Below are positions 1 through 64,000 of a stretch of 64,000 bases of DNA, one piece after another. The stretch is from an uncultured bacterium. GTDB lineage: Bacteria > Cyanobacteriota > Vampirovibrionia > Gastranaerophilales > Gastranaerophilaceae. The stretch lies in NCBI GenBank assembly GCA_902761735.1, contig CACWLL010000006.1, forward strand, positions 62,001-126,000. Direction: 5' to 3'. The translations under genes were made by a program, and so were the position numbers. Position 1 is the first letter of the stretch. Every line of letters starts with the position of its first letter. Under the pieces are notes generated by a model. The model was not told where the DNA came from. It did no database searches and saw only the letters and a program-made list of their open reading frames with translations.

Positions 1-754
1 TGTGATAATCTTTTTTGCTGGAACGTGTAAAATCCGGAGTGCTTACGTAACCGTATATTTTTAGTCCTGCAAGTTCGTCTGTCTTGCACACTTCTTTCAG
101 GTTGTCCGTAATTCCTGATGAAAAGATTTCTTTTATATTACGTTTTAAATCTTCTTGTGCAGTTGTTTTTAGTACTGTTTTACCGTTTTTTTTGAGTTCA
201 AAGGAAATCTCGGGATGAATTATGGCAATAGCTTGAACTATTTCTTGAATATATGAAAACTCGGTATTAGGATTTCTCAAAAATTTTAAACGGGCAGGAA
301 TATTATAAAATAAGTCCTTGATTTCCATTATTGTTCCGATAGCGCAGCCCGTAGGGACTTGTTTAACTTCGGAATTTTCGCATATTACCTTTGTTCCGTT
401 TTCACATTCTTTTGTTCTTGTTGTACAGGTTAATTTTGAAATTGATATTATACTGGACAGAGCTTCTCCTCTGAATCCCAAGGTGTGAATGTCGTATAAG
501 TCATCTTCATTTTGAATTTTGCTGGTTGCATGTTTTGAAAATGCAAGCATAATATCGTCGGGATGGATTCCGGAACCGTTGTCCGCAACTCTTATATCGC
601 GACATTCATTTGTAATTTCAATACTTATTTTTCTTGCTCCGGCATCGACTGAATTTTCCACTAATTCCTTAACGACTGAAGCCGGTCTTTCGATAACTTC
701 TCCCGCAGCAATTTGATTTATGAGATTTTTAGGTAATTGCTTAATTCTAACCAT
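1..754 (-). CDS. mutL: DNA mismatch repair protein MutL, N-terminal part (runs off the window)
   Basis: About 251 N-terminal residues of MutL, the GHKL-ATPase matchmaker of mismatch repair; the rest lies beyond base 1. The ATPase motifs are clear: NQIAAGEVIERP at residues 13-24 (catalytic Glu), DNGSGI at 58-63, and ATSK at 76-79 followed by TLGFRGEAL at 91-99. The ATG at 754 is preceded by a GGGGAA Shine-Dalgarno. The gene reads away from the divergent methyltransferase at 876. No mutS is visible here. Seen directly: motifs and open frame to the window edge. Known for the family: ATP-driven dimerisation and coupling of MutS to excision. Confidence 0.96.
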   Translation of the reverse strand, partial: MVRIKQLPKNLINQIAAGEVIERPASVVKELVENSVDAGARKISIEITNECRDIRVADNGSGIHPDDIMLAFSKHATSKIQNEDDLYDIHTLGFRGEALSSIISISKLTCTTRTKECENGTKVICENSEVKQVPTGCAIGTIMEIKDLFYNIPARLKFLRNPNTEFSYIQEIVQAIAIIHPEISFELKKNGKTVLKTTAQEDLKRNIKEIFSSGITDNLKEVCKTDELAGLKIYGYVSTPDFTRSSKKDYH

Positions 755-875
755 AACGTATTCCCCTATGACTTAAATTTACATCAAATAAAAATTCCTC
801 TAAATGTTTGATTACAAATTTGAAACATTTCTATAAGATTGTATGGTGATATAAATATAACAGGGAGAGGGATAA

Positions 876-1748
876 TTGGCAAGATTAAGAACTAATACAA
901 AGTTGAAGCCGGCGAAGAAAGCTGATTTGCAAATCGTTAAACCGATTAAAACCACAAAATATAGCGATATAAATTTAAATGCGTGGAAAGATTACGGTCA
1001 TGTAAAAACAGATACCCTCTGGGAATTTCCGACAAGATTAAAAGAAGGCGGTCATTCAAATGAATATCATGGCAATTATATTCCCCAAATTGCCCAGCAG
1101 TTATATGAAAGATTTACAAAAAAGAATGATATAGTTCTCGATTTATTTTTTGGCTCAGGTACATCGGGTATCGAAGCGATAAATATGGGAAGACGTTGCA
1201 TAGGCGTTGAATTAAAAGATGATTTAGCGGAAAAAGTATCTGAGAAATTCACTCCTAAGCAGCTGGTAACAGATGTAAATATTATTTGTGCGGATTCTGC
1301 ATCTGATCTTGCTAAGCAAAAGGTAAAAGCAAGATTGGATATAATGGGAGAAGAAAAAGCTCAATTACTTATTCTTCATCCGCCTTATGATGATATTATT
1401 AAATTTTCGGACAAAAAAGAGGATTTATCTAATTGCAGTTCTACCGAAGAATTTTATGACTTGTTTGAAAAAGTTGCAAAGAACGGATATGATTTGCTTG
1501 AAAAGGGTCGTTTTGCGGCTTTAATCATTGGTGACAGCTATAAAAATTCTGAAGTACAACCTTTAGGGTTTATGTGTATGGCAAGAATGATGAATCTTGG
1601 TTTTAAATTAAAAGGAATTATAGTAAAAGATATCCAAGGAAACGAAAGAGCAAAAGGTAAAACAGCTAATTTATGGCGTTATAGAGCTCTTGCCGGCGGA
1701 TTTTATATCTTTAAGCATGAATATGTAATGATATTCCAAAAAGGTTAA
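876..1748 (+). CDS. Orphan DNA methyltransferase (N4/N6-methylase fold)
   Basis: A 290-residue S-adenosylmethionine-dependent DNA methyltransferase. The AdoMet pocket is VLDLFFGSGTSGIE at residues 88-100, preceded by a motif X-like stretch (HGNYIPQIAQQL, 65-76). The catalytic motif IV is HPPY at 168-171 instead of the usual DPPY, NPPY or SPPY. The order is motif I then IV, with no long target-recognition insert. The start is TTG at 876 with a strong GGGAGAGG at 863-870. No restriction endonuclease lies beside it, so it is an orphan, probably epigenetic rather than defensive. It sits 3 nt upstream of the next gene and is likely cotranscribed with it. Target base and sequence cannot be told. 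Confidence 0.85.
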   Translation: MARLRTNTKLKPAKKADLQIVKPIKTTKYSDINLNAWKDYGHVKTDTLWEFPTRLKEGGHSNEYHGNYIPQIAQQLYERFTKKNDIVLDLFFGSGTSGIEAINMGRRCIGVELKDDLAEKVSEKFTPKQLVTDVNIICADSASDLAKQKVKARLDIMGEEKAQLLILHPPYDDIIKFSDKKEDLSNCSSTEEFYDLFEKVAKNGYDLLEKGRFAALIIGDSYKNSEVQPLGFMCMARMMNLGFKLKGIIVKDIQGNERAKGKTANLWRYRALAGGFYIFKHEYVMIFQKG

Positions 1749-1751
1749 TTT

Positions 1752-2348
1752 ATGCAAGAAGATAATTTTAAATATTTTTCGGACATTGTTACTCCTGAAA
1801 TTCGTGGTGAGATGCCAAATATGCGACGAGAAATGCAAAAGGAATATGAAGAAACTCTTGCTAAGATTGAATCTGGAAATGCTGATTCTTTTGATTTCAT
1901 AAATATGGCGCAAAATATGCGTTTGCTATTTAAGAAGTATGACAAAGCGATTTATAATGATTATTTGGAAAAAGCGTACGTAAAGGCTTCTCAAGAGATT
2001 AGAGATTATGATACTAGGGAAAAAGCCGCATATGTATTTTCCCAATATTATTACGAAAAAAATGATTACAAAAATTCTGTAAAATACCTTGAGGAGTCTT
2101 TTAATTACAATCCTTTCAGTTATTATCTTGCGATAGAAATATACATGGAAAAACTTAGTGACAAAAAAAATGCCAAAAGAATTTATAATCAAGCGTTGTC
2201 TTCATCTGTTGTTCCGGAAGAAATAATGGAATTAATGAGAATATGCCTTAATTCAAAAACTCGAAATGAAGAAAGATTACAACAAGCAATTGTATGGATA
2301 ATAGCGTTTATACTTGGAATTTTATGTGTATATTTCGAACAAATATAA
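1752..2348 (+). CDS. TPR-like protein with C-terminal membrane anchor
   Basis: A 198-residue protein of unknown function. The body is helical and rich in charged and aromatic residues, with TPR-like spacing in the middle (residues ~90-150, e.g. AAYVFSQYYYEKNDYKNSVK). It ends in one hydrophobic segment, residues ~178-195, with only a few residues after it. That is the topology of a tail-anchored membrane protein with a cytoplasmic domain. It begins 3 nt after the methyltransferase stop, so the two form an operon. Whether it is functionally linked to DNA methylation is unknown. Confidence 0.7.
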   Translation: MQEDNFKYFSDIVTPEIRGEMPNMRREMQKEYEETLAKIESGNADSFDFINMAQNMRLLFKKYDKAIYNDYLEKAYVKASQEIRDYDTREKAAYVFSQYYYEKNDYKNSVKYLEESFNYNPFSYYLAIEIYMEKLSDKKNAKRIYNQALSSSVVPEEIMELMRICLNSKTRNEERLQQAIVWIIAFILGILCVYFEQI

Positions 2349-2421
2349 TAAGTTAAATATTTATATTATCTTCCGTAGTAATATTATAGACTTTTTGAAA
2401 AAAATCCGTTAATATAATTTC

Positions 2422-3567
2422 GTGGATAAACTGAATTTAACAAATTTTGCGGCAAAATTTTCATATAACCAAATGCAGATGAGAAATAACGCGGCGCATA
2501 CTGCACAAAATTCTGCTGCACAAAATTTTCAAAATGCTCAGTCTGCTGCAAAAGCAACTCCGCAACCGCAAGTTCCTTCTTCTGCGGCTGCAGCAACATC
2601 AGGAAGCTCTCCGGCTATGGGGCAGTTGGCTGGAACTGATACTTCCGCTTATGTTAAAGATTTGATGAAATTGCCAAAACATATGAACGAATTTGTTTAC
2701 ATGGTACAGAGAAATCTCAATCAAATGCAAATGAACAGGTATTTGTCCGAACAATATTCCATGAGGGGGCTTAATTCCAGCCTTACCTCGGAGCGAGCTC
2801 AAATCCTGGCGCAATTACAAGGTTTATCAACGGAAGAACTTCAGCTTGCATTAAAAACTCAATTGGCAACAGCAAATGCTGCAAATTCTATCAGAAATTT
2901 AGAGATATTATCTAAAGGTATGATAAGTATGTCAGCACTTTCAGAAATGCTTCAAGTCGGAGGTAAAGATGCTATTGCAAAACTTATACTTACTATGGCA
3001 AATGCTTCTCAGCAGGGGGTTAAAGATTTATCCCAGCTTAAAGATACCGCAAAATTAATTAATGCAAGTGTGGCAATTGCATCTCAGGATAACCCTGCTC
3101 AAACGCTAAAAACACTGTTGCTTTTGTATCTGCCATGGTTGCCGTTACAGGAGGGTACGGATTTTGAAGTAGAAATCCAAAAGAAAGAAGGCGGGGATGA
3201 TTCAGATAGTATTCTTGTTATAACAATTACTACGGTTAATTTTGGAAAAGTCGTAGCAACTCTTGTTCTTGAAACATCAAATTCCGTTCATGTAAGTATT
3301 GATTGTTCCGGCAAATTCCCGAAAGAAGAACTTTTAAACAGGTTAAAAAGTGAAGAAAAGCATTATTCGGTTAATTCGGTTATAACATTCCAAAATATGG
3401 AAGCTAAGTCCGAGGATACCACAAGGACAAAAGCTGCGGTTACAATGTCATCAATGGATGAGGTAAATCCGTATTTGTTATTGATGTCACATGCCGTTGT
3501 TCGTAATACAATAATAATAGACAACGAGGCTTCTAACGGCATTATAACTCATACGGATGAGCAATAG
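2422..3567 (+). CDS. Hypothetical protein, FliK-like C-terminal domain
   Basis: A 381-residue protein. Residues ~1-80 are low complexity and rich in Ala, Gln, Asn and Ser (likely disordered). The middle is helical. Residues ~230-320 look like the C-terminal domain of hook-length control proteins (FliK/Flg_hook): an LPLQEG entry, alternating beta strands with the signature TTVNFGKVVATLVLE, then KEELLNRLK. That resemblance is by eye and modest. It would fit the FliI-type ATPase at 40567-41919, but no other flagellar or type III secretion gene is present. The start is uncertain: GTG 2422 has no Shine-Dalgarno and a TATAAT ends 3 nt before it; ATG 2473 is an alternative. Confidence 0.6.
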   Translation: MDKLNLTNFAAKFSYNQMQMRNNAAHTAQNSAAQNFQNAQSAAKATPQPQVPSSAAAATSGSSPAMGQLAGTDTSAYVKDLMKLPKHMNEFVYMVQRNLNQMQMNRYLSEQYSMRGLNSSLTSERAQILAQLQGLSTEELQLALKTQLATANAANSIRNLEILSKGMISMSALSEMLQVGGKDAIAKLILTMANASQQGVKDLSQLKDTAKLINASVAIASQDNPAQTLKTLLLLYLPWLPLQEGTDFEVEIQKKEGGDDSDSILVITITTVNFGKVVATLVLETSNSVHVSIDCSGKFPKEELLNRLKSEEKHYSVNSVITFQNMEAKSEDTTRTKAAVTMSSMDEVNPYLLLMSHAVVRNTIIIDNEASNGIITHTDEQ

Positions 3568-3586
3568 AATATAATAAGGAGAAATA

Positions 3587-3970
3587 ATGAAATTTTTACA
3601 TTCAATGATTAGGGTCAAAAATATAGAGGAGTCTTTAAGATTTTATACGGAACTTCTTAATATGAAATTAAATCATAAGAAAAGATTAGAAGATTGTGAA
3701 TTATATTTTCTTGATGATGAAAGCGGTTGTGTTCAAATAGAGTTAACATATAATGATGAAACTCCGGAAAATGGTTATGTAAACGGGAATGCTTTCGGGC
3801 ATTTTGCATTTGAAGTAAATTCTTTGGCTGAATTTACGGAAAAACTTCATAATTTGGGTTATGAATATTTGTATGAGCCGTTTGATTTGAACGGCAAGGG
3901 TTCAATGATAGCTTTTATTCAAGACCCTGACGGAAATGAAATTGAATTAATTGAAAAGGTTGTTTGGTAA
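3587..3970 (+). CDS. Glyoxalase I-like VOC metalloenzyme
   Basis: A 127-residue vicinal-oxygen-chelate protein matching lactoylglutathione lyase (GloA), which isomerises the methylglyoxal-thiol hemithioacetal. Two beta-alpha-beta-beta-beta modules are visible. The four metal ligands of the E. coli enzyme align with H5, E52, H72 and E120; QDPDGNEIELIE at 112-123 is the classic C-terminal signature. Length is close to E. coli GloA (135). ATG 3587 follows AAGGAG. It is followed at 25 nt by a nitroreductase gene on the same strand. The thiol cofactor in this organism is unknown, so specificity for glutathione is not claimed. Confidence 0.85.
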   Translation: MKFLHSMIRVKNIEESLRFYTELLNMKLNHKKRLEDCELYFLDDESGCVQIELTYNDETPENGYVNGNAFGHFAFEVNSLAEFTEKLHNLGYEYLYEPFDLNGKGSMIAFIQDPDGNEIELIEKVVW

Positions 3971-3994
3971 TATAAATGTATAAGGGGAAATAAA

Positions 3995-4498
3995 ATGGAT
4001 AATGTGATTTTTAAAAGACGTTCAATAAGAAGATTTTTGGATAAACCTGTTGAAAAAGAAAAAATTGAAAGAATTTTAAAAGCGGGAATGCAGGCGCCAT
4101 CCGCTCATAATAATCAACGATGGGAGTTTATAGTTGTTGATGATCAGGCAAAAAAGGATGCGGTATCCATAATGAGTCCGTGGTCAGGAATGGTAGCTAA
4201 GGCTCCGATTTCTATTATAGTGCTTGGAAAACATAACGACGAAAGTTTAAATAATTGGTTTGCGCAGGATTTGGGAGCTTGCGTAGAAAATATTCTTTTA
4301 CAAATTGTAGAGGAAGGTTTAGGCGGTTGTTGGATGGGATTTTATCCGGATATGGACAGAGTAAAAATGTTAGCAGATTGTTTTGAAGTTCCCGAAGGAA
4401 TTATGCCGTTTTGTGTAATTGCATTAGGATATTCCGAGGACGAAAATCGTTTTATTGACCGCTCGGATATGTCAAAAGTTCACTACAACAAATATTAG
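3995..4498 (+). CDS. Nitroreductase-family FMN oxidoreductase
   Basis: A 167-residue member of the nitroreductase/flavin-reductase superfamily, short-form. FMN-binding features are FKRRSIRRFL at residues 6-15 (phosphate-contacting arginines) and APSAHNNQRWEF at 34-45. The glycine-rich GLGGCWMGFYP near 114-124 is typical of the second flavin contact. These enzymes are homodimers that reduce quinones, nitro compounds or flavins with NAD(P)H. ATG 3995 has AAGGGG upstream. It is the last gene before a shared terminator with the convergent gene at 4548. The physiological substrate cannot be read from sequence. Confidence 0.85.
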   Translation: MDNVIFKRRSIRRFLDKPVEKEKIERILKAGMQAPSAHNNQRWEFIVVDDQAKKDAVSIMSPWSGMVAKAPISIIVLGKHNDESLNNWFAQDLGACVENILLQIVEEGLGGCWMGFYPDMDRVKMLADCFEVPEGIMPFCVIALGYSEDENRFIDRSDMSKVHYNKY

Positions 4499-4520
4499 AA
4501 ACATAGATAACAAATTTAAT

Positions 4521-4566
4521 ACGGGCAGAGAATTATCATTTGTTTGATTATTGTCTGCCTGTTTTA
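4521..4566. terminator. Bidirectional terminator-like hairpin between convergent genes
   Basis: An imperfect inverted repeat of about 16 bp (GGGCAGAGAATTATCA against TGATTATTGTCTGCCT) around a short loop, followed by TTTTATTAT on the plus strand. It sits just after the nitroreductase stop and overlaps the stop codon of the minus-strand gene at 4548, so it probably serves both. Confidence 0.6.
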
Positions 4567-5165
4567 TTATTCTGTTTTAAAAATTCGGGAAGTTCATTCT
4601 TTGCCATTTGCATTTGCATATATTGTGCTTTTAATTCATCTCTTTCCTTAGAATTAGCGGATTTAGCTCTTTCATTTAATTCCGAATAAATATTTTTTTC
4701 AGCCTCGTTTGCTTTGATGTATACATCAACTTCTTTTTGCTTTTTATAAGTATTTACTTTACTTTTATAGACAATTTTTGGAGCACTTAGGGCTGTTACC
4801 AACAAAGCAAATCCGCTTATCCCTCCTGCAATAAGTGCTAAAGAGGCACCGAATTTATACATATTTTTCATTCCTGCGGTTGCCTCTTTTTTATTCTTTT
4901 CTACAATTTTTGAGGCTTGCTTTTCTGCTGTTTCAAAAAGGAAATCGCCATCCAAAAGTTCAAATAAAAGTCTTGCCCCCAACGCTAAACCGCTGACAAA
5001 CGTTGCCAAAATAAGATTCATAGTTTCTCCCTTTCTGGTAATAGGATTTTCTTGAGTCTTATTAGAGTTTGTTTTTTGTTCCGGCTTTGTTGATTTTGCC
5101 TTGAAATTAATGTTTTTTGCTGCGGTATATCCTGAAAATATTCCGCTCGGGGTAATATTAAGCAT
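4548..5165 (-). CDS. Membrane protein of unknown function, tandem paralogue of the upstream gene
   Basis: A 205-residue unrecognised protein. The N-terminal ~45 residues are polar and carry a short motif, NINFKAK at ~19-25, then ENPITRKGE. Two hydrophobic segments follow (~49-68 and ~105-128), then a charged coiled-coil tail. The 152-residue neighbour has the same plan: INFTAQ, ENPINRKTE, two hydrophobic segments, then a tail where KVNTYKKQKEVDV here matches KVNAFTKEKEMDV there. The start codon overlaps the stop of that neighbour (ATGCTTAA), implying coupling. An internal ATG at 5021 has a very good AAAGGGAG, so a shorter product lacking the polar N-terminus is possible. Confidence 0.65.
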   Translation of the reverse strand: MLNITPSGIFSGYTAAKNINFKAKSTKPEQKTNSNKTQENPITRKGETMNLILATFVSGLALGARLLFELLDGDFLFETAEKQASKIVEKNKKEATAGMKNMYKFGASLALIAGGISGFALLVTALSAPKIVYKSKVNTYKKQKEVDVYIKANEAEKNIYSELNERAKSANSKERDELKAQYMQMQMAKNELPEFLKQNNKTGRQ

Positions 5166-5616
5166 CTTTTACCATTAAACCTTTACCGTTATCTGCCATT
5201 TTTACGGTTGCATAATGTGAAATTTTTTCCTCTAAAGGAACATCTTCGTCTTTAATTTCGTTATTTATATCATTGTATATGTTAGCTTGAGCCTCTTTTT
5301 GTCTTGAAAATACGTCCATTTCTTTTTCTTTTGTAAATGCGTTAACCTTTGTATTGTATAATCTTGACGGCAGAGTTAGTGCTAACCAAACTATGGCTGC
5401 GGCTCCGCCAATGGCAGCAGGTATTTTCCAGCCTTTTTTAGTAACACAAGAGGTAAGTCCATAAGCAGTACCCCCAACGAGTAAACTCGCCCCAAGAGAT
5501 GTCCAAACAGATAGATTTCTTTCTGTTTTTCTGTTTATAGGGTTTTCGTATTCATTATTTTGTGCGGTAAAATTTATACCTTTTACATTAATCGGGGTGA
5601 TTGCAGAAATTGACAT
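5158..5616 (-). CDS. Membrane protein of unknown function, tandem paralogue of the downstream gene
   Basis: A 152-residue unrecognised protein with a polar N-terminus containing INFTAQ (residues 14-19) and ENPINRKTE (24-32). Two hydrophobic segments follow at ~38-57 and ~65-83, then a charged helical tail with a KEKEMDV core. It is clearly a diverged duplicate of the gene that overlaps its stop codon at 5165. ATG 5616 is preceded by AAAGGAG. A similar short N-terminal motif occurs in the protein at 56374 (NISFGFG), so this may be a lineage-specific N-terminal signal. Function unknown. Confidence 0.65.
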   Translation of the reverse strand: MSISAITPINVKGINFTAQNNEYENPINRKTERNLSVWTSLGASLLVGGTAYGLTSCVTKKGWKIPAAIGGAAAIVWLALTLPSRLYNTKVNAFTKEKEMDVFSRQKEAQANIYNDINNEIKDEDVPLEEKISHYATVKMADNGKGLMVKDA

Positions 5617-5707
5617 GTTTTAATCGCTCCTTTCGCTGACTATATTTATCTAAGTATAATAATATCCCTAAATATTGTTTTTTGCCGTTTAATTAAGAAA
5701 TATAAAG

Positions 5708-7342
5708 CTACTTTTTTATATGAAATACCAAGTTTCTGAAATTATTATCCATATCTTCAACTAATTCATAATTTTCAAGTACATAAATTTTAAAATCCTG
5801 AGCAAAATCCTCTCCAATGATATTTGCCCCGTATTCTGCCGTACTTTTGTTATTGAAAATAATATATTCCGGTTTGTTGGTTTTAGCGGAATTTATAAAC
5901 TTGTCCTCTCCCATACTTTCTATATACAATGGCAACATAGAATTATAATAATCATCAGATTTTATTCCGGTAAGAAAATTAATTACAAGACCTTCAGGAT
6001 ATATAACCGCACTTTTGGCATTACTTTGTTGCAGACCCGCAATAAGGCTGTTAATGCTGTCCCCTTCCGCTGAATTTGTGTAAATTGTTCCTCTGTCCGT
6101 TTTGATTTCCGTATTCAGAAACATTTTTGTCGTATACGACAGTAAAACGTAATTTATTGATAAAGCAAGTATTCCGATGGCAATTGCTTTTTCGTATTTT
6201 TTATCAACGTATAAGAACATAATGGCAAAAAATGTACACAATAGCAGCGGTAATACATAATTTCCGTAGTTTAGTGAAATCATTATCCAAAAACATTTTA
6301 TACTTACGCTTAATGTTCCTAAAAGCAGCCAAATTAATGCGGGTTGATTTTTTATTTTTTTAAATAAAACAGCCGCAGTGATAACGGTTAATGGTGCAAG
6401 AAAAACAAAAGTCGCAGGGTTTATTATAATAAGCAAAATAAATGCCCCTAACGTAACAAGGCTATATCCTATAATTTTGTGATTTTTTGTGAGTTTTATG
6501 CCGCCTGCCAACAGACAGAATATTAAAGAGGTTTTTATGAAGTTTATAATCCATACGGGTAGAACTTTAATACTAAAATATATTCCCTGATTGGTATAAA
6601 AATATTTAAGGCTCTGTGCTGCCATCAGATGTTTTATTTCTGCAGAGGCATTTATTATGTCATTTATTTCCAACCCCTGAAAAAATAGTATTACCCCACA
6701 AATAACAGGCACAAAAATAATACATGTTATAAAATTAAGAATTATTTTTTTATTTTTAGAAAATAAAGAAAGAATAAATAAAATAAGTCCGTATATCAAA
6801 AAATCATATTTACAGGAAATGCAGATTCCCCCCAAAAGTCCTGCAAGATACAAAAATTCCGTTCGGTTTTCTTCATTATACTTAATTACAGCCCACAATG
6901 AATATAATAATGCTACTGTTCCGTATAGCATTCCGTAGCTGTATGGCAGAGTATAATTAAAAAGGTGTGTTGCACAAACACCTGTTGCAATAGTAAAAAT
7001 TCCCAATGATACACTCAAAAATTCCGAAAGAAATTTTTTAGATATTAAATATATTCCGCTTATAATTGCAAAAGAGCACATTATTCCGGAAAAATAAAGA
7101 GTATTTAAGTGTGGTGAAAAAATCTTATATAATAATGCATTAAATAAATATGAAAATGGTCCGTATATGTTAAACAAATCTTTGTATAAAACTTTACCCT
7201 CTATAATTCTTTCAGGGTAATAAACTTCCCTGCCTATATCAAAAAGAATGCTATTATAGTGTCCGCAAAAAAATAAAAGTGCTATTGCACACAAAGCCCA
7301 CAACAAGATAAGTCCTTTTTGTTCAATAAAGAATTTTTTCAT
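5708..7342 (-). CDS. GT39/ArnT-like polytopic membrane glycosyltransferase
   Basis: A 544-residue protein with roughly 11-12 hydrophobic helices and a C-terminal extramembrane domain of ~130 residues. The first extracytoplasmic loop has FDIGREVYYPERIIEGKVLY (residues ~34-53), the acidic loop and GKVLYKDLF...YGPFSYLFN pattern of lipid-phosphate-sugar dependent glycosyltransferases (PMT/ArnT/GT39-like). Such enzymes transfer a sugar from a polyprenyl-phosphate donor on the outer face of the membrane. Donor and acceptor are unknown. A promoter abuts the start (7343-7380) with no Shine-Dalgarno, so the mRNA may be leaderless. It is divergent from 7436. Confidence 0.75.
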   Translation of the reverse strand: MKKFFIEQKGLILLWALCAIALLFFCGHYNSILFDIGREVYYPERIIEGKVLYKDLFNIYGPFSYLFNALLYKIFSPHLNTLYFSGIMCSFAIISGIYLISKKFLSEFLSVSLGIFTIATGVCATHLFNYTLPYSYGMLYGTVALLYSLWAVIKYNEENRTEFLYLAGLLGGICISCKYDFLIYGLILFILSLFSKNKKIILNFITCIIFVPVICGVILFFQGLEINDIINASAEIKHLMAAQSLKYFYTNQGIYFSIKVLPVWIINFIKTSLIFCLLAGGIKLTKNHKIIGYSLVTLGAFILLIIINPATFVFLAPLTVITAAVLFKKIKNQPALIWLLLGTLSVSIKCFWIMISLNYGNYVLPLLLCTFFAIMFLYVDKKYEKAIAIGILALSINYVLLSYTTKMFLNTEIKTDRGTIYTNSAEGDSINSLIAGLQQSNAKSAVIYPEGLVINFLTGIKSDDYYNSMLPLYIESMGEDKFINSAKTNKPEYIIFNNKSTAEYGANIIGEDFAQDFKIYVLENYELVEDMDNNFRNLVFHIKK

Positions 7343-7351
7343 GACATTTAA

Positions 7352-7380
7352 AATGTAACAAATAATTACAAAAAAGGCAA
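7352..7380 (-). promoter_or_regulatory. Promoter of the GT39-like gene, leaderless configuration
   Basis: On the minus strand TTGCCT (7380-7375), a 17-nt spacer ending in TGT, and TACATT (7357-7352). The ATG at 7342 follows after only 9 nt, and no Shine-Dalgarno lies between. Confidence 0.6.
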
Positions 7381-7435
7381 TTTACGAATCAATTAATACT
7401 TTATAATCATGTAGGTTGAAATTATAGGAGTGGTT

Positions 7436-7873
7436 ATGTTTCCCGAAAATGTAACATCGAGTTTGGATCATTTAGCCAGATTAGGTATTCTGGATTATGA
7501 TGCTGCGGCAGATATAGCAGGAACGGCTCCAAGATATTACGGCAAACCGAGTCCGTATGTTTCAACTCTGCTTGATACTCCTTTAGACAGAGCAACTTTT
7601 TCATACAATGCCCAAAACTCGGTTCTCCCTCCAACAATTTTAGGTATGCCGACAATCCCTACATTATTTAAGACTGCACTGGGTTTGATAGGTTTATATT
7701 GGGGCGGTAAAGGTGTTTTGTATGCGGGAACAAAAATCAGAAATTTCTCATTCAAAAATTTGTTTAAATGGAAAAAGTCTACCCCAGCTCCGACGGCTCC
7801 GGCAAAAAAATCTGCAATTTCTAGAATTGGTGATTGGTTTAAAAATTTGAAGTTAAAAAAGGTTCGCCCGTAA
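7436..7873 (+). CDS. Small hypothetical membrane protein
   Basis: A 145-residue protein of unknown function. The first ~75 residues are soluble-looking (short helix then Pro/Ser/Tyr-rich). One hydrophobic glycine-rich stretch follows (FKTALGLIGLYWGGKG, ~78-93). The tail is very basic (FKWKK, PAKKSAISR, LKLKKVRP), suggesting a cytoplasmic or nucleic-acid-facing C-terminus. I start it at ATG 7436, because TAGGAG ends at 7430 and gives proper spacing; the GTG at 7430 overlaps that site. A hairpin terminator follows at 7881. No recognisable family. Confidence 0.6.
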   Translation: MFPENVTSSLDHLARLGILDYDAAADIAGTAPRYYGKPSPYVSTLLDTPLDRATFSYNAQNSVLPPTILGMPTIPTLFKTALGLIGLYWGGKGVLYAGTKIRNFSFKNLFKWKKSTPAPTAPAKKSAISRIGDWFKNLKLKKVRP

Positions 7874-7880
7874 GCCTTTT

Positions 7881-7920
7881 GGAATATATATTTTGAGGAT
7901 ATAAACAATATTCCTTTTTT
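7881..7920 (+). terminator. Rho-independent terminator
   Basis: GGAATAT pairs with ATATTCC, with possible inner A/T pairing, followed directly by TTTTTT. It lies 8 nt after the stop of the gene at 7436. Confidence 0.55.
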
Positions 7921-8296
7921 GCATATTAATTGTAAAAGTTACGATTATTAATAACAAAACTTAAACAAATTAATTTTTCGAAACATGGTTAAGTAATCTT
8001 TACAAACTTTGAAATTTCCATATACACTAAACTTATAAGAATTTTCAAAAATCGAAAGTATGATTTTTATCCATCTAATGATTTAAATTTGAAATAAAAC
8101 TGTTCCATGCCATAAAAATTTGTAGTACAATAAAATGACAGGCAAATGACATGGATGCGGGGAGCATCACAGATGAGATAATGGGGCATCGGGGGAGTCA
8201 TGGCCTTGTATAGAATACATACCAGAAAAGAATTTGGGAGAATAGAAAAGAGTTTTGAGGTACCCTTATTCTGCTTTATACACAAAGGAGATTAAT
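7921..8296 (+). other. Long leader region upstream of nrdD with a G-rich structured segment
   Basis: About 375 nt without a large gene. Most of it is A/T-rich, but 8146-8220 is distinctly G-rich. It can form GATGC-GGGGA-GCATC (8154-8168) and a second stem from GATG and CATC nearby, with repeated GGGG/GGGGG loops. A TTGAAA at about 8088 with a TAAAA-like -10 could start transcription before it. A 20-codon open frame (ATG 8151 to TAG 8211-8213) covers the same segment but lacks a strong Shine-Dalgarno. I recognise no known riboswitch. A cis-regulatory leader for anaerobic ribonucleotide reductase is an inference. Confidence 0.4.
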
Positions 8297-10567
8297 ATGC
8301 AAAATTTGAGTAGCGGGAACGTTGTAAATATTAATTCAACAGCAGCAAATACGGAAAAAACCACAGGCATGACAAAGCCAAGATCATTGGATGCGACAAA
8401 TCCAATGAACAAGGTTGTGGAAATTACACCTAAGGCTGCTTTAAATGACGTAAAAATTGTTAAAAAAGACGGTACGCTTGAAGATTATAACGTACAAAAA
8501 GTTGTTGCTGCCGTAAAAAAATCCGCTGCAAGAATGATGGTAGAATTTACCCAAGAAGAAATTGATGAAATTTGTGATTTTGTTGATAAAAGTGTTTTAC
8601 AGACCGGTAAAAAAGAAATTGAAATTTTCAATATGCACTGTATAGTTGAAAATGTCCTCGAAACTCTAAATCCGAAAGTTGCAAAGAGCTACCGTAACTA
8701 TCGTGATTATAAAATCGACTTTGTTACTATGCTGGATAAGGTTTATCAAGAATCGCAAAGAATTATGTATATTGGCGATAAAGAAAACTCAAATGCAGAT
8801 TCGGCTCTTGTTTCCACAAAACGTTCTTTGATTTTCAATCAATTGAATAAAGAGTTGTATAAAAAGTTTTTCTTAACCGTACCGGAATTACAGGCAATTC
8901 GTGACGGATATATTTATATCCACGATATGTCTGCACGCCGTGATACAATGAATTGTTGCTTATTTGATGTTGCCGAAGTATTAAAAGGCGGTTTTGAAAT
9001 GGGCAATCTTTGGTATAACGAACCAAAATCATTGGATGTTGCATTTGATGTAATCGGTGATATCGTTATGGCAGCAGCAAGTCAACAGTATGGCGGATTT
9101 ACGGTAGCTGAGGTTGATAAAATTTTAGCTCCGTACGCTCAAAAAACTTTTGAAAGACAATATGCAAAATATACTGAGCTTGGTTTGAATGAAGAACAAG
9201 CAACAAAAGCTGCAAAAATGGATGTTAAAAAAGACTTTGAACAAGGTTTCCAAGGTTGGGAATACAAGTTCAATACGGTTGCATCTTCAAGAGGTGACTA
9301 TCCGTTTATTACAGTAACCGCAGGTCTTGGTACTGAAGAATATGAGAAGATGGCTACAATCACTATGTTGGAAATTCGTATGAGAGGACAAGGTAAGAAA
9401 GAAAACAAAAAACCTGTATTATTCCCTAAAATAGTTTTCTTATACGATGAAAACCTTCATGGTGAAGGTAAAGTGAATTATGATGTATTTGAAGCAGGTA
9501 TTGAATGTTCTAAAAAGGCAATGTATCCTGACTGGTTATCTTTAACCGGCGAAGGGTATGTAGCTGAAATGTACAAGAAATACGGCAGAGTTGTTTCTCC
9601 GATGGGTTGTAGGGCATTTCTTTCTCCTTGGTTTGAAAGAGGTGGTTATGAACCGGCAGATGAGGATGACAAACCGATTTTTGTCGGCAGATTTAATATT
9701 GGTGCAATCAGCTTGCATTTGCCTATGATTTACGCAAAAGCAAAACAAGAAGGTAAAGATTTTTATGAAGTCCTTGATTATTATATGGAAATGATTAGAG
9801 GCTTACATAAACGTACTTATGATTACCTTGGAGAAATGAGAGCTTCCGTTAACCCTCTTGCATACTGTGAAGGCGGTTTCTACGGCGGTCACTTAGGTTT
9901 CCATGATAAGATTAAACCTTTATTAAAATATGCAACAGCATCATTTGGTATTACTGCGTTGAATGAACTGCAAGAAATTCATAACGGTAAATCTCTTGTT
10001 GAAGATGGTGAATTTGCAATTGAAGTAATGAAATATATCAATAAAAAAGTTGCGGAATTTAAAAAGGAAGACGGTTATTTGTACGCATTGTACGGTACTC
10101 CTGCTGAAAATCTTTGTGGTTTGCAAGTAAAACAGTTTCGTAAAAAATACGGTGTTGTAGACAAAGTTTCAGATAAACCGTACGTATCAAACAGTTTTCA
10201 CTGTCACGTTTCGGAGCATATCACACCTATCGAAAAGCAGGATTGTGAAAAACGTTTCTGGGATTTGATGAATGGCGGTAAAATTCAATATGTAAAATAT
10301 CCGCTCGATTACAATACCGAAGCTGTTAAGACTCTCGTATTAAGAGCAATGGATATGGGCTTTTATGAAGGTGTAAACCTGTCACTTTCATACTGTGATG
10401 ATTGCGGTCACGAAGAGTTGAATATGGATGTTTGTCCTAAATGCGGCAGCCGTAACTTAACAAAAATCGATCGTATGAACGGTTATCTTTCATATTCAAG
10501 AGTTAAAGGGGACTCAAGACTCGCAGATCACAAAATGGAAGAAATTAAAGACCGTGTAAGTATGTAA
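8297..10567 (+). CDS. nrdD: Anaerobic (class III) ribonucleoside-triphosphate reductase
   Basis: Oxygen-sensitive glycyl-radical enzyme that makes deoxyribonucleotides from NTPs. With the start at ATG 8297 (AAAGGAG at 8284-8290; an upstream TTG at 8255 is less likely) it has 756 residues. Residues ~30-125 form an ATP-cone allosteric domain (VKKDGTLEDYNVQKVV). The catalytic barrel includes the NCCLFDV cysteine region. The C-terminal Cys4 zinc site is CDDC...CPKC. The glycyl-radical loop is RMNGYLSYSR near residue 729, with Gly the expected radical site. nrdG follows 153 nt downstream, so the pair is self-sufficient for anaerobic growth. Confidence 0.95.
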   Translation: MQNLSSGNVVNINSTAANTEKTTGMTKPRSLDATNPMNKVVEITPKAALNDVKIVKKDGTLEDYNVQKVVAAVKKSAARMMVEFTQEEIDEICDFVDKSVLQTGKKEIEIFNMHCIVENVLETLNPKVAKSYRNYRDYKIDFVTMLDKVYQESQRIMYIGDKENSNADSALVSTKRSLIFNQLNKELYKKFFLTVPELQAIRDGYIYIHDMSARRDTMNCCLFDVAEVLKGGFEMGNLWYNEPKSLDVAFDVIGDIVMAAASQQYGGFTVAEVDKILAPYAQKTFERQYAKYTELGLNEEQATKAAKMDVKKDFEQGFQGWEYKFNTVASSRGDYPFITVTAGLGTEEYEKMATITMLEIRMRGQGKKENKKPVLFPKIVFLYDENLHGEGKVNYDVFEAGIECSKKAMYPDWLSLTGEGYVAEMYKKYGRVVSPMGCRAFLSPWFERGGYEPADEDDKPIFVGRFNIGAISLHLPMIYAKAKQEGKDFYEVLDYYMEMIRGLHKRTYDYLGEMRASVNPLAYCEGGFYGGHLGFHDKIKPLLKYATASFGITALNELQEIHNGKSLVEDGEFAIEVMKYINKKVAEFKKEDGYLYALYGTPAENLCGLQVKQFRKKYGVVDKVSDKPYVSNSFHCHVSEHITPIEKQDCEKRFWDLMNGGKIQYVKYPLDYNTEAVKTLVLRAMDMGFYEGVNLSLSYCDDCGHEELNMDVCPKCGSRNLTKIDRMNGYLSYSRVKGDSRLADHKMEEIKDRVSM

Positions 10568-10720
10568 TAAAAGGCTTATGGGACTTGCAGAATGATAAGT
10601 GGAATGAACTTATCTGCAACGGTTTAGTTTAGTGATTAATGTAGTCAAATAAAAAAACTAATAAATTGTAAGGAATCTAACGTCTTAAAGTCTTAACGTC
10701 TTAGTGACTTGGGAGAAATT

Positions 10721-11227
10721 ATGAATTATCACAACATAACAAAAGAAGATATGCTAAATGGTGAAGGATTAAGAGTCGTCTTGTGGGTTGCGGGATGTAA
10801 TCACCATTGTAAAGGCTGTCAAAATCCTGAAACATGGGATGAAAACGGTGGTATTCCTTTTGATAAAGATGCTGAAGATGAATTATTTGAGTCTTTAGAT
10901 AAACCTTATATTTCAGGTATTACATTTAGTGGCGGTGACCCTTTATTCCCGAATAACAGAAGCGAGGTATTTCGTCTTATCAAAAGAATGAAAAAAGACT
11001 TGCCTGAAAAAAATATATGGTTATATACGGGATATAGATGGGAACAAATCAAAGATATTGAAGAAATTAAAGATATTGACGTAATAGCCGAAGGTGAGTT
11101 CATTGAAGAATTATTAGACAACAATATTCATTGGGTAGGTAGTTCAAATCAGCGTGTCATTAAGGTAAAAGAATCATTAAATAGCGGTAATGTGGTTTTG
11201 TTAGAGCAGCCAAAAGTTGCAAAATAA
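10721..11227 (+). CDS. nrdG: Anaerobic ribonucleotide reductase activating protein (radical SAM)
   Basis: A 168-residue radical-SAM activase that abstracts the NrdD glycine hydrogen to make the active radical. The [4Fe-4S] motif CNHHCKGC gives Cys26, Cys30 and Cys33 (CX3CX2C). FSGGDPL is the SAM-contact GGE/GGD motif. Length agrees with the family (~155-175). I start at ATG 10721, with GGGAG ending 5 nt before it, rather than the TTG at 10709. The gap from nrdD contains a short repeated CGTCTTA heptamer. Confidence 0.94.
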   Translation: MNYHNITKEDMLNGEGLRVVLWVAGCNHHCKGCQNPETWDENGGIPFDKDAEDELFESLDKPYISGITFSGGDPLFPNNRSEVFRLIKRMKKDLPEKNIWLYTGYRWEQIKDIEEIKDIDVIAEGEFIEELLDNNIHWVGSSNQRVIKVKESLNSGNVVLLEQPKVAK

Positions 11228-11301
11228 GTAACAAAACAGTAAACTATTTGCCTGTATAAGTAACATAATATACAATATAATCAGATTAAGGAGATACGTA
11301 A

Positions 11302-12531
11302 GTGCCACAGGCGGCAAGAAAATATAGTCAGTCATTATATTATAGGGATTATACCCCTGAACCTGCATATACAGCAAGACCGGTAAGAAACTTTTCTAAT
11401 ACCGATTTTGGGACTAATGTTATTCCTCCGCAACGCAGAAGGAAAATTGATGAAAACCCTGCAATAAGGCGTAAGAAAAAAGCTAAAGTTGACAGAGATG
11501 TTATTATAGCACGATTGTTAGGGGTTTCTATTTTATTAATAACGGGTATTTTTGTTCTTCCGGTAGGATTTAAAACTATTGCGGGTTCAATTTTTACAAA
11601 ATCTCCATATCCGGCTATAAAATCCGATTATAAACAAATACTTAATCCGACATTAAGTTACTTAAATAATCATATGTTTTTGAATGAGCAAATATTAAGC
11701 GGTCCGGTTTCCCGCAAAAAAGCTTCGATGAAAGTTTTGCCGTTGGGAAATGAGTTAACTGATTTAGAAACAAGTATTAAAAATATATTGCCGCTTTACC
11801 CTAATATACATGCAGGGGTTTATGTTTATGACTATGATACGGGAAATTACGCAGACATAAATGGCGGAGAAATATTTTCTGCGGCAAGCATAATAAAAAT
11901 TCCGGTTTTAATTCAGTTATTCAAATCCATAGAAAGCAATCAAGTATCCTTGTACGACAGCATGTATCTGAATGATGTATATAGAGCTGAAGGCTCGGGT
12001 GAATTACAATTTAAAGCAGAACAATCGTTATATACTTTAGATTATTTGGCAAAAGTTATGATTACAAATTCCGATAACTCCGCAACAAATATGATAATGT
12101 CAAAAATTGGCGGTATGCCGGATGTAAACAGAGGTATTCGTGATTGGGGTTTAAGTCAAACTCACGTCAAAACTTGGCTTCCCGATTTAACAGGTACCAA
12201 TTATACATCTGCCGGAGATTTGGCGAGGATGCTTTATAACATCGATAATCCAAAATTTTTATCTGATACTTCAAGAGCAAAAATTTATGAATATATGTCA
12301 CGTGTAAAAAATGACAGACTGCTTCCTGCCGGTTTGGGAGCCGGTGCTTCAATAGTTCATAAGACAGGTGATATTGGTAAAATGCTGGGTGATGCAGGAA
12401 TTGTTACTACTCCTAACGGTAAAAGGTATATAGTTGCAATTTTGGCAAATCGCCCATACAATTCTCCTGAGGGCAAGGATTTTATAGTGAAGGCATCAGA
12501 GATAATTTATAATTATATGATTGTTAAGTAA
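11302..12531 (+). CDS. Membrane-anchored class A beta-lactamase-fold serine hydrolase
   Basis: A 409-residue protein. The N-terminal ~65 residues are Arg/Lys-rich and cytoplasmic, one transmembrane segment lies at ~69-93, and the rest is an extracytoplasmic beta-lactamase/DD-peptidase domain. The active-site motifs are S196-IIK (SxxK), S257-D-N (SDN) and K354-T-G (KTG), in the usual order. In the omega-loop region, KTWLPDLTGTNYTS (290-303) lacks the class A Glu166-xx-Leu-Asn signature. It is therefore more likely a penicillin-binding or peptidoglycan-trimming homologue than a resistance enzyme. The start is GTG 11302 behind AAGGAGAT. A terminator follows. Confidence 0.8.
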   Translation: MPQAARKYSQSLYYRDYTPEPAYTARPVRNFSNTDFGTNVIPPQRRRKIDENPAIRRKKKAKVDRDVIIARLLGVSILLITGIFVLPVGFKTIAGSIFTKSPYPAIKSDYKQILNPTLSYLNNHMFLNEQILSGPVSRKKASMKVLPLGNELTDLETSIKNILPLYPNIHAGVYVYDYDTGNYADINGGEIFSAASIIKIPVLIQLFKSIESNQVSLYDSMYLNDVYRAEGSGELQFKAEQSLYTLDYLAKVMITNSDNSATNMIMSKIGGMPDVNRGIRDWGLSQTHVKTWLPDLTGTNYTSAGDLARMLYNIDNPKFLSDTSRAKIYEYMSRVKNDRLLPAGLGAGASIVHKTGDIGKMLGDAGIVTTPNGKRYIVAILANRPYNSPEGKDFIVKASEIIYNYMIVK

Positions 12532-12540
12532 ATAGGTTTA

Positions 12541-12580
12541 AAAAAACGGATTTGATTTTCTATCAAATCCGTTTTTTTTG
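12541..12580. terminator. Bidirectional rho-independent terminator
   Basis: AAAACGGATTTGAT pairs perfectly with ATCAAATCCGTTTT around a TTTCT-type loop and is flanked by A-run and T-run. It serves the gene ending at 12531 and probably the minus-strand gene ending at 12600. Confidence 0.9.
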
Positions 12581-12599
12581 TTAAGTTAATTTTTTATTT

Positions 12600-12866
12600 T
12601 TATTCTTTTACGAAACATTCTTTACAGAAAACTTCTTTGCCCGGAATAGGTTTGAATGGAACCTGAGTTTGAGCTCCGCATTTTGAACAAACCGCATCAT
12701 ACATTTTTCTGGATCTTCTGTTTGCCTGTCTGCGTTTTTTTCTGCAATCAGGACATCTTTTTGGTTTGTTAACAAGTCCTTTTTCAGCGTAAAATTCCTG
12801 CTCGCCTACGGTGAAAACAAACTCCGCTCCGCAATCTTCACACACGAGTTTTTCATCTTCGTACAT
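12600..12866 (-). CDS. Double zinc-ribbon small protein
   Basis: An 88-residue protein with two CxxC...CxxC pairs: Cys9/12 with Cys38/41, and Cys60/63 with Cys81/84, so two zinc sites are likely. Between them is a very basic stretch (CRKKRRQANRRSRK, 41-54), pointing to RNA or DNA contact. It resembles the 'probable zinc-ribbon' small proteins found across Firmicutes and cyanobacteria. Its CxxC-GAEF opening also resembles the N-terminus of the RGG protein at 54595. ATG 12866 follows TAGGAG. Monocistronic. Exact role unknown. Confidence 0.8.
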   Translation of the reverse strand: MYEDEKLVCEDCGAEFVFTVGEQEFYAEKGLVNKPKRCPDCRKKRRQANRRSRKMYDAVCSKCGAQTQVPFKPIPGKEVFCKECFVKE

Positions 12867-13044
12867 TTTTGTGTCTCCTAAATTAATTGGTTAATTGTCT
12901 AAAGTACGTAATATTTTACCTACTCCATGTTGTGATTATAGCGTATAACGTGATTTTGTGCAAGTGGGCATATATAAATCTTCATACAAATATATGATTT
13001 AAAAACAAATTAAACTATTCATAATATACTAACAGGGTGCTTAT

Positions 13045-13887
13045 ATGACAACAATACAAGAGATATTAAAAATATTAACGGATTCAGGTATTGAAGAAAA
13101 CGAAGCTAATGTAGAAGTAAAACTACTGTTAGAACATTTTGCTCAATATTCTGCGAAGGATATTATTCTGGGTAAAAAATTAGAGCAGGATAAATTAGAT
13201 ATCGTAAAAGAAAAAGCCTTAATCAGGGCAAATACTCGTCAACCTATTCAGCACATTATCGGGTATGCGGATTTTATGGGCGAAAAATTTATTGTGAATC
13301 CGTCTGTTTTGATACCGCGAGATGAAACTGAACTATTAGTCAGAAAAGCCATATATATAATCAATAGTAATAACTTAAAGTTTGCTCTTGATGTCGGGAC
13401 AGGCAGCGGCTGTATCGCCTGTATGGTTGCTAAATATACCGAGTGTCAGATTATTGGGCTTGACATTTCTGTTGATGCTCTTAATACGGCTTTAGATAAT
13501 GCATCAGGATTAAACCTGTATAACAAAGCTATTTTTAGAAAATCCGATATTTTTTCAAATGTAAAATCCTATGAAAAATTTGATATAATAATCTCTAATC
13601 CGCCATATATTCCGTTATCCCAAAAGGATAACCTCCAAAAAGAGGTCACCTTTGAGCCTTCGTCGGCATTGTTTTCTGAGGACGAAAATGGGGTAAATTA
13701 TTATATGCGGATATCCTCAGACGCCCCGCGTATAATGAACGCAGGTGCATACATAGTATTTGAATTAGGTATTAATCAAGCAAATCTTGTGCGTTCAATT
13801 CTTTCTGATGCCGGTTTTGTTGATATTGAAGTTATTAAAGATTTGGCGGGAATTGATAGAGTTATCTCAGCGCATTTGCCTTCATAA
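13045..13887 (+). CDS. prmC: Release-factor glutamine N5-methyltransferase
   Basis: A 280-residue PrmC/HemK. It methylates the glutamine of the GGQ motif in peptide-chain release factors. The AdoMet site is DVGTGSG at residues 116-122 and the catalytic NPPYIPL is at 185-191. An N-terminal helical substrate-recognition domain (1-~85) with PIQHIIGYADF is typical. It is often next to prfA, but here it stands alone. ATG 13045 is behind AGGGTG. No terminator was recognised after it; the following 214 nt are A/T-rich and contain only A/T inverted repeats. Confidence 0.95.
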   Translation: MTTIQEILKILTDSGIEENEANVEVKLLLEHFAQYSAKDIILGKKLEQDKLDIVKEKALIRANTRQPIQHIIGYADFMGEKFIVNPSVLIPRDETELLVRKAIYIINSNNLKFALDVGTGSGCIACMVAKYTECQIIGLDISVDALNTALDNASGLNLYNKAIFRKSDIFSNVKSYEKFDIIISNPPYIPLSQKDNLQKEVTFEPSSALFSEDENGVNYYMRISSDAPRIMNAGAYIVFELGINQANLVRSILSDAGFVDIEVIKDLAGIDRVISAHLPS

Positions 13888-14101
13888 GACTTACATTCTC
13901 TTTGTTGTATTAATATATTTGATTAATTAATATTAGTATATTTATTAATCATATTTCCATTATATTTAAAAAACAAAATTTGTCTATATGTAAATGGATA
14001 TAAAATTAATATTTAATATAAATCAGCAATATAAAATATCGCTAAAAACCAATATATAAAGATGGTTTACAGCAAATATCAGATGCTTTACATATATATA
14101 A

Positions 14102-14443
14102 TTATACATTTCTTATATGTTCAATTTTTATTTCAGGTTTTAAGGTAATCCCAATTACGTCAATTCTGTATTTTTTTACTTTATGTTCTTGCAGATATAA
14201 ATAAACGCCTTTTTTAATGTTATCATATTTAGTTTTCGTAACAGCCTCAAAAGGTTTGCCAAATTGGTTTGTTTTACGTGTTTTTACTTCCGCAAAAACG
14301 ATGGTATCTTTTATTTTTGCAATAATATCGATTTCACAGTATCTTGAAAAATGAACATTCCTTTCAAGTATTTGGTATCCGTTTTTTTCAAGATATCTTG
14401 CAGCTAAATCTTCTCCCGCATTTCCGACAATTTTATTGTTCAT
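14102..14443 (-). CDS. YraN/UPF0102 family nuclease-like protein
   Basis: A 113-residue protein of the UPF0102 family with a restriction-endonuclease-like core. EIDIIAK (residues ~37-43) and VFAEVKTRK (~50-58) supply the D...ExK signature. The N-terminal GNAGEDLAARYLEKNGYQIL is the family opening. I start at ATG 14443, which overlaps the queF stop (TGATGA), so translation is coupled to queF. The GTG at 14446 is a less likely start. Its cellular role is not established; relatives are often called Holliday-junction-resolvase-like. Confidence 0.85.
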   Translation of the reverse strand: MNNKIVGNAGEDLAARYLEKNGYQILERNVHFSRYCEIDIIAKIKDTIVFAEVKTRKTNQFGKPFEAVTKTKYDNIKKGVYLYLQEHKVKKYRIDVIGITLKPEIKIEHIRNV

Positions 14444-15354
14444 CACTGTTTTATTCCGTTTCTTGCAAATTTATTCAGGTCTGTAATAGTTTTTATTTCA
14501 TCGATTATAGTATTTTTCTTCCATCTGAAAGGACATATATCAATTCCCCCTCGGCGTGTATACAACGTACCTACAAACAGTTCATCATCTTCATTTAGTA
14601 TGTCAAATAAGCGCTTGAATATCATCTCACAGCATTCTTCATGAAAATGATATTCGGAACGAAAAGAACATAAATATTTTAAAAGGCTCTCCTCTTTAAC
14701 ATGTATGGCGGATTTGTAATATATAAAAGCATCTCCAAAATCCGGTTGATGAGTAACCCTGCAATTTGAACGAAGAGAATCAAATTTTATATAGTACTCT
14801 TGTATGGTACTTTTCTGTTCAATTGTTAATAATTTAGGATTTTCTTTATAATTATCTACTTTTAAATTTTCTTCGGATACATATTCCATTATATTTTTGT
14901 AGTTTTTAAATATATTTATTCGGTTGGATTCGTTGTCTATATAATTTATCTCAACTTTTGTATTCAGGACTTCTGATAAATCTTTTTCAATAATCTCTTT
15001 GCAAATAGAAAGACATTCTTTAATATTTTTGCCGAATTTTGTCATATTAAAGGAATTCAAATATAGCTTTAGCGATTTAGATTCTACTATATATTCGCTG
15101 TTACAGTTATATTTAAGCTTTAACAATCTTGTTACCGGAATGCCGTTTTTTGTCAATGCAGAAAATTCATAGCAGTGCCAAACATCCAATCCTTCAAACG
15201 GTAAGTTATCTTTAGAAATATTGTATCTTTCACGGTTTTCAAATCTCGGTACGGCAACCAACAGATGAGGATTATATTCCGTTGCTCCTTCAATTTTTTT
15301 ACCGAGCAAGGTTGATGCTTTTATATCCGTAATGTTTGACATATTTTTTTCCAT
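14443..15354 (-). CDS. queF: 7-cyano-7-deazaguanine reductase, bimodular QueF
   Basis: NADPH-dependent nitrile reductase that turns preQ0 into preQ1 in queuosine synthesis. At 303 residues it is the long two-module form. The substrate motif ESKSLKLYLNSFN lies at 91-103, the catalytic cysteine is C198 (SNCRVTHQPDFGD), and HEE at 238-240 completes the pocket. No other que gene or preQ1 riboswitch is visible. ATG 15354 sits 6 nt after an extended -10 box (TGC-TATTAT), predicting a leaderless mRNA; ATG 15342 is the alternative. Confidence 0.93.
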   Translation of the reverse strand: MEKNMSNITDIKASTLLGKKIEGATEYNPHLLVAVPRFENRERYNISKDNLPFEGLDVWHCYEFSALTKNGIPVTRLLKLKYNCNSEYIVESKSLKLYLNSFNMTKFGKNIKECLSICKEIIEKDLSEVLNTKVEINYIDNESNRINIFKNYKNIMEYVSEENLKVDNYKENPKLLTIEQKSTIQEYYIKFDSLRSNCRVTHQPDFGDAFIYYKSAIHVKEESLLKYLCSFRSEYHFHEECCEMIFKRLFDILNEDDELFVGTLYTRRGGIDICPFRWKKNTIIDEIKTITDLNKFARNGIKQ

Positions 15355-15360
15355 AAATTC

Positions 15361-15369
15361 ATAATAGCA
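15361..15369 (-). promoter_or_regulatory. Extended -10 promoter of queF, leaderless configuration
   Basis: Minus strand TGC followed by TATTAT (15366-15361); the ATG at 15354 begins 6 nt later. It abuts the terminator of the symporter gene. Confidence 0.5.
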
Positions 15370-15404
15370 TGAAAAAACCGCCCTTTATAAGAGCGGTTTT
15401 TTTA
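15370..15404 (-). terminator. Rho-independent terminator of the symporter gene
   Basis: AAAAAACCGC pairs with GCGGTTTTTT around an 11-nt loop. It lies just downstream of the symporter stop on the minus strand and just upstream of queF. Confidence 0.85.
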
Positions 15405-15416
15405 TTTCTTTATAAT

Positions 15417-16754
15417 TTATGCAACTTCTTCATAAGCTTCAGGATTGTTGAATAAATCGTAATTGATTTCGTTTTCGTTATCTGCAATAGCTGCCACTAC
15501 AACGGTATCGGACGCGACATTGATGAGAGTTCTCATCATATCGGTTACCCTTTCAATTGTAAACAGGAATGCAAAACCTGCAACTAACTGTTCAGGACTT
15601 AATCCCATACCGTTTAATATCAGTGCTATAGTAATCAATCCTGCTCCTGAAATACCGGCACTTGTGCTTGATGCAATAATTGCAAGTAGAGCAATTTGTA
15701 CAAGTAAGAACACATCAAGCGGTACACCGTATGCTTGCGCCAGGAATATTACCGCAACTACTTGTAATAGAGCAGTACCATCCATATTTAATGTCGCACC
15801 CAACGGTAGAACGAAGCTTGATAATTTATGAGAGATACCTCTTTTTTCACAACATGCAATTGTAAGAGGCAATGTTGCAGAGGAGCTTGCTGTTCCGAAT
15901 GCTACCATTAAAGCTTCTGCAACTGCAGAATATAACATCCAAATTGATACTTTTGAAAAACATTTTAAGAATATAGGATATACTACAAACAATTGGATAA
16001 GGAATCCTATTGAAAGAACCATAAAATATTTTCCGATACTTGCAAATATATCCATACCGAAACTTGAAACGGCAGATGCGGTTAACGCAAATACACCTGG
16101 TGCTGCCAAAAACATAATCCAATCAGTGATTTTCATAGTTGCAGCAAATACGGATTCAAAGAAAGATACAATAGGTCTGTTTACATCGCCGACTTTTGCG
16201 AGTGCAATTGCAAATATTAAAACAAATACAATAATTGCAACCATATTCCCGCTTGCTAATGCTGCCAACGGATTACTTGGAATAAAATCTAAGAACATTT
16301 CCAAAAGATGACCGTGTTGTTGGCTCATAGCTGTTGCAACGCTGGCTTGAACTTCAGTTGCCGTATTTTGTGCTATATAATGTGCTGCACCTAAACCCGG
16401 TTTAAAAATAAGTGCCAAAAATGTTCCGATAGTCACTGCGGCTACCGTAATAATACCGTAATATAAAACCATTTTTGTACCGAATTTACCAAGTTGTTTA
16501 TTATCTCCAACACTGGTTATACCGATAATAATCGCAGAAATAACCAACGGAATAACTACCATTTGTATTAGTCTTATGAATACCTGTCCGATGAAAGTCA
16601 GTAATGGTGCAACATTTTGTAGTGCAGCAGGGTGTGCGTGTAACAATACCCCAACAATGATACCTGCTATAATACCAAAAAATATAGGCCAATTTCGCTT
16701 AATGCCCAGACCCAGTGCAATTAAAATTTGCATTTGAATTTTTGAATCTTTCAT
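15417..16754 (-). CDS. Sodium/proton:dicarboxylate (glutamate/C4) symporter, DAACS family
   Basis: A 445-residue inner-membrane symporter of the GltP/DctA family, importing glutamate, aspartate or C4-dicarboxylates with cations. The conserved hairpin motifs are present: a serine-rich SSSATLPLT (HP1), NMDGTAL in TM7, and SSTSAGISGAG (HP2). About eight transmembrane helices plus the two re-entrant loops match the fold. ATG 16754 has AGAGAG close by. It is monocistronic, ending at a clear terminator. Substrate choice within the family cannot be called from these motifs alone. Confidence 0.92.
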   Translation of the reverse strand: MKDSKIQMQILIALGLGIKRNWPIFFGIIAGIIVGVLLHAHPAALQNVAPLLTFIGQVFIRLIQMVVIPLVISAIIIGITSVGDNKQLGKFGTKMVLYYGIITVAAVTIGTFLALIFKPGLGAAHYIAQNTATEVQASVATAMSQQHGHLLEMFLDFIPSNPLAALASGNMVAIIVFVLIFAIALAKVGDVNRPIVSFFESVFAATMKITDWIMFLAAPGVFALTASAVSSFGMDIFASIGKYFMVLSIGFLIQLFVVYPIFLKCFSKVSIWMLYSAVAEALMVAFGTASSSATLPLTIACCEKRGISHKLSSFVLPLGATLNMDGTALLQVVAVIFLAQAYGVPLDVFLLVQIALLAIIASSTSAGISGAGLITIALILNGMGLSPEQLVAGFAFLFTIERVTDMMRTLINVASDTVVVAAIADNENEINYDLFNNPEAYEEVA

Positions 16755-16893
16755 CTCTCTTTATCCTCTTAGTTCTATTAATATCAGCGTTACCTGTTAA
16801 TTATACAATATTGTGTATATTTTTTCAAACAGAACAAACGAAATTACCCTAAAAATCAATCAAATACTGTAAAAACTTTTTTAGTACGCTCTA

Positions 16894-17454
16894 TTATTTT
16901 TTATAAATACCATATAAAGCGTTAATGTCAGATTTCGTAATTGTACGATTGTTTAGTATGTTTGTTGTTTTTGACATAACAGAGCTGGTATTTGTATCAA
17001 TCGGCTTAATCCCGACAGCTTCCCCTACAGCACGTAATGCCAATGCATATATTTGAGATGAGCTGAGAAGTTTCCCATTCGAAGAACGACGGGCAATCAC
17101 AATATGGTTTTTATAATAAAATCCATTTTCGGTTGAGTAGTGCGCCTTTCCAAATGTTGAATATTCAGGAGTTACTTTGTACAAATCTTCGTTTGGTAAT
17201 AAATCAACAAACGAAACGGTTATATTTGACAGACTTTCTAAATTTTTTGAATTTCTGTAGATAAACCTTAAAGTACCACCGCTGGCACCCTGCCAAGCTT
17301 TAAAAGCATTGGTTACACTCGCGGTATTGTTAGACTTCTGAATATACACGGAAACCGGCATGTTAAACCATCTGGGATTCCCGTATGCAAATGCAGAACC
17401 TGCAAATAAAAATAATGATAATAATGTAATTAAAAATCTTTTTCCCATATTCAT
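16894..17454 (-). CDS. Secreted metzincin-like protein lacking the zinc site (pseudopeptidase)
   Basis: A 186-residue exported protein with a signal peptide (residues 1-23, ending SAFA). The remainder follows the matrixin layout: RWFNMPVSVYI strand, AFKAWQGASGGTLRF, NITVSFVD, a long loop, HIVIAR strand, active helix, a Met-turn-like SSVMSKT at 157-163, and a final ITKSDINALYGIY helix. In the active helix the HExxHxxGxxH zinc motif is replaced by RAVGEAVGIKP (141-151), so both expected His ligands of HExxH and the Glu are gone. It is probably catalytically dead. The start is uncertain between ATG 17454 and ATG 17469 or 17448. Confidence 0.7.
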   Translation of the reverse strand: MNMGKRFLITLLSLFLFAGSAFAYGNPRWFNMPVSVYIQKSNNTASVTNAFKAWQGASGGTLRFIYRNSKNLESLSNITVSFVDLLPNEDLYKVTPEYSTFGKAHYSTENGFYYKNHIVIARRSSNGKLLSSSQIYALALRAVGEAVGIKPIDTNTSSVMSKTTNILNNRTITKSDINALYGIYKK

Positions 17455-17508
17455 ACTAAAACACCACATTCTAAAATTTGCTATTGGTATGGTAATTATT
17501 AAGAAATA

Positions 17509-17973
17509 TTAATAGCCGACAGACCAATCAATAGCCATAGCCAAATTCTTTTTTGCTTGTGATACTGTTGCAGAGGCTACTTTTGGAACTTCAATAACAT
17601 TTGCGGCCTTTGTTAAAATGTTTTGTTTTTCCATCATCGTATCTACATTATTAAATGATTTCATCCTGTCGAGAGTATTTTGTAATTCAGAATTTTCTTC
17701 ATTCAATGTTGTAACTTGTCTTGAGAGTGTATTCAATGTAATTTCATTAGACATTGCTGAATAGTAACTGATAAATGCAGCCAAAACCAAAAAGCCAAGA
17801 GCACAACATAATGTCATGTTGATTTTTCTAATAGCCATATCTTTCATTAAATTTTCTTTGTAAAAATACCCTTCAATGACCTGAGTTCGTTCAATAGGAT
17901 TACTGACACTCACTTGTTGAGTATATTTACTGTACAAATCTTCACTACTTACAACTGCCCTTGCCCTATTCAA
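17509..17973 (-). CDS. FtsL-like bitopic cell-division protein
   Basis: A 154-residue protein with a ~50-residue cytoplasmic N-terminus, one transmembrane helix at ~51-72 and a leucine-zipper coiled coil at ~74-110 (LSRQVTTLNEENSELQNTLD). That is FtsL topology, and the gene lies directly downstream of rsmH as in dcw clusters. FtsL forms a complex with FtsB/DivIC at the septum. Sequence identity to FtsL is low, as is usual, so the call rests on topology and position. The start is TTG 17973 behind GGGGA. Confidence 0.65.
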   Translation of the reverse strand: MNRARAVVSSEDLYSKYTQQVSVSNPIERTQVIEGYFYKENLMKDMAIRKINMTLCCALGFLVLAAFISYYSAMSNEITLNTLSRQVTTLNEENSELQNTLDRMKSFNNVDTMMEKQNILTKAANVIEVPKVASATVSQAKKNLAMAIDWSVGY

Positions 17974-18030
17974 TTCTATGTCCCCAATTATCTGTATACC
18001 AACTAACCCAAGATGTTTAACTTCTATCCC

Positions 18031-18963
18031 CTAGTTAATACATCTTGCTACTCTCAATTTTGCGCTCCTTGACGGTGGATTTTCTTTTATTTCTCCTTCG
18101 CTCGCCGTCAGAGGCTTTTTATTTACAAGTACCAATTTCGGAGGAGGGCATGTACAAATCATCTGATTTTTTGAACAATGACACCTCTGAGAGTGGTATT
18201 TGAACAAGTGTTTCACTATTCTGTCTTCAAGAGAGTGAAAACTTATTACACTTATTATAGCACCAATGTCCAACAAATCCAACACATCATTCAATGTATT
18301 TTTTACATTTGTTAACTCTTGATTTACTTCAATGCGTATTGCCTGAAAAACCCTTGTAGCCGGATGTATAGAAGATTTTATCTTTGGTGTTGCTTTTACT
18401 ATTAAATTTGCTAATTCACTTGTAGTTTCAATTTTTTTAAATTTTCTTTCTTCCACAATTTTTTTTGCAATTCTTTTGGAAAAATGTTCTTCTCCATATT
18501 CGGAAAATATTCTGACCAAATCGTCTTCCGAATATGTATTAACAACGTCGTATGCCGAAAAATCCGCATCTTGGTTAAATCTCATATCTAGGGGGGCATC
18601 TTTTAAGAATGAGAACCCCCTTTCTTGCTTGGTTAATTGATGATATGATGCACCTAAATCAAATAAAACTCCGCCGGTAATTTTTTCTATACCTAATTCA
18701 TGTAAAACTTTCTTAATATTAGTGTAAGAATTTTTTACAATTGTTAAGTTTTTATAATTACTAAGACGTTCCTGAGATGCTTTTATTGCATCTTCATCAA
18801 CATCAAAAGATATTAATCTCCCGTTAGGTTGAATTCTTTGCAGAATTAATTCGCTGTGTCCTCCTCCGCCAAGTGTGCAATCCACATACGTTAAGCCGTC
18901 TTTGCATTCAAGAGCATCAACGGCTTCATTTTTCATAACTGTATAGTGCTTAAATTCTCCCAT
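18031..18963 (-). CDS. rsmH: 16S rRNA (cytosine1402-N4)-methyltransferase
   Basis: A 310-residue RsmH (MraW). It methylates N4 of C1402 in the ribosomal P site. The HYTVMKNEAVDAL opening, the AdoMet loop DCTLGGGGHSELIL (~29-42), GVLFDLGASYHQL and ISFHSLEDRIVK are all signature blocks. The usual following gene of the dcw cluster is ftsL, as here; mraZ is not upstream. The start ATG lies 6 nt after an extended -10 (TGC-TAAAAT) without a Shine-Dalgarno. Confidence 0.96.
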   Translation of the reverse strand: MGEFKHYTVMKNEAVDALECKDGLTYVDCTLGGGGHSELILQRIQPNGRLISFDVDEDAIKASQERLSNYKNLTIVKNSYTNIKKVLHELGIEKITGGVLFDLGASYHQLTKQERGFSFLKDAPLDMRFNQDADFSAYDVVNTYSEDDLVRIFSEYGEEHFSKRIAKKIVEERKFKKIETTSELANLIVKATPKIKSSIHPATRVFQAIRIEVNQELTNVKNTLNDVLDLLDIGAIISVISFHSLEDRIVKHLFKYHSQRCHCSKNQMICTCPPPKLVLVNKKPLTASEGEIKENPPSRSAKLRVARCIN

Positions 18964-18969
18964 AGGAAG

Positions 18970-18978
18970 ATTTTAGCA
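18970..18978 (-). promoter_or_regulatory. Extended -10 promoter of rsmH, leaderless configuration
   Basis: Minus strand TGC then TAAAAT (18975-18970); six nt (CTTCCT) separate it from the ATG at 18963. Confidence 0.45.
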
Positions 18979-19003
18979 CATAATATATTTTTTGACTAAT
19001 TAT

Positions 19004-19228
19004 TTATTCTGTGGCAACAAGACCTTCCAAGCCTTTGGTATCCAAAATTTCTAAGAATTTTGCATATGTGTATGCTACGGAATCTTCTTCCTCTGCTCCA
19101 GAAATTCTGATTACTTCCGGTTTTTTGGCAATGGCAGCTTCTTCAAAGAATGAAAAATCTTCTGTAGGAACTTCATTGTTAGTATCATTCAGGTAGTAAA
19201 GATCAATAAAGTCAAATTCTCTGTTCAT
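19004..19228 (-). CDS. Small acidic hypothetical protein
   Basis: A 74-residue acidic protein with no cysteine and no membrane segment. It opens with aromatic/acidic residues (MNREFDFIDLYYLND) and has a short helical C-terminus (YTYAKFLEILDTKGLEGL). AAAGGAG precedes ATG 19228, which supports real translation. It lies between gcvPA and rsmH on the same strand, occupying the place where gcvPB would be expected. I do not recognise a family. Confidence 0.6.
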   Translation of the reverse strand: MNREFDFIDLYYLNDTNNEVPTEDFSFFEEAAIAKKPEVIRISGAEEEDSVAYTYAKFLEILDTKGLEGLVATE

Positions 19229-19327
19229 AGATATACTCCTTTTTCGCGACTAAATTGCTATTGCTACAAAAGAGTACGACATTTTTTGACCAAACTTTAG
19301 ATATGTTAAGGCTTTGTTAAGTATTTG

Positions 19328-20575
19328 TTACAAACTTTCAATGTATAGTTCAATATCTTCATCCGATATCATTTCAGTCGTTGCGACAAGAATTCTGTTG
19401 TCATCAATTTTTATGCCGCCGGCAATATTTGAAAGTTCAAGTTTTTTTAAATACTCATCAGTATCTTCTGTTCGTACAATAAATTCGTTAAAGAAATTAT
19501 TATTTTCGATTTTATAACCTTTTTGAGATAATTTTTGAGCAAGATTATGAGCATTTTTGGCAGACAAGTATCCGGCTTGTCTGAATCCTTCCTCACCCAT
19601 TACGGAAAGATACAAAGCCACCCAAAGTCCCATGAGTGCTTGATTGGAACAAATATTACTTGTAGCTTTTTCTCTTTTTATATGCTGTTCTCTTGTTTGG
19701 ATTGTTAGAGTAAACGCCTGTTTCCCCTCGGCATCAACGGTTCTGCCTGCCAGTCTGCCTGGCATTTGACGCATATATTTTTCTTTACAAGCAATAATTC
19801 CGGCATGCGGCCCGCCAAAACTCATAGGAATCCCTAATGATTGCACATCTCCAACAACTATATCCGCACCGTATTCTCCCGGCGGTGTTAAAATTGATAA
19901 AGATGCCAAATCTGTACATACAACCAATAAAGTTCCGTCAACAGGTTTTATATCTCTTATTTCCCCAAAATAATCAGGTGTTTGAATTAAAATACACGCA
20001 TATTCGGAAGCGTTTGCAGGTATCTCGTCAAATTGTTCCACCGTAATATTTCCTGCCCAACAGTATGTTTTAATTACATCCATATATTCCGGATTAATAT
20101 TTTTGTGAACAAGAACTTTATCTTTTTTAGATATTCTGACAGCCATTAATAACGCTTCGGCACACGCAGTTGCCCCATCATACATCGTAGCGTTAGAAAT
20201 ATCCATTCCGGTAAGTCGGGATATCATTGTTTGAAACTCGTACATAATCTGTAATGTACCTTGAGAAATTTCAGCCTGATATGGTGTATATGCGGTTAAA
20301 AATTCAAACCGCTGAGCTACTTGATTTATACATGCAGGAGTGAATTTATTGTAAACGCCTCCCCCTCTAAAATCAATGAAATCAGATTTATTTTCAGCTG
20401 CAAGAGCTTTTATATAACGCTGAACGTCAAGCTCACTTTTAGCTTCGCCTAAACCGAGTTTTCCGGCTCTCGAATCATGAGGAATTTGTTTAAACAAATC
20501 CTCAATAGTATTTACTCCGATTGCAGAAAGCATTTCTGCGGTAACTTTTTCATTATGTACTAAAAAATTTTTCAT
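19328..20575 (-). CDS. gcvPA: Glycine dehydrogenase (decarboxylating) subunit 1
   Basis: N-terminal half of the P-protein of the glycine cleavage system, in the split (two-subunit) form. At 415 residues it is slightly short of the usual ~445. Typical blocks are FRGGGVYNKFTPACINQV, TPYQAEISQGTLQIMYEFQT and SFGGPHAG. The PLP-binding lysine resides in the other subunit, GcvPB, which is not in this window, so the complex needs a second locus. The start ATG overlaps the gcvH stop (TAATG), implying translational coupling. Confidence 0.92.
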   Translation of the reverse strand: MKNFLVHNEKVTAEMLSAIGVNTIEDLFKQIPHDSRAGKLGLGEAKSELDVQRYIKALAAENKSDFIDFRGGGVYNKFTPACINQVAQRFEFLTAYTPYQAEISQGTLQIMYEFQTMISRLTGMDISNATMYDGATACAEALLMAVRISKKDKVLVHKNINPEYMDVIKTYCWAGNITVEQFDEIPANASEYACILIQTPDYFGEIRDIKPVDGTLLVVCTDLASLSILTPPGEYGADIVVGDVQSLGIPMSFGGPHAGIIACKEKYMRQMPGRLAGRTVDAEGKQAFTLTIQTREQHIKREKATSNICSNQALMGLWVALYLSVMGEEGFRQAGYLSAKNAHNLAQKLSQKGYKIENNNFFNEFIVRTEDTDEYLKKLELSNIAGGIKIDDNRILVATTEMISDEDIELYIESL

Positions 20576-20958
20576 TATTCCACTTCTTCTTTATAATCTT
20601 CATATTCCAATAAGTCATCTTGTTCTGATGAATCGCCTGTTGATTTGATTTTTACCAACCAACCTTTTTCATATACATCTTCATTCAAGGTTTCAGGTGT
20701 TTCCACCAAGGCTGTATTAACGTCAATTATTTCTCCGCTTATTGGCATGTAAATTTCTGATGCAGCCTTTACTGATTCAACAGCGGCAAAAGAATCCCCT
20801 TTGCTAAACGTTGTACCGATTTCAGGTAATTCTAAAAATACGATGTCCCCTAATTGCTCAACGGCATAATCCGTTAAGCCGATAGTGTATGTATCATCAT
20901 CATTTTTTAAGATATACTCGTGGGTTTTCGTACATAAAATCTTTTCCGTTATACTCAT
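20575..20958 (-). CDS. gcvH: Glycine cleavage system H protein
   Basis: A 127-residue lipoyl carrier that shuttles the aminomethyl intermediate from P- to T-protein. The lipoylation site is K64 in AVESVKAASEIYMPISG. The sequence GDIVFLELPEIGTTF is characteristic. ATG 20958 has AAGGAG. It is the middle gene of gcvT-gcvH-gcvPA, overlapping gcvPA by one base. Confidence 0.96.
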   Translation of the reverse strand: MSITEKILCTKTHEYILKNDDDTYTIGLTDYAVEQLGDIVFLELPEIGTTFSKGDSFAAVESVKAASEIYMPISGEIIDVNTALVETPETLNEDVYEKGWLVKIKSTGDSSEQDDLLEYEDYKEEVE

Positions 20959-20977
20959 CTGTATTCTCCTTATAAAA

Positions 20978-22084
20978 CTAATTTCTTACTTTATTCCTTT
21001 TATTTATGAACGGACGTTTAATTACTTCCGCATCATGCAATTTCTCTCTTATCATAACCTGAACAATGCTGCCCGTGCAAATTTCTTTTATATTTTTTAC
21101 ATAAGCCATTGCTATATTGCATCCCAAAACGGGAGAGATTCCGCCGCTGGTTATATGACCTGCTTTCTCTCCGTTAAAATATACCTCATATTCGTGGCGG
21201 GCAATATTTTTATCTAGCATTTTTATTCCGATAATTTTTTTCTTTCCGCCGTTTGCTAATTGGTCCATTATTACGGATTTCCCGTTGTAATCTTCTTTTT
21301 TATCTCTTGGTAAAGACCAGCTTAAGCCTGCTTCAACAGGGGTTGTATCCATATCTAAATCATTCCCGTATAGAGGTAATGCCGCCTCAAGCCTCAATGT
21401 ATCTCTTGCTCCGAGTCCTATTGGTTTTATACCAAACGGTTTACCGTATTCTAAAATATTATCCCATAATTCTTCTGCATATTTATTTTCTACAAGAAGT
21501 TCATAGCCGTCTTCCCCTGTGTATCCGGTTCTCGATACATACATTTTGCGGTCAAGAATTTTGGCAGATTTGATGGTAAACGAATCTTGAACCGTATCTA
21601 AACCCATTGTTCTTAATAATTCATCAGCTTTAGGACCCTGAACTGCCAATAAAGAGTAATTATGTGATTGGTTATCAATTTTTACATCAAAACCTTTAGC
21701 GTTAATTGCCATCCAATTAACGTCTCCCTCAACTCCTGAGGCATTGCATATTATCAGATAATAATTTATTCCTAATTTATAAATTATTAAATCATCCAAT
21801 ACGCCGCCGTTCTCATTTGGTAACTGACAATATACGGCTTTTTCATATTCAAGCTTGGAAATATCTTGAGGTACAATTCTTTGGAGAAATTCTAACGAAT
21901 CTTTTCCTGAAATAAAAACTTCACCCATATGTGATACGTCAAAAAGTCCTACCCCATTTCTTACGGTATTGTGTTCGTCAACGATGGAAATATATTGTAC
22001 AGGCATGTGCCATCCTGCAAAATCTACCATCTTTGCACCTAATTTTACATGTTTGTCATGCAATATAGTTTGTTTTACTACCAT
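20978..22084 (-). CDS. gcvT: Aminomethyltransferase (glycine cleavage T protein)
   Basis: A 368-residue tetrahydrofolate-dependent enzyme releasing ammonia and forming 5,10-methylene-THF from the H-protein-bound intermediate. The opening KQTILHDKHVKLGAKMVDFA, GLFDVSHMGEV and YTGEDGYELLV are family blocks, and LGARDTLRLEAALPLYGND is the folate-site signature. AGGGGG precedes ATG 22084. First gene of the gcv operon. No gcvT-type glycine riboswitch was recognised in the ~90 nt upstream. Confidence 0.96.
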   Translation of the reverse strand: MVVKQTILHDKHVKLGAKMVDFAGWHMPVQYISIVDEHNTVRNGVGLFDVSHMGEVFISGKDSLEFLQRIVPQDISKLEYEKAVYCQLPNENGGVLDDLIIYKLGINYYLIICNASGVEGDVNWMAINAKGFDVKIDNQSHNYSLLAVQGPKADELLRTMGLDTVQDSFTIKSAKILDRKMYVSRTGYTGEDGYELLVENKYAEELWDNILEYGKPFGIKPIGLGARDTLRLEAALPLYGNDLDMDTTPVEAGLSWSLPRDKKEDYNGKSVIMDQLANGGKKKIIGIKMLDKNIARHEYEVYFNGEKAGHITSGGISPVLGCNIAMAYVKNIKEICTGSIVQVMIREKLHDAEVIKRPFINKRNKVRN

Positions 22085-22177
22085 GATATTCCCCCTAACC
22101 TATATATCCATTGTCGTTGCATGTTATGATTTTGTCAATATGCTAAAACCTATGTTGTACATATAAATATACAAGGT

Positions 22178-22708
22178 TTATATTACTTTAAGAAAACTCA
22201 ATATTAATCCGACGAATGCGGAGAGTCCCAAATATACGAGCGGGTCTTTTTTTATTTTTATACTCATTATAAGTAATGCGAAAAACAGTATATAAGCCCA
22301 TATTTGAACAACATTTTCTCTAAAAAGTTGTATGGCTACTGCTGCCAATAATCCGCAGCCTGCCGGCTTAAGAGCATGAATTGATGCCTTTACATATTTG
22401 TTTTCTCTGAATTTTGCAAGCAGCTTAGCAACAATTATAACTATAATAAATGATGGTAAAATTATGGAGGCAGTGGACATTATGGCTCCCAAAATTCCGC
22501 CGGTAGTAAACCCCGAGTATGTTGCAACATTAACTCCGACAGGTCCCGGTGTAATAGATGCTACCGCAAGCATATCCGATAATTGTTTTGCACTATACCA
22601 GTGGTGTGTTGCTGATATATGGTACAAAAACGGTAAAGTAGCATATCCGCCACCAAAAGAAAATAAACCTATTTTGAAATATTCATAGATTAGCTGAAGA
22701 TATATCAT
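22178..22708 (-). CDS. Chromate transporter family protein, half-size, second of pair
   Basis: A 176-residue ChrA-family (CHR) membrane protein with about five to six helices. The motif FSFGGGYATLPF is at ~16-27 and ITPGPVGVNVATYSGF at ~51-66. Short CHR proteins occur as adjacent pairs whose products together form a transporter with opposite topologies. Its ATG overlaps the stop of its partner by four bases. The family exports chromate, but in many bacteria the physiological anion is unknown. Confidence 0.88.
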   Translation of the reverse strand: MIYLQLIYEYFKIGLFSFGGGYATLPFLYHISATHHWYSAKQLSDMLAVASITPGPVGVNVATYSGFTTGGILGAIMSTASIILPSFIIVIIVAKLLAKFRENKYVKASIHALKPAGCGLLAAVAIQLFRENVVQIWAYILFFALLIMSIKIKKDPLVYLGLSAFVGLILSFLKVI

Positions 22709-23250
22709 TCAGCCTCCTCAGGATTTTTAGTCCCGTAAAGTATTCCTATCAGAATGCTGCCTATGATTAGCCAAGCCGGAGGAACTTTTATAAGAGCAAG
22801 AATTAATGTTGTAATAAAAATGATTTTTGTAAAAGTATCTGTGATACTTCTACTCCACATTTCTTTAATTGTTAGAATTACAAGAATAACAACCCCAACG
22901 GCAACACTTGAAAAAACGCTTTGAACGGTGTGCTTCCCAACCAATTCTTCCAAAATATTCGCAATAAGAATTATTGCAAGAAATGCCGGGGTTATAATTC
23001 CTGTTATTGCTGCAACTGCACCCCTAATCCCCAAAAGTTTATGCCCTATAAATATAGATATATTTGCCGCAATTACTCCGGGTAAACTCTGAGATAATGC
23101 ATAATACTCTACAATTTCATCCATTGTAGTCCAACATTTCTTTTCTGATATTTCGGATTGCAACAGCGGTAAAATAACATATCCGCCACCAAGCAACAGA
23201 GCTCCGATTTTAAAAAATGTTTTATATATGTTCCAAAAAGTTTTTTGCAT
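22705..23250 (-). CDS. Chromate transporter family protein, half-size, first of pair
   Basis: A 181-residue CHR protein, partner of the one that overlaps its 3' end. The repeat signature is LLLGGGYVILPLLQSEI (~17-33), followed by LSQSLPGVIAANISIFIGHK. It begins only 2 nt after atpC and is likely in the atpD-atpC transcript, an unusual linkage for this transporter. Substrate uncertain, as for its partner. Confidence 0.88.
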   Translation of the reverse strand: MQKTFWNIYKTFFKIGALLLGGGYVILPLLQSEISEKKCWTTMDEIVEYYALSQSLPGVIAANISIFIGHKLLGIRGAVAAITGIITPAFLAIILIANILEELVGKHTVQSVFSSVAVGVVILVILTIKEMWSRSITDTFTKIIFITTLILALIKVPPAWLIIGSILIGILYGTKNPEEAE

Positions 23251-23252
23251 AC

Positions 23253-23645
23253 TTAATTGCTCATTGTAGCTTTAAGTCTTGCCAAAGCTCTTGCCACAGC
23301 GGCTTCTGTTTTTTTAATATCCAATTCGGCATCCTTTTCTGCCAATTTCTCTCGTGCTCTTGCTAAGGCTTCTTTTGCCCTTACTACATCAATATCTTTA
23401 CCATCTTCTGCTGTTGGAGTGAGTATAATTGCTTCGTCGTCTTTGAATTGCAAAACCCCGCCCATTGTTGTAAAATATCGTGGTTTACCGCCCTGTATTA
23501 CTTTTGTGACCCCAATGTCAAGAGCTGACATAATTGGAATATGCTTTGGTAAAATTCCGAATTCGCCCGCAGTACCTTTCGTGTAGATTTCATCTACATC
23601 TTCATCAAATACCAATTTTTCGTGTGTGATGATTTTTAAGCGCAC
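23253..23645 (-). CDS. atpC: ATP synthase F1 epsilon subunit
   Basis: A 130-residue epsilon subunit with an N-terminal beta-sandwich (MRLKIITHEKLVFDEDVDEI, GEFGILPKHIPIMSALDIG) and a C-terminal helical hairpin (ALARAREKLAEKDAEL). It couples rotation to catalysis and can inhibit ATP hydrolysis. It follows atpD by 11 nt. The beta-epsilon pair stands apart from the other ATP synthase genes, as in cyanobacteria, where it forms its own operon. Confidence 0.95.
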   Translation of the reverse strand: MRLKIITHEKLVFDEDVDEIYTKGTAGEFGILPKHIPIMSALDIGVTKVIQGGKPRYFTTMGGVLQFKDDEAIILTPTAEDGKDIDVVRAKEALARAREKLAEKDAELDIKKTEAAVARALARLKATMSN

Positions 23646-23656
23646 TATTTGTTCCC

Positions 23657-25075
<1,419 letters not shown>

Positions 25076-25086
25076 TTATGTGTTTT

Positions 25087-25115
25087 ATAATACACTAAGT
25101 ATAATTTTTACGCAA
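25087..25115 (-). promoter_or_regulatory. Promoter of atpD-atpC
   Basis: Minus strand TTGCGT (25115-25110), 17-nt spacer, TATTAT (25092-25087); leads to a ~20-nt leader carrying AAGGGAG before ATG 25060. Confidence 0.65.
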
Positions 25116-25126
25116 GAATTTTAGCT

Positions 25127-25777
25127 TTATGTATTAAAAATTCTATCGCCGGCATCGCCCATTCCCGGTACTATATAGCCGTTTTCGTTTAAACAATCAT
25201 CAATAGCCGCAGTTATTATTTCTATATCGGGATATTGTTTTTGTATATTTTCAATCCCTTCAGGTGCGGCAATTATGCATATACATTTAATATGATCTAT
25301 GGGAATGCCCTTATCTGCATATAGTTTTATTGCACCTAATAATGAATTTCCGGTTGCAAGCATAGGGTCTGTTATGTAGATGTAAAACTTTTCCGGATTT
25401 GGTGCTTCTATTGGGACTTTATTATAATACCATACCGGTTTTAAAGTTTTTTCATCTCGGTACATCCCAATATGCCTGATACAGGCTTGAGGAATAATAT
25501 CGATTGCTTCATCGGTAAATATTAAGCCTGCTCTCAGTATCGGTGAAATAATAATATTGATGTCGGAATCTATTGTTTTTGCTTTAAATGTCGTAAGAGG
25601 GGTTGTTACCTCCTTCTCAATTAAAGGAAGATTTTGTACGGCCTCATATAAAAGACAGCGGGTAATTTTTCTTGTTGCAATCCTTACCCCTTGACTATCA
25701 GTGTCTTTTGAACGCATTGTACATAAATTTTGTAGTATTACAGGATTTGATATTACTCGTACTTTATTCTTGTTCAT
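25127..25777 (-). CDS. upp: Uracil phosphoribosyltransferase
   Basis: A 216-residue salvage enzyme making UMP from uracil and PRPP. The PRPP-binding loop is ITDPMLATGNS, and the C-terminal uracil site is GYIVPGMGDAGDR, both canonical. The chosen start, ATG 25777, follows GAGGAGGAG and overlaps the end of mlaD by 14 bases. An upstream ATG at 25810 would add an implausible extension. Coupled to mlaD, though the functions are unrelated. Confidence 0.95.
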   Translation of the reverse strand: MNKNKVRVISNPVILQNLCTMRSKDTDSQGVRIATRKITRCLLYEAVQNLPLIEKEVTTPLTTFKAKTIDSDINIIISPILRAGLIFTDEAIDIIPQACIRHIGMYRDEKTLKPVWYYNKVPIEAPNPEKFYIYITDPMLATGNSLLGAIKLYADKGIPIDHIKCICIIAAPEGIENIQKQYPDIEIITAAIDDCLNENGYIVPGMGDAGDRIFNT

Positions 25778-26462
25778 CGGATGACTCCTCCTCAGTTTCA
25801 GTATTGTCAAGGTCGAATAATATTTTTTTAGGTTTTGGTTTGACCATAGTCATAATGTTTTTTCTTTTATTATCTATTTCTTCAATGACGTTATTTATTA
25901 AACTTACTGATTTTTCTATGTCGGGTTGTTCCGTTTTTTTAGTTTTTTCTTCTTGGGCAGGCATTATTTCGGCTAATTTTGATGAAAAATGATTGCACCT
26001 TACAATTATGGAATCTAATTTTGCGAACATGTCATCAAATAATCCGAGTGCGGAGCCGAGACGATTGGTTTTTGTAACGACCAGTAATTTACCCGTAGCT
26101 TTTGTTGCTTCATCCGGAGGATATAATTCCAAAGACTTAGAGCCTGCCATTCCGTTAAATTCTACCGTTGCCATAACCCCTTGCGGCAAAACTACATTTT
26201 TATCCGTAATTAAAAATTTTACATAAACCTGATCTTCTACGATGTTAATTGTTTTTACAAAGCCTATAGGTACTCCCATCATCCTGACGGAAGAACCCTC
26301 TATCAAGCCGTCAACATCTTGCATAAATATTCGATACGTTTTAAATTGGCTGAGGTGTTTTTCATGCTTAAATCTGATTAATCCTACAACCAGCAGTATC
26401 AGCAGTATCCATATAAGGATTTCAACAAAAATGAATATACGAATTTTACTCTTTGTATTCAT
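25764..26462 (-). CDS. MlaD/MCE-domain lipid-transport protein
   Basis: A 232-residue protein with an N-terminal transmembrane anchor (~8-27) and a single MCE domain (~38-120; YRIFMQDVDGLIEGSSVRMMGVPIG). The C-terminal tail is charged and helical. MCE proteins form hexameric rings shuttling phospholipids between membranes with MlaE/MlaF; cyanobacteria and chloroplasts (TGD2) use them too. The permease and ATPase partners are not here. The ATG follows TGG-TACAAT by 6 nt with no Shine-Dalgarno. Confidence 0.85.
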   Translation of the reverse strand: MNTKSKIRIFIFVEILIWILLILLVVGLIRFKHEKHLSQFKTYRIFMQDVDGLIEGSSVRMMGVPIGFVKTINIVEDQVYVKFLITDKNVVLPQGVMATVEFNGMAGSKSLELYPPDEATKATGKLLVVTKTNRLGSALGLFDDMFAKLDSIIVRCNHFSSKLAEIMPAQEEKTKKTEQPDIEKSVSLINNVIEEIDNKRKNIMTMVKPKPKKILFDLDNTETEEESSDEQE

Positions 26463-26468
26463 AAAAGT

Positions 26469-26477
26469 ATTGTACCA
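26469..26477 (-). promoter_or_regulatory. Extended -10 promoter of the MCE gene, leaderless configuration
   Basis: Minus strand TGG then TACAAT (26474-26469), then ACTTTT and the ATG at 26462. Confidence 0.5.
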
Positions 26478-26542
26478 TGGATTTGTTGATATTGTGAATA
26501 GTTATATATTTATGGAGATTATAATTTTGAAATAATCCCCTC

Positions 26543-26571
26543 TTGCGTATTTTTAATTTGTATTATATTAT
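26543..26571 (+). promoter_or_regulatory. Promoter of rpoZ
   Basis: TTGCGT (26543-26548), 17-nt spacer, TATTAT (26566-26571), about 35 nt before the rpoZ start. Confidence 0.6.
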
Positions 26572-26606
26572 AGAATTATTCAGAAACAGAAATGAGAGGT
26601 TTACAT

Positions 26607-26846
26607 ATGGATCAGATAATAAAAGTAGCATGGGAATTGAATGAAAATACCGATAACAGATATCAGTTGGTATATGAAATAGCAGAATTGGCAAAAAAAT
26701 TAGTAGACGAAAATCAAGCTAAAAAAGCTCATGATGATTTCGTATTTGAAGAAAATTTTGAAACAGGTTATACAAGAGAAAATCCTGTAGAACATGCTAT
26801 TATGGTAAAGGCTTCTGAGGCTGACGATAACAGACTTGTAGGCTAA
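26607..26846 (+). CDS. rpoZ: RNA polymerase omega subunit (RpoZ-like)
   Basis: A 79-residue protein resembling omega, the small subunit that clamps the beta-prime C-terminus. NTDNRYQLVYEIAELAKKLV (~12-31) matches the NRF-LV-ARRAR helix of omega, and ENPVEHAI corresponds to the conserved KP-x-x-AI region. The tail is acidic. I start at ATG 26607, spaced correctly from AGAGG; the ATG at 26592 overlaps that site. A terminator follows 12 nt after the stop. Confidence 0.75.
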   Translation: MDQIIKVAWELNENTDNRYQLVYEIAELAKKLVDENQAKKAHDDFVFEENFETGYTRENPVEHAIMVKASEADDNRLVG

Positions 26847-26857
26847 TAAATATTTTT

Positions 26858-26895
26858 AAAGGACACAAGTTTTTGTTTTAACTTGTGTCTTTTTA
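26858..26895 (+). terminator. Rho-independent terminator after rpoZ
   Basis: GACACAAGTT pairs perfectly with AACTTGTGTC around an 8-nt loop, followed by TTTTT. Confidence 0.88.
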
Positions 26896-26938
26896 TATCT
26901 GCATACCAATATTTATTCGGAGAATTTTGGAGGTTTAT

Positions 26939-27739
26939 ATGGAAGATACGTTAGAGTTTATAAAAGGGAAAATAAATAATTTTAGTCCGGAAATCGGTAT
27001 AATATTGGGGTCGGGGCTTGGTGAATTGGCGGATAAGTATTGTGATATTTCGATTTCGTATAATGATATCCCAAATTTTATAAAATCTACCGTAAAAGGT
27101 CATAAAGGCAGATTGGTGTTTGCAGAAATTTCAGGCAAAAAAGTGGTAATGATGCAGGGCAGAAATCATTATTACGAAGGTCATACAATGAAGGAGATTA
27201 CATATCCCGTAAAGGTTATGAAAAAATTAGGGGTGAAAACTCTTATTTTGACTAACGCAGCAGGCGGTGTCAGCGAAAAAATGAAAGCGGGCGATTTAAT
27301 GCTTATAACCGATCACATTAATTTTATGGGTGCAAATCCGCTTGTCGGACCAAATGATGAAACTCTCGGTGAAAGATTTCCTGATATGACGGAGATTTAT
27401 AAGAAAAAATTAATTGAGCTTGCGGAAAAATGTGCAAAGGATTTAGGTATAAATATAAAGGAAGGTATTTACTTTGCAAACTCAGGTCCTTCATACGAAA
27501 CTCCTGCTGAAATACGTATGGCAGGGATGCTGGGTGCGGATGCCGTAGGAATGTCTACTGTGCCGGAAGCTATAGTTGCAAACTATTGCGGATTGAATGT
27601 TCTGGGGATAAGCTGTATATCAAATTCCGCAAGTAAATCCGGAGGGGATAAGCTTTCACACGAAGATGTTATTGAAACAACAAATAAAGTAAAAGAAAAA
27701 TTTAAAAAGCTTATAGTTAATATTATAGAAAAATTATAA
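26939..27739 (+). CDS. punA: Purine-nucleoside phosphorylase
   Basis: A 266-residue trimeric-type (PNP I) phosphorylase releasing purine base and ribose-1-phosphate. Motifs are LGSGLGELAD near the N-terminus, VKGHKGRLV, GRNHYYEGHT and the C-terminal GISCISNSASK. The start ATG 26939 follows GGAGG; an in-frame ATG at 26885 lies inside the upstream terminator and is rejected. It makes a salvage pair in spirit with upp nearby, but the two are not in one operon. Confidence 0.94.
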   Translation: MEDTLEFIKGKINNFSPEIGIILGSGLGELADKYCDISISYNDIPNFIKSTVKGHKGRLVFAEISGKKVVMMQGRNHYYEGHTMKEITYPVKVMKKLGVKTLILTNAAGGVSEKMKAGDLMLITDHINFMGANPLVGPNDETLGERFPDMTEIYKKKLIELAEKCAKDLGINIKEGIYFANSGPSYETPAEIRMAGMLGADAVGMSTVPEAIVANYCGLNVLGISCISNSASKSGGDKLSHEDVIETTNKVKEKFKKLIVNIIEKL

Positions 27740-27741
27740 AT

Positions 27742-28056
27742 TCATTCGATTAAAGCTTTAACTACCTTATAAGCGTCTTGTATTCTTTCCGGAGATAATT
27801 CAAGCATACTGTTGATTTCCGTAATCAGTTCTTTCCTTTCCCTGTGGTGCGTATATTGAAAAACGTCAAGAAAAGAAACATTAAGGATAGAAATTATTTT
27901 TTCAAGGTTTTGAAAAGACGGATAATTATAACCGTTTTCGATATTGCAGATGGATGCGGGTTCAAGGTTTACCAATTCGGCTAATTTTTCTTGGGTAAGA
28001 CCTTTGCGTTTGCGCAGCTCTTTAATTCTTTTGCCAAGAAGTTTTTTGTTATCCAT
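27742..28056 (-). CDS. XRE-family HTH transcriptional regulator
   Basis: A 104-residue protein with a Cro/CI helix-turn-helix at residues ~5-60 (KRIKELRKRKGLTQEKLAEL, then SICNIENGYNYPS) and a short helical C-terminus (~70-104). The start ATG 28056 is preferred over the TTG at 28074. It is convergent with punA and transcribed away from the glycan island at 28251. Its target is unknown; the palindromes in the island repeats are candidates but untested. Confidence 0.85.
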   Translation of the reverse strand: MDNKKLLGKRIKELRKRKGLTQEKLAELVNLEPASICNIENGYNYPSFQNLEKIISILNVSFLDVFQYTHHRERKELITEINSMLELSPERIQDAYKVVKALIE

Positions 28057-28250
28057 GTCAAAATTAAACCTCAATATAAAATATCCGCATACTCATTATT
28101 ATAAGTGAAAATAAATAATTGGATATAAAATGTAACTTTATATTTTTGTAAAAATACAGTTGCATTTATATTTTTACTAAATTATACTGTATTTATTAAA
28201 GCATAATAAAGTGATTTTTTATATTAGTCATGAGATTTAGGATGGTTAAT

Positions 28251-29271
28251 GTGGAAGAAAACAAAGTAAAAGTAAGCGTAATAATCCCTGTATATAATGT
28301 TGAGAAATATTTGAGAGAATGCCTTGATAGTGTTGTAAACCAAACCTTGAAAGATATTGAAATAATTTGCGTTGATGATGGTTCTACGGATGGTTCGGGT
28401 GCTATCTGAGAGGATAAAGGTTATCCACAAAGAAAACGGCGGAGTATCCTCTGCGAGAAATGTTGGTTTTGATAATTCTAATAGCGAATTTATAATGTTT
28501 TTAGATTCTGACGATTGGTATGATAAGAATGCATGTGAAAAAGTTTTTAATATGTTTAGTAAAACATGCGATGATATAGTGTGCTTTGGATATAATGAAA
28601 TAGATAAAAATAATGTTTTACATGCAACTATTAATCATATTAAAAAGTTAAATAATAAAAATGTTTCTAAAAAGGTAATTATAAAAAATCAAGTTTTTGT
28701 ATGGGATAAAGCGTTTAAAAAAGAATTTGTTACACAATGTAATGTGAGATTTGTTGAGGGATTAAAATGTGCAGAAGATTTAGTCTTTTGCCTGAGTTTA
28801 TACTATCAAAAGCCAAAGTATGGATATATTGAAGAACCATTATATTATTACAGAAGATTTAGAATTGGTAACGCAACAAGTAATAATGTTAATGCCATAA
28901 GAAATGATTATACTTCATTTAAAGCTTTAGTGAATACAGATTTATTCAAGCAGCAAACTTTAGAAATTAAAAAGTTAACAATTAATCATTTTATATCAGG
29001 TTCAATATCCTATTATAGAAAATTTCAAAATAGTAATAATGAAGAAAAAATTTTAAAAGATATTAAGGATTTAGTTGAATTTACAGAGGGTGTAATTACA
29101 CCATTTCAATGTTATAGCTTAAAGAATTATAGAAAACTGAAAAAAATATTATGGAAATCTCATAAACATTGGTATTTTAATATATTTAATATCAATACCT
29201 ATCCTGAATACAAAGACTATATAATATTTGGGCATAAAATTACAGTAAATAGGAGTAACGTAAATGCCTAA
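28251..29271 (+). pseudogene. GT2 glycosyltransferase, frame-broken (module 1, first gene)
   Basis: A family 2 glycosyltransferase whose frame from GTG 28251 (TAGGA upstream) stops at TGA 28407-28409, right after VDDGSTDGSGAI. The correct frame resumes at GAG 28408 (ERIKVIHKENGG) and runs to 29271. Compared with the intact paralogue wording at 33806-33840, about 23 nt are missing at this junction. Downstream the DSDDW motif and the C-terminal half are intact. The last codons overlap the next gene. Either a real deletion or an assembly error at a repeated sequence. Confidence 0.75.
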
Positions 29272-30388
29272 AGTATCAGTAATAATCCCCGTATATAATG
29301 TTGAAAAATATATACGAAAATGCCTTGATAGTGTTATTAATCAAACATTACAAGATATTGAAATTATTTGTGTTGATGATGGTTCTACAGATGATTGTCC
29401 TACAATTTTGGATGAATATGCAGCAAGGGATGCTCGAATAAAAATTATTCGCAAAGAGAATGGTGGACTATCCTCCGCAAGAAATGTCGGTATTAAGTAT
29501 GTAACAAGCGAGTATGTTGGTTTTGTTGATTCAGATGATTGGATTGAATCTGAAACATATGAAACCGCATACAATTTAATGTGTCAATATAATGTTGATG
29601 TAGTATGTTGGGGCGCAAATATAGTCGCAGAAGATAATGATTATACTTCAAAAACAGTAAACAATGCGAAATATTACCATAAAATAAAATTAGAAGGTTT
29701 ATACGATTGGAATTATACACTTTACCATGATACTACAGTTACAGTATGGAATAAATTATATAAAACTTCAATTATTAAAGATAAAAAAATAGAGTTTCCA
29801 TTAGGGTTACTTCATGAGGATAATGAATTTATTGCAAAGTATTTATTATATACAAAAAAAGTTTATTATTCAAATAAATATTTTTATAACTATTTACAAA
29901 GAAATAATTCTATTATGTCTAAATGTGTAGAGGAAAATACGCGTTTAGTATTACCAGAAATTTATAAGAATATCTATTTATATAGCAAAAAATATAATTT
30001 GCAAGAAGCAAATAGTAAATTATTAAGTGTGATATTTGATCAATATTTGTGGCATGCGTATATGTTGACTACAAACAAAAAATTAGCAATAAAAAAATTT
30101 AAAAAGTTGGCAAAAATATTAGATAATAATGTACTCAAAAATTATAATTTAGAATTAATTCAAAAAAATAAAATAAATAAAATATCGTATATTGACTATA
30201 ATACGTTGTCAGAGAATATTTTCTCAATAAAAAATAAAGGCATTAGAAAACAAGTTACCTTGTTTGGTATTAAGTTTAAATTTAAAAGTAAAAACTTAGA
30301 AAGCAGAGAAAGGTTAAAGCGTATTGAACAGAAAATTGACAGGTTAAATAACCAATTATCAAAATTGGAGGATAATATAAATGTCTAA
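29264..30388 (+). CDS. GT2 (GT-A fold) glycosyltransferase
   Basis: A 374-residue family 2 glycosyltransferase. The nucleotide-sugar domain (residues 1-~210) has [26 protein letters not shown] (~36-47), [10 protein letters not shown] (~68-76) and the DxD equivalent DSDD at 89-92. The C-terminal region is helical and ends with the recurrent signature IFSIKN...LFGIKFKFK, followed by a coiled-coil tail ([18 protein letters not shown]). It overlaps both neighbours by 8 bases, indicating a tight operon. Sugar specificity is not predictable. Confidence 0.88.
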
Positions 30389-33131
30389 AGTATCAGTAAT
30401 AATACCTGTATATAATGTTGAAAAATATCTGATGGAGTGCCTTGATAGTGTAGTTAATCAAACATTGAAAGATATCGAAATAATTTGTATAGATGACAAA
30501 TCTACAGATGCCTCACTAAATATTTTAAAAGAATATGCACAAAAAGATAATCGAATAAAAATTATAGAACAAAATATAAACCAAGGGCAAGGTATAGCAA
30601 GGAACATTGGAATAGAAAATGCAAATGGTGATTATGTTATGTTTCTTGACCCTGACGATTGGTATGAGTTAAATGCTTGTGAACTCGCATATAATCAAAT
30701 CACAAAAAACAATAATGACTTTATTATTTTTAATTATAATAATTATATTGAAGAAACAGCTAAATCTTTTTCTCAAGAATGGTATTTGGAACCATATCGA
30801 AATATTATTGGTAATCCACATATTGAATTAAAAAATCTAAAAACTTCATATATAAAAGTTGCATTTACCACGCGTATGATATATTCAAGAGAATTTATAA
30901 TTAATAATAATATTTATTATGCAACAAATAGATTTTGTGAAGATATTCCGTTTTTAATCAGTGCAATTGTAAATGCAAATACAATATCAATAATCTCAAA
31001 GCCACTTTATAATTATAGAATTCATAACAAATCTGCTTCTCAATCAAATAGGGTAATGTTCTGGAAGGATATTATAAATAATAGGATTACAAGCTTAAAT
31101 ATAATCAAAACAAAAGAGAATAGAGAACATTTTATATATGTTTATCTTGTATATATGATTAATACTTTATTATCTTGGTACAAATTAATCAAAGAGGATA
31201 ATTATTTTATTTCGCTTTTATTTTATAGAGAAATGCGTAAACTTTTTATCATGCTAAACAAAAATTACGATATAAAAAAAATTGAGTCATCAATTGATAA
31301 TAAAGAATTTTATAAAATCTGTAAACATTCTTTTATGGAGCGTGAATATAGCATTATACTAAAAAAAATTTTTTCGATGAAAAATTCAAATGATAAAACT
31401 CATAAAAATATAAATTTGTTTGGAATAAAAATATCATTTAAGAGATATAGTAGAGATTACCAAATAAATAAGAATAATACTATACCTAAAGTTATACATT
31501 ACTGTTGGTTTGGAAATAATCCTAAAACAAAATTAGTTAAAAAATGCATAAAAAGTTGGAAAAAATATTTACCGGATTACAAAATTCGTGAGTGGAATGA
31601 TAATGACCTAAAAACATGTAAAAATCAATATGTTAAAGAGGCATATATAGCTAAAAAGTGGGCATTTATAACAGATTATTTTAGATTATATGCGTTATAT
31701 AATTATGGCGGTATATATTTTGATAGTGATAATGAAGTATTTAAGTCTTTTGATAAATTTTTGGATTTAAAATTCTTTAGTGGATATGAAAATTGGCGGG
31801 GGCATATTGCACCTTTTACAGCAGTTGTTGCATCTCAAAAAGGTAACAATATTATTAAAGATTTACTAGATGAGTATGATAATTTACACTTTATCAATCC
31901 CGATGGAAGCTTAAATATATATACAAATACCCAAAGAGTCACAGATTATTTTAAAAGAAAATATAATTTTTGTGAACCTTACAACGAAAATAATACAAGA
32001 ATTTTAGAAGATGGATGTATTATTTATCCGTCAAATATATTTTGTAAATATGAAGAAAATATCTCTTATGCCGTTCATCATTTTAATGCGTCATGGTGTG
32101 ATCTTCAACGAAATAATAAGAAAAAATCTCTTATAGTAAAAATATTAAGAAAAATTTTTTCTCTTGAAAATAGCTACAATAATAATATTAAAACTAAAAA
32201 TTTAACAATATTGGGTTTTAAATTTAAATTTAAGAATTATAAAAAATTATATAAACAAGCAAATAAACAACTTTGCAATGTTACATATCAATTAGAATAT
32301 CTAAAAGAGCACTCGGATATAACAAAATTAAAACCTGCTACTGGGGAGTTACGAGAACAACAATTAAAACTTGTAAAATTTGCTAAAGAGTTTTTTGACG
32401 AAATAAGAGAAATTAATATAAAACCTTTTATGAATTGTGGCACATTATTAGGTGCAATGAGGCACAAAGGATTTATCCCTTGGGACGATGATTTGGATTT
32501 TGGATTAATTAGAAAAGATTATGAAAAATTGATAGAGTTCGCTAAGGAGCATTTTGTTGTGCTTACTTATGATGGTAAAAAAAGTGAATATAAAGAATAT
32601 GATTTTGCGGAAAAATATACTCTTAAATATCCTAATCAATATGTTCTGACTATATGGGATGATCAGTTGCAAATATCAAAAGGTAATAACATAATTGACA
32701 GACTATACTTGGATTTTTGGTCATATGATTTTTATGCAGAAGGTTATACATTTGAAGAACATAAAAGATATTTAGAAAATATAGAAGTTAAGAAAAAAGA
32801 ATTCGATTATGAAAATGAAATCGTAGATTTTTTGGTGCAAGAAAAATCTAACAATAAATATATAGTAAATAATAGTAATAAAATATACTATGGTATTGAC
32901 TGTAGGAACTCATATAATCGTGATTTTAATACTGATTTTATACCGAAAGAATATATTTTTCCTCTAAAAAAGATGATGTTTGAGCACATTGAATTTTATG
33001 CTCCAGCCAATCCAGAATTATATATGAGATATGATATTCCAAAATATATGGATTATCCAAAAGATATTGGCAATGAACATCATAATGTTAATAAAGCGAA
33101 TTATGTATGTTATAAAATGGAGAATAAATAG
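30381..33131 (+). CDS. Three-domain glycan enzyme: GT2 - GT32 - LicD fusion
   Basis: A 916-residue protein with three catalytic domains. Residues 1-~330: GT2 with DPDDW at 90-94. Residues ~368-590: GT32/OCH1-like transferase opening [12 protein letters not shown], with DFSD-type DxD in YFDSDNEV (~447-451). Residues ~655-916: LicD domain with [20 protein letters not shown] and DDDLDFG (~701-707), the metal-binding phosphotransferase core. The two joints each contain the GIK/GFK signature (~347 and ~612) seen at the C-termini of neighbouring enzymes, suggesting fusion of once separate genes. It lies directly upstream of the TagD-like gene. Confidence 0.88.
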
Positions 33132-33530
33132 ATGAAACGAGTGATAACTTATGGAACATTTGATGTATTGCATTACGGGCATATAAATTTACTCAAAAGG
33201 GCAAAGGCTTTGGGTGATTATTTAATAGTTGCATTGTCAAGTGATGAATTTAATACAATAAAAAAGAAAAAATCCTATTATACATATGCGCAGCGAAAAA
33301 TGATTTTGGAAGCTTGTAGGTATGTGGATTTGGTGATACCTGAAAATAATTGGGAGCAAAAAATTGATGATATAAAAAAATATCAGGCGGATGTATTTGT
33401 TATGGGCGATGATTGGGAAGATAAGTTTGATTTCTTAAAAGATTATTGTGAAGTTGTATATTTGCCTCGTACTCCGGATGTTTCAAGTACTCAAACGAAA
33501 GAATATATTATTGCAAATTCAAATTTTTAA
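33132..33530 (+). CDS. Glycerol-3-phosphate cytidylyltransferase (TagD-like)
   Basis: A 132-residue cytidylyltransferase making a CDP-alcohol, most like CDP-glycerol-forming TagD. The nucleotide-binding HxGH is HYGH at 14-17 after YGTFDVL, and RTPDVSSTQ at 113-121 matches the RTEGISTT motif. TagD normally feeds teichoic acid synthesis; here it adjoins a LicD domain, a family that transfers phospho-alcohols (phosphocholine; fukutin relatives use CDP-ribitol/CDP-glycerol). The inferred product is therefore CDP-glycerol for glycan decoration. It ends just before the 230-bp repeat. A fragment copy lies at 37572-37742. Confidence 0.85.
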   Translation: MKRVITYGTFDVLHYGHINLLKRAKALGDYLIVALSSDEFNTIKKKKSYYTYAQRKMILEACRYVDLVIPENNWEQKIDDIKKYQADVFVMGDDWEDKFDFLKDYCEVVYLPRTPDVSSTQTKEYIIANSNF

Positions 33531-33584
33531 TGTCGGCTGCAGGGCATTTTTCGTTATTACTGTATTATGATTTTTCTGTAGCAC

Positions 33585-33617
33585 AAGCCGGAGAGAGTTC
33601 TCCGGCTTTTCTTTTTA
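33585..33617 (+). terminator. Terminator inside repeat copy A
   Basis: Perfect 10-bp stem AAGCCGGAGA / TCTCCGGCTT with a GAGT loop, followed by TTCTTTTT. It ends module 1 after the tagD-like gene. Confidence 0.88.
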
Positions 33618-33673
33618 GTTATAACTTGTTTGTATCTTTATTGCAATTATTTATTGATTGATTTATACTAAGG

Positions 33674-33690
33674 GTATTAATTCATAATAC
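33674..33690. promoter_or_regulatory. Palindrome in repeat copy A, possible operator
   Basis: GTATTA-ATTCA-TAATAC, six-base perfect arms, immediately before the -10-like TATAAAT and ~30 nt upstream of the GT2 start. Conserved exactly in copy B. Confidence 0.45.
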
Positions 33691-33718
33691 AGTATAAATA
33701 TAGTTATATGGAGTTATT

Positions 33719-34727
33719 GTGCCAAGTAATATTAATTCACCGAAAGTATCAGTGATAATACCGTGAGATAATTTGCGTTGATGATGGTTCTACAGACGGT
33801 TCCGGTGCTATCTTAGATGAATACGCTGCAAAAGATGGAAGAATAAAAGTTATTACCCAAGAAAATCGAGGGGCAGGAGTAGCAAGAAATAATGCGCTAA
33901 ATATTGCAACCGGTGAATATTTGGCAATTTTAGACAGCGATGACGTATATAATATTTCGATGTTGGGAAAAATGTATAATAAATCGATTCAACATGACTT
34001 AGATATTGTTATCTGTCGGAGTCTGCAATTGGATGAAAAAACGAAACAAATAACAAAAACAAATTGGACAATAAATAAACAGTGGCTGCCACAAAAAGAT
34101 ATTTTTAATTGCAATGATTTTATGGAATATGTTATTGGCTTTTGTGTAGGATGGACGTGGGATAAATTATTTAAAAGAGATTTTATAGAAAAATATCAAC
34201 TAAGATTTCCGGCTCTGCACAATTCCGAAGATGGGATGTTTACATTTGGCGCATTATGTGTAGCGGATAAAATATCAGTTGTTGATGATGTTTTAGTAAC
34301 TCATAGAACGAATGCCGCAACCCGATTATCTGAACGCCGAGATGAATCACCCGAATGCTTTATAGAAAGCGCAAAAACACTAAAAGATTTCTTGGAGAAA
34401 AATGGCAAATATAAAGTTGTTGAACAAAGTTTTATAAATTGGTTTGTAGAGCACAGCTATTGGCATTTAGATACGCTTAATTTAAAAAATTCTCATGAAA
34501 TAGAAATAAAATTAAAGAGTGTATTTGAAGAATTTGGTGTATTTGAGCATATAGAAAGTTATTTTTATTATCCAAATATATATGATAAATTAAAGTTTAT
34601 GATAAATAATGTTCCATATTGTATATATAGGTCTTTGTTAAGGGTTGCTGAACCTGCTTCTGGTAGAAATTCGCATAAAGTACTTAATATACTTGGTATA
34701 AAAATTAAAATCAGGAGAAAAATATAA
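33719..34727 (+). pseudogene. GT2 glycosyltransferase, N-terminal deletion (module 2, first gene)
   Basis: GTG 33719 opens [15 protein letters not shown] and then meets TGA at 33764-33766. A different frame continues from GAG 33765 ([20 protein letters not shown]) through DSDD to 34727. Relative to the intact paralogue at 35865, roughly 75 nt encoding [20 protein letters not shown] and a little more are missing and the frame is lost. The remaining ~320 codons are intact and end with the recurrent LGIKIKIRRK signature. A truncated product from TTG 33921 is conceivable but would lack the nucleotide-binding strand. Confidence 0.8.
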
Positions 34728-35864
34728 GTGTCACGGTTAAATAGTATAAAGAAAAAACAAATAAATTTGGGTTATGCACAATATTTTAATAAAAAAGAAT
34801 ATAACCAATCAATGAAGACTAGCAATAATATAAATATTGTCTTTGCAATAGATGATAATTATATTCAGCAATGCGCAGTTACAATAACATCTATTTTAGC
34901 AAACTCAAAATATGAAAATTTTTATACTTTTTATATTTTAAATACAGGTTTAAAAAATGAAAATAAAGACAAGTTAAATGACTTAACTAAAATAAGGAAT
35001 TTTTGTATAAATTATGTAGATGTAAGTAACTATGACATATCAAAGTTTCCCTTAAACAGAGGCTGGATATCAGGTGCAACATATTACAGATTGTTTTTAG
35101 CGGATGTATTGCCGGAATCTATTGATAAATGTATATATATGGATTGCGATATGATAGCAGAAGATGATTTATCTGATTTGTGGAGTTTTGATATTGAGAA
35201 TTATTTTGCAGGTGTAGTTGAGGATGAGTCCAGTACGTCTAATATTGAGAGATTAGGTTTACCCCAAGAGAATAATTATTTTAATGCCGGAATGATACTT
35301 TTCAATTTAAAGAAGCTAAGAACTATTGATTTGTTTGCAATTTCCATTAAATATTACAATGAAAATGCAGAAAAAATAACAATGCAAGACCAAGATATAT
35401 TAAATGGAGTGTTAAACGGAAAATGTTTATTTTTGCCTCTTAAGTGGAATTTAAATACTCCGGCTTACATAAAATGGTATCCAAAACATAATTATTCCCA
35501 ACAAGAAGAAGACAATGCTGCATTAAATCCCGGAATACTTCATTTTACAGGTATATATAAGCCGTGGAAAACATCTTCTATGCATCCTTTAAGAGGGGAA
35601 TATAAAAAATATTTGGAGCTAACTGAGTTTTATGATGATATCAGGGCTTACCGAATACAAGAGTTTATTTCTAAAATTATATGTAAGCAGGAAGATTGGA
35701 GAGGCATAAAATTATACATATTAGGAATACCTGTATTTCAAAATATTAAGCAAAAATATAATTTTTTAGAGAATTTGTTCTCAGCCAAAAATTCAGCGGA
35801 TAAAAAGCATAAAATAATAACTGTTTTAGGTATAAAGATAAAGATTAGAAAAAGGAACAAGTAA
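34728..35864 (+). CDS. GT8 family glycosyltransferase (LgtC/WaaJ-like)
   Basis: A 378-residue retaining glycosyltransferase of family 8, which adds galactose or glucose to lipooligosaccharides. The opening is NINIVFAIDDNYIQQCAVTI, the metal-binding DxD is YMDCDM (~137-142), YFNAGMILFNL follows, then QDQDILNG and the C-terminal LHFTGIYKPW. The tail repeats the island signature: LFSAKNS...VLGIKIKIRKR. The start GTG 34728 has AGGAG 10 nt upstream and directly follows the previous stop. Confidence 0.9.
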   Translation: MSRLNSIKKKQINLGYAQYFNKKEYNQSMKTSNNINIVFAIDDNYIQQCAVTITSILANSKYENFYTFYILNTGLKNENKDKLNDLTKIRNFCINYVDVSNYDISKFPLNRGWISGATYYRLFLADVLPESIDKCIYMDCDMIAEDDLSDLWSFDIENYFAGVVEDESSTSNIERLGLPQENNYFNAGMILFNLKKLRTIDLFAISIKYYNENAEKITMQDQDILNGVLNGKCLFLPLKWNLNTPAYIKWYPKHNYSQQEEDNAALNPGILHFTGIYKPWKTSSMHPLRGEYKKYLELTEFYDDIRAYRIQEFISKIICKQEDWRGIKLYILGIPVFQNIKQKYNFLENLFSAKNSADKKHKIITVLGIKIKIRKRNK

Positions 35865-36977
35865 ATGCCGAGAGTAAGTATAGTAATACCCGTATATAAT
35901 GTTGAAAAATATTTGAGAGAATGCCTTGATAGTGTTGTAAACCAAACTCTTAAAGACATAGAAATAATATGCATTGATGATGGTTCAACGGACAGTTCAG
36001 CTGCAATTCTTGATGAATATGTAGCAAGAGATGAAAGAATAAAAGTTATCCATAAAGAAAATGGTGGCTATGGTAAGGCTATGAATGTTGGTATGGATAT
36101 AGCAACCGGAGAATATATCGGGATTGTAGAACCTGATGATTATATTGAACCGAACATGTACGAAGATTTATATCAAATAGCAAAGGATAATAATGTTCAG
36201 ATAGTAAAAGGTGATTATTGGAGATTTAAAACAAATGATGGTTCTGAGAAAAAAGAACTATGGTTAATGGATTGCAATAAAAAATATTATAATAAGATAC
36301 TTAATCCACAAGAAAATATTGATGTTTTTAATTTTCAAATGCATACTTGGGCGGGGATTTATAAAAATTCTTTCATAAAAAAATATAATATTAGGCACAA
36401 TGAAACCTCAGGTGCAAGTTATCAAGATACTGGTTTTTGGTTTCAAACTCTCTGTTATGCTACCAGATTTTATATTGTTAATAAACCTTTTTATATGTAC
36501 AGGATTGATAATCCAAATGCTTCAATAAAAGATAAGAAAAAAGTTTATGCCTTAAAATACGAATATGATTTTATATATGATATTTTGAAAAATAATGAAG
36601 AATTATATAGAAAATTTATAAATATCTTTTGGTATAGAAGATATTGTTCATATATATGGAATTTATATAGGGTTGAGGAACCTTTTAAAAAGGATTTTTT
36701 TGAAGTATTCAGAAAAGAATTTAATTACGCATACAAAACAGGAGAGCTTGAGGAATTATTATTTCCTGAAAACGATTTAGAAACATTAAAATCTATATTA
36801 AAACATCCAAACAAATTTTATAGGAAAATGACAAATTCTTTAACTTTATTACAAAAAATATTCTCTATAAGAAATCAAGGTAATCATAAAATAATAAGAT
36901 TTTTTGGTGTCAAATTTAAAATAAGAAGAAAATTTTCCGAGGACAAGGAAAGTTATAACGTATTGAGCGGAAGTTAG
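35865..36977 (+). CDS. GT2 glycosyltransferase with frameshifted tail
   Basis: A 370-residue family 2 transferase: [52 protein letters not shown] and the DxD position EPDD near residue 89. It ends IFSIRNQ...FFGVKFKIRRK, then reads out of frame to a stop at 36975-36977. In another frame the sequence continues RIERKLDMLNNQISKIE to a stop at about 37051, which matches the coiled-coil tail of the protein at 29264. A one-base indel probably removed the tail; the catalytic domain should be intact. It begins right at the preceding stop (TAA-ATG). Confidence 0.85.
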   Translation: MPRVSIVIPVYNVEKYLRECLDSVVNQTLKDIEIICIDDGSTDSSAAILDEYVARDERIKVIHKENGGYGKAMNVGMDIATGEYIGIVEPDDYIEPNMYEDLYQIAKDNNVQIVKGDYWRFKTNDGSEKKELWLMDCNKKYYNKILNPQENIDVFNFQMHTWAGIYKNSFIKKYNIRHNETSGASYQDTGFWFQTLCYATRFYIVNKPFYMYRIDNPNASIKDKKKVYALKYEYDFIYDILKNNEELYRKFINIFWYRRYCSYIWNLYRVEEPFKKDFFEVFRKEFNYAYKTGELEELLFPENDLETLKSILKHPNKFYRKMTNSLTLLQKIFSIRNQGNHKIIRFFGVKFKIRRKFSEDKESYNVLSGS

Positions 36978-37115
36978 ATATGTTAAATAATCAAATATCT
37001 AAAATAGAAATCTGTATGAATAATTTATCAAAAGAAAAAAGTAGTTCTTAATGTAAATTTAAGGCGGCTACAGGGTGTATTTTGTTATTACTGTATTATG
37101 ATTTTTCTGTAGCAC

Positions 37116-37149
37116 AAGCCGGAGAGGGTTCTCCGACTTTTCTTTTTAG
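37116..37149 (+). terminator. Terminator inside repeat copy B
   Basis: AAGCCGGAGA / TCTCCGACTT stem with GGGT loop and one mismatch, followed by TTCTTTTT. It ends module 2. Confidence 0.75.
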
Positions 37150-37204
37150 TTATAACTTGTTTGTATCTTTATTGCAATTATTTACTGATTGATTAATACT
37201 AAGG

Positions 37205-37221
37205 GTATTAATTCATAATAC
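37205..37221. promoter_or_regulatory. Palindrome in repeat copy B, possible operator
   Basis: GTATTA-ATTCA-TAATAC, identical to the copy A palindrome at 33674-33690, in the same position before a GT2 start. Confidence 0.45.
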
Positions 37222-37249
37222 AGTATAAATATAGTTATATGGAGTTATT

Positions 37250-37742
37250 GTGCCAAGTAATATTAATTCACCGAAAGTATCAGTGATAATACCGCGGTAT
37301 CTTAGATGAATACGCTGCAAAAGATGAGAGAATAAAAGTTATCCATAAAGAAAATGGTGGCTATGGTAAGGCTATGAATGTTGGTATGGATATAGCAACC
37401 GGAGAATATATTGGTATTGTTGAACCGGATGATTATATAAAACCGGAAATGTACGAAACTTTATATAAAATAGCAAAGGATAATAATGTTGAGATAATTA
37501 AAGGTGATTATTGGAGATTTAAAACAAATGATGGTTCTGAGAAAAAAGAACTATGTTTAATGGATTGTAATCAAAAAATTGATGATATAAAAAAATATCA
37601 GGCAGATGTATTTGTTATGGGCGATGATTGGGAAGGTAAGTTTGATTTCTTAAAAGATTATTGTGAAGTTGTATATTTGCCTCGTACTCCGGATGTTTCA
37701 AGTACTCAAACGAAAGAATATATTATTACAAATCACAATTAG
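37250..37742 (+). pseudogene. Collapsed module 3: GT2 fragment fused to TagD fragment
   Basis: GTG 37250 reads [15 protein letters not shown] then PRYLR and a TGA at 37307-37309. Another frame, open through ATG 37374, carries ILDEYAAKDERIKVIHKENG and the EPDD region of a GT2 nearly identical to 36010-36275. At 37571/37572 it switches in frame to the last ~55 codons of the TagD-like gene (copy of 33357-33530). The result is a 122-codon chimera with neither active site complete. It looks like the remnant of a whole GT...tagD module after two internal deletions, the second at short A-run homology. Confidence 0.8.
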
Positions 37743-37783
37743 CCTTTTCGACAGTGTTTACTTAATATTTTATGAGTGTCTTA

Positions 37784-39256
37784 TTACAATTTTTTCATAA
37801 TAAGAGCGTATATATCGTTAAAGCAAACTAATACCATAAGCAGTATAAGCAGCATAAAGAATACAGTGCCGATTTTTTCAATAGCTTCTTCGCTGAGCTT
37901 TTTGCCTCGGATTTTTTCAATAATCAAAAACATTACATGTCCGCCATCCAATGCTGGTAACGGTAAAAAATTCATAATGGCTAAATCAAGCGAAATTATT
38001 GCTGTCAAGAGTAAGCCGGAGAAAAATCCGTTGTTGTTAATTACATCTCCGCCAACTTTTGTAATAGCAATTATTCCGTGGAGTTCACTTGCAGGAATTT
38101 TGCCCGCAAATATTTGATACAAACCATAGCATAACAATACAGTTTTATCCCACAAATATTTTGTACTTGTTGTTATTATGGATATCGACCCTTTTGTAGG
38201 TATAACAATTTCTTTTATATCATATTCGATACCGATTTTGCCCTCAATATTAGGGAAAATCGGTTTTAAAGCTATTTTTTCGCCGTTGCGTTCTACGATA
38301 ACATATAACGGTATAATTGTGTCGGATATTGCATAAGCTATATTGTTAAGGGTATATGTACCATCCGATACTATTATATTTTTCCCGTCAAGCTTGTCCC
38401 TTATGGCTTTTTGTGTTTCATTTAATTCCAATCTGTTATCTTTATATTTTTCAAAACCCTTTAATATATTTTCACTAAGAGTTATAGGGTGTTCAGGTTC
38501 AATTTTAGGTAATTTAATGATAACATCTTTCGGTATAATTTCATCTCTTGTGAATGCAGGGTTTAATTTTTTAAGATTGTCATAATTTTTTTCAAGAGAG
38601 ATTTCATTTATTTTTCCGTCATTTTTCCTGTGAAGTTGTGCATACTTGTTAATAAAACCGGGTATTGTAATTTCAGAGCCGTTAATTTGAATTATTCTAT
38701 CGCCTTTTTTAAGTCCTGATTGCCATACGGATTCTGTTTGCGGTGCAACTATATTTTTAATATGAATTTCATATTTTCCGGATGGCATTTGTCCCCAAAT
38801 AGTAGCGGTTAATGCGACAAAAAGAAATGCACAGATTACGTTTGCGGTTACACCTGCAGAAAATACGCAAAACTTTTGAAAAGCAGGTCTGTTCATAAAT
38901 CTTTCAGGTGAATCTGCCGGCAAACCCGAATCTTTATCGTCGTCAGGGAATGCTACATATCCGCCAAATAAAAATGCGTGAATAAGAACTTCGACTCCTT
39001 TGAAATTCCTTTTCCATAAAACAGGTCCTATAGGCAGTCCGAATGCAAATTTTTCTACTTTTATTTTAAATACTTCCGCAGCAAAAAAGTGTCCTGCTTC
39101 GTGGACAAGTATAAGGATACTTATCAAAAGTATCATTTCAATTGTTGCAAAAACAGGTGCTGCCGCAGGAAATGCGTGTCCCAAAAGATGGAGGGCTATG
39201 AGTAGTCCTGCTAACAATATCATTATTATTCCTGAAATTATGACGGATACGTACAT
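37784..39256 (-). CDS. rseP: RseP/site-2 family intramembrane metalloprotease
   Basis: A 490-residue M50 protease that cuts membrane-embedded regulators. The zinc motif is HEAGH at 52-56 in a hydrophobic helix, and the third ligand lies in LPLPALDGGH near the C-terminus. A PDZ domain follows around 170-230 (SVWQSGLKKGDRIIQINGSE), with an extended insert to ~350. An extra N-terminal hydrophobic helix precedes the catalytic one. It is just downstream of speE on the same strand (18-nt gap). GAAAGG lies 9 nt before the ATG. Confidence 0.92.
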   Translation of the reverse strand: MYVSVIISGIIMILLAGLLIALHLLGHAFPAAAPVFATIEMILLISILILVHEAGHFFAAEVFKIKVEKFAFGLPIGPVLWKRNFKGVEVLIHAFLFGGYVAFPDDDKDSGLPADSPERFMNRPAFQKFCVFSAGVTANVICAFLFVALTATIWGQMPSGKYEIHIKNIVAPQTESVWQSGLKKGDRIIQINGSEITIPGFINKYAQLHRKNDGKINEISLEKNYDNLKKLNPAFTRDEIIPKDVIIKLPKIEPEHPITLSENILKGFEKYKDNRLELNETQKAIRDKLDGKNIIVSDGTYTLNNIAYAISDTIIPLYVIVERNGEKIALKPIFPNIEGKIGIEYDIKEIVIPTKGSISIITTSTKYLWDKTVLLCYGLYQIFAGKIPASELHGIIAITKVGGDVINNNGFFSGLLLTAIISLDLAIMNFLPLPALDGGHVMFLIIEKIRGKKLSEEAIEKIGTVFFMLLILLMVLVCFNDIYALIMKKL

Positions 39257-39274
39257 TTATAAGAAACCTTTCTT

Positions 39275-40126
39275 TTATAACAATTCTTTTAAGTAATTTG
39301 GCAGAGCAAATCGTGCCAGATGATAATCTTTATTATATATTTTGCATGTTTTTGTGATTTCTTCACATCTTTCCTCATCAATATAAGAAAGCGGTTTTTC
39401 GGTTTCGGAGCAGAACGCCCAAGCCCAATATCCGCCAGGATATGTCGGAATATTTGATGTATATGTTTCACAAATTGGAAATACTTTGTTCAATTGAACA
39501 TACATTTTTTTTACGGAATCAGCTTGAGCGAATGGCGATTCGGATTGAGCTACCATTATGCCGCCTTCTTTAAGTGAATTTTTTACGTTTGTGTAAAATT
39601 CGTCGGTGAACAGACCCTCTCCCGGTCCCATTGGATCAGTTGAATCAATAAGAACGATATCAAATTCGTTCTTTTTATCTTTTATGTATTCAATAGCATC
39701 CTGAACAAGAATTTCAACTTTTGGATTGTCCAATTCACAAGCAATTGTTGGTAAAAATTGTTTGCAAGCCTCAATTACCATGCCATCAATTTCACAAAGA
39801 ACAACTCTTTTCACGGTTTTGTGTTTAAGAACTTCTCTTATTGTTCCTCCGTCACCTCCGCCTATAACAAGAACGGATTCAGGGTTTTTGTGGTTCATCA
39901 TCGGAATATGAGCAATCATTTCGTGATAATGATATTCATCCCCTTCTGTTGTCATCATCAAATCGTCAAGAGTAAGAACTCTGCCCAACGAACTGTCTGT
40001 TTCAAAAACTTCAACCTTTTGAAATCCAGATTGTTTTGAATATAAAACTTTTCCGGCCTTTATTGCGATGCCAAATCCTGATGGGGTAATTTCGTGGTAA
40101 TAACCATTCTCTATTCCGTTTTTCAT
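39275..40126 (-). CDS. speE: Spermidine synthase
   Basis: A 283-residue polyamine aminopropyltransferase using decarboxylated AdoMet. Blocks include DEYHYHEMIAHIPMM, VIGGGDGGTIREVLKH (nucleotide loop) and the catalytic DSTDPMGPGEGLF. GGGAG precedes ATG 40126. No speD or ornithine decarboxylase gene is adjacent. It is probably in an operon with rseP. Confidence 0.95.
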   Translation of the reverse strand: MKNGIENGYYHEITPSGFGIAIKAGKVLYSKQSGFQKVEVFETDSSLGRVLTLDDLMMTTEGDEYHYHEMIAHIPMMNHKNPESVLVIGGGDGGTIREVLKHKTVKRVVLCEIDGMVIEACKQFLPTIACELDNPKVEILVQDAIEYIKDKKNEFDIVLIDSTDPMGPGEGLFTDEFYTNVKNSLKEGGIMVAQSESPFAQADSVKKMYVQLNKVFPICETYTSNIPTYPGGYWAWAFCSETEKPLSYIDEERCEEITKTCKIYNKDYHLARFALPNYLKELL

Positions 40127-40176
40127 TTAATTAATTTCTCCCTTAGTTGTAGATAATTATATTCTAGCACGAAAAT

Positions 40177-40488
40177 TTATTTGCCGAGTACATGTATATG
40201 TAAGTGAAAAACTTCCTGCCCTGCTTCTTTTCCGGTATTAATAACCGTTCTATAAGAGTTAAGTCCTATTTTTTTTGTAACTTCCTTCACGCCCAATAAT
40301 AATTCTCCCAGTAAATTTTTGTCATCAAGTTCGTTTAATGATGCGGCGTGAATTTTCGGAACTACTAACAGATGTATGGGAGCTTTTGGATGAATATCTT
40401 TGAAAACTACCAAATGTTCATTTTCATATACAAATTCCGTATTAAATTCTCCGTTTATAATCTTACAAAAAATACAATCTTCTGCCAT
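40177..40488 (-). CDS. HIT-family nucleotide hydrolase (HinT-like)
   Basis: A 103-residue histidine-triad protein. CIFCKIINGEF opens it, and the triad HLHIHVLG is at the extreme C-terminus, which makes it slightly shorter than HinT (~115). The family hydrolyses AMP-lysine and related phosphoramidates. ATG 40488 has AGGGGG. It is a stand-alone gene between the FliI-type ATPase and speE. Confidence 0.93.
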   Translation of the reverse strand: MAEDCIFCKIINGEFNTEFVYENEHLVVFKDIHPKAPIHLLVVPKIHAASLNELDDKNLLGELLLGVKEVTKKIGLNSYRTVINTGKEAGQEVFHLHIHVLGK

Positions 40489-40566
40489 TGTGTATACCCC
40501 CTTGTAAAGTACTTAACATTAACGAATTGTAGGATAAACATTGTTAAAAATCAATTAGAAACACAA

Positions 40567-41919
40567 TTAAATATCTACATCTCTCATCATATCAACTAAA
40601 GTTTGAATAGTAGTTTCCATGCTTACACTGTCAGAAGTTCTTTGTTGAAGAAAGGCATTGACCTGAGGCATCATTTGAATTGCAATATCCAATTTCGGAT
40701 TTGAGCCGGGTTGGTACATCCCTACGTCAATTAAATCTTTATTTTCTCTATACATTGACATAATTGTTCTCATTTTAGCTGCTGCTTCTTTGTGTTCAGG
40801 TGTTGCAATTGAGGACATAAGCCTTGAAATACTTCCTAAAACGTCAATTGCAGGATAATGGTTGCTTTCGGCAACTTTTCTTGATAGGAAAATATGCCCG
40901 TCAACGATACCACGTACAATATCCACAATAGGGTCTGAAATATCATCACCTTCCATAAGTACCGTATATAATGCGGTAATTGAGCCTTTAGGACTGTTGC
41001 CTGCTCTTTCCAGAACTTTTTGTAACCAAGAAAATATGGATGGCGGATAACCTTTCATTGTAGGCGGTTCACCGAGTGATAGACCTACTTCTCTGCCTGC
41101 CATTGCACAACGGGTTACGGTATCTGTCATAAGAAAAACTTTTTTACCTTGATCTCTAAAATATTCACATACGGCTGTTGCTGTTAAAAGGGCTTTTTGA
41201 CGGATTAGAGGAGGTTTATCTCCGGTTGAACAGACCAAAACTGATTTGGCTAAACCTTCCTCGCCCAGCGAATCTTCAATAAACTCTTTAACTTCTCTTC
41301 CGCGTTCTCCGATTAGCGCAACGACGTTTACGTCTGCATCAGAGTTACGGGCAATCATACCAAGCAGGGTACTTTTCCCGACACCTGAACCTGCAAATAA
41401 TCCTAAACGCTGTCCGCAGCCCATAGTCATACAAGAATCTATTGCACGAACACCCGTTGAAAAGATTTCTGTAATTATCGGTCTTTCAAACGGTCCGGGT
41501 GGCGGTCCTTCAATAGAACGCCAGCTTGCGCCGGTAGTATCTAGAGGTTTCCCGTCAAGCGGATTTCCCATAGGGTCAATCAGTCTGCCAAGCAAAAAAT
41601 CGCCGACAGGTACTATAATAGGATTTCCTGTGCTGACAACGGTACTGCCCTGTCCGATACCATTAGCATCAAGTAAAAGAAGTAATTGTGCGACTTCCCC
41701 TTTAAAAGCTTGTACTTCCGCAGGTTTTTTCCCTCCGTCTGCAGTTTCTATAAAACACAAATCTCCGACTTTTAAGCCCGGGAGTTTTACTTCAACCGTC
41801 AATCCTAAAAGTTTTGACACAGTTCCTTTGAATTGAAATAACTCGGTATTATCCAATTTATTTTTCACAAGTTCTTTAAGGGTGTCTATATTTGATGTAT
41901 CAATGTTAAGCTCTGTCAT
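40567..41919 (-). CDS. FliI/SctN-type export ATPase
   Basis: A 450-residue hexameric ATPase of flagellar/type III secretion export. Walker A is AGSGVGKST at 176-184; GERGREVKEFIED, FLMTDTVTRCAMAGREVGL and GEPPTMKGYPPS are FliI-type signatures that distinguish it from F1 and Rho. The N-terminal beta barrel is present. No FliH, FliJ or hook gene is beside it. The promoter is TTGAAA-16-TATAAT with the ATG 7 nt after, so a leaderless mRNA is predicted. Flagellar versus injectisome use cannot be told from this gene alone. Confidence 0.88.
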   Translation of the reverse strand: MTELNIDTSNIDTLKELVKNKLDNTELFQFKGTVSKLLGLTVEVKLPGLKVGDLCFIETADGGKKPAEVQAFKGEVAQLLLLLDANGIGQGSTVVSTGNPIIVPVGDFLLGRLIDPMGNPLDGKPLDTTGASWRSIEGPPPGPFERPIITEIFSTGVRAIDSCMTMGCGQRLGLFAGSGVGKSTLLGMIARNSDADVNVVALIGERGREVKEFIEDSLGEEGLAKSVLVCSTGDKPPLIRQKALLTATAVCEYFRDQGKKVFLMTDTVTRCAMAGREVGLSLGEPPTMKGYPPSIFSWLQKVLERAGNSPKGSITALYTVLMEGDDISDPIVDIVRGIVDGHIFLSRKVAESNHYPAIDVLGSISRLMSSIATPEHKEAAAKMRTIMSMYRENKDLIDVGMYQPGSNPKLDIAIQMMPQVNAFLQQRTSDSVSMETTIQTLVDMMRDVDI

Positions 41920-41926
41920 AACTTTG

Positions 41927-41954
41927 ATTATAACTTTTTTTTACAGTTTTTCAA
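41927..41954 (-). promoter_or_regulatory. Near-consensus promoter of the FliI-type gene, leaderless configuration
   Basis: Minus strand TTGAAA (41954-41949), 16-nt spacer, TATAAT (41932-41927), CAAAGTT, ATG at 41919. Confidence 0.75.
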
Positions 41955-41973
41955 GAAATTTACAAATACCGAA

Positions 41974-42708
41974 TTAATATGATTTCCCTATTAGTGATAA
42001 ATGAGTATCTTGCTCTAATTTGTCATTCAGTTTTGATAGAACTATTTTTTCTCCATAGCGTTTTTCAAGAGCAAGTTCAATTAAATAATCTGCAAAATGC
42101 GGATTCTTAGGTAAAAAAGAACCATGTAAATATGTTCCGAAAACATTTTTATATTGACCGCCTTCAGTTTTATCTTTTCCGTTGTTGCCGTTTCCGATTT
42201 CTACCCTGCCGAGAGGTTTGGTTTCACCTTGCAGAAATGTCAATCCGCTATGATTTTCAAATCCGACAAGAGTATTCGGGTTTGTAAAATCTGTTTTTAC
42301 GGTTACATTTCCAATAAATCTTGTGTTACCGGCAACGGTATATGCATCCATAAGGCTTATACCGTTGAGTCTTTCTTTGTCGTGCGGCTGGTAATAATGC
42401 CCCATAAGCTGATATCCGCCGCAAATTCCTAAAAAGACAGAGTTTTTGTCACGTTCTTCAGTTAAAAAATCTTTTTGACGGTATAATTCGTCCGCAACTT
42501 CTTCCTGTTGTTTATCCTGTCCGCCTCCGATAAAATATATGTCGTGTTCCGATATTTTATCTCCGATATTAATATCTTCAAATTCGACGGTGATTCCTCG
42601 CCATTCACAACGCTTTTTAAGAGTTATAATATTCCCGATATCTCCGTATAGATTTAGGAGTTTTGGGTACAAATGTGCAATTGAAATCTTTAAATCTTTC
42701 TCTTCCAT
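41974..42708 (-). CDS. gatD: Lipid II isoglutaminyl synthase glutaminase subunit
   Basis: A 244-residue CobB/CobQ-like class I glutamine amidotransferase. HLYPKLLNLYGDIGN (12-26) is the GatD signature; the nucleophile is C96 in GICGGYQLMG and the catalytic His lies in GTYLHGSF. With MurT it amidates the D-glutamate of lipid II. murT is usually adjacent but is not here. The ATG lies 7 nt after TGA-TACAAT, another leaderless candidate, and the promoter is divergent from tatD. Confidence 0.88.
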   Translation of the reverse strand: MEEKDLKISIAHLYPKLLNLYGDIGNIITLKKRCEWRGITVEFEDINIGDKISEHDIYFIGGGQDKQQEEVADELYRQKDFLTEERDKNSVFLGICGGYQLMGHYYQPHDKERLNGISLMDAYTVAGNTRFIGNVTVKTDFTNPNTLVGFENHSGLTFLQGETKPLGRVEIGNGNNGKDKTEGGQYKNVFGTYLHGSFLPKNPHFADYLIELALEKRYGEKIVLSKLNDKLEQDTHLSLIGKSY

Positions 42709-42715
42709 AATTTCG

Positions 42716-42724
42716 ATTGTATCA
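42716..42724 (-). promoter_or_regulatory. Extended -10 promoter of gatD, leaderless configuration
   Basis: Minus strand TGA then TACAAT (42721-42716), CGAAATT, ATG 42708. Confidence 0.55.
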
Positions 42725-42738
42725 CAAATTTTAAGCTA

Positions 42739-42747
42739 TGGTATAAT
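42739..42747 (+). promoter_or_regulatory. Extended -10 promoter of tatD
   Basis: TGG then TATAAT (42742-42747), 33 nt before ATG 42781, leaving room for a normal leader with AAGGTG. Confidence 0.55.
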
Positions 42748-42780
42748 TGTAATATAGTTTTAAGGCAAAAAGGTGAAACA

Positions 42781-43545
42781 ATGTTAATTGATACTCATAC
42801 TCATATAAATTATTTGGAGAAAATTGCGGAAGAAGATGCAGTTAGGAATGCGACAGAAAACGGAGTGTCAAAAATTTTAGTCCCCGGGGCATCCCCTGAT
42901 GATATTGATGTAATCCCCGCATTAGTAAAAAAATATGAAAATGTATACGGTATGCTGGGTATACATCCCGAAGATGCAAAGAATTGGAATGATGAAATTC
43001 TCGACAAAATCAGAAATAACGTAAAAAATAATGATAAAATCATTGCAATCGGAGAAATAGGTCTTGATTATTATTGGGATAAAAAACACAAGGAAGAACA
43101 AAAAGATATATTTATCAAGCAAATAAAACTGGCAAACGAGCTTGGATTGCCGATATCCGTTCACGACAGAGATGCTCATAAAGATTGTTTTGATATTTTA
43201 AAAGAGTATAACAAAAACTCAAAGGTAGTTTTGCATTGTTTTTCCGGTAGTGTAGAATTTGCAAGAGAATGTCTTAAAGAGGGTTGGTATATTGCAATAG
43301 GAGGTGTGGTTACTTTTAACAGTGCCATAAAAATAAAAGAGGCAGCAAAAGAAGTTCCTCTCGACAGGCTTTTATTGGAAACAGATGCGCCGTATCTTAC
43401 ACCTGTTCCGTTCAGAGGGAAAGAAAATCAGCCGGCTTATGTAAAATATGTTGCGGAAGAAATAGCAAAATTAAGGAATATCTCTTTTGATGAGGTCGCT
43501 GAGAGTACAACGGCAAACGCAGAAAAAATATTTTTTAATAAATAG
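42781..43545 (+). CDS. tatD: TatD-family metal-dependent deoxyribonuclease
   Basis: A 254-residue TIM-barrel hydrolase. Metal ligands are THTHIN at 5-10, IGEIGLDYYW, PISVHDRDAH, VLHCFSG and LLETDAPYL, all in family order. TatD proteins act as 3'-5' exonucleases and in DNA-fragment clearance. AAGGTG precedes ATG 42781. Followed by the GGDEF gene after 70 nt. Confidence 0.95.
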   Translation: MLIDTHTHINYLEKIAEEDAVRNATENGVSKILVPGASPDDIDVIPALVKKYENVYGMLGIHPEDAKNWNDEILDKIRNNVKNNDKIIAIGEIGLDYYWDKKHKEEQKDIFIKQIKLANELGLPISVHDRDAHKDCFDILKEYNKNSKVVLHCFSGSVEFARECLKEGWYIAIGGVVTFNSAIKIKEAAKEVPLDRLLLETDAPYLTPVPFRGKENQPAYVKYVAEEIAKLRNISFDEVAESTTANAEKIFFNK

Positions 43546-43615
43546 CTTAACATTGTGCCAAAATTTTATGCTTATAGTATAATTTTTCGGTGAAATTATA
43601 AATAAAAGGTTTTCA

Positions 43616-45508
43616 ATGGGTTTTTTCGATAAAATTAATGAAATAAGCAAACAAATCTCCGAGGTGGAGAAAAATATTTATCACGGTAAAGAAGAGTTTC
43701 TTGAGATATATGAAAGAAACTTGCAGCTTGAACAGGAAATAGAAGAACGTACTAAAGAATTGAATATTGCAAATAAACGAATGCTTTCCTTGCAGAATAT
43801 TCTTGATATGATGAATTCTGCAAAACCGTTACGCAGCGTGCTGGAAACTGTTGTTAACAGTATTCAAGGAGAATTGGGCTATTTACACAGCACTATTATG
43901 CGTAAAGAAAAAGATGATGACGGGTTTTTCCTTTCCGTAATAGCCGAAGCTGATGATATCACAATAAGACGTGCGGATAATATTTTGAAAACTCCAATTC
44001 AGGCGAGGCGTTTGGCATATTCTGAGAATGAAATATTTTATAACGCGTTAGAAAAACGTGAAATAATTCAGTCAAAAGATGTCGGAGCATCATTGAAGGC
44101 TATTATGCCGGAATTGGATAAATCAGTTTTGGATGAGATATTGAGCGATAAATCAACACGTTCAATAATAACAATTCCGTTATATGCTTTTAAAAAACCT
44201 TTTGGAATTTTTGCGGTGTTTTCTTCTCGTGAAGAACTTGCTAAATCCGAAAAGGATTTTCTGACAATGTATGCGCAGCAAATTGAACTTGCAATTACAA
44301 TTGCGGATTTGTTTGAGCGAGTAAAAGAACAGGCTGTAACGGATGGTTTAACAGGTTTATATAATCGCAGATATTTTGAAGAATATCTGAAAAAAGAAGT
44401 TACCAGAGCCTTGCGTATCAATCAGCCTTTCAGTATTATTGGGCTTGATTTAGACTTTTTGAAAAAAATAAATGATACATACGGTCATCAATTTGGGGAT
44501 TTGGCAATCAAGACTATTGCGGATGTCCTGAAATCCAATGCCCGTTCTATTGATACGGCAGCCAGAATGGGCGGCGAAGAATTTAATGTTATTCTTCCCG
44601 GAGTATCTTCAAATGGTGCTATGATAGCTGCAGAGCGTATTAGAAAAGCTATTGAAGCTGTTGAGATAGATACGATTGGTCATATTACGGCAAGTATCGG
44701 AGTTGCAACTTTTTTGGAGCATTCCGATAATATTGAGGATGTTATGGAGTTAACTGATCAAGCTATGTATATGTCGAAGCATAACGGCAGGAATCAGGTT
44801 ACTCTTGCAAAACCTATGGATGAAACGTCATGGCAAGAACTTGCTGTCAGTGCTTTTCTTGATATTTTAAATAAAAGAAAAATCCCTCTATCAGACGACT
44901 TTAAATCGGATTTGTCTGAAAAGCTGATGTCCTCAGCTCCCCAGAGTGAAGTTTTGTATTCGGTTGCGGATTTGTTGACTCAAACATATAATCCGATGCA
45001 TATTCAAGGGAATGTTAAGTTAAAAGTTCTTACGGCAGTATCTTTGGCTAAGAGATTTGACTTATCAAAATCCGATATTGATAATTTAAAAATAGCTTTA
45101 CTTTTATATGATATAGGTAATCTTTTGGTTCCTCAGGATATCTTTAAAAAGAAATCTCCTCTGACTGAGGATGAAAAAAATCAAATAAAGGAACATCCTC
45201 TAATTGCGGCAAAAGAAATTTTAACCCCTATATCATACATTCAAGACGTAATTCCAATTGTAGAATATCATCACGAAAATTGGGACGGAACCGGTTATCC
45301 TGCAAAACTATCAAAAGAAAATATTCCGATGACATCGCAAATTGTTTTGATTGTTGATGCATTTTTTGCCCTTCTTGAGGATAGAGCTTATAGAGAAAAG
45401 CTTACCCCACAGGAAGCCGTAGAAGTAATTAAAAAAGATGCCGGTACAAAATGGAACGAAACTTTAGTAGATGAGTTTGTGGCATTGATTGAAAACGAAA
45501 TAGAGTAA
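43616..45508 (+). CDS. GAF-GGDEF diguanylate cyclase with degenerate HD-GYP domain
   Basis: A 630-residue soluble signalling protein. Residues ~1-65 are coiled coil, ~75-235 resemble a GAF sensor, ~245-405 are GGDEF with an intact RMGGEEF signature (active cyclase predicted), and ~420-630 are HD-GYP-like. In the last domain the metal-binding HD is replaced by Y498-D499 (YDIGN), while EHP, HHE (552-554) and DGTGYP are kept. Phosphodiesterase activity is therefore doubtful. It makes or senses cyclic di-GMP. The stop overlaps the thiL start (TAATG-type), an unexpected coupling. Confidence 0.88.
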   Translation: MGFFDKINEISKQISEVEKNIYHGKEEFLEIYERNLQLEQEIEERTKELNIANKRMLSLQNILDMMNSAKPLRSVLETVVNSIQGELGYLHSTIMRKEKDDDGFFLSVIAEADDITIRRADNILKTPIQARRLAYSENEIFYNALEKREIIQSKDVGASLKAIMPELDKSVLDEILSDKSTRSIITIPLYAFKKPFGIFAVFSSREELAKSEKDFLTMYAQQIELAITIADLFERVKEQAVTDGLTGLYNRRYFEEYLKKEVTRALRINQPFSIIGLDLDFLKKINDTYGHQFGDLAIKTIADVLKSNARSIDTAARMGGEEFNVILPGVSSNGAMIAAERIRKAIEAVEIDTIGHITASIGVATFLEHSDNIEDVMELTDQAMYMSKHNGRNQVTLAKPMDETSWQELAVSAFLDILNKRKIPLSDDFKSDLSEKLMSSAPQSEVLYSVADLLTQTYNPMHIQGNVKLKVLTAVSLAKRFDLSKSDIDNLKIALLLYDIGNLLVPQDIFKKKSPLTEDEKNQIKEHPLIAAKEILTPISYIQDVIPIVEYHHENWDGTGYPAKLSKENIPMTSQIVLIVDAFFALLEDRAYREKLTPQEAVEVIKKDAGTKWNETLVDEFVALIENEIE

Positions 45509-46431
45509 TGAAAGAAAAAGAATTTATTAACATAATCCAAAATACTCTAAGTTCAAAATATATCGGAGATGATTGTGCTTATCTTGAAGATTTGGGAATT
45601 GTAGTATCTCAGGATAGTTTAGTGGAAGAAGTACATTTTTCAAGAAGATATTTTACGCCTTATCAACTCGGGTATAAATCAGTTGCCGTAAATATTTCCG
45701 ATATTTGTGCAAGCGGAGCCGAACCAAAATATTTAACAATAGCATTATCATTGCCGGATAAAACAGAAGATAAGTTTATAGAAGATTTTTATAACGGTGC
45801 AAAGGATGCTTGTTTTGGAGCTGAAATTGTCGGAGGAGATATTACGGGTGCTGATAAAATCTATGTATCTGTTTGCGCAATAGGTTCCGTAAAAGGAAGA
45901 AAAATTTCATCAAGAGGCGGAGCAAAAGTCGGACAAAAAGTGGTTATATCAGGTAAACACGGTTTATCGGCGGTAGGATTAAGTATATTATCAGGGCAAA
46001 ACTATGAGCAACTTTTTGAGGATGAAAAGAAACGGCTTATTGATGCCCATATTATGCCTAAGCCTCAAATGGAATTTTCAAAACGGATTGCGACATGTCA
46101 GATGGGAAAGTATGCCATGATGGATACTTCTGACGGATTAGCGGATGCCTTGTCTGTAATTGCCGATATGAGCGGGGTTATGCTTGAAATTTATTATGAC
46201 AAGATTCCGACAGATGCGGCGTTGGTAAAAATCCCTAATAACAAGGATTTTATATTATACGGCGGTGAAGATTACGGATTAGTTGCTACTACTGACGAGG
46301 TTAGCGATTTTACCGTAATAGGAGAGGTCAAATCAGGTTCCGGAGTGAAGTTAAATTATTCTGACGGCACTTATGACCTGTTATCCAAAAAAGAAGTTGA
46401 AAATAAATTATATAAACATTTTAAGGAGTAA
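45508..46431 (+). CDS. thiL: Thiamine-monophosphate kinase
   Basis: A 307-residue ATP-dependent kinase making thiamine diphosphate from ThMP. GDDCAYLE, the metal-binding VNISDICASGAEPKY, GGDITGADKIYVSV and YGGEDYGLVATT are family motifs. It overlaps the preceding gene by one base and is followed 2 nt later by ispD, so 43616-47084 is probably one transcript mixing signalling, cofactor and isoprenoid genes. Confidence 0.93.
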   Translation: MKEKEFINIIQNTLSSKYIGDDCAYLEDLGIVVSQDSLVEEVHFSRRYFTPYQLGYKSVAVNISDICASGAEPKYLTIALSLPDKTEDKFIEDFYNGAKDACFGAEIVGGDITGADKIYVSVCAIGSVKGRKISSRGGAKVGQKVVISGKHGLSAVGLSILSGQNYEQLFEDEKKRLIDAHIMPKPQMEFSKRIATCQMGKYAMMDTSDGLADALSVIADMSGVMLEIYYDKIPTDAALVKIPNNKDFILYGGEDYGLVATTDEVSDFTVIGEVKSGSGVKLNYSDGTYDLLSKKEVENKLYKHFKE

Positions 46432-46433
46432 TA

Positions 46434-47084
46434 ATGACAATAAATGCAATAATAACAGCGGGCGGAACTTCATCAAGATTTGGAAATAAAAACAAACTTT
46501 TAGAGATTATTAACGGCAAGGAAGTTATAAAACACACGGTTGATGTTTTTGAAAAATCTTCCGTTGATAAGATAATAATTTGTGCAAATAAATCCGTAAT
46601 TGAGGATTTTAAAAATATATTTAGGGGCTACAACAGGTTGGAAATAATCGAGGGCGGTGAAACCAGACAACAATCTGTTTATAACGGTTTAAAACATTCA
46701 ATATGCGATTATGTATTAATTCATGATGCGGCAAGACCCGTAATTAATGTTGATTTAATTGAATTGTGTATTTCTACCGTAAAAGATAAAAATGCGATTT
46801 CAGTTATGACAAAAACAGTTGATACAATTAAGGAAGTTGTAAATGATAAGATTGTAAGAACAATAGACCGTTCAAAATTGTATAATACACAAACTCCGCA
46901 AGCTTTCAAATATGATATCATTATGGAAGCGCATCAAAAATTCGCAGGACAATCATATACCGATGATGCCGGCATGGTAGAAGCTTTGGGCGAGGATGTT
47001 TATATCGTGAACGGTAGTTATAAGAATATAAAAATCACAACACAAAATGATATTGATATAGCAAAAGTATACTTGGCAGATTAA
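46434..47084 (+). CDS. ispD: 2-C-methyl-D-erythritol 4-phosphate cytidylyltransferase
   Basis: A 216-residue MEP-pathway enzyme. Motifs: AIITAGGTSSRFGNKNKLL (CTP loop), VLIHDAARPVI and TQTPQAFKYDII. It shows that isoprenoids come from the non-mevalonate route, as in cyanobacteria. AAGGAG precedes ATG 46434. Its 3' end overlaps the convergent RelA/SpoT gene by four bases. Confidence 0.95.
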   Translation: MTINAIITAGGTSSRFGNKNKLLEIINGKEVIKHTVDVFEKSSVDKIIICANKSVIEDFKNIFRGYNRLEIIEGGETRQQSVYNGLKHSICDYVLIHDAARPVINVDLIELCISTVKDKNAISVMTKTVDTIKEVVNDKIVRTIDRSKLYNTQTPQAFKYDIIMEAHQKFAGQSYTDDAGMVEALGEDVYIVNGSYKNIKITTQNDIDIAKVYLAD

Positions 47085-49300
47085 TTATTCTCTTTTTTAT
47101 TTGTACGTTTTTTACCGGAGGATTTGTTATTGTTTCTGCTATTACTTGGTGTTGCAGTATATGATGTTTGAATACGTTTTACGCTATATACATCAGGTAT
47201 TGCTTGTATACAATTGGTCACCTTTTTGAGGGTATCGATGTTATCAAGTTCCATTCCGATTTCAATTACACCGAGTTTTTTATTGTTTTTAGCTTTAACA
47301 TTTGCGTAAGTGATATTTGCATTGTTATCAGAAACTGCCGCAATAATATCTTTAAGCAGACCGATTTTTTCACCTGTTTCAACGCGGATTGTTGTTGTAT
47401 AAGTTTTGTTTGTGTTATCCCCTGACCAGCGGATATCGAGCATGCGTTCAGGCGGAATATTTTCTAAAGTTTGACAATCAATTCTGTGTACGGATACACC
47501 TTTAGAACGTGTAACTACCCCTACAATCGGTTCACCCGGAATTGGGGAGCAACATTTTGCAAACGAATATAATAAACCCTCTAAGCCGATAATATCTTTT
47601 TCGGATTTTTTTCTGTTAGATGTTCTAAATGTAGATTCAGGAACTTCTTGTTTTGGTTTTTTAATTTTATTCAAAATTTTATTGGCAGTGGTTTCACCGT
47701 ATCCCAGAGCAGCAAATAAATCTTCTTCGCTCTGATAATTCATTTGCTTTGCAATTCTTGCAAATTCACCATTTTTCGCATATTCATCAAAGACATTTTT
47801 TGTTAATTCATGTTCAAGATTTGAGCGACCTGCTTCAATATGGCTTTCACGATTATTTTTCTTAAACCATTGTTTAATTTTTGACGATGCTTGTTTTGTA
47901 ACAACAAAATTCAACCAGTCTAAGCGTGGTGCCGGTGTTTTTGAGGTTAATATTTCAACTATATCGCCATTGTTTAATTTTGTATCAAGTTGTGCAATTC
48001 TGCCGTTAACCAAGGCGCCTACGGTTTTGTTTCCGACGTCGGAGTGAATACGATATGCAAAATCCACGGGAGTAGCATTTCTTGGTAAATCCAAAACATC
48101 TCCGCCCGGAGTAAAGGCAAATACCTGATCTGAGAACAAATCAAGTTTTACTGAATTTACATAATCCTCAGCTGAGGTCATATCCTTGTCATACTCAACC
48201 ATTTTACGCATCCAGGAAAATTTCATATCAGCAGGATTATTTGCTTTTTGTGAACCTTTTTCTTTATATCTCCAGTGTGCGGCAACACCATATTCTGCAA
48301 CTTCATGCATCTGCCATGTTCTTATTTGTACCTCAAGCGGTTTTGAACGAGGACCGATAACGGAAGTATGCAAGGATTGATACATGTTTCCTTTTGGCAT
48401 TGCTATATAGTCTTTAAATCGTCCCGGAATAGGTTTGAATTGGGAGTGAATAAGCCCCAACACTTCATAGCATTCTTTTTCGCTGTCTACAATGACTCGA
48501 ACAGCAGTTATGTCATAGAGTTCGTGAAAAGCTATGTTTAACCTTTTCATTTTTGCGTAAATGCTGTAATAATGCTTTGCTCTACCTGTAATTTGAGCAT
48601 TTATTCCGTTTTTCTTGACATCTTTTGATATTTGGTCGATAAGAAGTTTTACCGTCATTTCTCTTTCAGCTTTTGTTTGAGAAACGAGTTGTGCAATCTC
48701 AAAATATTTATCGGGTTCAAGATATCTTAAAGATAAATCTTCTAACTCGGCTTTAATTTTACCGATACCTAAACGATTAGCAAGCGGTGCAAATATATCC
48801 AGAGTTTCTTGCGCAATTTTTTGCTGTTTATTTGCTGCCATAAAGTTTAGAGTACGCATATTGTGTAGCCTGTCAGCAAGTTTCAGAAAAATTATTCTTA
48901 TATCATTTGCCATTGCAATAAATAAGCGGCGAAAGTTTTCTGCCTGACGTTCTTCTTTTGATTTGAATTTTAATTTGCCGAGTTTAGTTACACCCTGAAC
49001 AAGTGTAAGAATATCTTTTCCGAATTTTTCTTCAATTTCTTCCGGTTGCGTATCTGTATCTTCAAGTATATCGTGTAAGAATGCAGCAATAATTGTGTGT
49101 GTATCAGCTTTTAAATCAACCAAAATCTTAGCAACTTCTACAGGATGTATAATATAAGGTTCTTCCGAAACGCGGTATTGCCCATCATGGAGTCTTCTTG
49201 CAAATTCAAAAGCCTCCTCTATTTTTTTTATATCCTCCGGTTCTCTTTTTTGAGATATCAGAGTTTGTTTTATTTCTTCAAAAAGTGGTTTTTCAGGCAT
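47081..49300 (-). CDS. RelA/SpoT homologue, bifunctional (p)ppGpp synthetase/hydrolase
   Basis: A 739-residue RSH protein. N-terminal HD hydrolase: PYIIHPVEVAKIL and FLHDILEDT, both metal-site motifs intact. Synthetase: PKGNMYQSLHTSVIGP and EVQIRTWQMHEVAEYG. A TGS domain (VFAFTPGGDVLDLPRNATPV), helical region, CCSPIPGEPIVG zinc-finger region and C-terminal ACT complete the full-length architecture. Hydrolase motifs argue for SpoT/Rel rather than RelA. The ATG follows TTGAAA-17-TATTAT by 9 nt without a Shine-Dalgarno. Confidence 0.95.
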   Translation of the reverse strand: MPEKPLFEEIKQTLISQKREPEDIKKIEEAFEFARRLHDGQYRVSEEPYIIHPVEVAKILVDLKADTHTIIAAFLHDILEDTDTQPEEIEEKFGKDILTLVQGVTKLGKLKFKSKEERQAENFRRLFIAMANDIRIIFLKLADRLHNMRTLNFMAANKQQKIAQETLDIFAPLANRLGIGKIKAELEDLSLRYLEPDKYFEIAQLVSQTKAEREMTVKLLIDQISKDVKKNGINAQITGRAKHYYSIYAKMKRLNIAFHELYDITAVRVIVDSEKECYEVLGLIHSQFKPIPGRFKDYIAMPKGNMYQSLHTSVIGPRSKPLEVQIRTWQMHEVAEYGVAAHWRYKEKGSQKANNPADMKFSWMRKMVEYDKDMTSAEDYVNSVKLDLFSDQVFAFTPGGDVLDLPRNATPVDFAYRIHSDVGNKTVGALVNGRIAQLDTKLNNGDIVEILTSKTPAPRLDWLNFVVTKQASSKIKQWFKKNNRESHIEAGRSNLEHELTKNVFDEYAKNGEFARIAKQMNYQSEEDLFAALGYGETTANKILNKIKKPKQEVPESTFRTSNRKKSEKDIIGLEGLLYSFAKCCSPIPGEPIVGVVTRSKGVSVHRIDCQTLENIPPERMLDIRWSGDNTNKTYTTTIRVETGEKIGLLKDIIAAVSDNNANITYANVKAKNNKKLGVIEIGMELDNIDTLKKVTNCIQAIPDVYSVKRIQTSYTATPSNSRNNNKSSGKKRTNKKENN

Positions 49301-49309
49301 GATATAATA

Positions 49310-49338
49310 ATAATACGAATTTGAAATTGAATTTTCAA
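49310..49338 (-). promoter_or_regulatory. Promoter of the RelA/SpoT gene, leaderless configuration
   Basis: Minus strand TTGAAA (49338-49333), 17-nt spacer, TATTAT (49315-49310); ATG 49300 begins 9 nt later. Confidence 0.65.
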
Positions 49339-49369
49339 GTGTATTTAATAAATTTCATACATAAGGATT

Positions 49370-49660
49370 ATGAATATGATAAAGGAAACGAAAGACGGAT
49401 TGATTTTGCAGTTAAAAATTTCTCCAAATGCAAGCAAAAATGCTATTGTAAAAGATGAAACCGGAGTAAAAATTAAGCTGACGGCTCAACCTATTGAAGG
49501 CAAAGCCAATAAGGCTCTCATTGAATTTTTGTCAAAACAATTGAAAGTTCCTAAAACATATATTGAAATTTTAAAAGGTGATACGTCAAAAGATAAAACT
49601 TTATTGATAAAAGTTGTTGGCAGTGATAAGATTGAAAATATAAAAAGTATGTTTGAATAA
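49370..49660 (+). CDS. DUF167/UPF0235 (YggU-like) small protein
   Basis: A 96-residue member of the widely conserved YggU family of unknown function. The core LQLKISPNASKNAIVKDE and PIEGKANKALIEFLSKQLKV are the family signature. The start could be ATG 49370 or 49376; AAGGA is better spaced from the latter. It overlaps the next gene's possible upstream ATG. Confidence 0.9.
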   Translation: MNMIKETKDGLILQLKISPNASKNAIVKDETGVKIKLTAQPIEGKANKALIEFLSKQLKVPKTYIEILKGDTSKDKTLLIKVVGSDKIENIKSMFE

Positions 49661-49674
49661 TGGAGAGGAGTTAT

Positions 49675-50763
49675 ATGAAAAAATTTTATATAATTTTAAC
49701 GTTAATAGGGATGTTTTTGACGACGAGTCTTTCAGCATGTGCATTCAATTGGAAATTTTGGAAAAAGGATGCATGTCCAGTTTCTAATCCTGTAATAACA
49801 AAGGAATCCGATTTTGAACTTATTCCTACAATGAATACTCAATCAAATGCTAAAAATGTTGTTTGGGTGGGAACTTTTCAACTTATTTGGAATGATTTAA
49901 TTGACGAAATAATAATGCAACCTGTTCAATTTGTCGGGACAAAATCAGTTATGGCAGATAATCTTAATAAAAAAAGTTTCACAGTATCAGATTTGTCGGA
50001 AAGTTCATATTATAAGAAATGGGGATTGGCATCTCCAAAGATGAAAAAAGAAATTGAAAACAGCATAAAAGAAAAATTCAATGAAACTAGTGATATACTT
50101 GGTGCTTTTGATTGGACTCCGGCAGAAAGAAAATATATTTTATATGCAATGCTGAAGAAAGATTTTGAATATATTGAAAAATTTGATAAGCTGCCGGAAG
50201 CACATTTTGTCGGCAGCGATGGAGATGTTAAATATTTTGGCATAAACAAGGATTCTTCAGGTAAATTGCGAAGTTCGGTAAATGTATTGTTCTATAATAA
50301 CAAAAATGACTATGCCGTATCTCTAAAATCTAAACAAGGAGATGTTATATACCTATATAGAACGGATGATAATAATACGTTGGATAATTTGTATAATGAT
50401 ATGATAAAAAAATCAGAAGATTTTGGTGGTGCAAAATGGCTTACAAATGTTGATGAATTTAAAGCCCCAAATCTTGATTTTAAAAAAGAACGTACTTTTG
50501 ATGAATTATGCAACAAGCTTATAAAAAATACGGATTATATAATTTCACAGGCTATTGAAACAGTACAGTTTAAAATGGATGAAACCGGAGTTAAGTTAAA
50601 ATCGGAAGCCGGAATAATGATGAAAGCTACGTCAGTTGGTCCGTCTCAAAGACCTGTTCCAAGATATTTCTATTTTAATAACAGATACGTAATCTTCATC
50701 AAGGAAAAAGAAAAACCGTATTTTGCTATGAAAATAGAAGATGCAAAAAAGTTGCAAAAATAA
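49675..50763 (+). CDS. Predicted lipoprotein with serpin-like C-terminus
   Basis: A 362-residue exported protein. The N-terminus is a lipoprotein signal peptide (MKKFYIILTLIGMF..., lipobox LSAC), so it should be lipid-anchored. The mature part has VVWVGTFQLIWNDLIDEI and a C-terminal segment resembling a serpin hinge and final strands (KMDETGVKLKSEAGIMMKAT, then YFYFNNRYVIFIKEK). That resemblance is by eye and tentative. I start at ATG 49675, behind GAGAGGAG, not at the ATG 49660 that overlaps the previous stop. Function unknown. Confidence 0.7.
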   Translation: MKKFYIILTLIGMFLTTSLSACAFNWKFWKKDACPVSNPVITKESDFELIPTMNTQSNAKNVVWVGTFQLIWNDLIDEIIMQPVQFVGTKSVMADNLNKKSFTVSDLSESSYYKKWGLASPKMKKEIENSIKEKFNETSDILGAFDWTPAERKYILYAMLKKDFEYIEKFDKLPEAHFVGSDGDVKYFGINKDSSGKLRSSVNVLFYNNKNDYAVSLKSKQGDVIYLYRTDDNNTLDNLYNDMIKKSEDFGGAKWLTNVDEFKAPNLDFKKERTFDELCNKLIKNTDYIISQAIETVQFKMDETGVKLKSEAGIMMKATSVGPSQRPVPRYFYFNNRYVIFIKEKEKPYFAMKIEDAKKLQK

Positions 50764-50791
50764 ATTAATTTATATATATAATCAAAATTAA

Positions 50792-50800
50792 TGCTATAAT
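50792..50800 (+). promoter_or_regulatory. Extended -10 promoter of uvrC, leaderless configuration
   Basis: TGC (50792-50794) then TATAAT (50795-50800), GGAATT, ATG 50807. Confidence 0.6.
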
Positions 50801-50806
50801 GGAATT

Positions 50807-52471
50807 ATGAATGAGCAGCTTAAACAGACGTTAAAATTACTGCCATCTCTTCCGGGATGTTATATATACTATAATGCTGATGACGAGATAATATATGTCG
50901 GTAAAGCTAAAATACTCAAGCGCCGTGTTATGAGCTATTTTAACCGCAAACACCATGATAGTGTGAAGGTTAACGTTCTTGTATCTCAAATAGAGAGAAT
51001 GGAGTATATCATTACTAATACCGAAGTTGAGGCTTTGATATTAGAAAATCATCTTATAAAAAAACACAAACCCAAATATAATATTTTGTTGAAGGATGAT
51101 AAAAAATATCCTTATTTTCTAATTACTGACGAAGATTTTCCAAGGATTACCGTTGTAAGAAAAAAGAACTTAAATCCCGAAAAGGGGCGATATTATGGTC
51201 CATATACGGATGTTCGGGCTATGTATGCTACCTTGGATTTTTTAAAAAAAATATTCCCGTTAAAACAGTGTAAAACCCCAAAGTTTAAAGACCGCCCATG
51301 TTTATATTATCAAATAGGACGCTGCATGGCTCCTTGTCAGGGGTTGGTTTCGAGTGATGAATATAAAAATCTGGTGAAGCAGGCAGAGTTGTTTTTGTCA
51401 GGTAAACAATCCGAATTAATTCAGCAAATTGAAGAAGAAATGAATAAATATGCAGCCTCTGAGCAATATGAAAAAGCTGCTCGTATGCGTGACAGCTTGT
51501 TTGATTTAAAGAAAACTTTAGAAAAACAAAAGGTTGTTTACGAAAATACAAAACTCAACGAAGATGTTATTTCCATGTTGAATGAAGATGGTATTTTCGC
51601 AATCGTTATATTGATGATAAGAGAAGGTCGGCTAATTGACAAAAAAGACTTTACCTATGAGGTTGAAGCTGAAGATAGAGCGGAATTTTTTGAAACTTTC
51701 TTTAAAGAATATTACAACACTCTTGCGTTAGAATTTCCGGACAGAATAGTGTCAAGCGAATTGGAAGCCGTAGGAGAAAAAGCCTTATATGAAGAATGGC
51801 TTAATGTAATTTCGGGTAAAAAAGTTAAAATAAGTTACGGGAAATCCGCACAGGGTAAAGAACTTCAGATGCTTGCCGACAAAAATGCACGTATCGTTCT
51901 TGATAATGCAAAAATTAAGAAAATGGTTAAAATTAACGAAGATTTTAATGAAATAGGTTCATACCTTGCTGAAAAATTGAAACTAAAGAACTTCCCTCAT
52001 CGTATGGAATGTTATGATATTTCACATATTCAAGGAACAAATACTGTTGCCTCAATGGTTACTTTTATTAACGGAATGCCGAAAAAAAGTGAATACAGAA
52101 AATTTAAAGTTCGTTCAACCGAAGGCAAACCTGACGATTTTCAATCTATGAAAGAGGTTCTGACTCGCAGATTCAAGCATCTTGGAGATGAGAAAAAATG
52201 GGCAAAACCTGATTTGATAATTATTGACGGAGGAAAAGGTCAATTATCCAGCGTTATGCAGATTGTTGAGGAAATGAATATAACAGGTATTGATGTTGTG
52301 AGTTTGGCAAAACAAGAGGAAGAAGTATTTTTGCCAAAGCAGTCCAAATCTGTCTTATTACCGAGGGATTCTGGGGCTCTTTATGTTATACAGAGGATAA
52401 GGGATGAGGCGCATAGGTTTGCAATTACATATCACCGTAAACTTCGTGGTAAAAGTGCTTTGCAAAAATAA
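50807..52471 (+). CDS. uvrC: Excinuclease ABC subunit C, lacking the C-terminal HhH domain
   Basis: A 554-residue nucleotide-excision-repair nuclease. The GIY-YIG 3'-incision domain is at ~15-95 (GCYIYY, IIYVGKAKILKRR). The UVR domain (YEKAARMRDSLFDL) lies near 220, and the RNase H-like 5'-incision domain includes CYDISHIQG and IIDGGKGQL. The protein stops right after DEAHRFAITYHRK, where E. coli UvrC (610 aa) continues into a tandem helix-hairpin-helix DNA-binding domain. No HhH coding remnant is visible after the stop. Confidence 0.94.
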   Translation: MNEQLKQTLKLLPSLPGCYIYYNADDEIIYVGKAKILKRRVMSYFNRKHHDSVKVNVLVSQIERMEYIITNTEVEALILENHLIKKHKPKYNILLKDDKKYPYFLITDEDFPRITVVRKKNLNPEKGRYYGPYTDVRAMYATLDFLKKIFPLKQCKTPKFKDRPCLYYQIGRCMAPCQGLVSSDEYKNLVKQAELFLSGKQSELIQQIEEEMNKYAASEQYEKAARMRDSLFDLKKTLEKQKVVYENTKLNEDVISMLNEDGIFAIVILMIREGRLIDKKDFTYEVEAEDRAEFFETFFKEYYNTLALEFPDRIVSSELEAVGEKALYEEWLNVISGKKVKISYGKSAQGKELQMLADKNARIVLDNAKIKKMVKINEDFNEIGSYLAEKLKLKNFPHRMECYDISHIQGTNTVASMVTFINGMPKKSEYRKFKVRSTEGKPDDFQSMKEVLTRRFKHLGDEKKWAKPDLIIIDGGKGQLSSVMQIVEEMNITGIDVVSLAKQEEEVFLPKQSKSVLLPRDSGALYVIQRIRDEAHRFAITYHRKLRGKSALQK

Positions 52472-52504
52472 TTTTGAAATACGTATTAAAATTATATAAA
52501 ATTA

Positions 52505-52534
52505 TTGTTCTATTGCCGTTTTTTATAATATAAT
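52505..52534 (+). promoter_or_regulatory. Promoter of lpxA
   Basis: TTGTTC (52505-52510), 18-nt spacer, TATAAT (52529-52534), then a ~30-nt leader with AGGAGAG before ATG 52569. Confidence 0.55.
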
Positions 52535-52568
52535 CAGTAGTATCGTATTATGTAATAGGAGAGAGAAA

Positions 52569-53378
52569 ATGATTGATAAAACAGCAATAATCCATCCGTC
52601 AGCGCAGATAGCTGAAGATGCAATTATAGGCCCATACGTTGTTATTGGGGAAAACGTAAAAATCGGAAGTAAAACAAGAGTAATTTCTAATGCTCATATT
52701 GAGTATGCTGAAATTGGTGAAAGATGTACAATCTCTCCTTTTACTACAATCGGTTCTGAACCTCAGGATTTAGGATATAAGGGTGAACCAACAAAAGTTA
52801 TAATAGGCGATGACACTATAATTAAAGAAAATGTTACTGTCCATCGTGGTGCAGCTTGTGGAGATTTTACAACCAGAATAGGAAATAAATGTTTATTGAT
52901 GGTTGGTTCTCATGTCGCTCATAACTGCGTACTTGATGATCAGGTTATTTTGGCAAACCTTGTAACATTAGGCGGACACGTTCATGTCGGTTTTGGAGCG
53001 TTTGTTGGCGGAATGAGTGTATTCCATCAAAATATTAGAATTGGTGATATGGCAATTATTAGCGGCTTTTCAGCTTCTCGTCAGGATATCCTTCCGTATT
53101 CTAAAGGTGAAGGCAGACCCCCTGTTCCGCGCGGACTCAATGTTGTAGCCTTAAAACGCCGAGGCGTTTCTCAGGAAATCAGAACAAATATGAATGAAGC
53201 ATTTAAGTTGTTGATTTCTGATGAATATAATACAACTCAAGCTATTGAAAAAATACAAGCTGAAATTCCGACAAATGAATATATAGAAAAAATGATTGAA
53301 TTTGTAAAATCTTCAAAACGAGGAGTTTTATTAAAATCTCATAAATCAGGTCACGAATCACTGGAAAGTGAAGAATAA
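52569..53378 (+). CDS. lpxA: UDP-N-acetylglucosamine acyltransferase
   Basis: A 269-residue left-handed beta-helix enzyme for the first step of lipid A synthesis. Hexapeptide repeats fill residues ~5-190 (IIGPYVVIGENVKIG, TTIGSEPQDLGYKG), with the catalytic His in GSHVAHNCVL. The C-terminal helical domain follows. Its presence implies an outer membrane with lipid A-type lipid, matching the LPS-style transferases at 28251-37742. Other lpx genes are not in the window. Confidence 0.95.
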   Translation: MIDKTAIIHPSAQIAEDAIIGPYVVIGENVKIGSKTRVISNAHIEYAEIGERCTISPFTTIGSEPQDLGYKGEPTKVIIGDDTIIKENVTVHRGAACGDFTTRIGNKCLLMVGSHVAHNCVLDDQVILANLVTLGGHVHVGFGAFVGGMSVFHQNIRIGDMAIISGFSASRQDILPYSKGEGRPPVPRGLNVVALKRRGVSQEIRTNMNEAFKLLISDEYNTTQAIEKIQAEIPTNEYIEKMIEFVKSSKRGVLLKSHKSGHESLESEE

Positions 53379-53387
53379 GTTAATATT

Positions 53388-54077
53388 TTACTTGTTTTTG
53401 TTAAATTTTTCGTATAAATCCGGACGGCGATTTTTTGTGCGTTCAATGGATTGTTTCAATCTGAATTCGTTTATTTCTTTGTGATTTCCGTTTAAAAGAA
53501 CATCAGGAACTTTTAGTCCCCTGTATTCTCTTGGGCGGGTGTAGTGCGGGTATTCCAACAGTCCGTTTGAAAAACTATCCTCATCCGCAGACTCAATTTT
53601 ACCCAAAGTTCCCTCTAATTTGCGGCTAACTGCATCTATTAAGCATAGAGCGGGCAGCTCCCCGCCTGTTAATACAAAATCTCCGATTGAAACTTCGACA
53701 GGTTTAATAATATCTCGTATTCTCTCGTCAAAGCCTTCATAATGCCCGCACATAAGTATTATCTGTTCAAATTTTGCAAATTCATTTACCATCTCATCAG
53801 TTAATGGTTTACCCTGTGGAGAAAGCATTATAGTCAAAGATTTTGGCGATTTTTCAATGCTTTCATACGCATCGACATAGGGTTGTGCCATAAGCACCAT
53901 TCCTGCCCCTCCGCCGTATGGTATGTCGTCCACCTTTTTATGTTTGTTTTCGGTGTAATCTCTGGGATTTGTTGTTTGGATTTCAATGATACCGGCATCA
54001 ACAGCACGCTTTAGTATGCTGTATTGAAAATAATTTTCAACCATATCGGGAAATAGTGTCATTATATTAAAAATCAT
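53388..54077 (-). CDS. trmD: tRNA (guanine37-N1)-methyltransferase
   Basis: A 229-residue SPOUT methyltransferase. The deep trefoil knot motifs are ILMCGHYEGFDERI, EVSIGDFVLTGGELP and the start MIFNIMTLFPDMVENYF. It overlaps the rimM stop by four bases (ATGA), a common pairing in translation operons. The transcript order is 54595 RGG gene, rimM, trmD. rpsP and rplS are absent from this cluster. Confidence 0.96.
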   Translation of the reverse strand: MIFNIMTLFPDMVENYFQYSILKRAVDAGIIEIQTTNPRDYTENKHKKVDDIPYGGGAGMVLMAQPYVDAYESIEKSPKSLTIMLSPQGKPLTDEMVNEFAKFEQIILMCGHYEGFDERIRDIIKPVEVSIGDFVLTGGELPALCLIDAVSRKLEGTLGKIESADEDSFSNGLLEYPHYTRPREYRGLKVPDVLLNGNHKEINEFRLKQSIERTKNRRPDLYEKFNKNK

Positions 54078-54592
54078 TCCAGCAAACCCTCTAAGTTATT
54101 TATGAAAATTGATTTTTTTTCTAGAGAAACTTCTTTTATAATTGCTTCTACAAACGGTACTAAACAGATTCTTTTGGAATTTGTTTTAACAGACAGTAAA
54201 TCACTGGCTCCGTTGTTGGAAACTCCTACGACAAAACCCAGCTTTTTACCATTTTTATCAAATAAGCTCATTCCTACAAGTTCATCGATTAAATATTCAT
54301 TTTCATCAAGATTTTCTCTTAAAAAACTTTCTTCAACAAAAACTAATGCTCCCTTGTATTCTAAAAGCTCATCAATGGAATTTATTCCTTCAAATTTAAA
54401 AATTGCAGTATTCTTATGAATACGTACTCTTTCAACCTTGAAAGGTAAATATTCATCAGGATTTTTTTTGATAAAAACCTTTTTTAATCCCAATATAAAA
54501 TCTGCCTGACTTTGAGTAAAGCCAACTTTTGCTTCTCCTTTAATTCCGTGAAAATTTAGAATTTTACCGACAGAAATATATTTTTCATTCAT
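54074..54592 (-). CDS. rimM: 16S rRNA processing protein
   Basis: A 172-residue ribosome-maturation factor that binds S19 during 30S assembly. The N-terminal barrel opens YISVGKILNFHGIKGEAKVG, and the PRC-barrel domain has YLIDELVGMSLFDKNGKKLG. Starts 2 nt after the preceding gene's stop and overlaps trmD. Confidence 0.94.
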   Translation of the reverse strand: MNEKYISVGKILNFHGIKGEAKVGFTQSQADFILGLKKVFIKKNPDEYLPFKVERVRIHKNTAIFKFEGINSIDELLEYKGALVFVEESFLRENLDENEYLIDELVGMSLFDKNGKKLGFVVGVSNNGASDLLSVKTNSKRICLVPFVEAIIKEVSLEKKSIFINNLEGLLE

Positions 54593-54594
54593 AA

Positions 54595-55650
54595 TTATTC
54601 TTCAGCAGGTTCTTCTTCAGCTGCTTTCTTAGGTTTTCTTCCACGTTTAGGCTTTTCTTCTTCCGTCGGTTCAGGAGTTTTTTCAGCTGCTTTTGCCTGT
54701 TGATTTTTAAATTCTTCAGGAGCATCTTCTCTTTCCTGATTCCAACGTTGTAATCCCATTTGGGATCGAATTAAACCTATACCAACGTGAACACGCCATT
54801 CATCCATTTTTAATTGCGCCGCAATAATTTTGTGGCAACCGATTGGAGGTAACGGTAATAAAGGTTCATATAAGTTTTTAATTGCAAACATCTGATCCGG
54901 AGTTATTGCCAATTTACGTTTAGGGAACGGCAATTTCGGTAACATCATTTTTTGTCTTACAAGATTTATACCGAAAAATACTTTTCTTGGTTCTAAACCG
55001 ATTTTTTCTCCGATAACTTCGTGTGCATCAGGGTTAGGCAGCGGTAACATAGCTTTGTAAAGAAGTTCAATTTGTTCTAATTGCTCCTTACTTACTAATA
55101 ATTGTTTAGGTGCCTTATTTCTGTTCATAGGGCGTTTATTGTTAAACCCGCCTCTGTTAAATCCGCCACCCTGAGGGCGTCTGTTGTTAAAATTATTTCT
55201 GTTGTATCCGCCTTGTTGCGGTCTGTTCTGACCATAGCCACCACGGTTAAACCCGCCTTGATTGTCACGCCTTTGATATCCGCCTTGACGGTTTTGATTA
55301 TATCCTCTGTTATAGCCGCCCTGGTTATCACGTCTTTGATATCCGCCTTGACGGTTTTGATTATATCCGCCTTGTTGGTTATATTGGCGTTGTTGAGGTC
55401 TTGGACGACCTTCTCCGGCACTATAACTGCTATAGAACTGAGGTTGTGTTTCCGTACTATAACCGTTTAACGGTTCTTCTTGCGGAGCTTCAGGAGATTC
55501 CGCAGATGTATTTGACACTGCACTATCTTCTTCTGATGTCGCATTTATCATCATTTTCTTATCAGGATACAAACAATCCGGACATATAACTCTTTTGGGG
55601 TTTTTTGTCTCAAATTCTCGACCGCACTTGACGCATTTGTTTACATACAT
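54595..55650 (-). CDS. Zinc-ribbon, RGG-rich protein with duplicated C-terminal domain
   Basis: A 351-residue protein of unreported type to me. Residues 1-30 form a zinc ribbon (Cys6, Cys9, Cys23, Cys26). Residues ~75-180 are Gly/Arg/Asn/Gln-rich with NRQGGYQRRDNQGG units, like RGG RNA-binding regions. Residues ~185-305 contain two copies of a ~60-residue domain: (L/I)(L/T)(V/P)xxQxxxIxxLYxxxLPLP...H...I...VxxGIxLxR. The tail is KRGRKPKK, an AT-hook-like basic patch. It heads the rimM-trmD operon, suggesting a ribosome or RNA role. AAGAGG precedes the ATG. Confidence 0.8.
   Translation of the reverse strand: MYVNKCVKCGREFETKNPKRVICPDCLYPDKKMMINATSEEDSAVSNTSAESPEAPQEEPLNGYSTETQPQFYSSYSAGEGRPRPQQRQYNQQGGYNQNRQGGYQRRDNQGGYNRGYNQNRQGGYQRRDNQGGFNRGGYGQNRPQQGGYNRNNFNNRRPQGGGFNRGGFNNKRPMNRNKAPKQLLVSKEQLEQIELLYKAMLPLPNPDAHEVIGEKIGLEPRKVFFGINLVRQKMMLPKLPFPKRKLAITPDQMFAIKNLYEPLLPLPPIGCHKIIAAQLKMDEWRVHVGIGLIRSQMGLQRWNQEREDAPEEFKNQQAKAAEKTPEPTEEEKPKRGRKPKKAAEEEPAEE
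55264..55372 (-). repeat. In-frame direct repeat encoding the RGG units
   Basis: A ~60-bp unit is repeated twice; the blocks at about 55264-55308 and 55324-55368 are almost identical, encoding NRQGGYQRRDNQGG twice. Copy number could vary by slippage without breaking the frame. Confidence 0.75.
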
Positions 55651-55816
55651 AATAAATAAGCCTCTTAATTAAAAAAATAATTCATAAATATAATACAACT
55701 GGTTTAAATTAAAAAAATCTTTATTATTCCTCTGTGTGAAAAACTAAACGATATATCTTAACGTAATAATTATAACATGAATTTTAAATTTAATCAAGAT
55801 GTAAAATTATTTTTAC

Positions 55817-56254
55817 TTATTTTTCCACTAAAAACGTGACGGGGCCGTCGTTAATAAGGGATACATCCATCATAGCACGGAATTTTCCGGTTTCGGTTTT
55901 TATGTTATTTGCTCTAATGCAATCTATGAAAAATTCATACAGGTTTTCTGCAATATCCATTGGTGCGGATTTATCAAAACTAGGGCGAGTTCCTTTCTTG
56001 CAATCTCCGCACAGGGTAAACTGTGACACTACAAGCATTTCTCCGTTGACATCCAAAAGGGATTTGTTCATTTTTTCATTTTCATCTTCAAATATTCTAA
56101 GGTTCACAAGTTTTTTTGCCAAAGCTTCGGCATTTGATTTTTCATCCCCTTTTTCAACCCCGAGAAAAACCAATATTCCTGTTCCTATTGAAGAATATAA
56201 TTGATTATTTATTGTTACTGACGCTTGTTTTACTCTTTGTATTAGTGCTTTCAT
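55817..56254 (-). CDS. dtd: D-aminoacyl-tRNA deacylase
   Basis: A 145-residue proofreading enzyme that removes D-amino acids (and glycine) from tRNA. MKALIQRVKQASVTIN, QFTLCGDCKKGTRPSF and the C-terminal LINDGPVTFLVE (with the cross-subunit Gly-Pro-like NDGPV motif) are diagnostic. Monocistronic or weakly linked to the RGG operon; a ~170-nt A/T-rich gap separates them. Confidence 0.95.
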   Translation of the reverse strand: MKALIQRVKQASVTINNQLYSSIGTGILVFLGVEKGDEKSNAEALAKKLVNLRIFEDENEKMNKSLLDVNGEMLVVSQFTLCGDCKKGTRPSFDKSAPMDIAENLYEFFIDCIRANNIKTETGKFRAMMDVSLINDGPVTFLVEK

Positions 56255-56373
56255 AATTTTATAAATATCACATAATATTCAGTTTGTAAATTTATGTAAA
56301 TATTCGTTACACATGTAGCACAAAAAAGCTTTCACGCATTATAATCTCTATTGTTAATGAATGAGGTTAAAGG

Positions 56374-56685
56374 ATGATTTCTGCAATAAGTTCTTATGAT
56401 GTTTCCAATAAAAATTCTCGTTATATAAAATCTGATAATTCTTCAAGAAATATCTCTTTTGGATTTGGAGAAGATTATGTAAATGATGATTTTTTAGAGC
56501 AGCAAAATTATGTTCATAAAGAGGGTAACGGGAGTGTTTTGGGCTATTTTAAGCTCGTAGGAGTATTTATAGGGACTGTTATAAAAGAAAAATTTATGGA
56601 TAATGACAATTTTTATTATGATATAGAAGATGATGAGAATGATTTTGACTATAATTCCAATGACGACTGCGATATTGAGTCATAG
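56374..56685 (+). CDS. Small acidic hypothetical protein with an N-terminal NISFG motif
   Basis: A 103-residue protein of unknown function. The N-terminus is Ser/Asn-rich (MISAISSYDVSNKNS) and carries NISFGFG at ~27-33, resembling the INF motifs of the proteins at 4548 and 5158. A short hydrophobic patch follows (YFKLVGVFIGTVI, ~54-66), then an Asp-rich tail. A TATAAT lies about 25 nt upstream and GAGG before the ATG. It sits just upstream of ffh. Confidence 0.55.
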   Translation: MISAISSYDVSNKNSRYIKSDNSSRNISFGFGEDYVNDDFLEQQNYVHKEGNGSVLGYFKLVGVFIGTVIKEKFMDNDNFYYDIEDDENDFDYNSNDDCDIES

Positions 56686-56693
56686 TTTTTTTG

Positions 56694-56702
56694 TGTTAGA
56701 CT
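56694..56702 (+). promoter_or_regulatory. Extended -10 promoter of ffh, leaderless configuration
   Basis: TGT then TAGACT (56697-56702), AGAGAT, ATG 56709; a TTGAGT -35 candidate lies 16 nt upstream of the -10, overlapping the end of the previous gene. Confidence 0.5.
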
Positions 56703-56708
56703 AGAGAT

Positions 56709-58112
56709 ATGTTCGAAAGTTTAAGCGAGAAATTACAAAATATTATAAGAAACACTGGTGCAAAAGAGCTTACGCCGGAAAATATGCAGGAGGCATTGAG
56801 AGAAATTCGCCGTGCTTTATTGGAAGCCGATGTGAATCTTAGGGTAGTAAAAGCTTTTATATCTTCAATTAAAGATAAAGCAGAAGGTGAAAATATTATT
56901 GAGGGTGTAAATTCTTCTCAGCAGCTTATCAAGATTGTAAATGATGAGCTCGTTGAATTGTTGGGTAAAGAAGTAAAACCTCTTGATTTGTCCGCAAATC
57001 CATCAATAATTATGATGCTGGGGCTTCAAGGTGCGGGTAAAACTACGTCTTCCGCAAAGCTTGCGGTTAAGCTAAAAAAAGAGGGAAAGAAACCTCTTTT
57101 GGTTGCTTGTGACGTATATAGACCTGCTGCTATTACACAGCTTCAAACTTTAGGTAAAGAAATTGAAGTTGAAGTTTTCACTATTCCGGATTCAAAGGAT
57201 GTTCAAAATATTGTAAAAACAGCTATTGAACATGCAAAAAATAACGGATATGACGTATTGATTCTTGATACTGCCGGAAGATTGCAGATTGATGTTGATA
57301 TGATGGCAGAGTTACTTTTGATTGACAGGATTTTTAATCCTCAGGAAAAATTGCTTGTTATTGATGCTATGACGGGACAAGAGGCTGTAAATGTTGCAGA
57401 AAACTTTGATGCACAGTTAGGATTAACCGGACTTGTTCTTACAAAACTTGACGGTGATTCAAGAGGGGGGTCGGCGTTAAGTGTTGTTTATTGTACCGGC
57501 AAGCCTATCAAATTAACCGGAACAGGAGAAAAACTTAATGCCTTAGAAGATTTTTACCCTGAGAGAATGGCAACAAGGATTCTCGGCATGGGCGATATTG
57601 TTTCTCTTGTTGAAAGAGCACAAGAAGTTTTTGACGAGAAACAGGCAAAGGAATTGGAAGAAAAAATCAGCAAAGACAATTTTTCGTTTAATGATTTCCT
57701 GAAAATGCAGAAGCAAATGCAGATGTTCGGCTCAATGGGTAATTTATTAGGTATGATTCCGGGGTTAAATATCGGAAGAGATATGAAGGATATGATTTCG
57801 CATGAAAGTGAAAAACAGTTCAAACGTATGGAAGTTTTTATCCAAAGTATGACACCGGAAGAACGCAATAATCCTGATTTGATAAATACGAGCCGCAGGA
57901 AACGTATTGCAAAAGGCTGCGGTGCGGATTTAGCGGATATTAATCAATTTATAAAGCAGTTTAATCAAATGCGTGCAATGATGAGCGGTATGAATGGCTT
58001 AAAAGGAATGTTTGCACGTGCCGGACAGGACGGTGCTAATCTTAATCCCCACAGTAAGCAGGGTAAACACGCTATGCAAAAGGCTATGAAAATGATGCGA
58101 CGCTTTAAGTAA
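56709..58112 (+). CDS. ffh: Signal recognition particle protein Ffh
   Basis: A 467-residue SRP54 GTPase. N domain 1-~90; G domain with GLQGAGKTTSSAKLA, DVYRPAAI and DTAGRLQID motifs, TKLDGDSRGGSALS; C-terminal M domain rich in Met (KMQKQMQMFGSMGNLLG, MRAMMSGMNGLKGM) for signal sequence and 4.5S RNA binding. No Shine-Dalgarno is seen before the ATG. rpsP and the 4.5S RNA are not next to it. Confidence 0.96.
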   Translation: MFESLSEKLQNIIRNTGAKELTPENMQEALREIRRALLEADVNLRVVKAFISSIKDKAEGENIIEGVNSSQQLIKIVNDELVELLGKEVKPLDLSANPSIIMMLGLQGAGKTTSSAKLAVKLKKEGKKPLLVACDVYRPAAITQLQTLGKEIEVEVFTIPDSKDVQNIVKTAIEHAKNNGYDVLILDTAGRLQIDVDMMAELLLIDRIFNPQEKLLVIDAMTGQEAVNVAENFDAQLGLTGLVLTKLDGDSRGGSALSVVYCTGKPIKLTGTGEKLNALEDFYPERMATRILGMGDIVSLVERAQEVFDEKQAKELEEKISKDNFSFNDFLKMQKQMQMFGSMGNLLGMIPGLNIGRDMKDMISHESEKQFKRMEVFIQSMTPEERNNPDLINTSRRKRIAKGCGADLADINQFIKQFNQMRAMMSGMNGLKGMFARAGQDGANLNPHSKQGKHAMQKAMKMMRRFK

Positions 58113-58164
58113 GTAAAAATATCTCTTATGTTTATGATAGTATGATAGCTGTAAGGAGAGAATT

Positions 58165-59130
58165 ATGAAAGCTGTAGTATTTGATGAAGAATTAAAACTT
58201 GTCGATAATTATGAAAAACCTATACCCCAAAAAGGTGAAGCGTTGGTAAGAGTTACGCTTGCCGGAATTTGTAACACGGATTACGAGATTACAAAGGGTT
58301 ATATGGGTTATAAGGGGATTTTGGGTCATGAAGCTGTTGGTGTCGTTGAAGAAATTAATGACGAGGATAAATCTCTGCTTGGCAAAAGAGTCGTGGCTGA
58401 AATAAGTTATGGCTGCAAAGAGCCGGATTGCCCTTATTGTGCACAAAAGTTGTATCGCCATTGTCCTGAAAGGCATACTCTGGGAATTTGGAGAAAAGAC
58501 GGAGTATTTGCTCAATATTTTACTATGCCGTTAGAAACTTTGTTTGAGGTACCTGATAATGTTACTGATGAGCAGGCAGTGTTTGTGGAGCCTCTTGCTG
58601 CGGCATGCGAAATTACAGAACAACTTCATATAAAACCATTCGAAAAAGTTATTGTTCTCGGAGATGGAAAATTAGGTTTGATTACGGCATTAACATTAAA
58701 TGCTCAAAATATAGACGTAACATTAATAGGAAAACATCAGAATAAACTCGATATTGCAAAGGCACAAGGAGTTGAAACAAAACTTCTTCAGGATTTAAAA
58801 GTAGAAAAAATATATGATGTTGTTGTAGAAGCTACAGGTTCTATTTCGGGATTTGAAACGGCGTTGGCACTGACAAAACCTCGAGGAACGCTGGTTCTAA
58901 AAAGTACGGTCGCAGCATCCAAAGAATTTAATCTTGCACCGATAGTTATAGATGAAATAACCGTATTAGGCTCAAGATGCGGACAATTTGGCGGTGCTTT
59001 AAGATTGCTTAAATCGGAAAAGGTAGATTTTTCTCCGCTAATATCTGCAATATATAATGTAGATGATGCGCTTGAAGCATTTGAGAAAAATAAAGAAAAA
59101 GAAACTTTAAAAGTATTGATTAAGTTTTAA
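58165..59130 (+). CDS. Zinc-dependent alcohol dehydrogenase-like oxidoreductase (MDR family)
   Basis: A 321-residue medium-chain dehydrogenase. Catalytic-zinc ligands: Cys in LAGICNTDYEI, GHEAVG, and FVEPLAAA. A structural-zinc lobe is reduced to CKEPDCPYCAQKLYRHC. The Rossmann loop VLGDGKLGLI is close to GxGxxG. Resembles alcohol, sorbitol or threonine dehydrogenase subfamilies; the substrate is not assignable. AAGGAG precedes ATG 58165, and a strong terminator follows. Confidence 0.88.
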   Translation: MKAVVFDEELKLVDNYEKPIPQKGEALVRVTLAGICNTDYEITKGYMGYKGILGHEAVGVVEEINDEDKSLLGKRVVAEISYGCKEPDCPYCAQKLYRHCPERHTLGIWRKDGVFAQYFTMPLETLFEVPDNVTDEQAVFVEPLAAACEITEQLHIKPFEKVIVLGDGKLGLITALTLNAQNIDVTLIGKHQNKLDIAKAQGVETKLLQDLKVEKIYDVVVEATGSISGFETALALTKPRGTLVLKSTVAASKEFNLAPIVIDEITVLGSRCGQFGGALRLLKSEKVDFSPLISAIYNVDDALEAFEKNKEKETLKVLIKF

Positions 59131-59135
59131 CATAT

Positions 59136-59166
59136 AAAAAACCGAGGTTTAAACCTCGGTTTTTTG
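59136..59166. terminator. Bidirectional rho-independent terminator
   Basis: AAAAACCGAGGTTT pairs with AAACCTCGGTTTTT with almost no loop, flanked by A and T runs; shared by the dehydrogenase gene and the convergent gene at 59182. Confidence 0.88.
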
Positions 59167-59181
59167 TACGAGTTATAAATA

Positions 59182-60048
59182 TTATGAGTTTGATGCTCTT
59201 AAACTTATTCCGGAACCGCTAAATTCTTTTGGTTGTGATAAGTTTACGTTACCGTTGCTTGAACCGTCTAGTATGTAGTTGTTACCCTTAGTATATTTTG
59301 CTCCGTTTGGTCCGGATGTGCATTGGTAAACAGGTTTATTCCCGTCTTTTGTTGTACCGATTAGTTTGAATGTAAATGTACCTGTTGAGTCGCTTACGGT
59401 AAAGCTCTTAGGAAGTTTCCCTTCGGCACCCTTTTCTGCTTTTACTGTACCGAAAATATTTCTGGTTTTGCCGCTCTGTTTGCCGGCGGTATCTGTTACA
59501 TTTCCGTTTGCATTGTCCCACTTGACGCCGGTATTGTCTGCAACATCGTCGCCTGCGTTGATTTTATCCGCATCATCACCTGTGTATGAAGGTTTAACTT
59601 CTTGGCTTGCAGTAGGCTTTGCTGCCGGTTGATCTTGAGGTGTTGTTGCAGGTTGCTCGGCTGCTTTTTCAGGCTGCTCTTTAGGTGTAGTTGGTTGATT
59701 TTTAGATTGCGGGTCTTGGGCTTTAGTTTTTTCAGGTTCCCCGTTTCCCTCTTTTTTCTTCTTGCCAAAGATTGATTTAATCAGTTCTACGCCGGCACCA
59801 ACAACACCAACGCCTAATGAGCCGATGCCAATCCATTTGCCAACTTTATCCAACCAAGATTCTTCAGGTTCGGCAGCTTGCATAGCCCAACCATTACCCC
59901 AGCCACGATAGCCCATATCGCCGTAGTAATTTTTCTGGATAAAGATGTTTGTTGTACCGCCACTTTTCATTGTGCTCCATTGTCCCGGGCGAAATGCCTG
60001 GTAGGATTGCGGTCTGTTTATAGGTGTCGGATTGGTTCTGATTGCCAT
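59182..60048 (-). CDS. Hypothetical Pro/Gln-rich protein with glycine-zipper segment
   Basis: A 288-residue unrecognised protein. Residues 1-~75 are Gly/Asn/aromatic (NPTPINRPQSYQAF, NYYGDMGYRGWGNG). A glycine-rich hydrophobic stretch follows (IGIGSLGVGVVGAGVELI, ~87-104) and KKKKEGN. Then a ~75-residue Pro/Gln/Thr/Lys linker and a C-terminal beta-rich domain (~190-288; SFTVSDSTGTFTFKLIG). No signal peptide was seen. The start ATG 60048 follows GAGGT; an ATG 96 nt upstream would add a leader of poor coding quality. Confidence 0.6.
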   Translation of the reverse strand: MAIRTNPTPINRPQSYQAFRPGQWSTMKSGGTTNIFIQKNYYGDMGYRGWGNGWAMQAAEPEESWLDKVGKWIGIGSLGVGVVGAGVELIKSIFGKKKKEGNGEPEKTKAQDPQSKNQPTTPKEQPEKAAEQPATTPQDQPAAKPTASQEVKPSYTGDDADKINAGDDVADNTGVKWDNANGNVTDTAGKQSGKTRNIFGTVKAEKGAEGKLPKSFTVSDSTGTFTFKLIGTTKDGNKPVYQCTSGPNGAKYTKGNNYILDGSSNGNVNLSQPKEFSGSGISLRASNS

Positions 60049-60239
60049 GATGTACCTCGACTTTTTACTCTCTTGTATATATAAAGTATATACTAAGTAA
60101 ATAATTGCCTTTTTTGTTGCATGTGTGTTTACAATTCTTAACAATCTGTTTTGCCGCTCAGAGCATGAGTATTGGGAATAGTTGTATTTGGGGTATGTAG
60201 AAATATCGGAAATATCATGAACAGTGTTTATAAAAATAG

Positions 60240-60253
60240 CAATTCATGAATTG
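60240..60253. repeat. 14-nt perfect palindrome
   Basis: CAATTCATGAATTG, in the gap between the Ycf45-like gene (3' end) and the upstream region of 60048. Could be an operator; nothing else supports it. Confidence 0.3.
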
Positions 60254-60275
60254 ATAATGTATTAATCAAAGTATA

Positions 60276-61880
60276 TTATTGTTCAAAATCTTGCCCGCCA
60301 ACGATTCTTAAATGTCTTTCAGCACCTTCTCCAACACTTTTACTTACAAGATTATGTTGTTCTACCAGTTCGTGTTGAAGTTTACGTATTTGCTGGTTTT
60401 GAGGTTGCAATTCAATATTATTTGCACCTGCAAGGATTTTGTTAATTGCCACTTTAGCTTCATCCAAAGCTCTTTCGGCATCATCATAGTAGCCTTGAAG
60501 GGATTCGGAAGATGAAATTTGAAGAGCTTCTTTTAAGACCTTTTGTATTTGTGCCATTGAATTTGTTTTTATATAGAAAACCTGTAATCGATATTCATTT
60601 GCCGTACTGAGAATTTTTGCTCCGCCTTTGGCGAAATTCTTATGCGCAATAACAATATCTGCCTCGTCAAGATTACGTGTAATTTCCGCATTCAAATCCA
60701 AGCGTTCAATAACTTTTTCAACAATAGTTCTTGAAACGGCATACAGGTATATTTTTTTGTAAGCTTTCATTTCTTCAACGTATTTTTGTCTTGAGAAACT
60801 GAATTTCAAACTGTCTGACGGGTCAATTTTTTCATCGTAAGAATGAATTTGTTCCGCAGCACCTTGGGTTTGAGGTTTATCTTGTTTATCATCTTCTTTT
60901 ATTGTTTCATCGACTTTTCTGATTTCAGGTCTTATAGGCCATCCTCTTAAAATATAATCTACTGCTTCTGAGGTGTCTTTATAAACGGCCAAAGTATTTC
61001 TGTCTAAAATTTCTATTACAATATCAAATGTTGGTTGTTTTTCTCTTTCAAGAACGGTTTTTTGGGTTGAGCGGCGTCTTGCTTCGTCATCACCTAATGT
61101 TACGGATTGGATACCACCGACAAGATCGGATAGTGTTGGGTTTTTAATCAGACTTTCAAGGGAATTTCCATGAGCTGTTGCAATAAGCATAACCCCACGT
61201 TCTGCAATTGTTCTTGCGGCTTGAGCTTCTTCTTCTGTACCGATTTCATCTACTACAATAACTTCGGGTGTATGATTTTCAACTGCCTCAATCATTATAT
61301 CTTTTTGAAATTGCGGTTGAGAAACCTGCATTCTTCTTGCGTGTCCTATTGCAGGATGAGGAGTGTCTCCATCTCCGGCTATTTCGTTAGATGTATCAAC
61401 AACGACAACCCTTTTACCTATTTCATCAGCTACAAGGCGAGAAATTTCTCTTAATTTTGTTGTTTTCCCGACACCGGGTCTGCCGAGAAACAAAATACTC
61501 TTACCCATCAGACAAAAATCTTTTATGCAAGCAATCGTGCCGGTTACAACTCTACCTATACGACATGTGAGTCCTATAATTTTACCCTGACGATTTCTGA
61601 TTGCACTTATACGGTGCAGGGTTCCGGGGATGCCTGAGCGATTGTCCGAAGTAAAATTTTGTATCCTGTCTGTTATGTATTTAATATCATCGTAATTTAC
61701 GATATCTTTTCCCAAATATTCAATTTTTCCGCTCGAGTGGCGGATTTCAGGGGCTCTTCCTATATCAAGAACAATTTCAATGACATCCTCCATCTGCTCG
61801 TATGTAACATGTCGTTTTACCTTATCAGGAACGACTTCCATCAAGCGGTCAAGATCGTTTTGAAATTGTAAGTTACTCAT
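60276..61880 (-). CDS. Ycf45-like AAA/R3H ATPase
   Basis: A 534-residue protein of the cyanobacterial/chloroplast Ycf45 family, related to SpoIIIAA. Residues ~1-290: AAA-type ATPase with Walker A LGRPGVGKTTKLREI and Walker B VIVVDEIGTEEEA. Residues ~450-534: R3H domain, RKLQH giving the RxxxH motif, followed by LVSKSVGEGAERHLRI. The middle is charged. A single-stranded nucleic acid role is expected from R3H. I start at ATG 61880 behind AAAGG. It is a useful lineage marker for the cyanobacterial side. Confidence 0.9.
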   Translation of the reverse strand: MSNLQFQNDLDRLMEVVPDKVKRHVTYEQMEDVIEIVLDIGRAPEIRHSSGKIEYLGKDIVNYDDIKYITDRIQNFTSDNRSGIPGTLHRISAIRNRQGKIIGLTCRIGRVVTGTIACIKDFCLMGKSILFLGRPGVGKTTKLREISRLVADEIGKRVVVVDTSNEIAGDGDTPHPAIGHARRMQVSQPQFQKDIMIEAVENHTPEVIVVDEIGTEEEAQAARTIAERGVMLIATAHGNSLESLIKNPTLSDLVGGIQSVTLGDDEARRRSTQKTVLEREKQPTFDIVIEILDRNTLAVYKDTSEAVDYILRGWPIRPEIRKVDETIKEDDKQDKPQTQGAAEQIHSYDEKIDPSDSLKFSFSRQKYVEEMKAYKKIYLYAVSRTIVEKVIERLDLNAEITRNLDEADIVIAHKNFAKGGAKILSTANEYRLQVFYIKTNSMAQIQKVLKEALQISSSESLQGYYDDAERALDEAKVAINKILAGANNIELQPQNQQIRKLQHELVEQHNLVSKSVGEGAERHLRIVGGQDFEQ

Positions 61881-61895
61881 TGTTTTGCCTTTCAT

Positions 61896-62289
61896 ATTTT
61901 GTAATAGAACTATATATACAAAATTATTATTGGCGGATTATCCGGACTTTATGTCCTCTCATGTATATTATAACACTTTTCGGGCAAATATGTTCATATA
62001 ATATTATTACAAATGTAGTATATTTACAAATCTTAACAAATGCAGATTGGGTGAAAAGTGTTATTATTACACACTATTGGGGACTATAAACATTGAAATT
62101 CCCTTGAGCTTTCATATGTAAAGTGCTATTTTTGTTGAGGTTATAGTTACATGTACAAACTTAACATTTGTAATAAAATGTCATAAAATCATAAAAATTC
62201 ATATATTTAAACTAGATTTTTTTTAAAAAAATGTTATATAATAGGTTATGAAAGATTTTACTAATAATAAGAATAGAAGGGTGCTTAAA
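61896..62289. other. Divergent intergenic region with repeated ACAAA-CTTAACA motif
   Basis: About 390 nt, strongly A/T-rich. Two similar sequences lie here: TTTACAAATCTTAACAAATG (62023-62042) and TGTACAAACTTAACATTTG (62152-62170). A related TTTACAATTCTTAACAATC lies at 60128-60146. A TATAAT at 62237-62242 is the probable -10 for the TPR gene, placing its mRNA start about 40 nt before ATG 62290. No RNA gene recognised. Confidence 0.4.
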
Positions 62290-63471
62290 ATGAGTAAAGA
62301 AAAAGCTATATTATTTACTGTGTTGGCGATGCTGACGACATACGGAGTTGCGAATGCGGTACCGTCAGGTCCGTTTGGATATGATTTGCAGGCAGATATG
62401 CATCGTAGTGAAAATCAACAGCAACAGCAGCAGATGCAATCACAAGACCAACCACAGGCTGATGCTAATGGTGAAGAGGCAAAACCTATTGAATATGTTC
62501 CAAAAACAGCCTTGGATTTTTACTCATTCGTACCTATAAAAGAGTTATATGTTAAAGATATCGATTCTTCAGAGTATTATTCGAATCCTACTATGAAGAG
62601 TGCGATATACAGATATAAATCCGGTAATTATACAGGTTGTTTGCAAGAACTTTATGCATATATTAAAAAACACCCGAATGATGCGTACGCATATTACTAC
62701 ATGGGCTTGTCATATACAAGAATCGGGAAAAAAGATGTTGCAGCTAAATGTTTCCAAAAAAGTATTAATTGTAAGGCTACGGGAACATTACTTGAGATGG
62801 CAGTTAAAGGCAGAGATTGTATAAAAGGCGGTATATATTGTCATACTCCGGTAAATCCAAAAATTGATATTAAGGCTTTAAATGCTGAGAAACTTAAAGG
62901 TTACGATGATTTGGACAAGTTTATTATGTCACCATATACTGGTCATGGGTTTACTCCTGAGTTAGAAAAAGAATATCAGCAAAAACAGCTTGATGTACTT
63001 CAAAAAACTATTAATAACAAAGATAATTTGAATAATACTGATATGCAGCAGCTCAAGAAAATAGAGAGAGAGCAATCGTATTTGCCTTCAGGCGAAGTAA
63101 TGGGTATGGCCGCAAATATTGAGGATACTCCTTCAAACCAAGAAATTCTTGATGCAATTGATGTGCTGAGAAGAGCGGGTTTAAATATTTCTGCAAATTC
63201 TATTGAAAATAATTCATCTGCAAAAGCGGTTGCGGAAAAAAAAACTCCTGATGTAAATCCGGCAAATTATATTAATCCCGAATATGAAAATATAAGCATG
63301 TTGTTGGGTAATGGCAATAATAACAATTCCGATCCTATGATGTCTATGTTGCCATATATGTTGAAGGATAATGAAAACGGTAAAAATATTGATCCGCAAG
63401 TTGTTCAAGCGATGATGATGCATTCAATGATGAGTGGACTTAATGGTCTAAATTCAACCGATAATAAATAA
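62290..63471 (+). CDS. Exported TPR-repeat protein
   Basis: A 393-residue protein with a signal peptide (AILFTVLAMLTTYGVANAV, cleaved around residue 22-25). A Gln-rich linker (NQQQQQQMQSQDQ) follows, then at least two TPR units (YKSGNYTGCLQELYAYIKKH and AYYYMGLSYTRIGKKDVAAK). The remainder is Asn/Met-rich low complexity. TPRs scaffold protein complexes; an envelope assembly role is possible but unproven. I start at ATG 62290, preceded by AGAAGGG and sensible with the -10 at 62237; ATG 62248 would lie at the mRNA end. Confidence 0.75.
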   Translation: MSKEKAILFTVLAMLTTYGVANAVPSGPFGYDLQADMHRSENQQQQQQMQSQDQPQADANGEEAKPIEYVPKTALDFYSFVPIKELYVKDIDSSEYYSNPTMKSAIYRYKSGNYTGCLQELYAYIKKHPNDAYAYYYMGLSYTRIGKKDVAAKCFQKSINCKATGTLLEMAVKGRDCIKGGIYCHTPVNPKIDIKALNAEKLKGYDDLDKFIMSPYTGHGFTPELEKEYQQKQLDVLQKTINNKDNLNNTDMQQLKKIEREQSYLPSGEVMGMAANIEDTPSNQEILDAIDVLRRAGLNISANSIENNSSAKAVAEKKTPDVNPANYINPEYENISMLLGNGNNNNSDPMMSMLPYMLKDNENGKNIDPQVVQAMMMHSMMSGLNGLNSTDNK

Positions 63472-63474
63472 TAT

Positions 63475-64000
63475 ATGGATAATAATACATATTTAAAAGC
63501 TAAAGAAAAACTGTTGACGGCCTCAGAAGATGACTGTCAACAGTTTTTTATTTCTAACGGTAATATTTTAGAAAGTGCATACTGGGAGCTTTATCACCAA
63601 AATCCTCAAAAAGCCAGAGAAAAGTTTTCGCAAATTATAGATTCGGATATAAGAGCAAAGTGGGGAGTGTTTTTTTCTTATTTATGTGAGGACAGGCTTG
63701 AAGGGATGCCATCTTATTTTGAACTGAGAAATTTTTTTGAAATTGATTTTCAAGTGATGTTTAATTACTATTTAGGTAATTATATAGAAAATGTTTGTAA
63801 ATATTCAGACTGGCTGTTTTCAATAAATCCGGAAATATATAAGTATATCGGCAGAGTTTTTATGAATAATGATTATACAGATTTGGGATTACATTTTTTG
63901 AACAGGGGAAAAAATAATTTTTATAGCGATCCCGAATTACATTTTATGCTTGCGGAATATTATTATAAAATACAAGATTATATTGCATCAAAAAGTGCAG
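63475..64000 (+). CDS. TPR-like protein, N-terminal part (runs off the window)
   Basis: At least 175 codons, open to the window edge. Helical, aromatic and asparagine-rich with solenoid-like spacing (ESAYWELYHQNPQKAREKFS, YIGRVFMNNDYTDLGLHFLN, HFMLAEYYYKIQDY), like TPR/Sel1 proteins. No signal peptide. It begins 3 nt after the previous TPR gene. A terminator-like hairpin lies inside its first 25 codons. Function unknown. Confidence 0.7.
   Translation, partial: MDNNTYLKAKEKLLTASEDDCQQFFISNGNILESAYWELYHQNPQKAREKFSQIIDSDIRAKWGVFFSYLCEDRLEGMPSYFELRNFFEIDFQVMFNYYLGNYIENVCKYSDWLFSINPEIYKYIGRVFMNNDYTDLGLHFLNRGKNNFYSDPELHFMLAEYYYKIQDYIASKSA
63506..63549 (+). terminator. Terminator-like hairpin inside a coding region
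   Basis: AAAAACTGTTGAC (63506-63518) pairs perfectly with GTCAACAGTTTTT (63536-63548) around a 17-nt loop, continuing into T's. It begins 31 nt after the ATG at 63475. Confidence 0.5.

Follow-up and report, generated by a model that had tools for sequence, protein, structure and literature searches.

The window, the whole 64,000-nucleotide stretch of DNA analysed here, encodes on its reverse strand a protein that we call ZRH (Zinc ribbon, R/G-rich, Homeodomain-like), a label coined in the present analysis. The first-pass annotation had the coordinates and strand of the reading frame exactly right. From N to C terminus the 351-residue product consists of a zinc ribbon, a disordered stretch, two copies of a domain, a RWNxxRxDxP motif and an acidic/lysine tail carrying KRGRKPKK (Table 1). 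The gene occurs in a single copy per genome. The window's copy matched no named Pfam or NCBIfam family above cut-off, no RRM domain was detected in it, and a phmmer search of the full-length protein against the PDB gave no match. A literature search found nothing on ZRH or on homeodomains within Vampirovibrionia.

Table 1. Features of the ZRH locus (nucleotide positions refer to the window, residues to the ZRH protein)
Feature	Position	Strand	Residues and details	Basis
trmD	53388..54077	-		
rimM	54074..54592	-		
ZRH gene	54595..55650	-	351 aa	ORF reading and relatives
Tail motif KRGRKPKK	54625..54648	-	335-342; AT-hook-like	Sequence; relatives compared
Conserved RWNxxRxDxP motif	54718..54747	-	302-311; after domain 2	Family alignment
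Homeodomain-like domain 2 (predicted)	54745..54915	-	246-302; helices 251-264, 272-280, 284-297	Profile and model
Homeodomain-like domain 1 (predicted)	54937..55101	-	184-238; helices 188-201, 209-217, 221-234	Profile and model
Disordered R/G/Q/N/Y-rich stretch	55111..55413	-	~80-180; GG[Y/F] repeats	Composition
Zinc ribbon	55573..55635	-	6-26; Cys 6, 9, 23, 26, FETKNPKR between the Cys pairs	120 sequences
Extended ribosome-binding site	55661..55670	-	AATTAAGAGG	Leader comparison
Conserved leader element	55723..55732	-	GAGGAATAAT; in unstructured AU-rich leader	91 leaders
Promoter	55769..55797	-	TTGATT-17 bp-TATAAT, extended -10 TG	Read from sequence
dtd	55817..56254	-	Upstream of ZRH, conserved promoter between	

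ZRH heads the rimM-trmD operon, as had been proposed: the gene is preceded by a promoter of its own, and 2 bp separate its end from rimM. Within the window's family the order dtd-ZRH-rimM-trmD hardly varies, but rimM-trmD was never found beside ZRH in any other family or order examined. There, dtd stays near ZRH in one further family (f7), genes resembling sdaAB-sdaAA (serine dehydratase subunits) adjoin it divergently in f9 and f15 (8/8 loci: L141-L145, L147, L148 and L150), and elsewhere the neighbours are yebC-like genes, gatB-like genes or others; dtd was named by BLAST, and the other genes were judged from their N-terminal sequences. Because the rimM-trmD link is confined to the window's family, the operon context says little about the function of ZRH, and the suggestion drawn from it of a role in ribosome assembly or tRNA modification finds no support. 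Although nearly all loci of that family keep the four-gene block, we consider such a role very improbable given the different neighbours elsewhere and the gene's own promoter.

The -10 region of this promoter is conserved in the family. The leader is ~115 nt long (within 55651-55797), and a GAGGA element lies mostly 60-90 nt before the start (~70) in 92% of 91 leaders, compared with 2% after shuffling. No consensus RNA structure was found among the leaders of relatives, and a regulon search with the paired leader pattern returned one copy in the genome, at ZRH only. Judged from sequence conservation, the GAGGA element is a candidate that could serve as an autogenous control site.

ZRH is a real, strongly constrained, class-specific family without a library name. 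Lineage specificity had been suspected from the window alone, and is supported by matches in 298 of 382 sampled Vampirovibrionia genomes and by none in the groups checked elsewhere. Among close relatives of the window's genome 49 of 57 were matched; almost every genome of the window's order has the protein, and it also occurs in three families outside that order, at core identities of 58-71%. The core profile found nothing among the listed photosynthetic cyanobacteria or the ZRH-less orders, and no relatives were found in phages, plasmids or viral contigs. Scanning a genome collection with patterns from the window protein gave at least 80 matches, and the titles that name a group mostly name the window's own. 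Over 78 loci that contain the gene neighbourhood, the ZRH core had a median identity to the window of 94% and the zinc ribbon one of 97%, compared with 66, 76 and 72% for RimM, TrmD and Dtd, respectively; at the seven loci with full Ffh, the core reached 98% vs 87% for Ffh. A dtd-ZRH-rimM-trmD block at 64-78% identity was also seen in L046, titled 'uncultured Brachyspira sp.', which is probably a mislabelled genome bin.

The duplicated domain of ~60 residues noted in the first-pass annotation is a true tandem duplication. The copies (residues 184-238 and 246-302) give a gap-free alignment of 55 columns with 33% identity, hhalign of the two domain profiles gave a probability of 98.6 (E=6.6e-16), and 0/5000 shuffles reached the score of the pair. 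A basic arm, PKRKLA, precedes domain 2; the linker has a net charge of +4, and the core pI is ~9.8 across the whole family.

For this core a tandem homeodomain-like helix-turn-helix fold is predicted. The Pfam Homeodomain model (PF00046) was matched by 19 of 25 diverse ZRH family cores; against its gathering cut-off of 22.9 bits the best relative scored 29.3 bits (E=7.5e-07), the second 22.9 and the window's core 19.3, under the cut-off. Profile searching of all PDB sequences returned homeodomains only, at weak E-values (0.31-0.42), with Nkx-2.1 spanning the full domain 1. AlphaFold2, run on the family alignment, modelled two three-helix units with pLDDT ~90 in most helices, whose lengths are homeodomain-like (10-23, 31-39 and 43-56, then 73-86, 94-102 and 106-119 in core numbering), and domain 1 alone again gave a three-helix unit. 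When the modelled pair was searched with Foldseek, the top hit was the double homeodomains of DUX4 (6e8c, E=0.013, probability 0.98), followed by tandem engrailed and then by the archaeal CRISPR-repeat-binding protein 2lvs, all with marginal E-values. The low TM of the pair against DUX4 stems from a relative placement of the two units that is either different or not settled in the model (pTM 0.50). Domain 1 by itself matched mostly homeodomains (TM ~0.4-0.6), with the weak E-values that are to be expected of ~60 residues. A viral fold library yielded scattered, uninformative phage proteins at marginal E-values.

ZRH shares with homeodomains (PF00046) and DUX4 (6e8c) a three-helix fold, predicted in its case, with similar helix lengths and spacing, and with DUX4-type double homeodomains a tandem pair joined by a basic linker. 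Unlike these proteins it contains an LPLP loop, is bacterial, and has its core flanked by a zinc ribbon and a G/R-rich stretch. The Cbp1-type archaeal protein (2lvs; Foldseek E=0.14) is, as predicted for ZRH, a prokaryotic tandem helix-turn-helix protein, but sequence similarity between the two was not found in the PDB profile search, and to our knowledge it has no zinc ribbon or low-complexity stretch. In homeodomain position numbering, core positions 16, 20, 26, 40 and 45 together with R53 fit the register. The W48-F49-x-N51-x-R53 signature is replaced by G-I-N-L-V-R in domain 1 and G-I-G-L-I-R in domain 2, so that R53 alone is kept. As W48, F49 and N51 are missing, we call the ZRH domain homeodomain-like and not a homeodomain.

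Instead of a basic face, the recognition helices of ZRH present hydrophobic residues (FF, L). Their invariant or nearly invariant hydrophobics are F-F in domain 1 and W, H and V in domain 2. The zinc ribbon named in the original reading, predicted from sequence, has two Cys pairs that are invariant through the family, and the pattern C-x-K-C-x3-FETKNPKR-x2-CP-x-CL is essentially invariant among 120 family members. No Pfam ribbon model exceeded its cut-off on it; the best zinc-ribbon family match was archaeal-type RNA polymerase subunit P (E=0.005, far under the cut-off). Taken with the ribosomal-protein-like conservation of ZRH, these features could describe a partner of the transcription or replication machinery, in which ribbon and hydrophobic helices contact a protein such as RNA polymerase and nucleic-acid binding is secondary. 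We regard this as unlikely, since the ribbon matches are all sub-threshold and generic and the basic core and linker favour nucleic acid.

The stretch between ribbon and core had been described as RGG-rich. It is indeed an R/G-rich low-complexity stretch (G 16, N 15, Q 13, R 12 and Y 8% in the window's ZRH), but the window protein has just two RGG triplets, which lie far from each other, against nine GG[Y/F] units, and among relatives (120 sequences) the RGG count is 0-6 while GG[Y/F] is the recurrent unit. RGG-rich is therefore a loose label, and the closely spaced RGG repeats of an RGG box are absent from the window's ZRH. As in RGG-box and FUS-like eukaryotic low-complexity proteins, Arg and Tyr recur in a G/Q/N-rich context; in contrast to those proteins, RGG is rare and scattered, and GG[Y/F] dominates. 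Both the length and the composition of the stretch vary among relatives. The KRGRKPKK tail, correctly noted in the window protein, varies as well: the 120 sequences have KRGRKPKK, KRGRPKK (few) or nothing similar (many). The window's tail lacks the AT-hook core R-G-R-P.

Cyanobacterial Rbp proteins consist of an RRM and a glycine-rich tail (PMC9333190). They come from the same phylum as ZRH and likewise have a glycine-rich stretch adjoining a nucleic-acid-binding domain (predicted in ZRH), but they have the RRM fold, lack a zinc ribbon and are nearly absent from the window's order. RRM proteins were found in 1 of 24 sampled genomes of that order, in 10 of 15 other ZRH bearers and, among class members that lack ZRH, in 16 of 17 genomes; the window's genome has none at all. 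A cold-shock domain was found in 1 of 16 sampled class genomes, and cold-shock proteins in 0 of 5 sampled genomes of the window's order. The scarcity of both protein types in the window's order keeps an RNA-chaperone reading of ZRH open. HU, by comparison, was present in all 16 sampled genomes; hence ZRH has no missing nucleoid protein to stand in for, and ZRH as an HU replacement was rejected.

The homeodomain-like helix-turn-helix is best known as a DNA binder, while some members bind rRNA or mRNA (the ribosomal protein L11 C-terminal domain, which binds rRNA, and bicoid). The fold modelled for the duplicated domain agrees with the earlier proposal that it is of a nucleic-acid-binding type. 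That RNA would be the target is only half undercut: the operon link was not seen beyond one family and the repeat appears homeodomain-like, yet some such folds bind RNA. ZRH might be mainly an RNA-binding protein, a chaperone or ribosome-associated factor that replaces glycine-rich RRM and cold-shock proteins and whose units bind structured RNA like the L11 C-terminal domain. The RRM and cold-shock counts, the resemblance of the Gly/Arg/Tyr-rich stretch to that of the Rbp proteins, the very slow evolution of ZRH, its conserved unstructured leader with a possible autogenous control site and its co-transcription with rimM-trmD in one family are consistent with this. We nevertheless find it doubtful as the main role: ancestry confounds the RRM pattern and could by itself produce it, with few independent losses behind it; RRM proteins persist in eleven ZRH genomes; no family but one showed the rimM-trmD link; and homeodomain-like folds mostly bind DNA.

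Our preferred reading, put forward tentatively, is that ZRH is a class-specific nucleic-acid-binding architectural or global factor with a tandem homeodomain-like core and with duplex DNA as its chief target. DNA is favoured because of the predicted fold, the basic linker and the AT-hook-like tails that some family members carry. The Gly/Arg/Tyr stretch, the scarcity of cold-shock and RRM proteins and the ribosomal-protein-like conservation speak for RNA, and we place DNA slightly ahead with low confidence. Proteins so strongly constrained are more often bound to the ribosome or RNA polymerase, which counts against a DNA-architectural role. Also weighing against our reading are the window core's Pfam score under the cut-off, the marginal Foldseek E-values and the pTM of 0.50, the missing W48-F49-x-N51, the hydrophobic recognition helices and the occurrence of HU in every sampled genome.

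We infer DNA as the main target, a multivalent mode of assembly and a global role as follows. The two units, joined by the basic linker (PKR-LA), would hold neighbouring segments of a duplex, most probably of genomic DNA, and the N-terminal zinc ribbon would dock onto nucleic acid or a partner. Weak multivalent contacts could come from the G/R/Q/Y-rich linker as well as from the AT-hook-like basic tail, and through them ZRH may serve as an abundant factor in DNA architecture or global regulation that possibly concentrates its target in condensates. In a bolder version, to which we give little credence, ZRH with its FUS-like stretch would form the condensates that chiefly organise nucleic acid in Vampirovibrionia, and would replace the missing RRM and cold-shock proteins of the gut lineage.

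Should the core indeed function as a double homeodomain-like unit, an arrangement best known from animal regulators would do housekeeping work in a class of bacteria, and a Gly/Arg/Tyr-rich disordered protein, possibly of condensate type, would become accessible in a compact genome. The gut relatives of cyanobacteria have an apparently important, predicted nucleic-acid-binding protein that has so far gone unstudied.

In the ZRH-less orders, the search for zinc-ribbon-only relatives returned just a weakly similar MerR-type protein. It occurs in families f8 and f13 (L194-L197, L208-L211), which lack ZRH, and combines CQTCxKxFEHxNPxLRDC with a conserved RRLERPDLPE C-terminal domain. Its ribbon (C-x2-C-x3-FEHxNPxLRDC-x2-C; L194-L197) resembles that of ZRH weakly (E 0.009-0.04), and both proteins have a helix-turn-helix, predicted in ZRH, and low-complexity stretches. 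Unlike in ZRH, the helix-turn-helix is an N-terminal MerR domain, and the C-terminal domain is different. The MerR-type protein was found in 0 of 29 genomes of ZRH-bearing families; weaker MerR-type relatives are present in families f10-f12.
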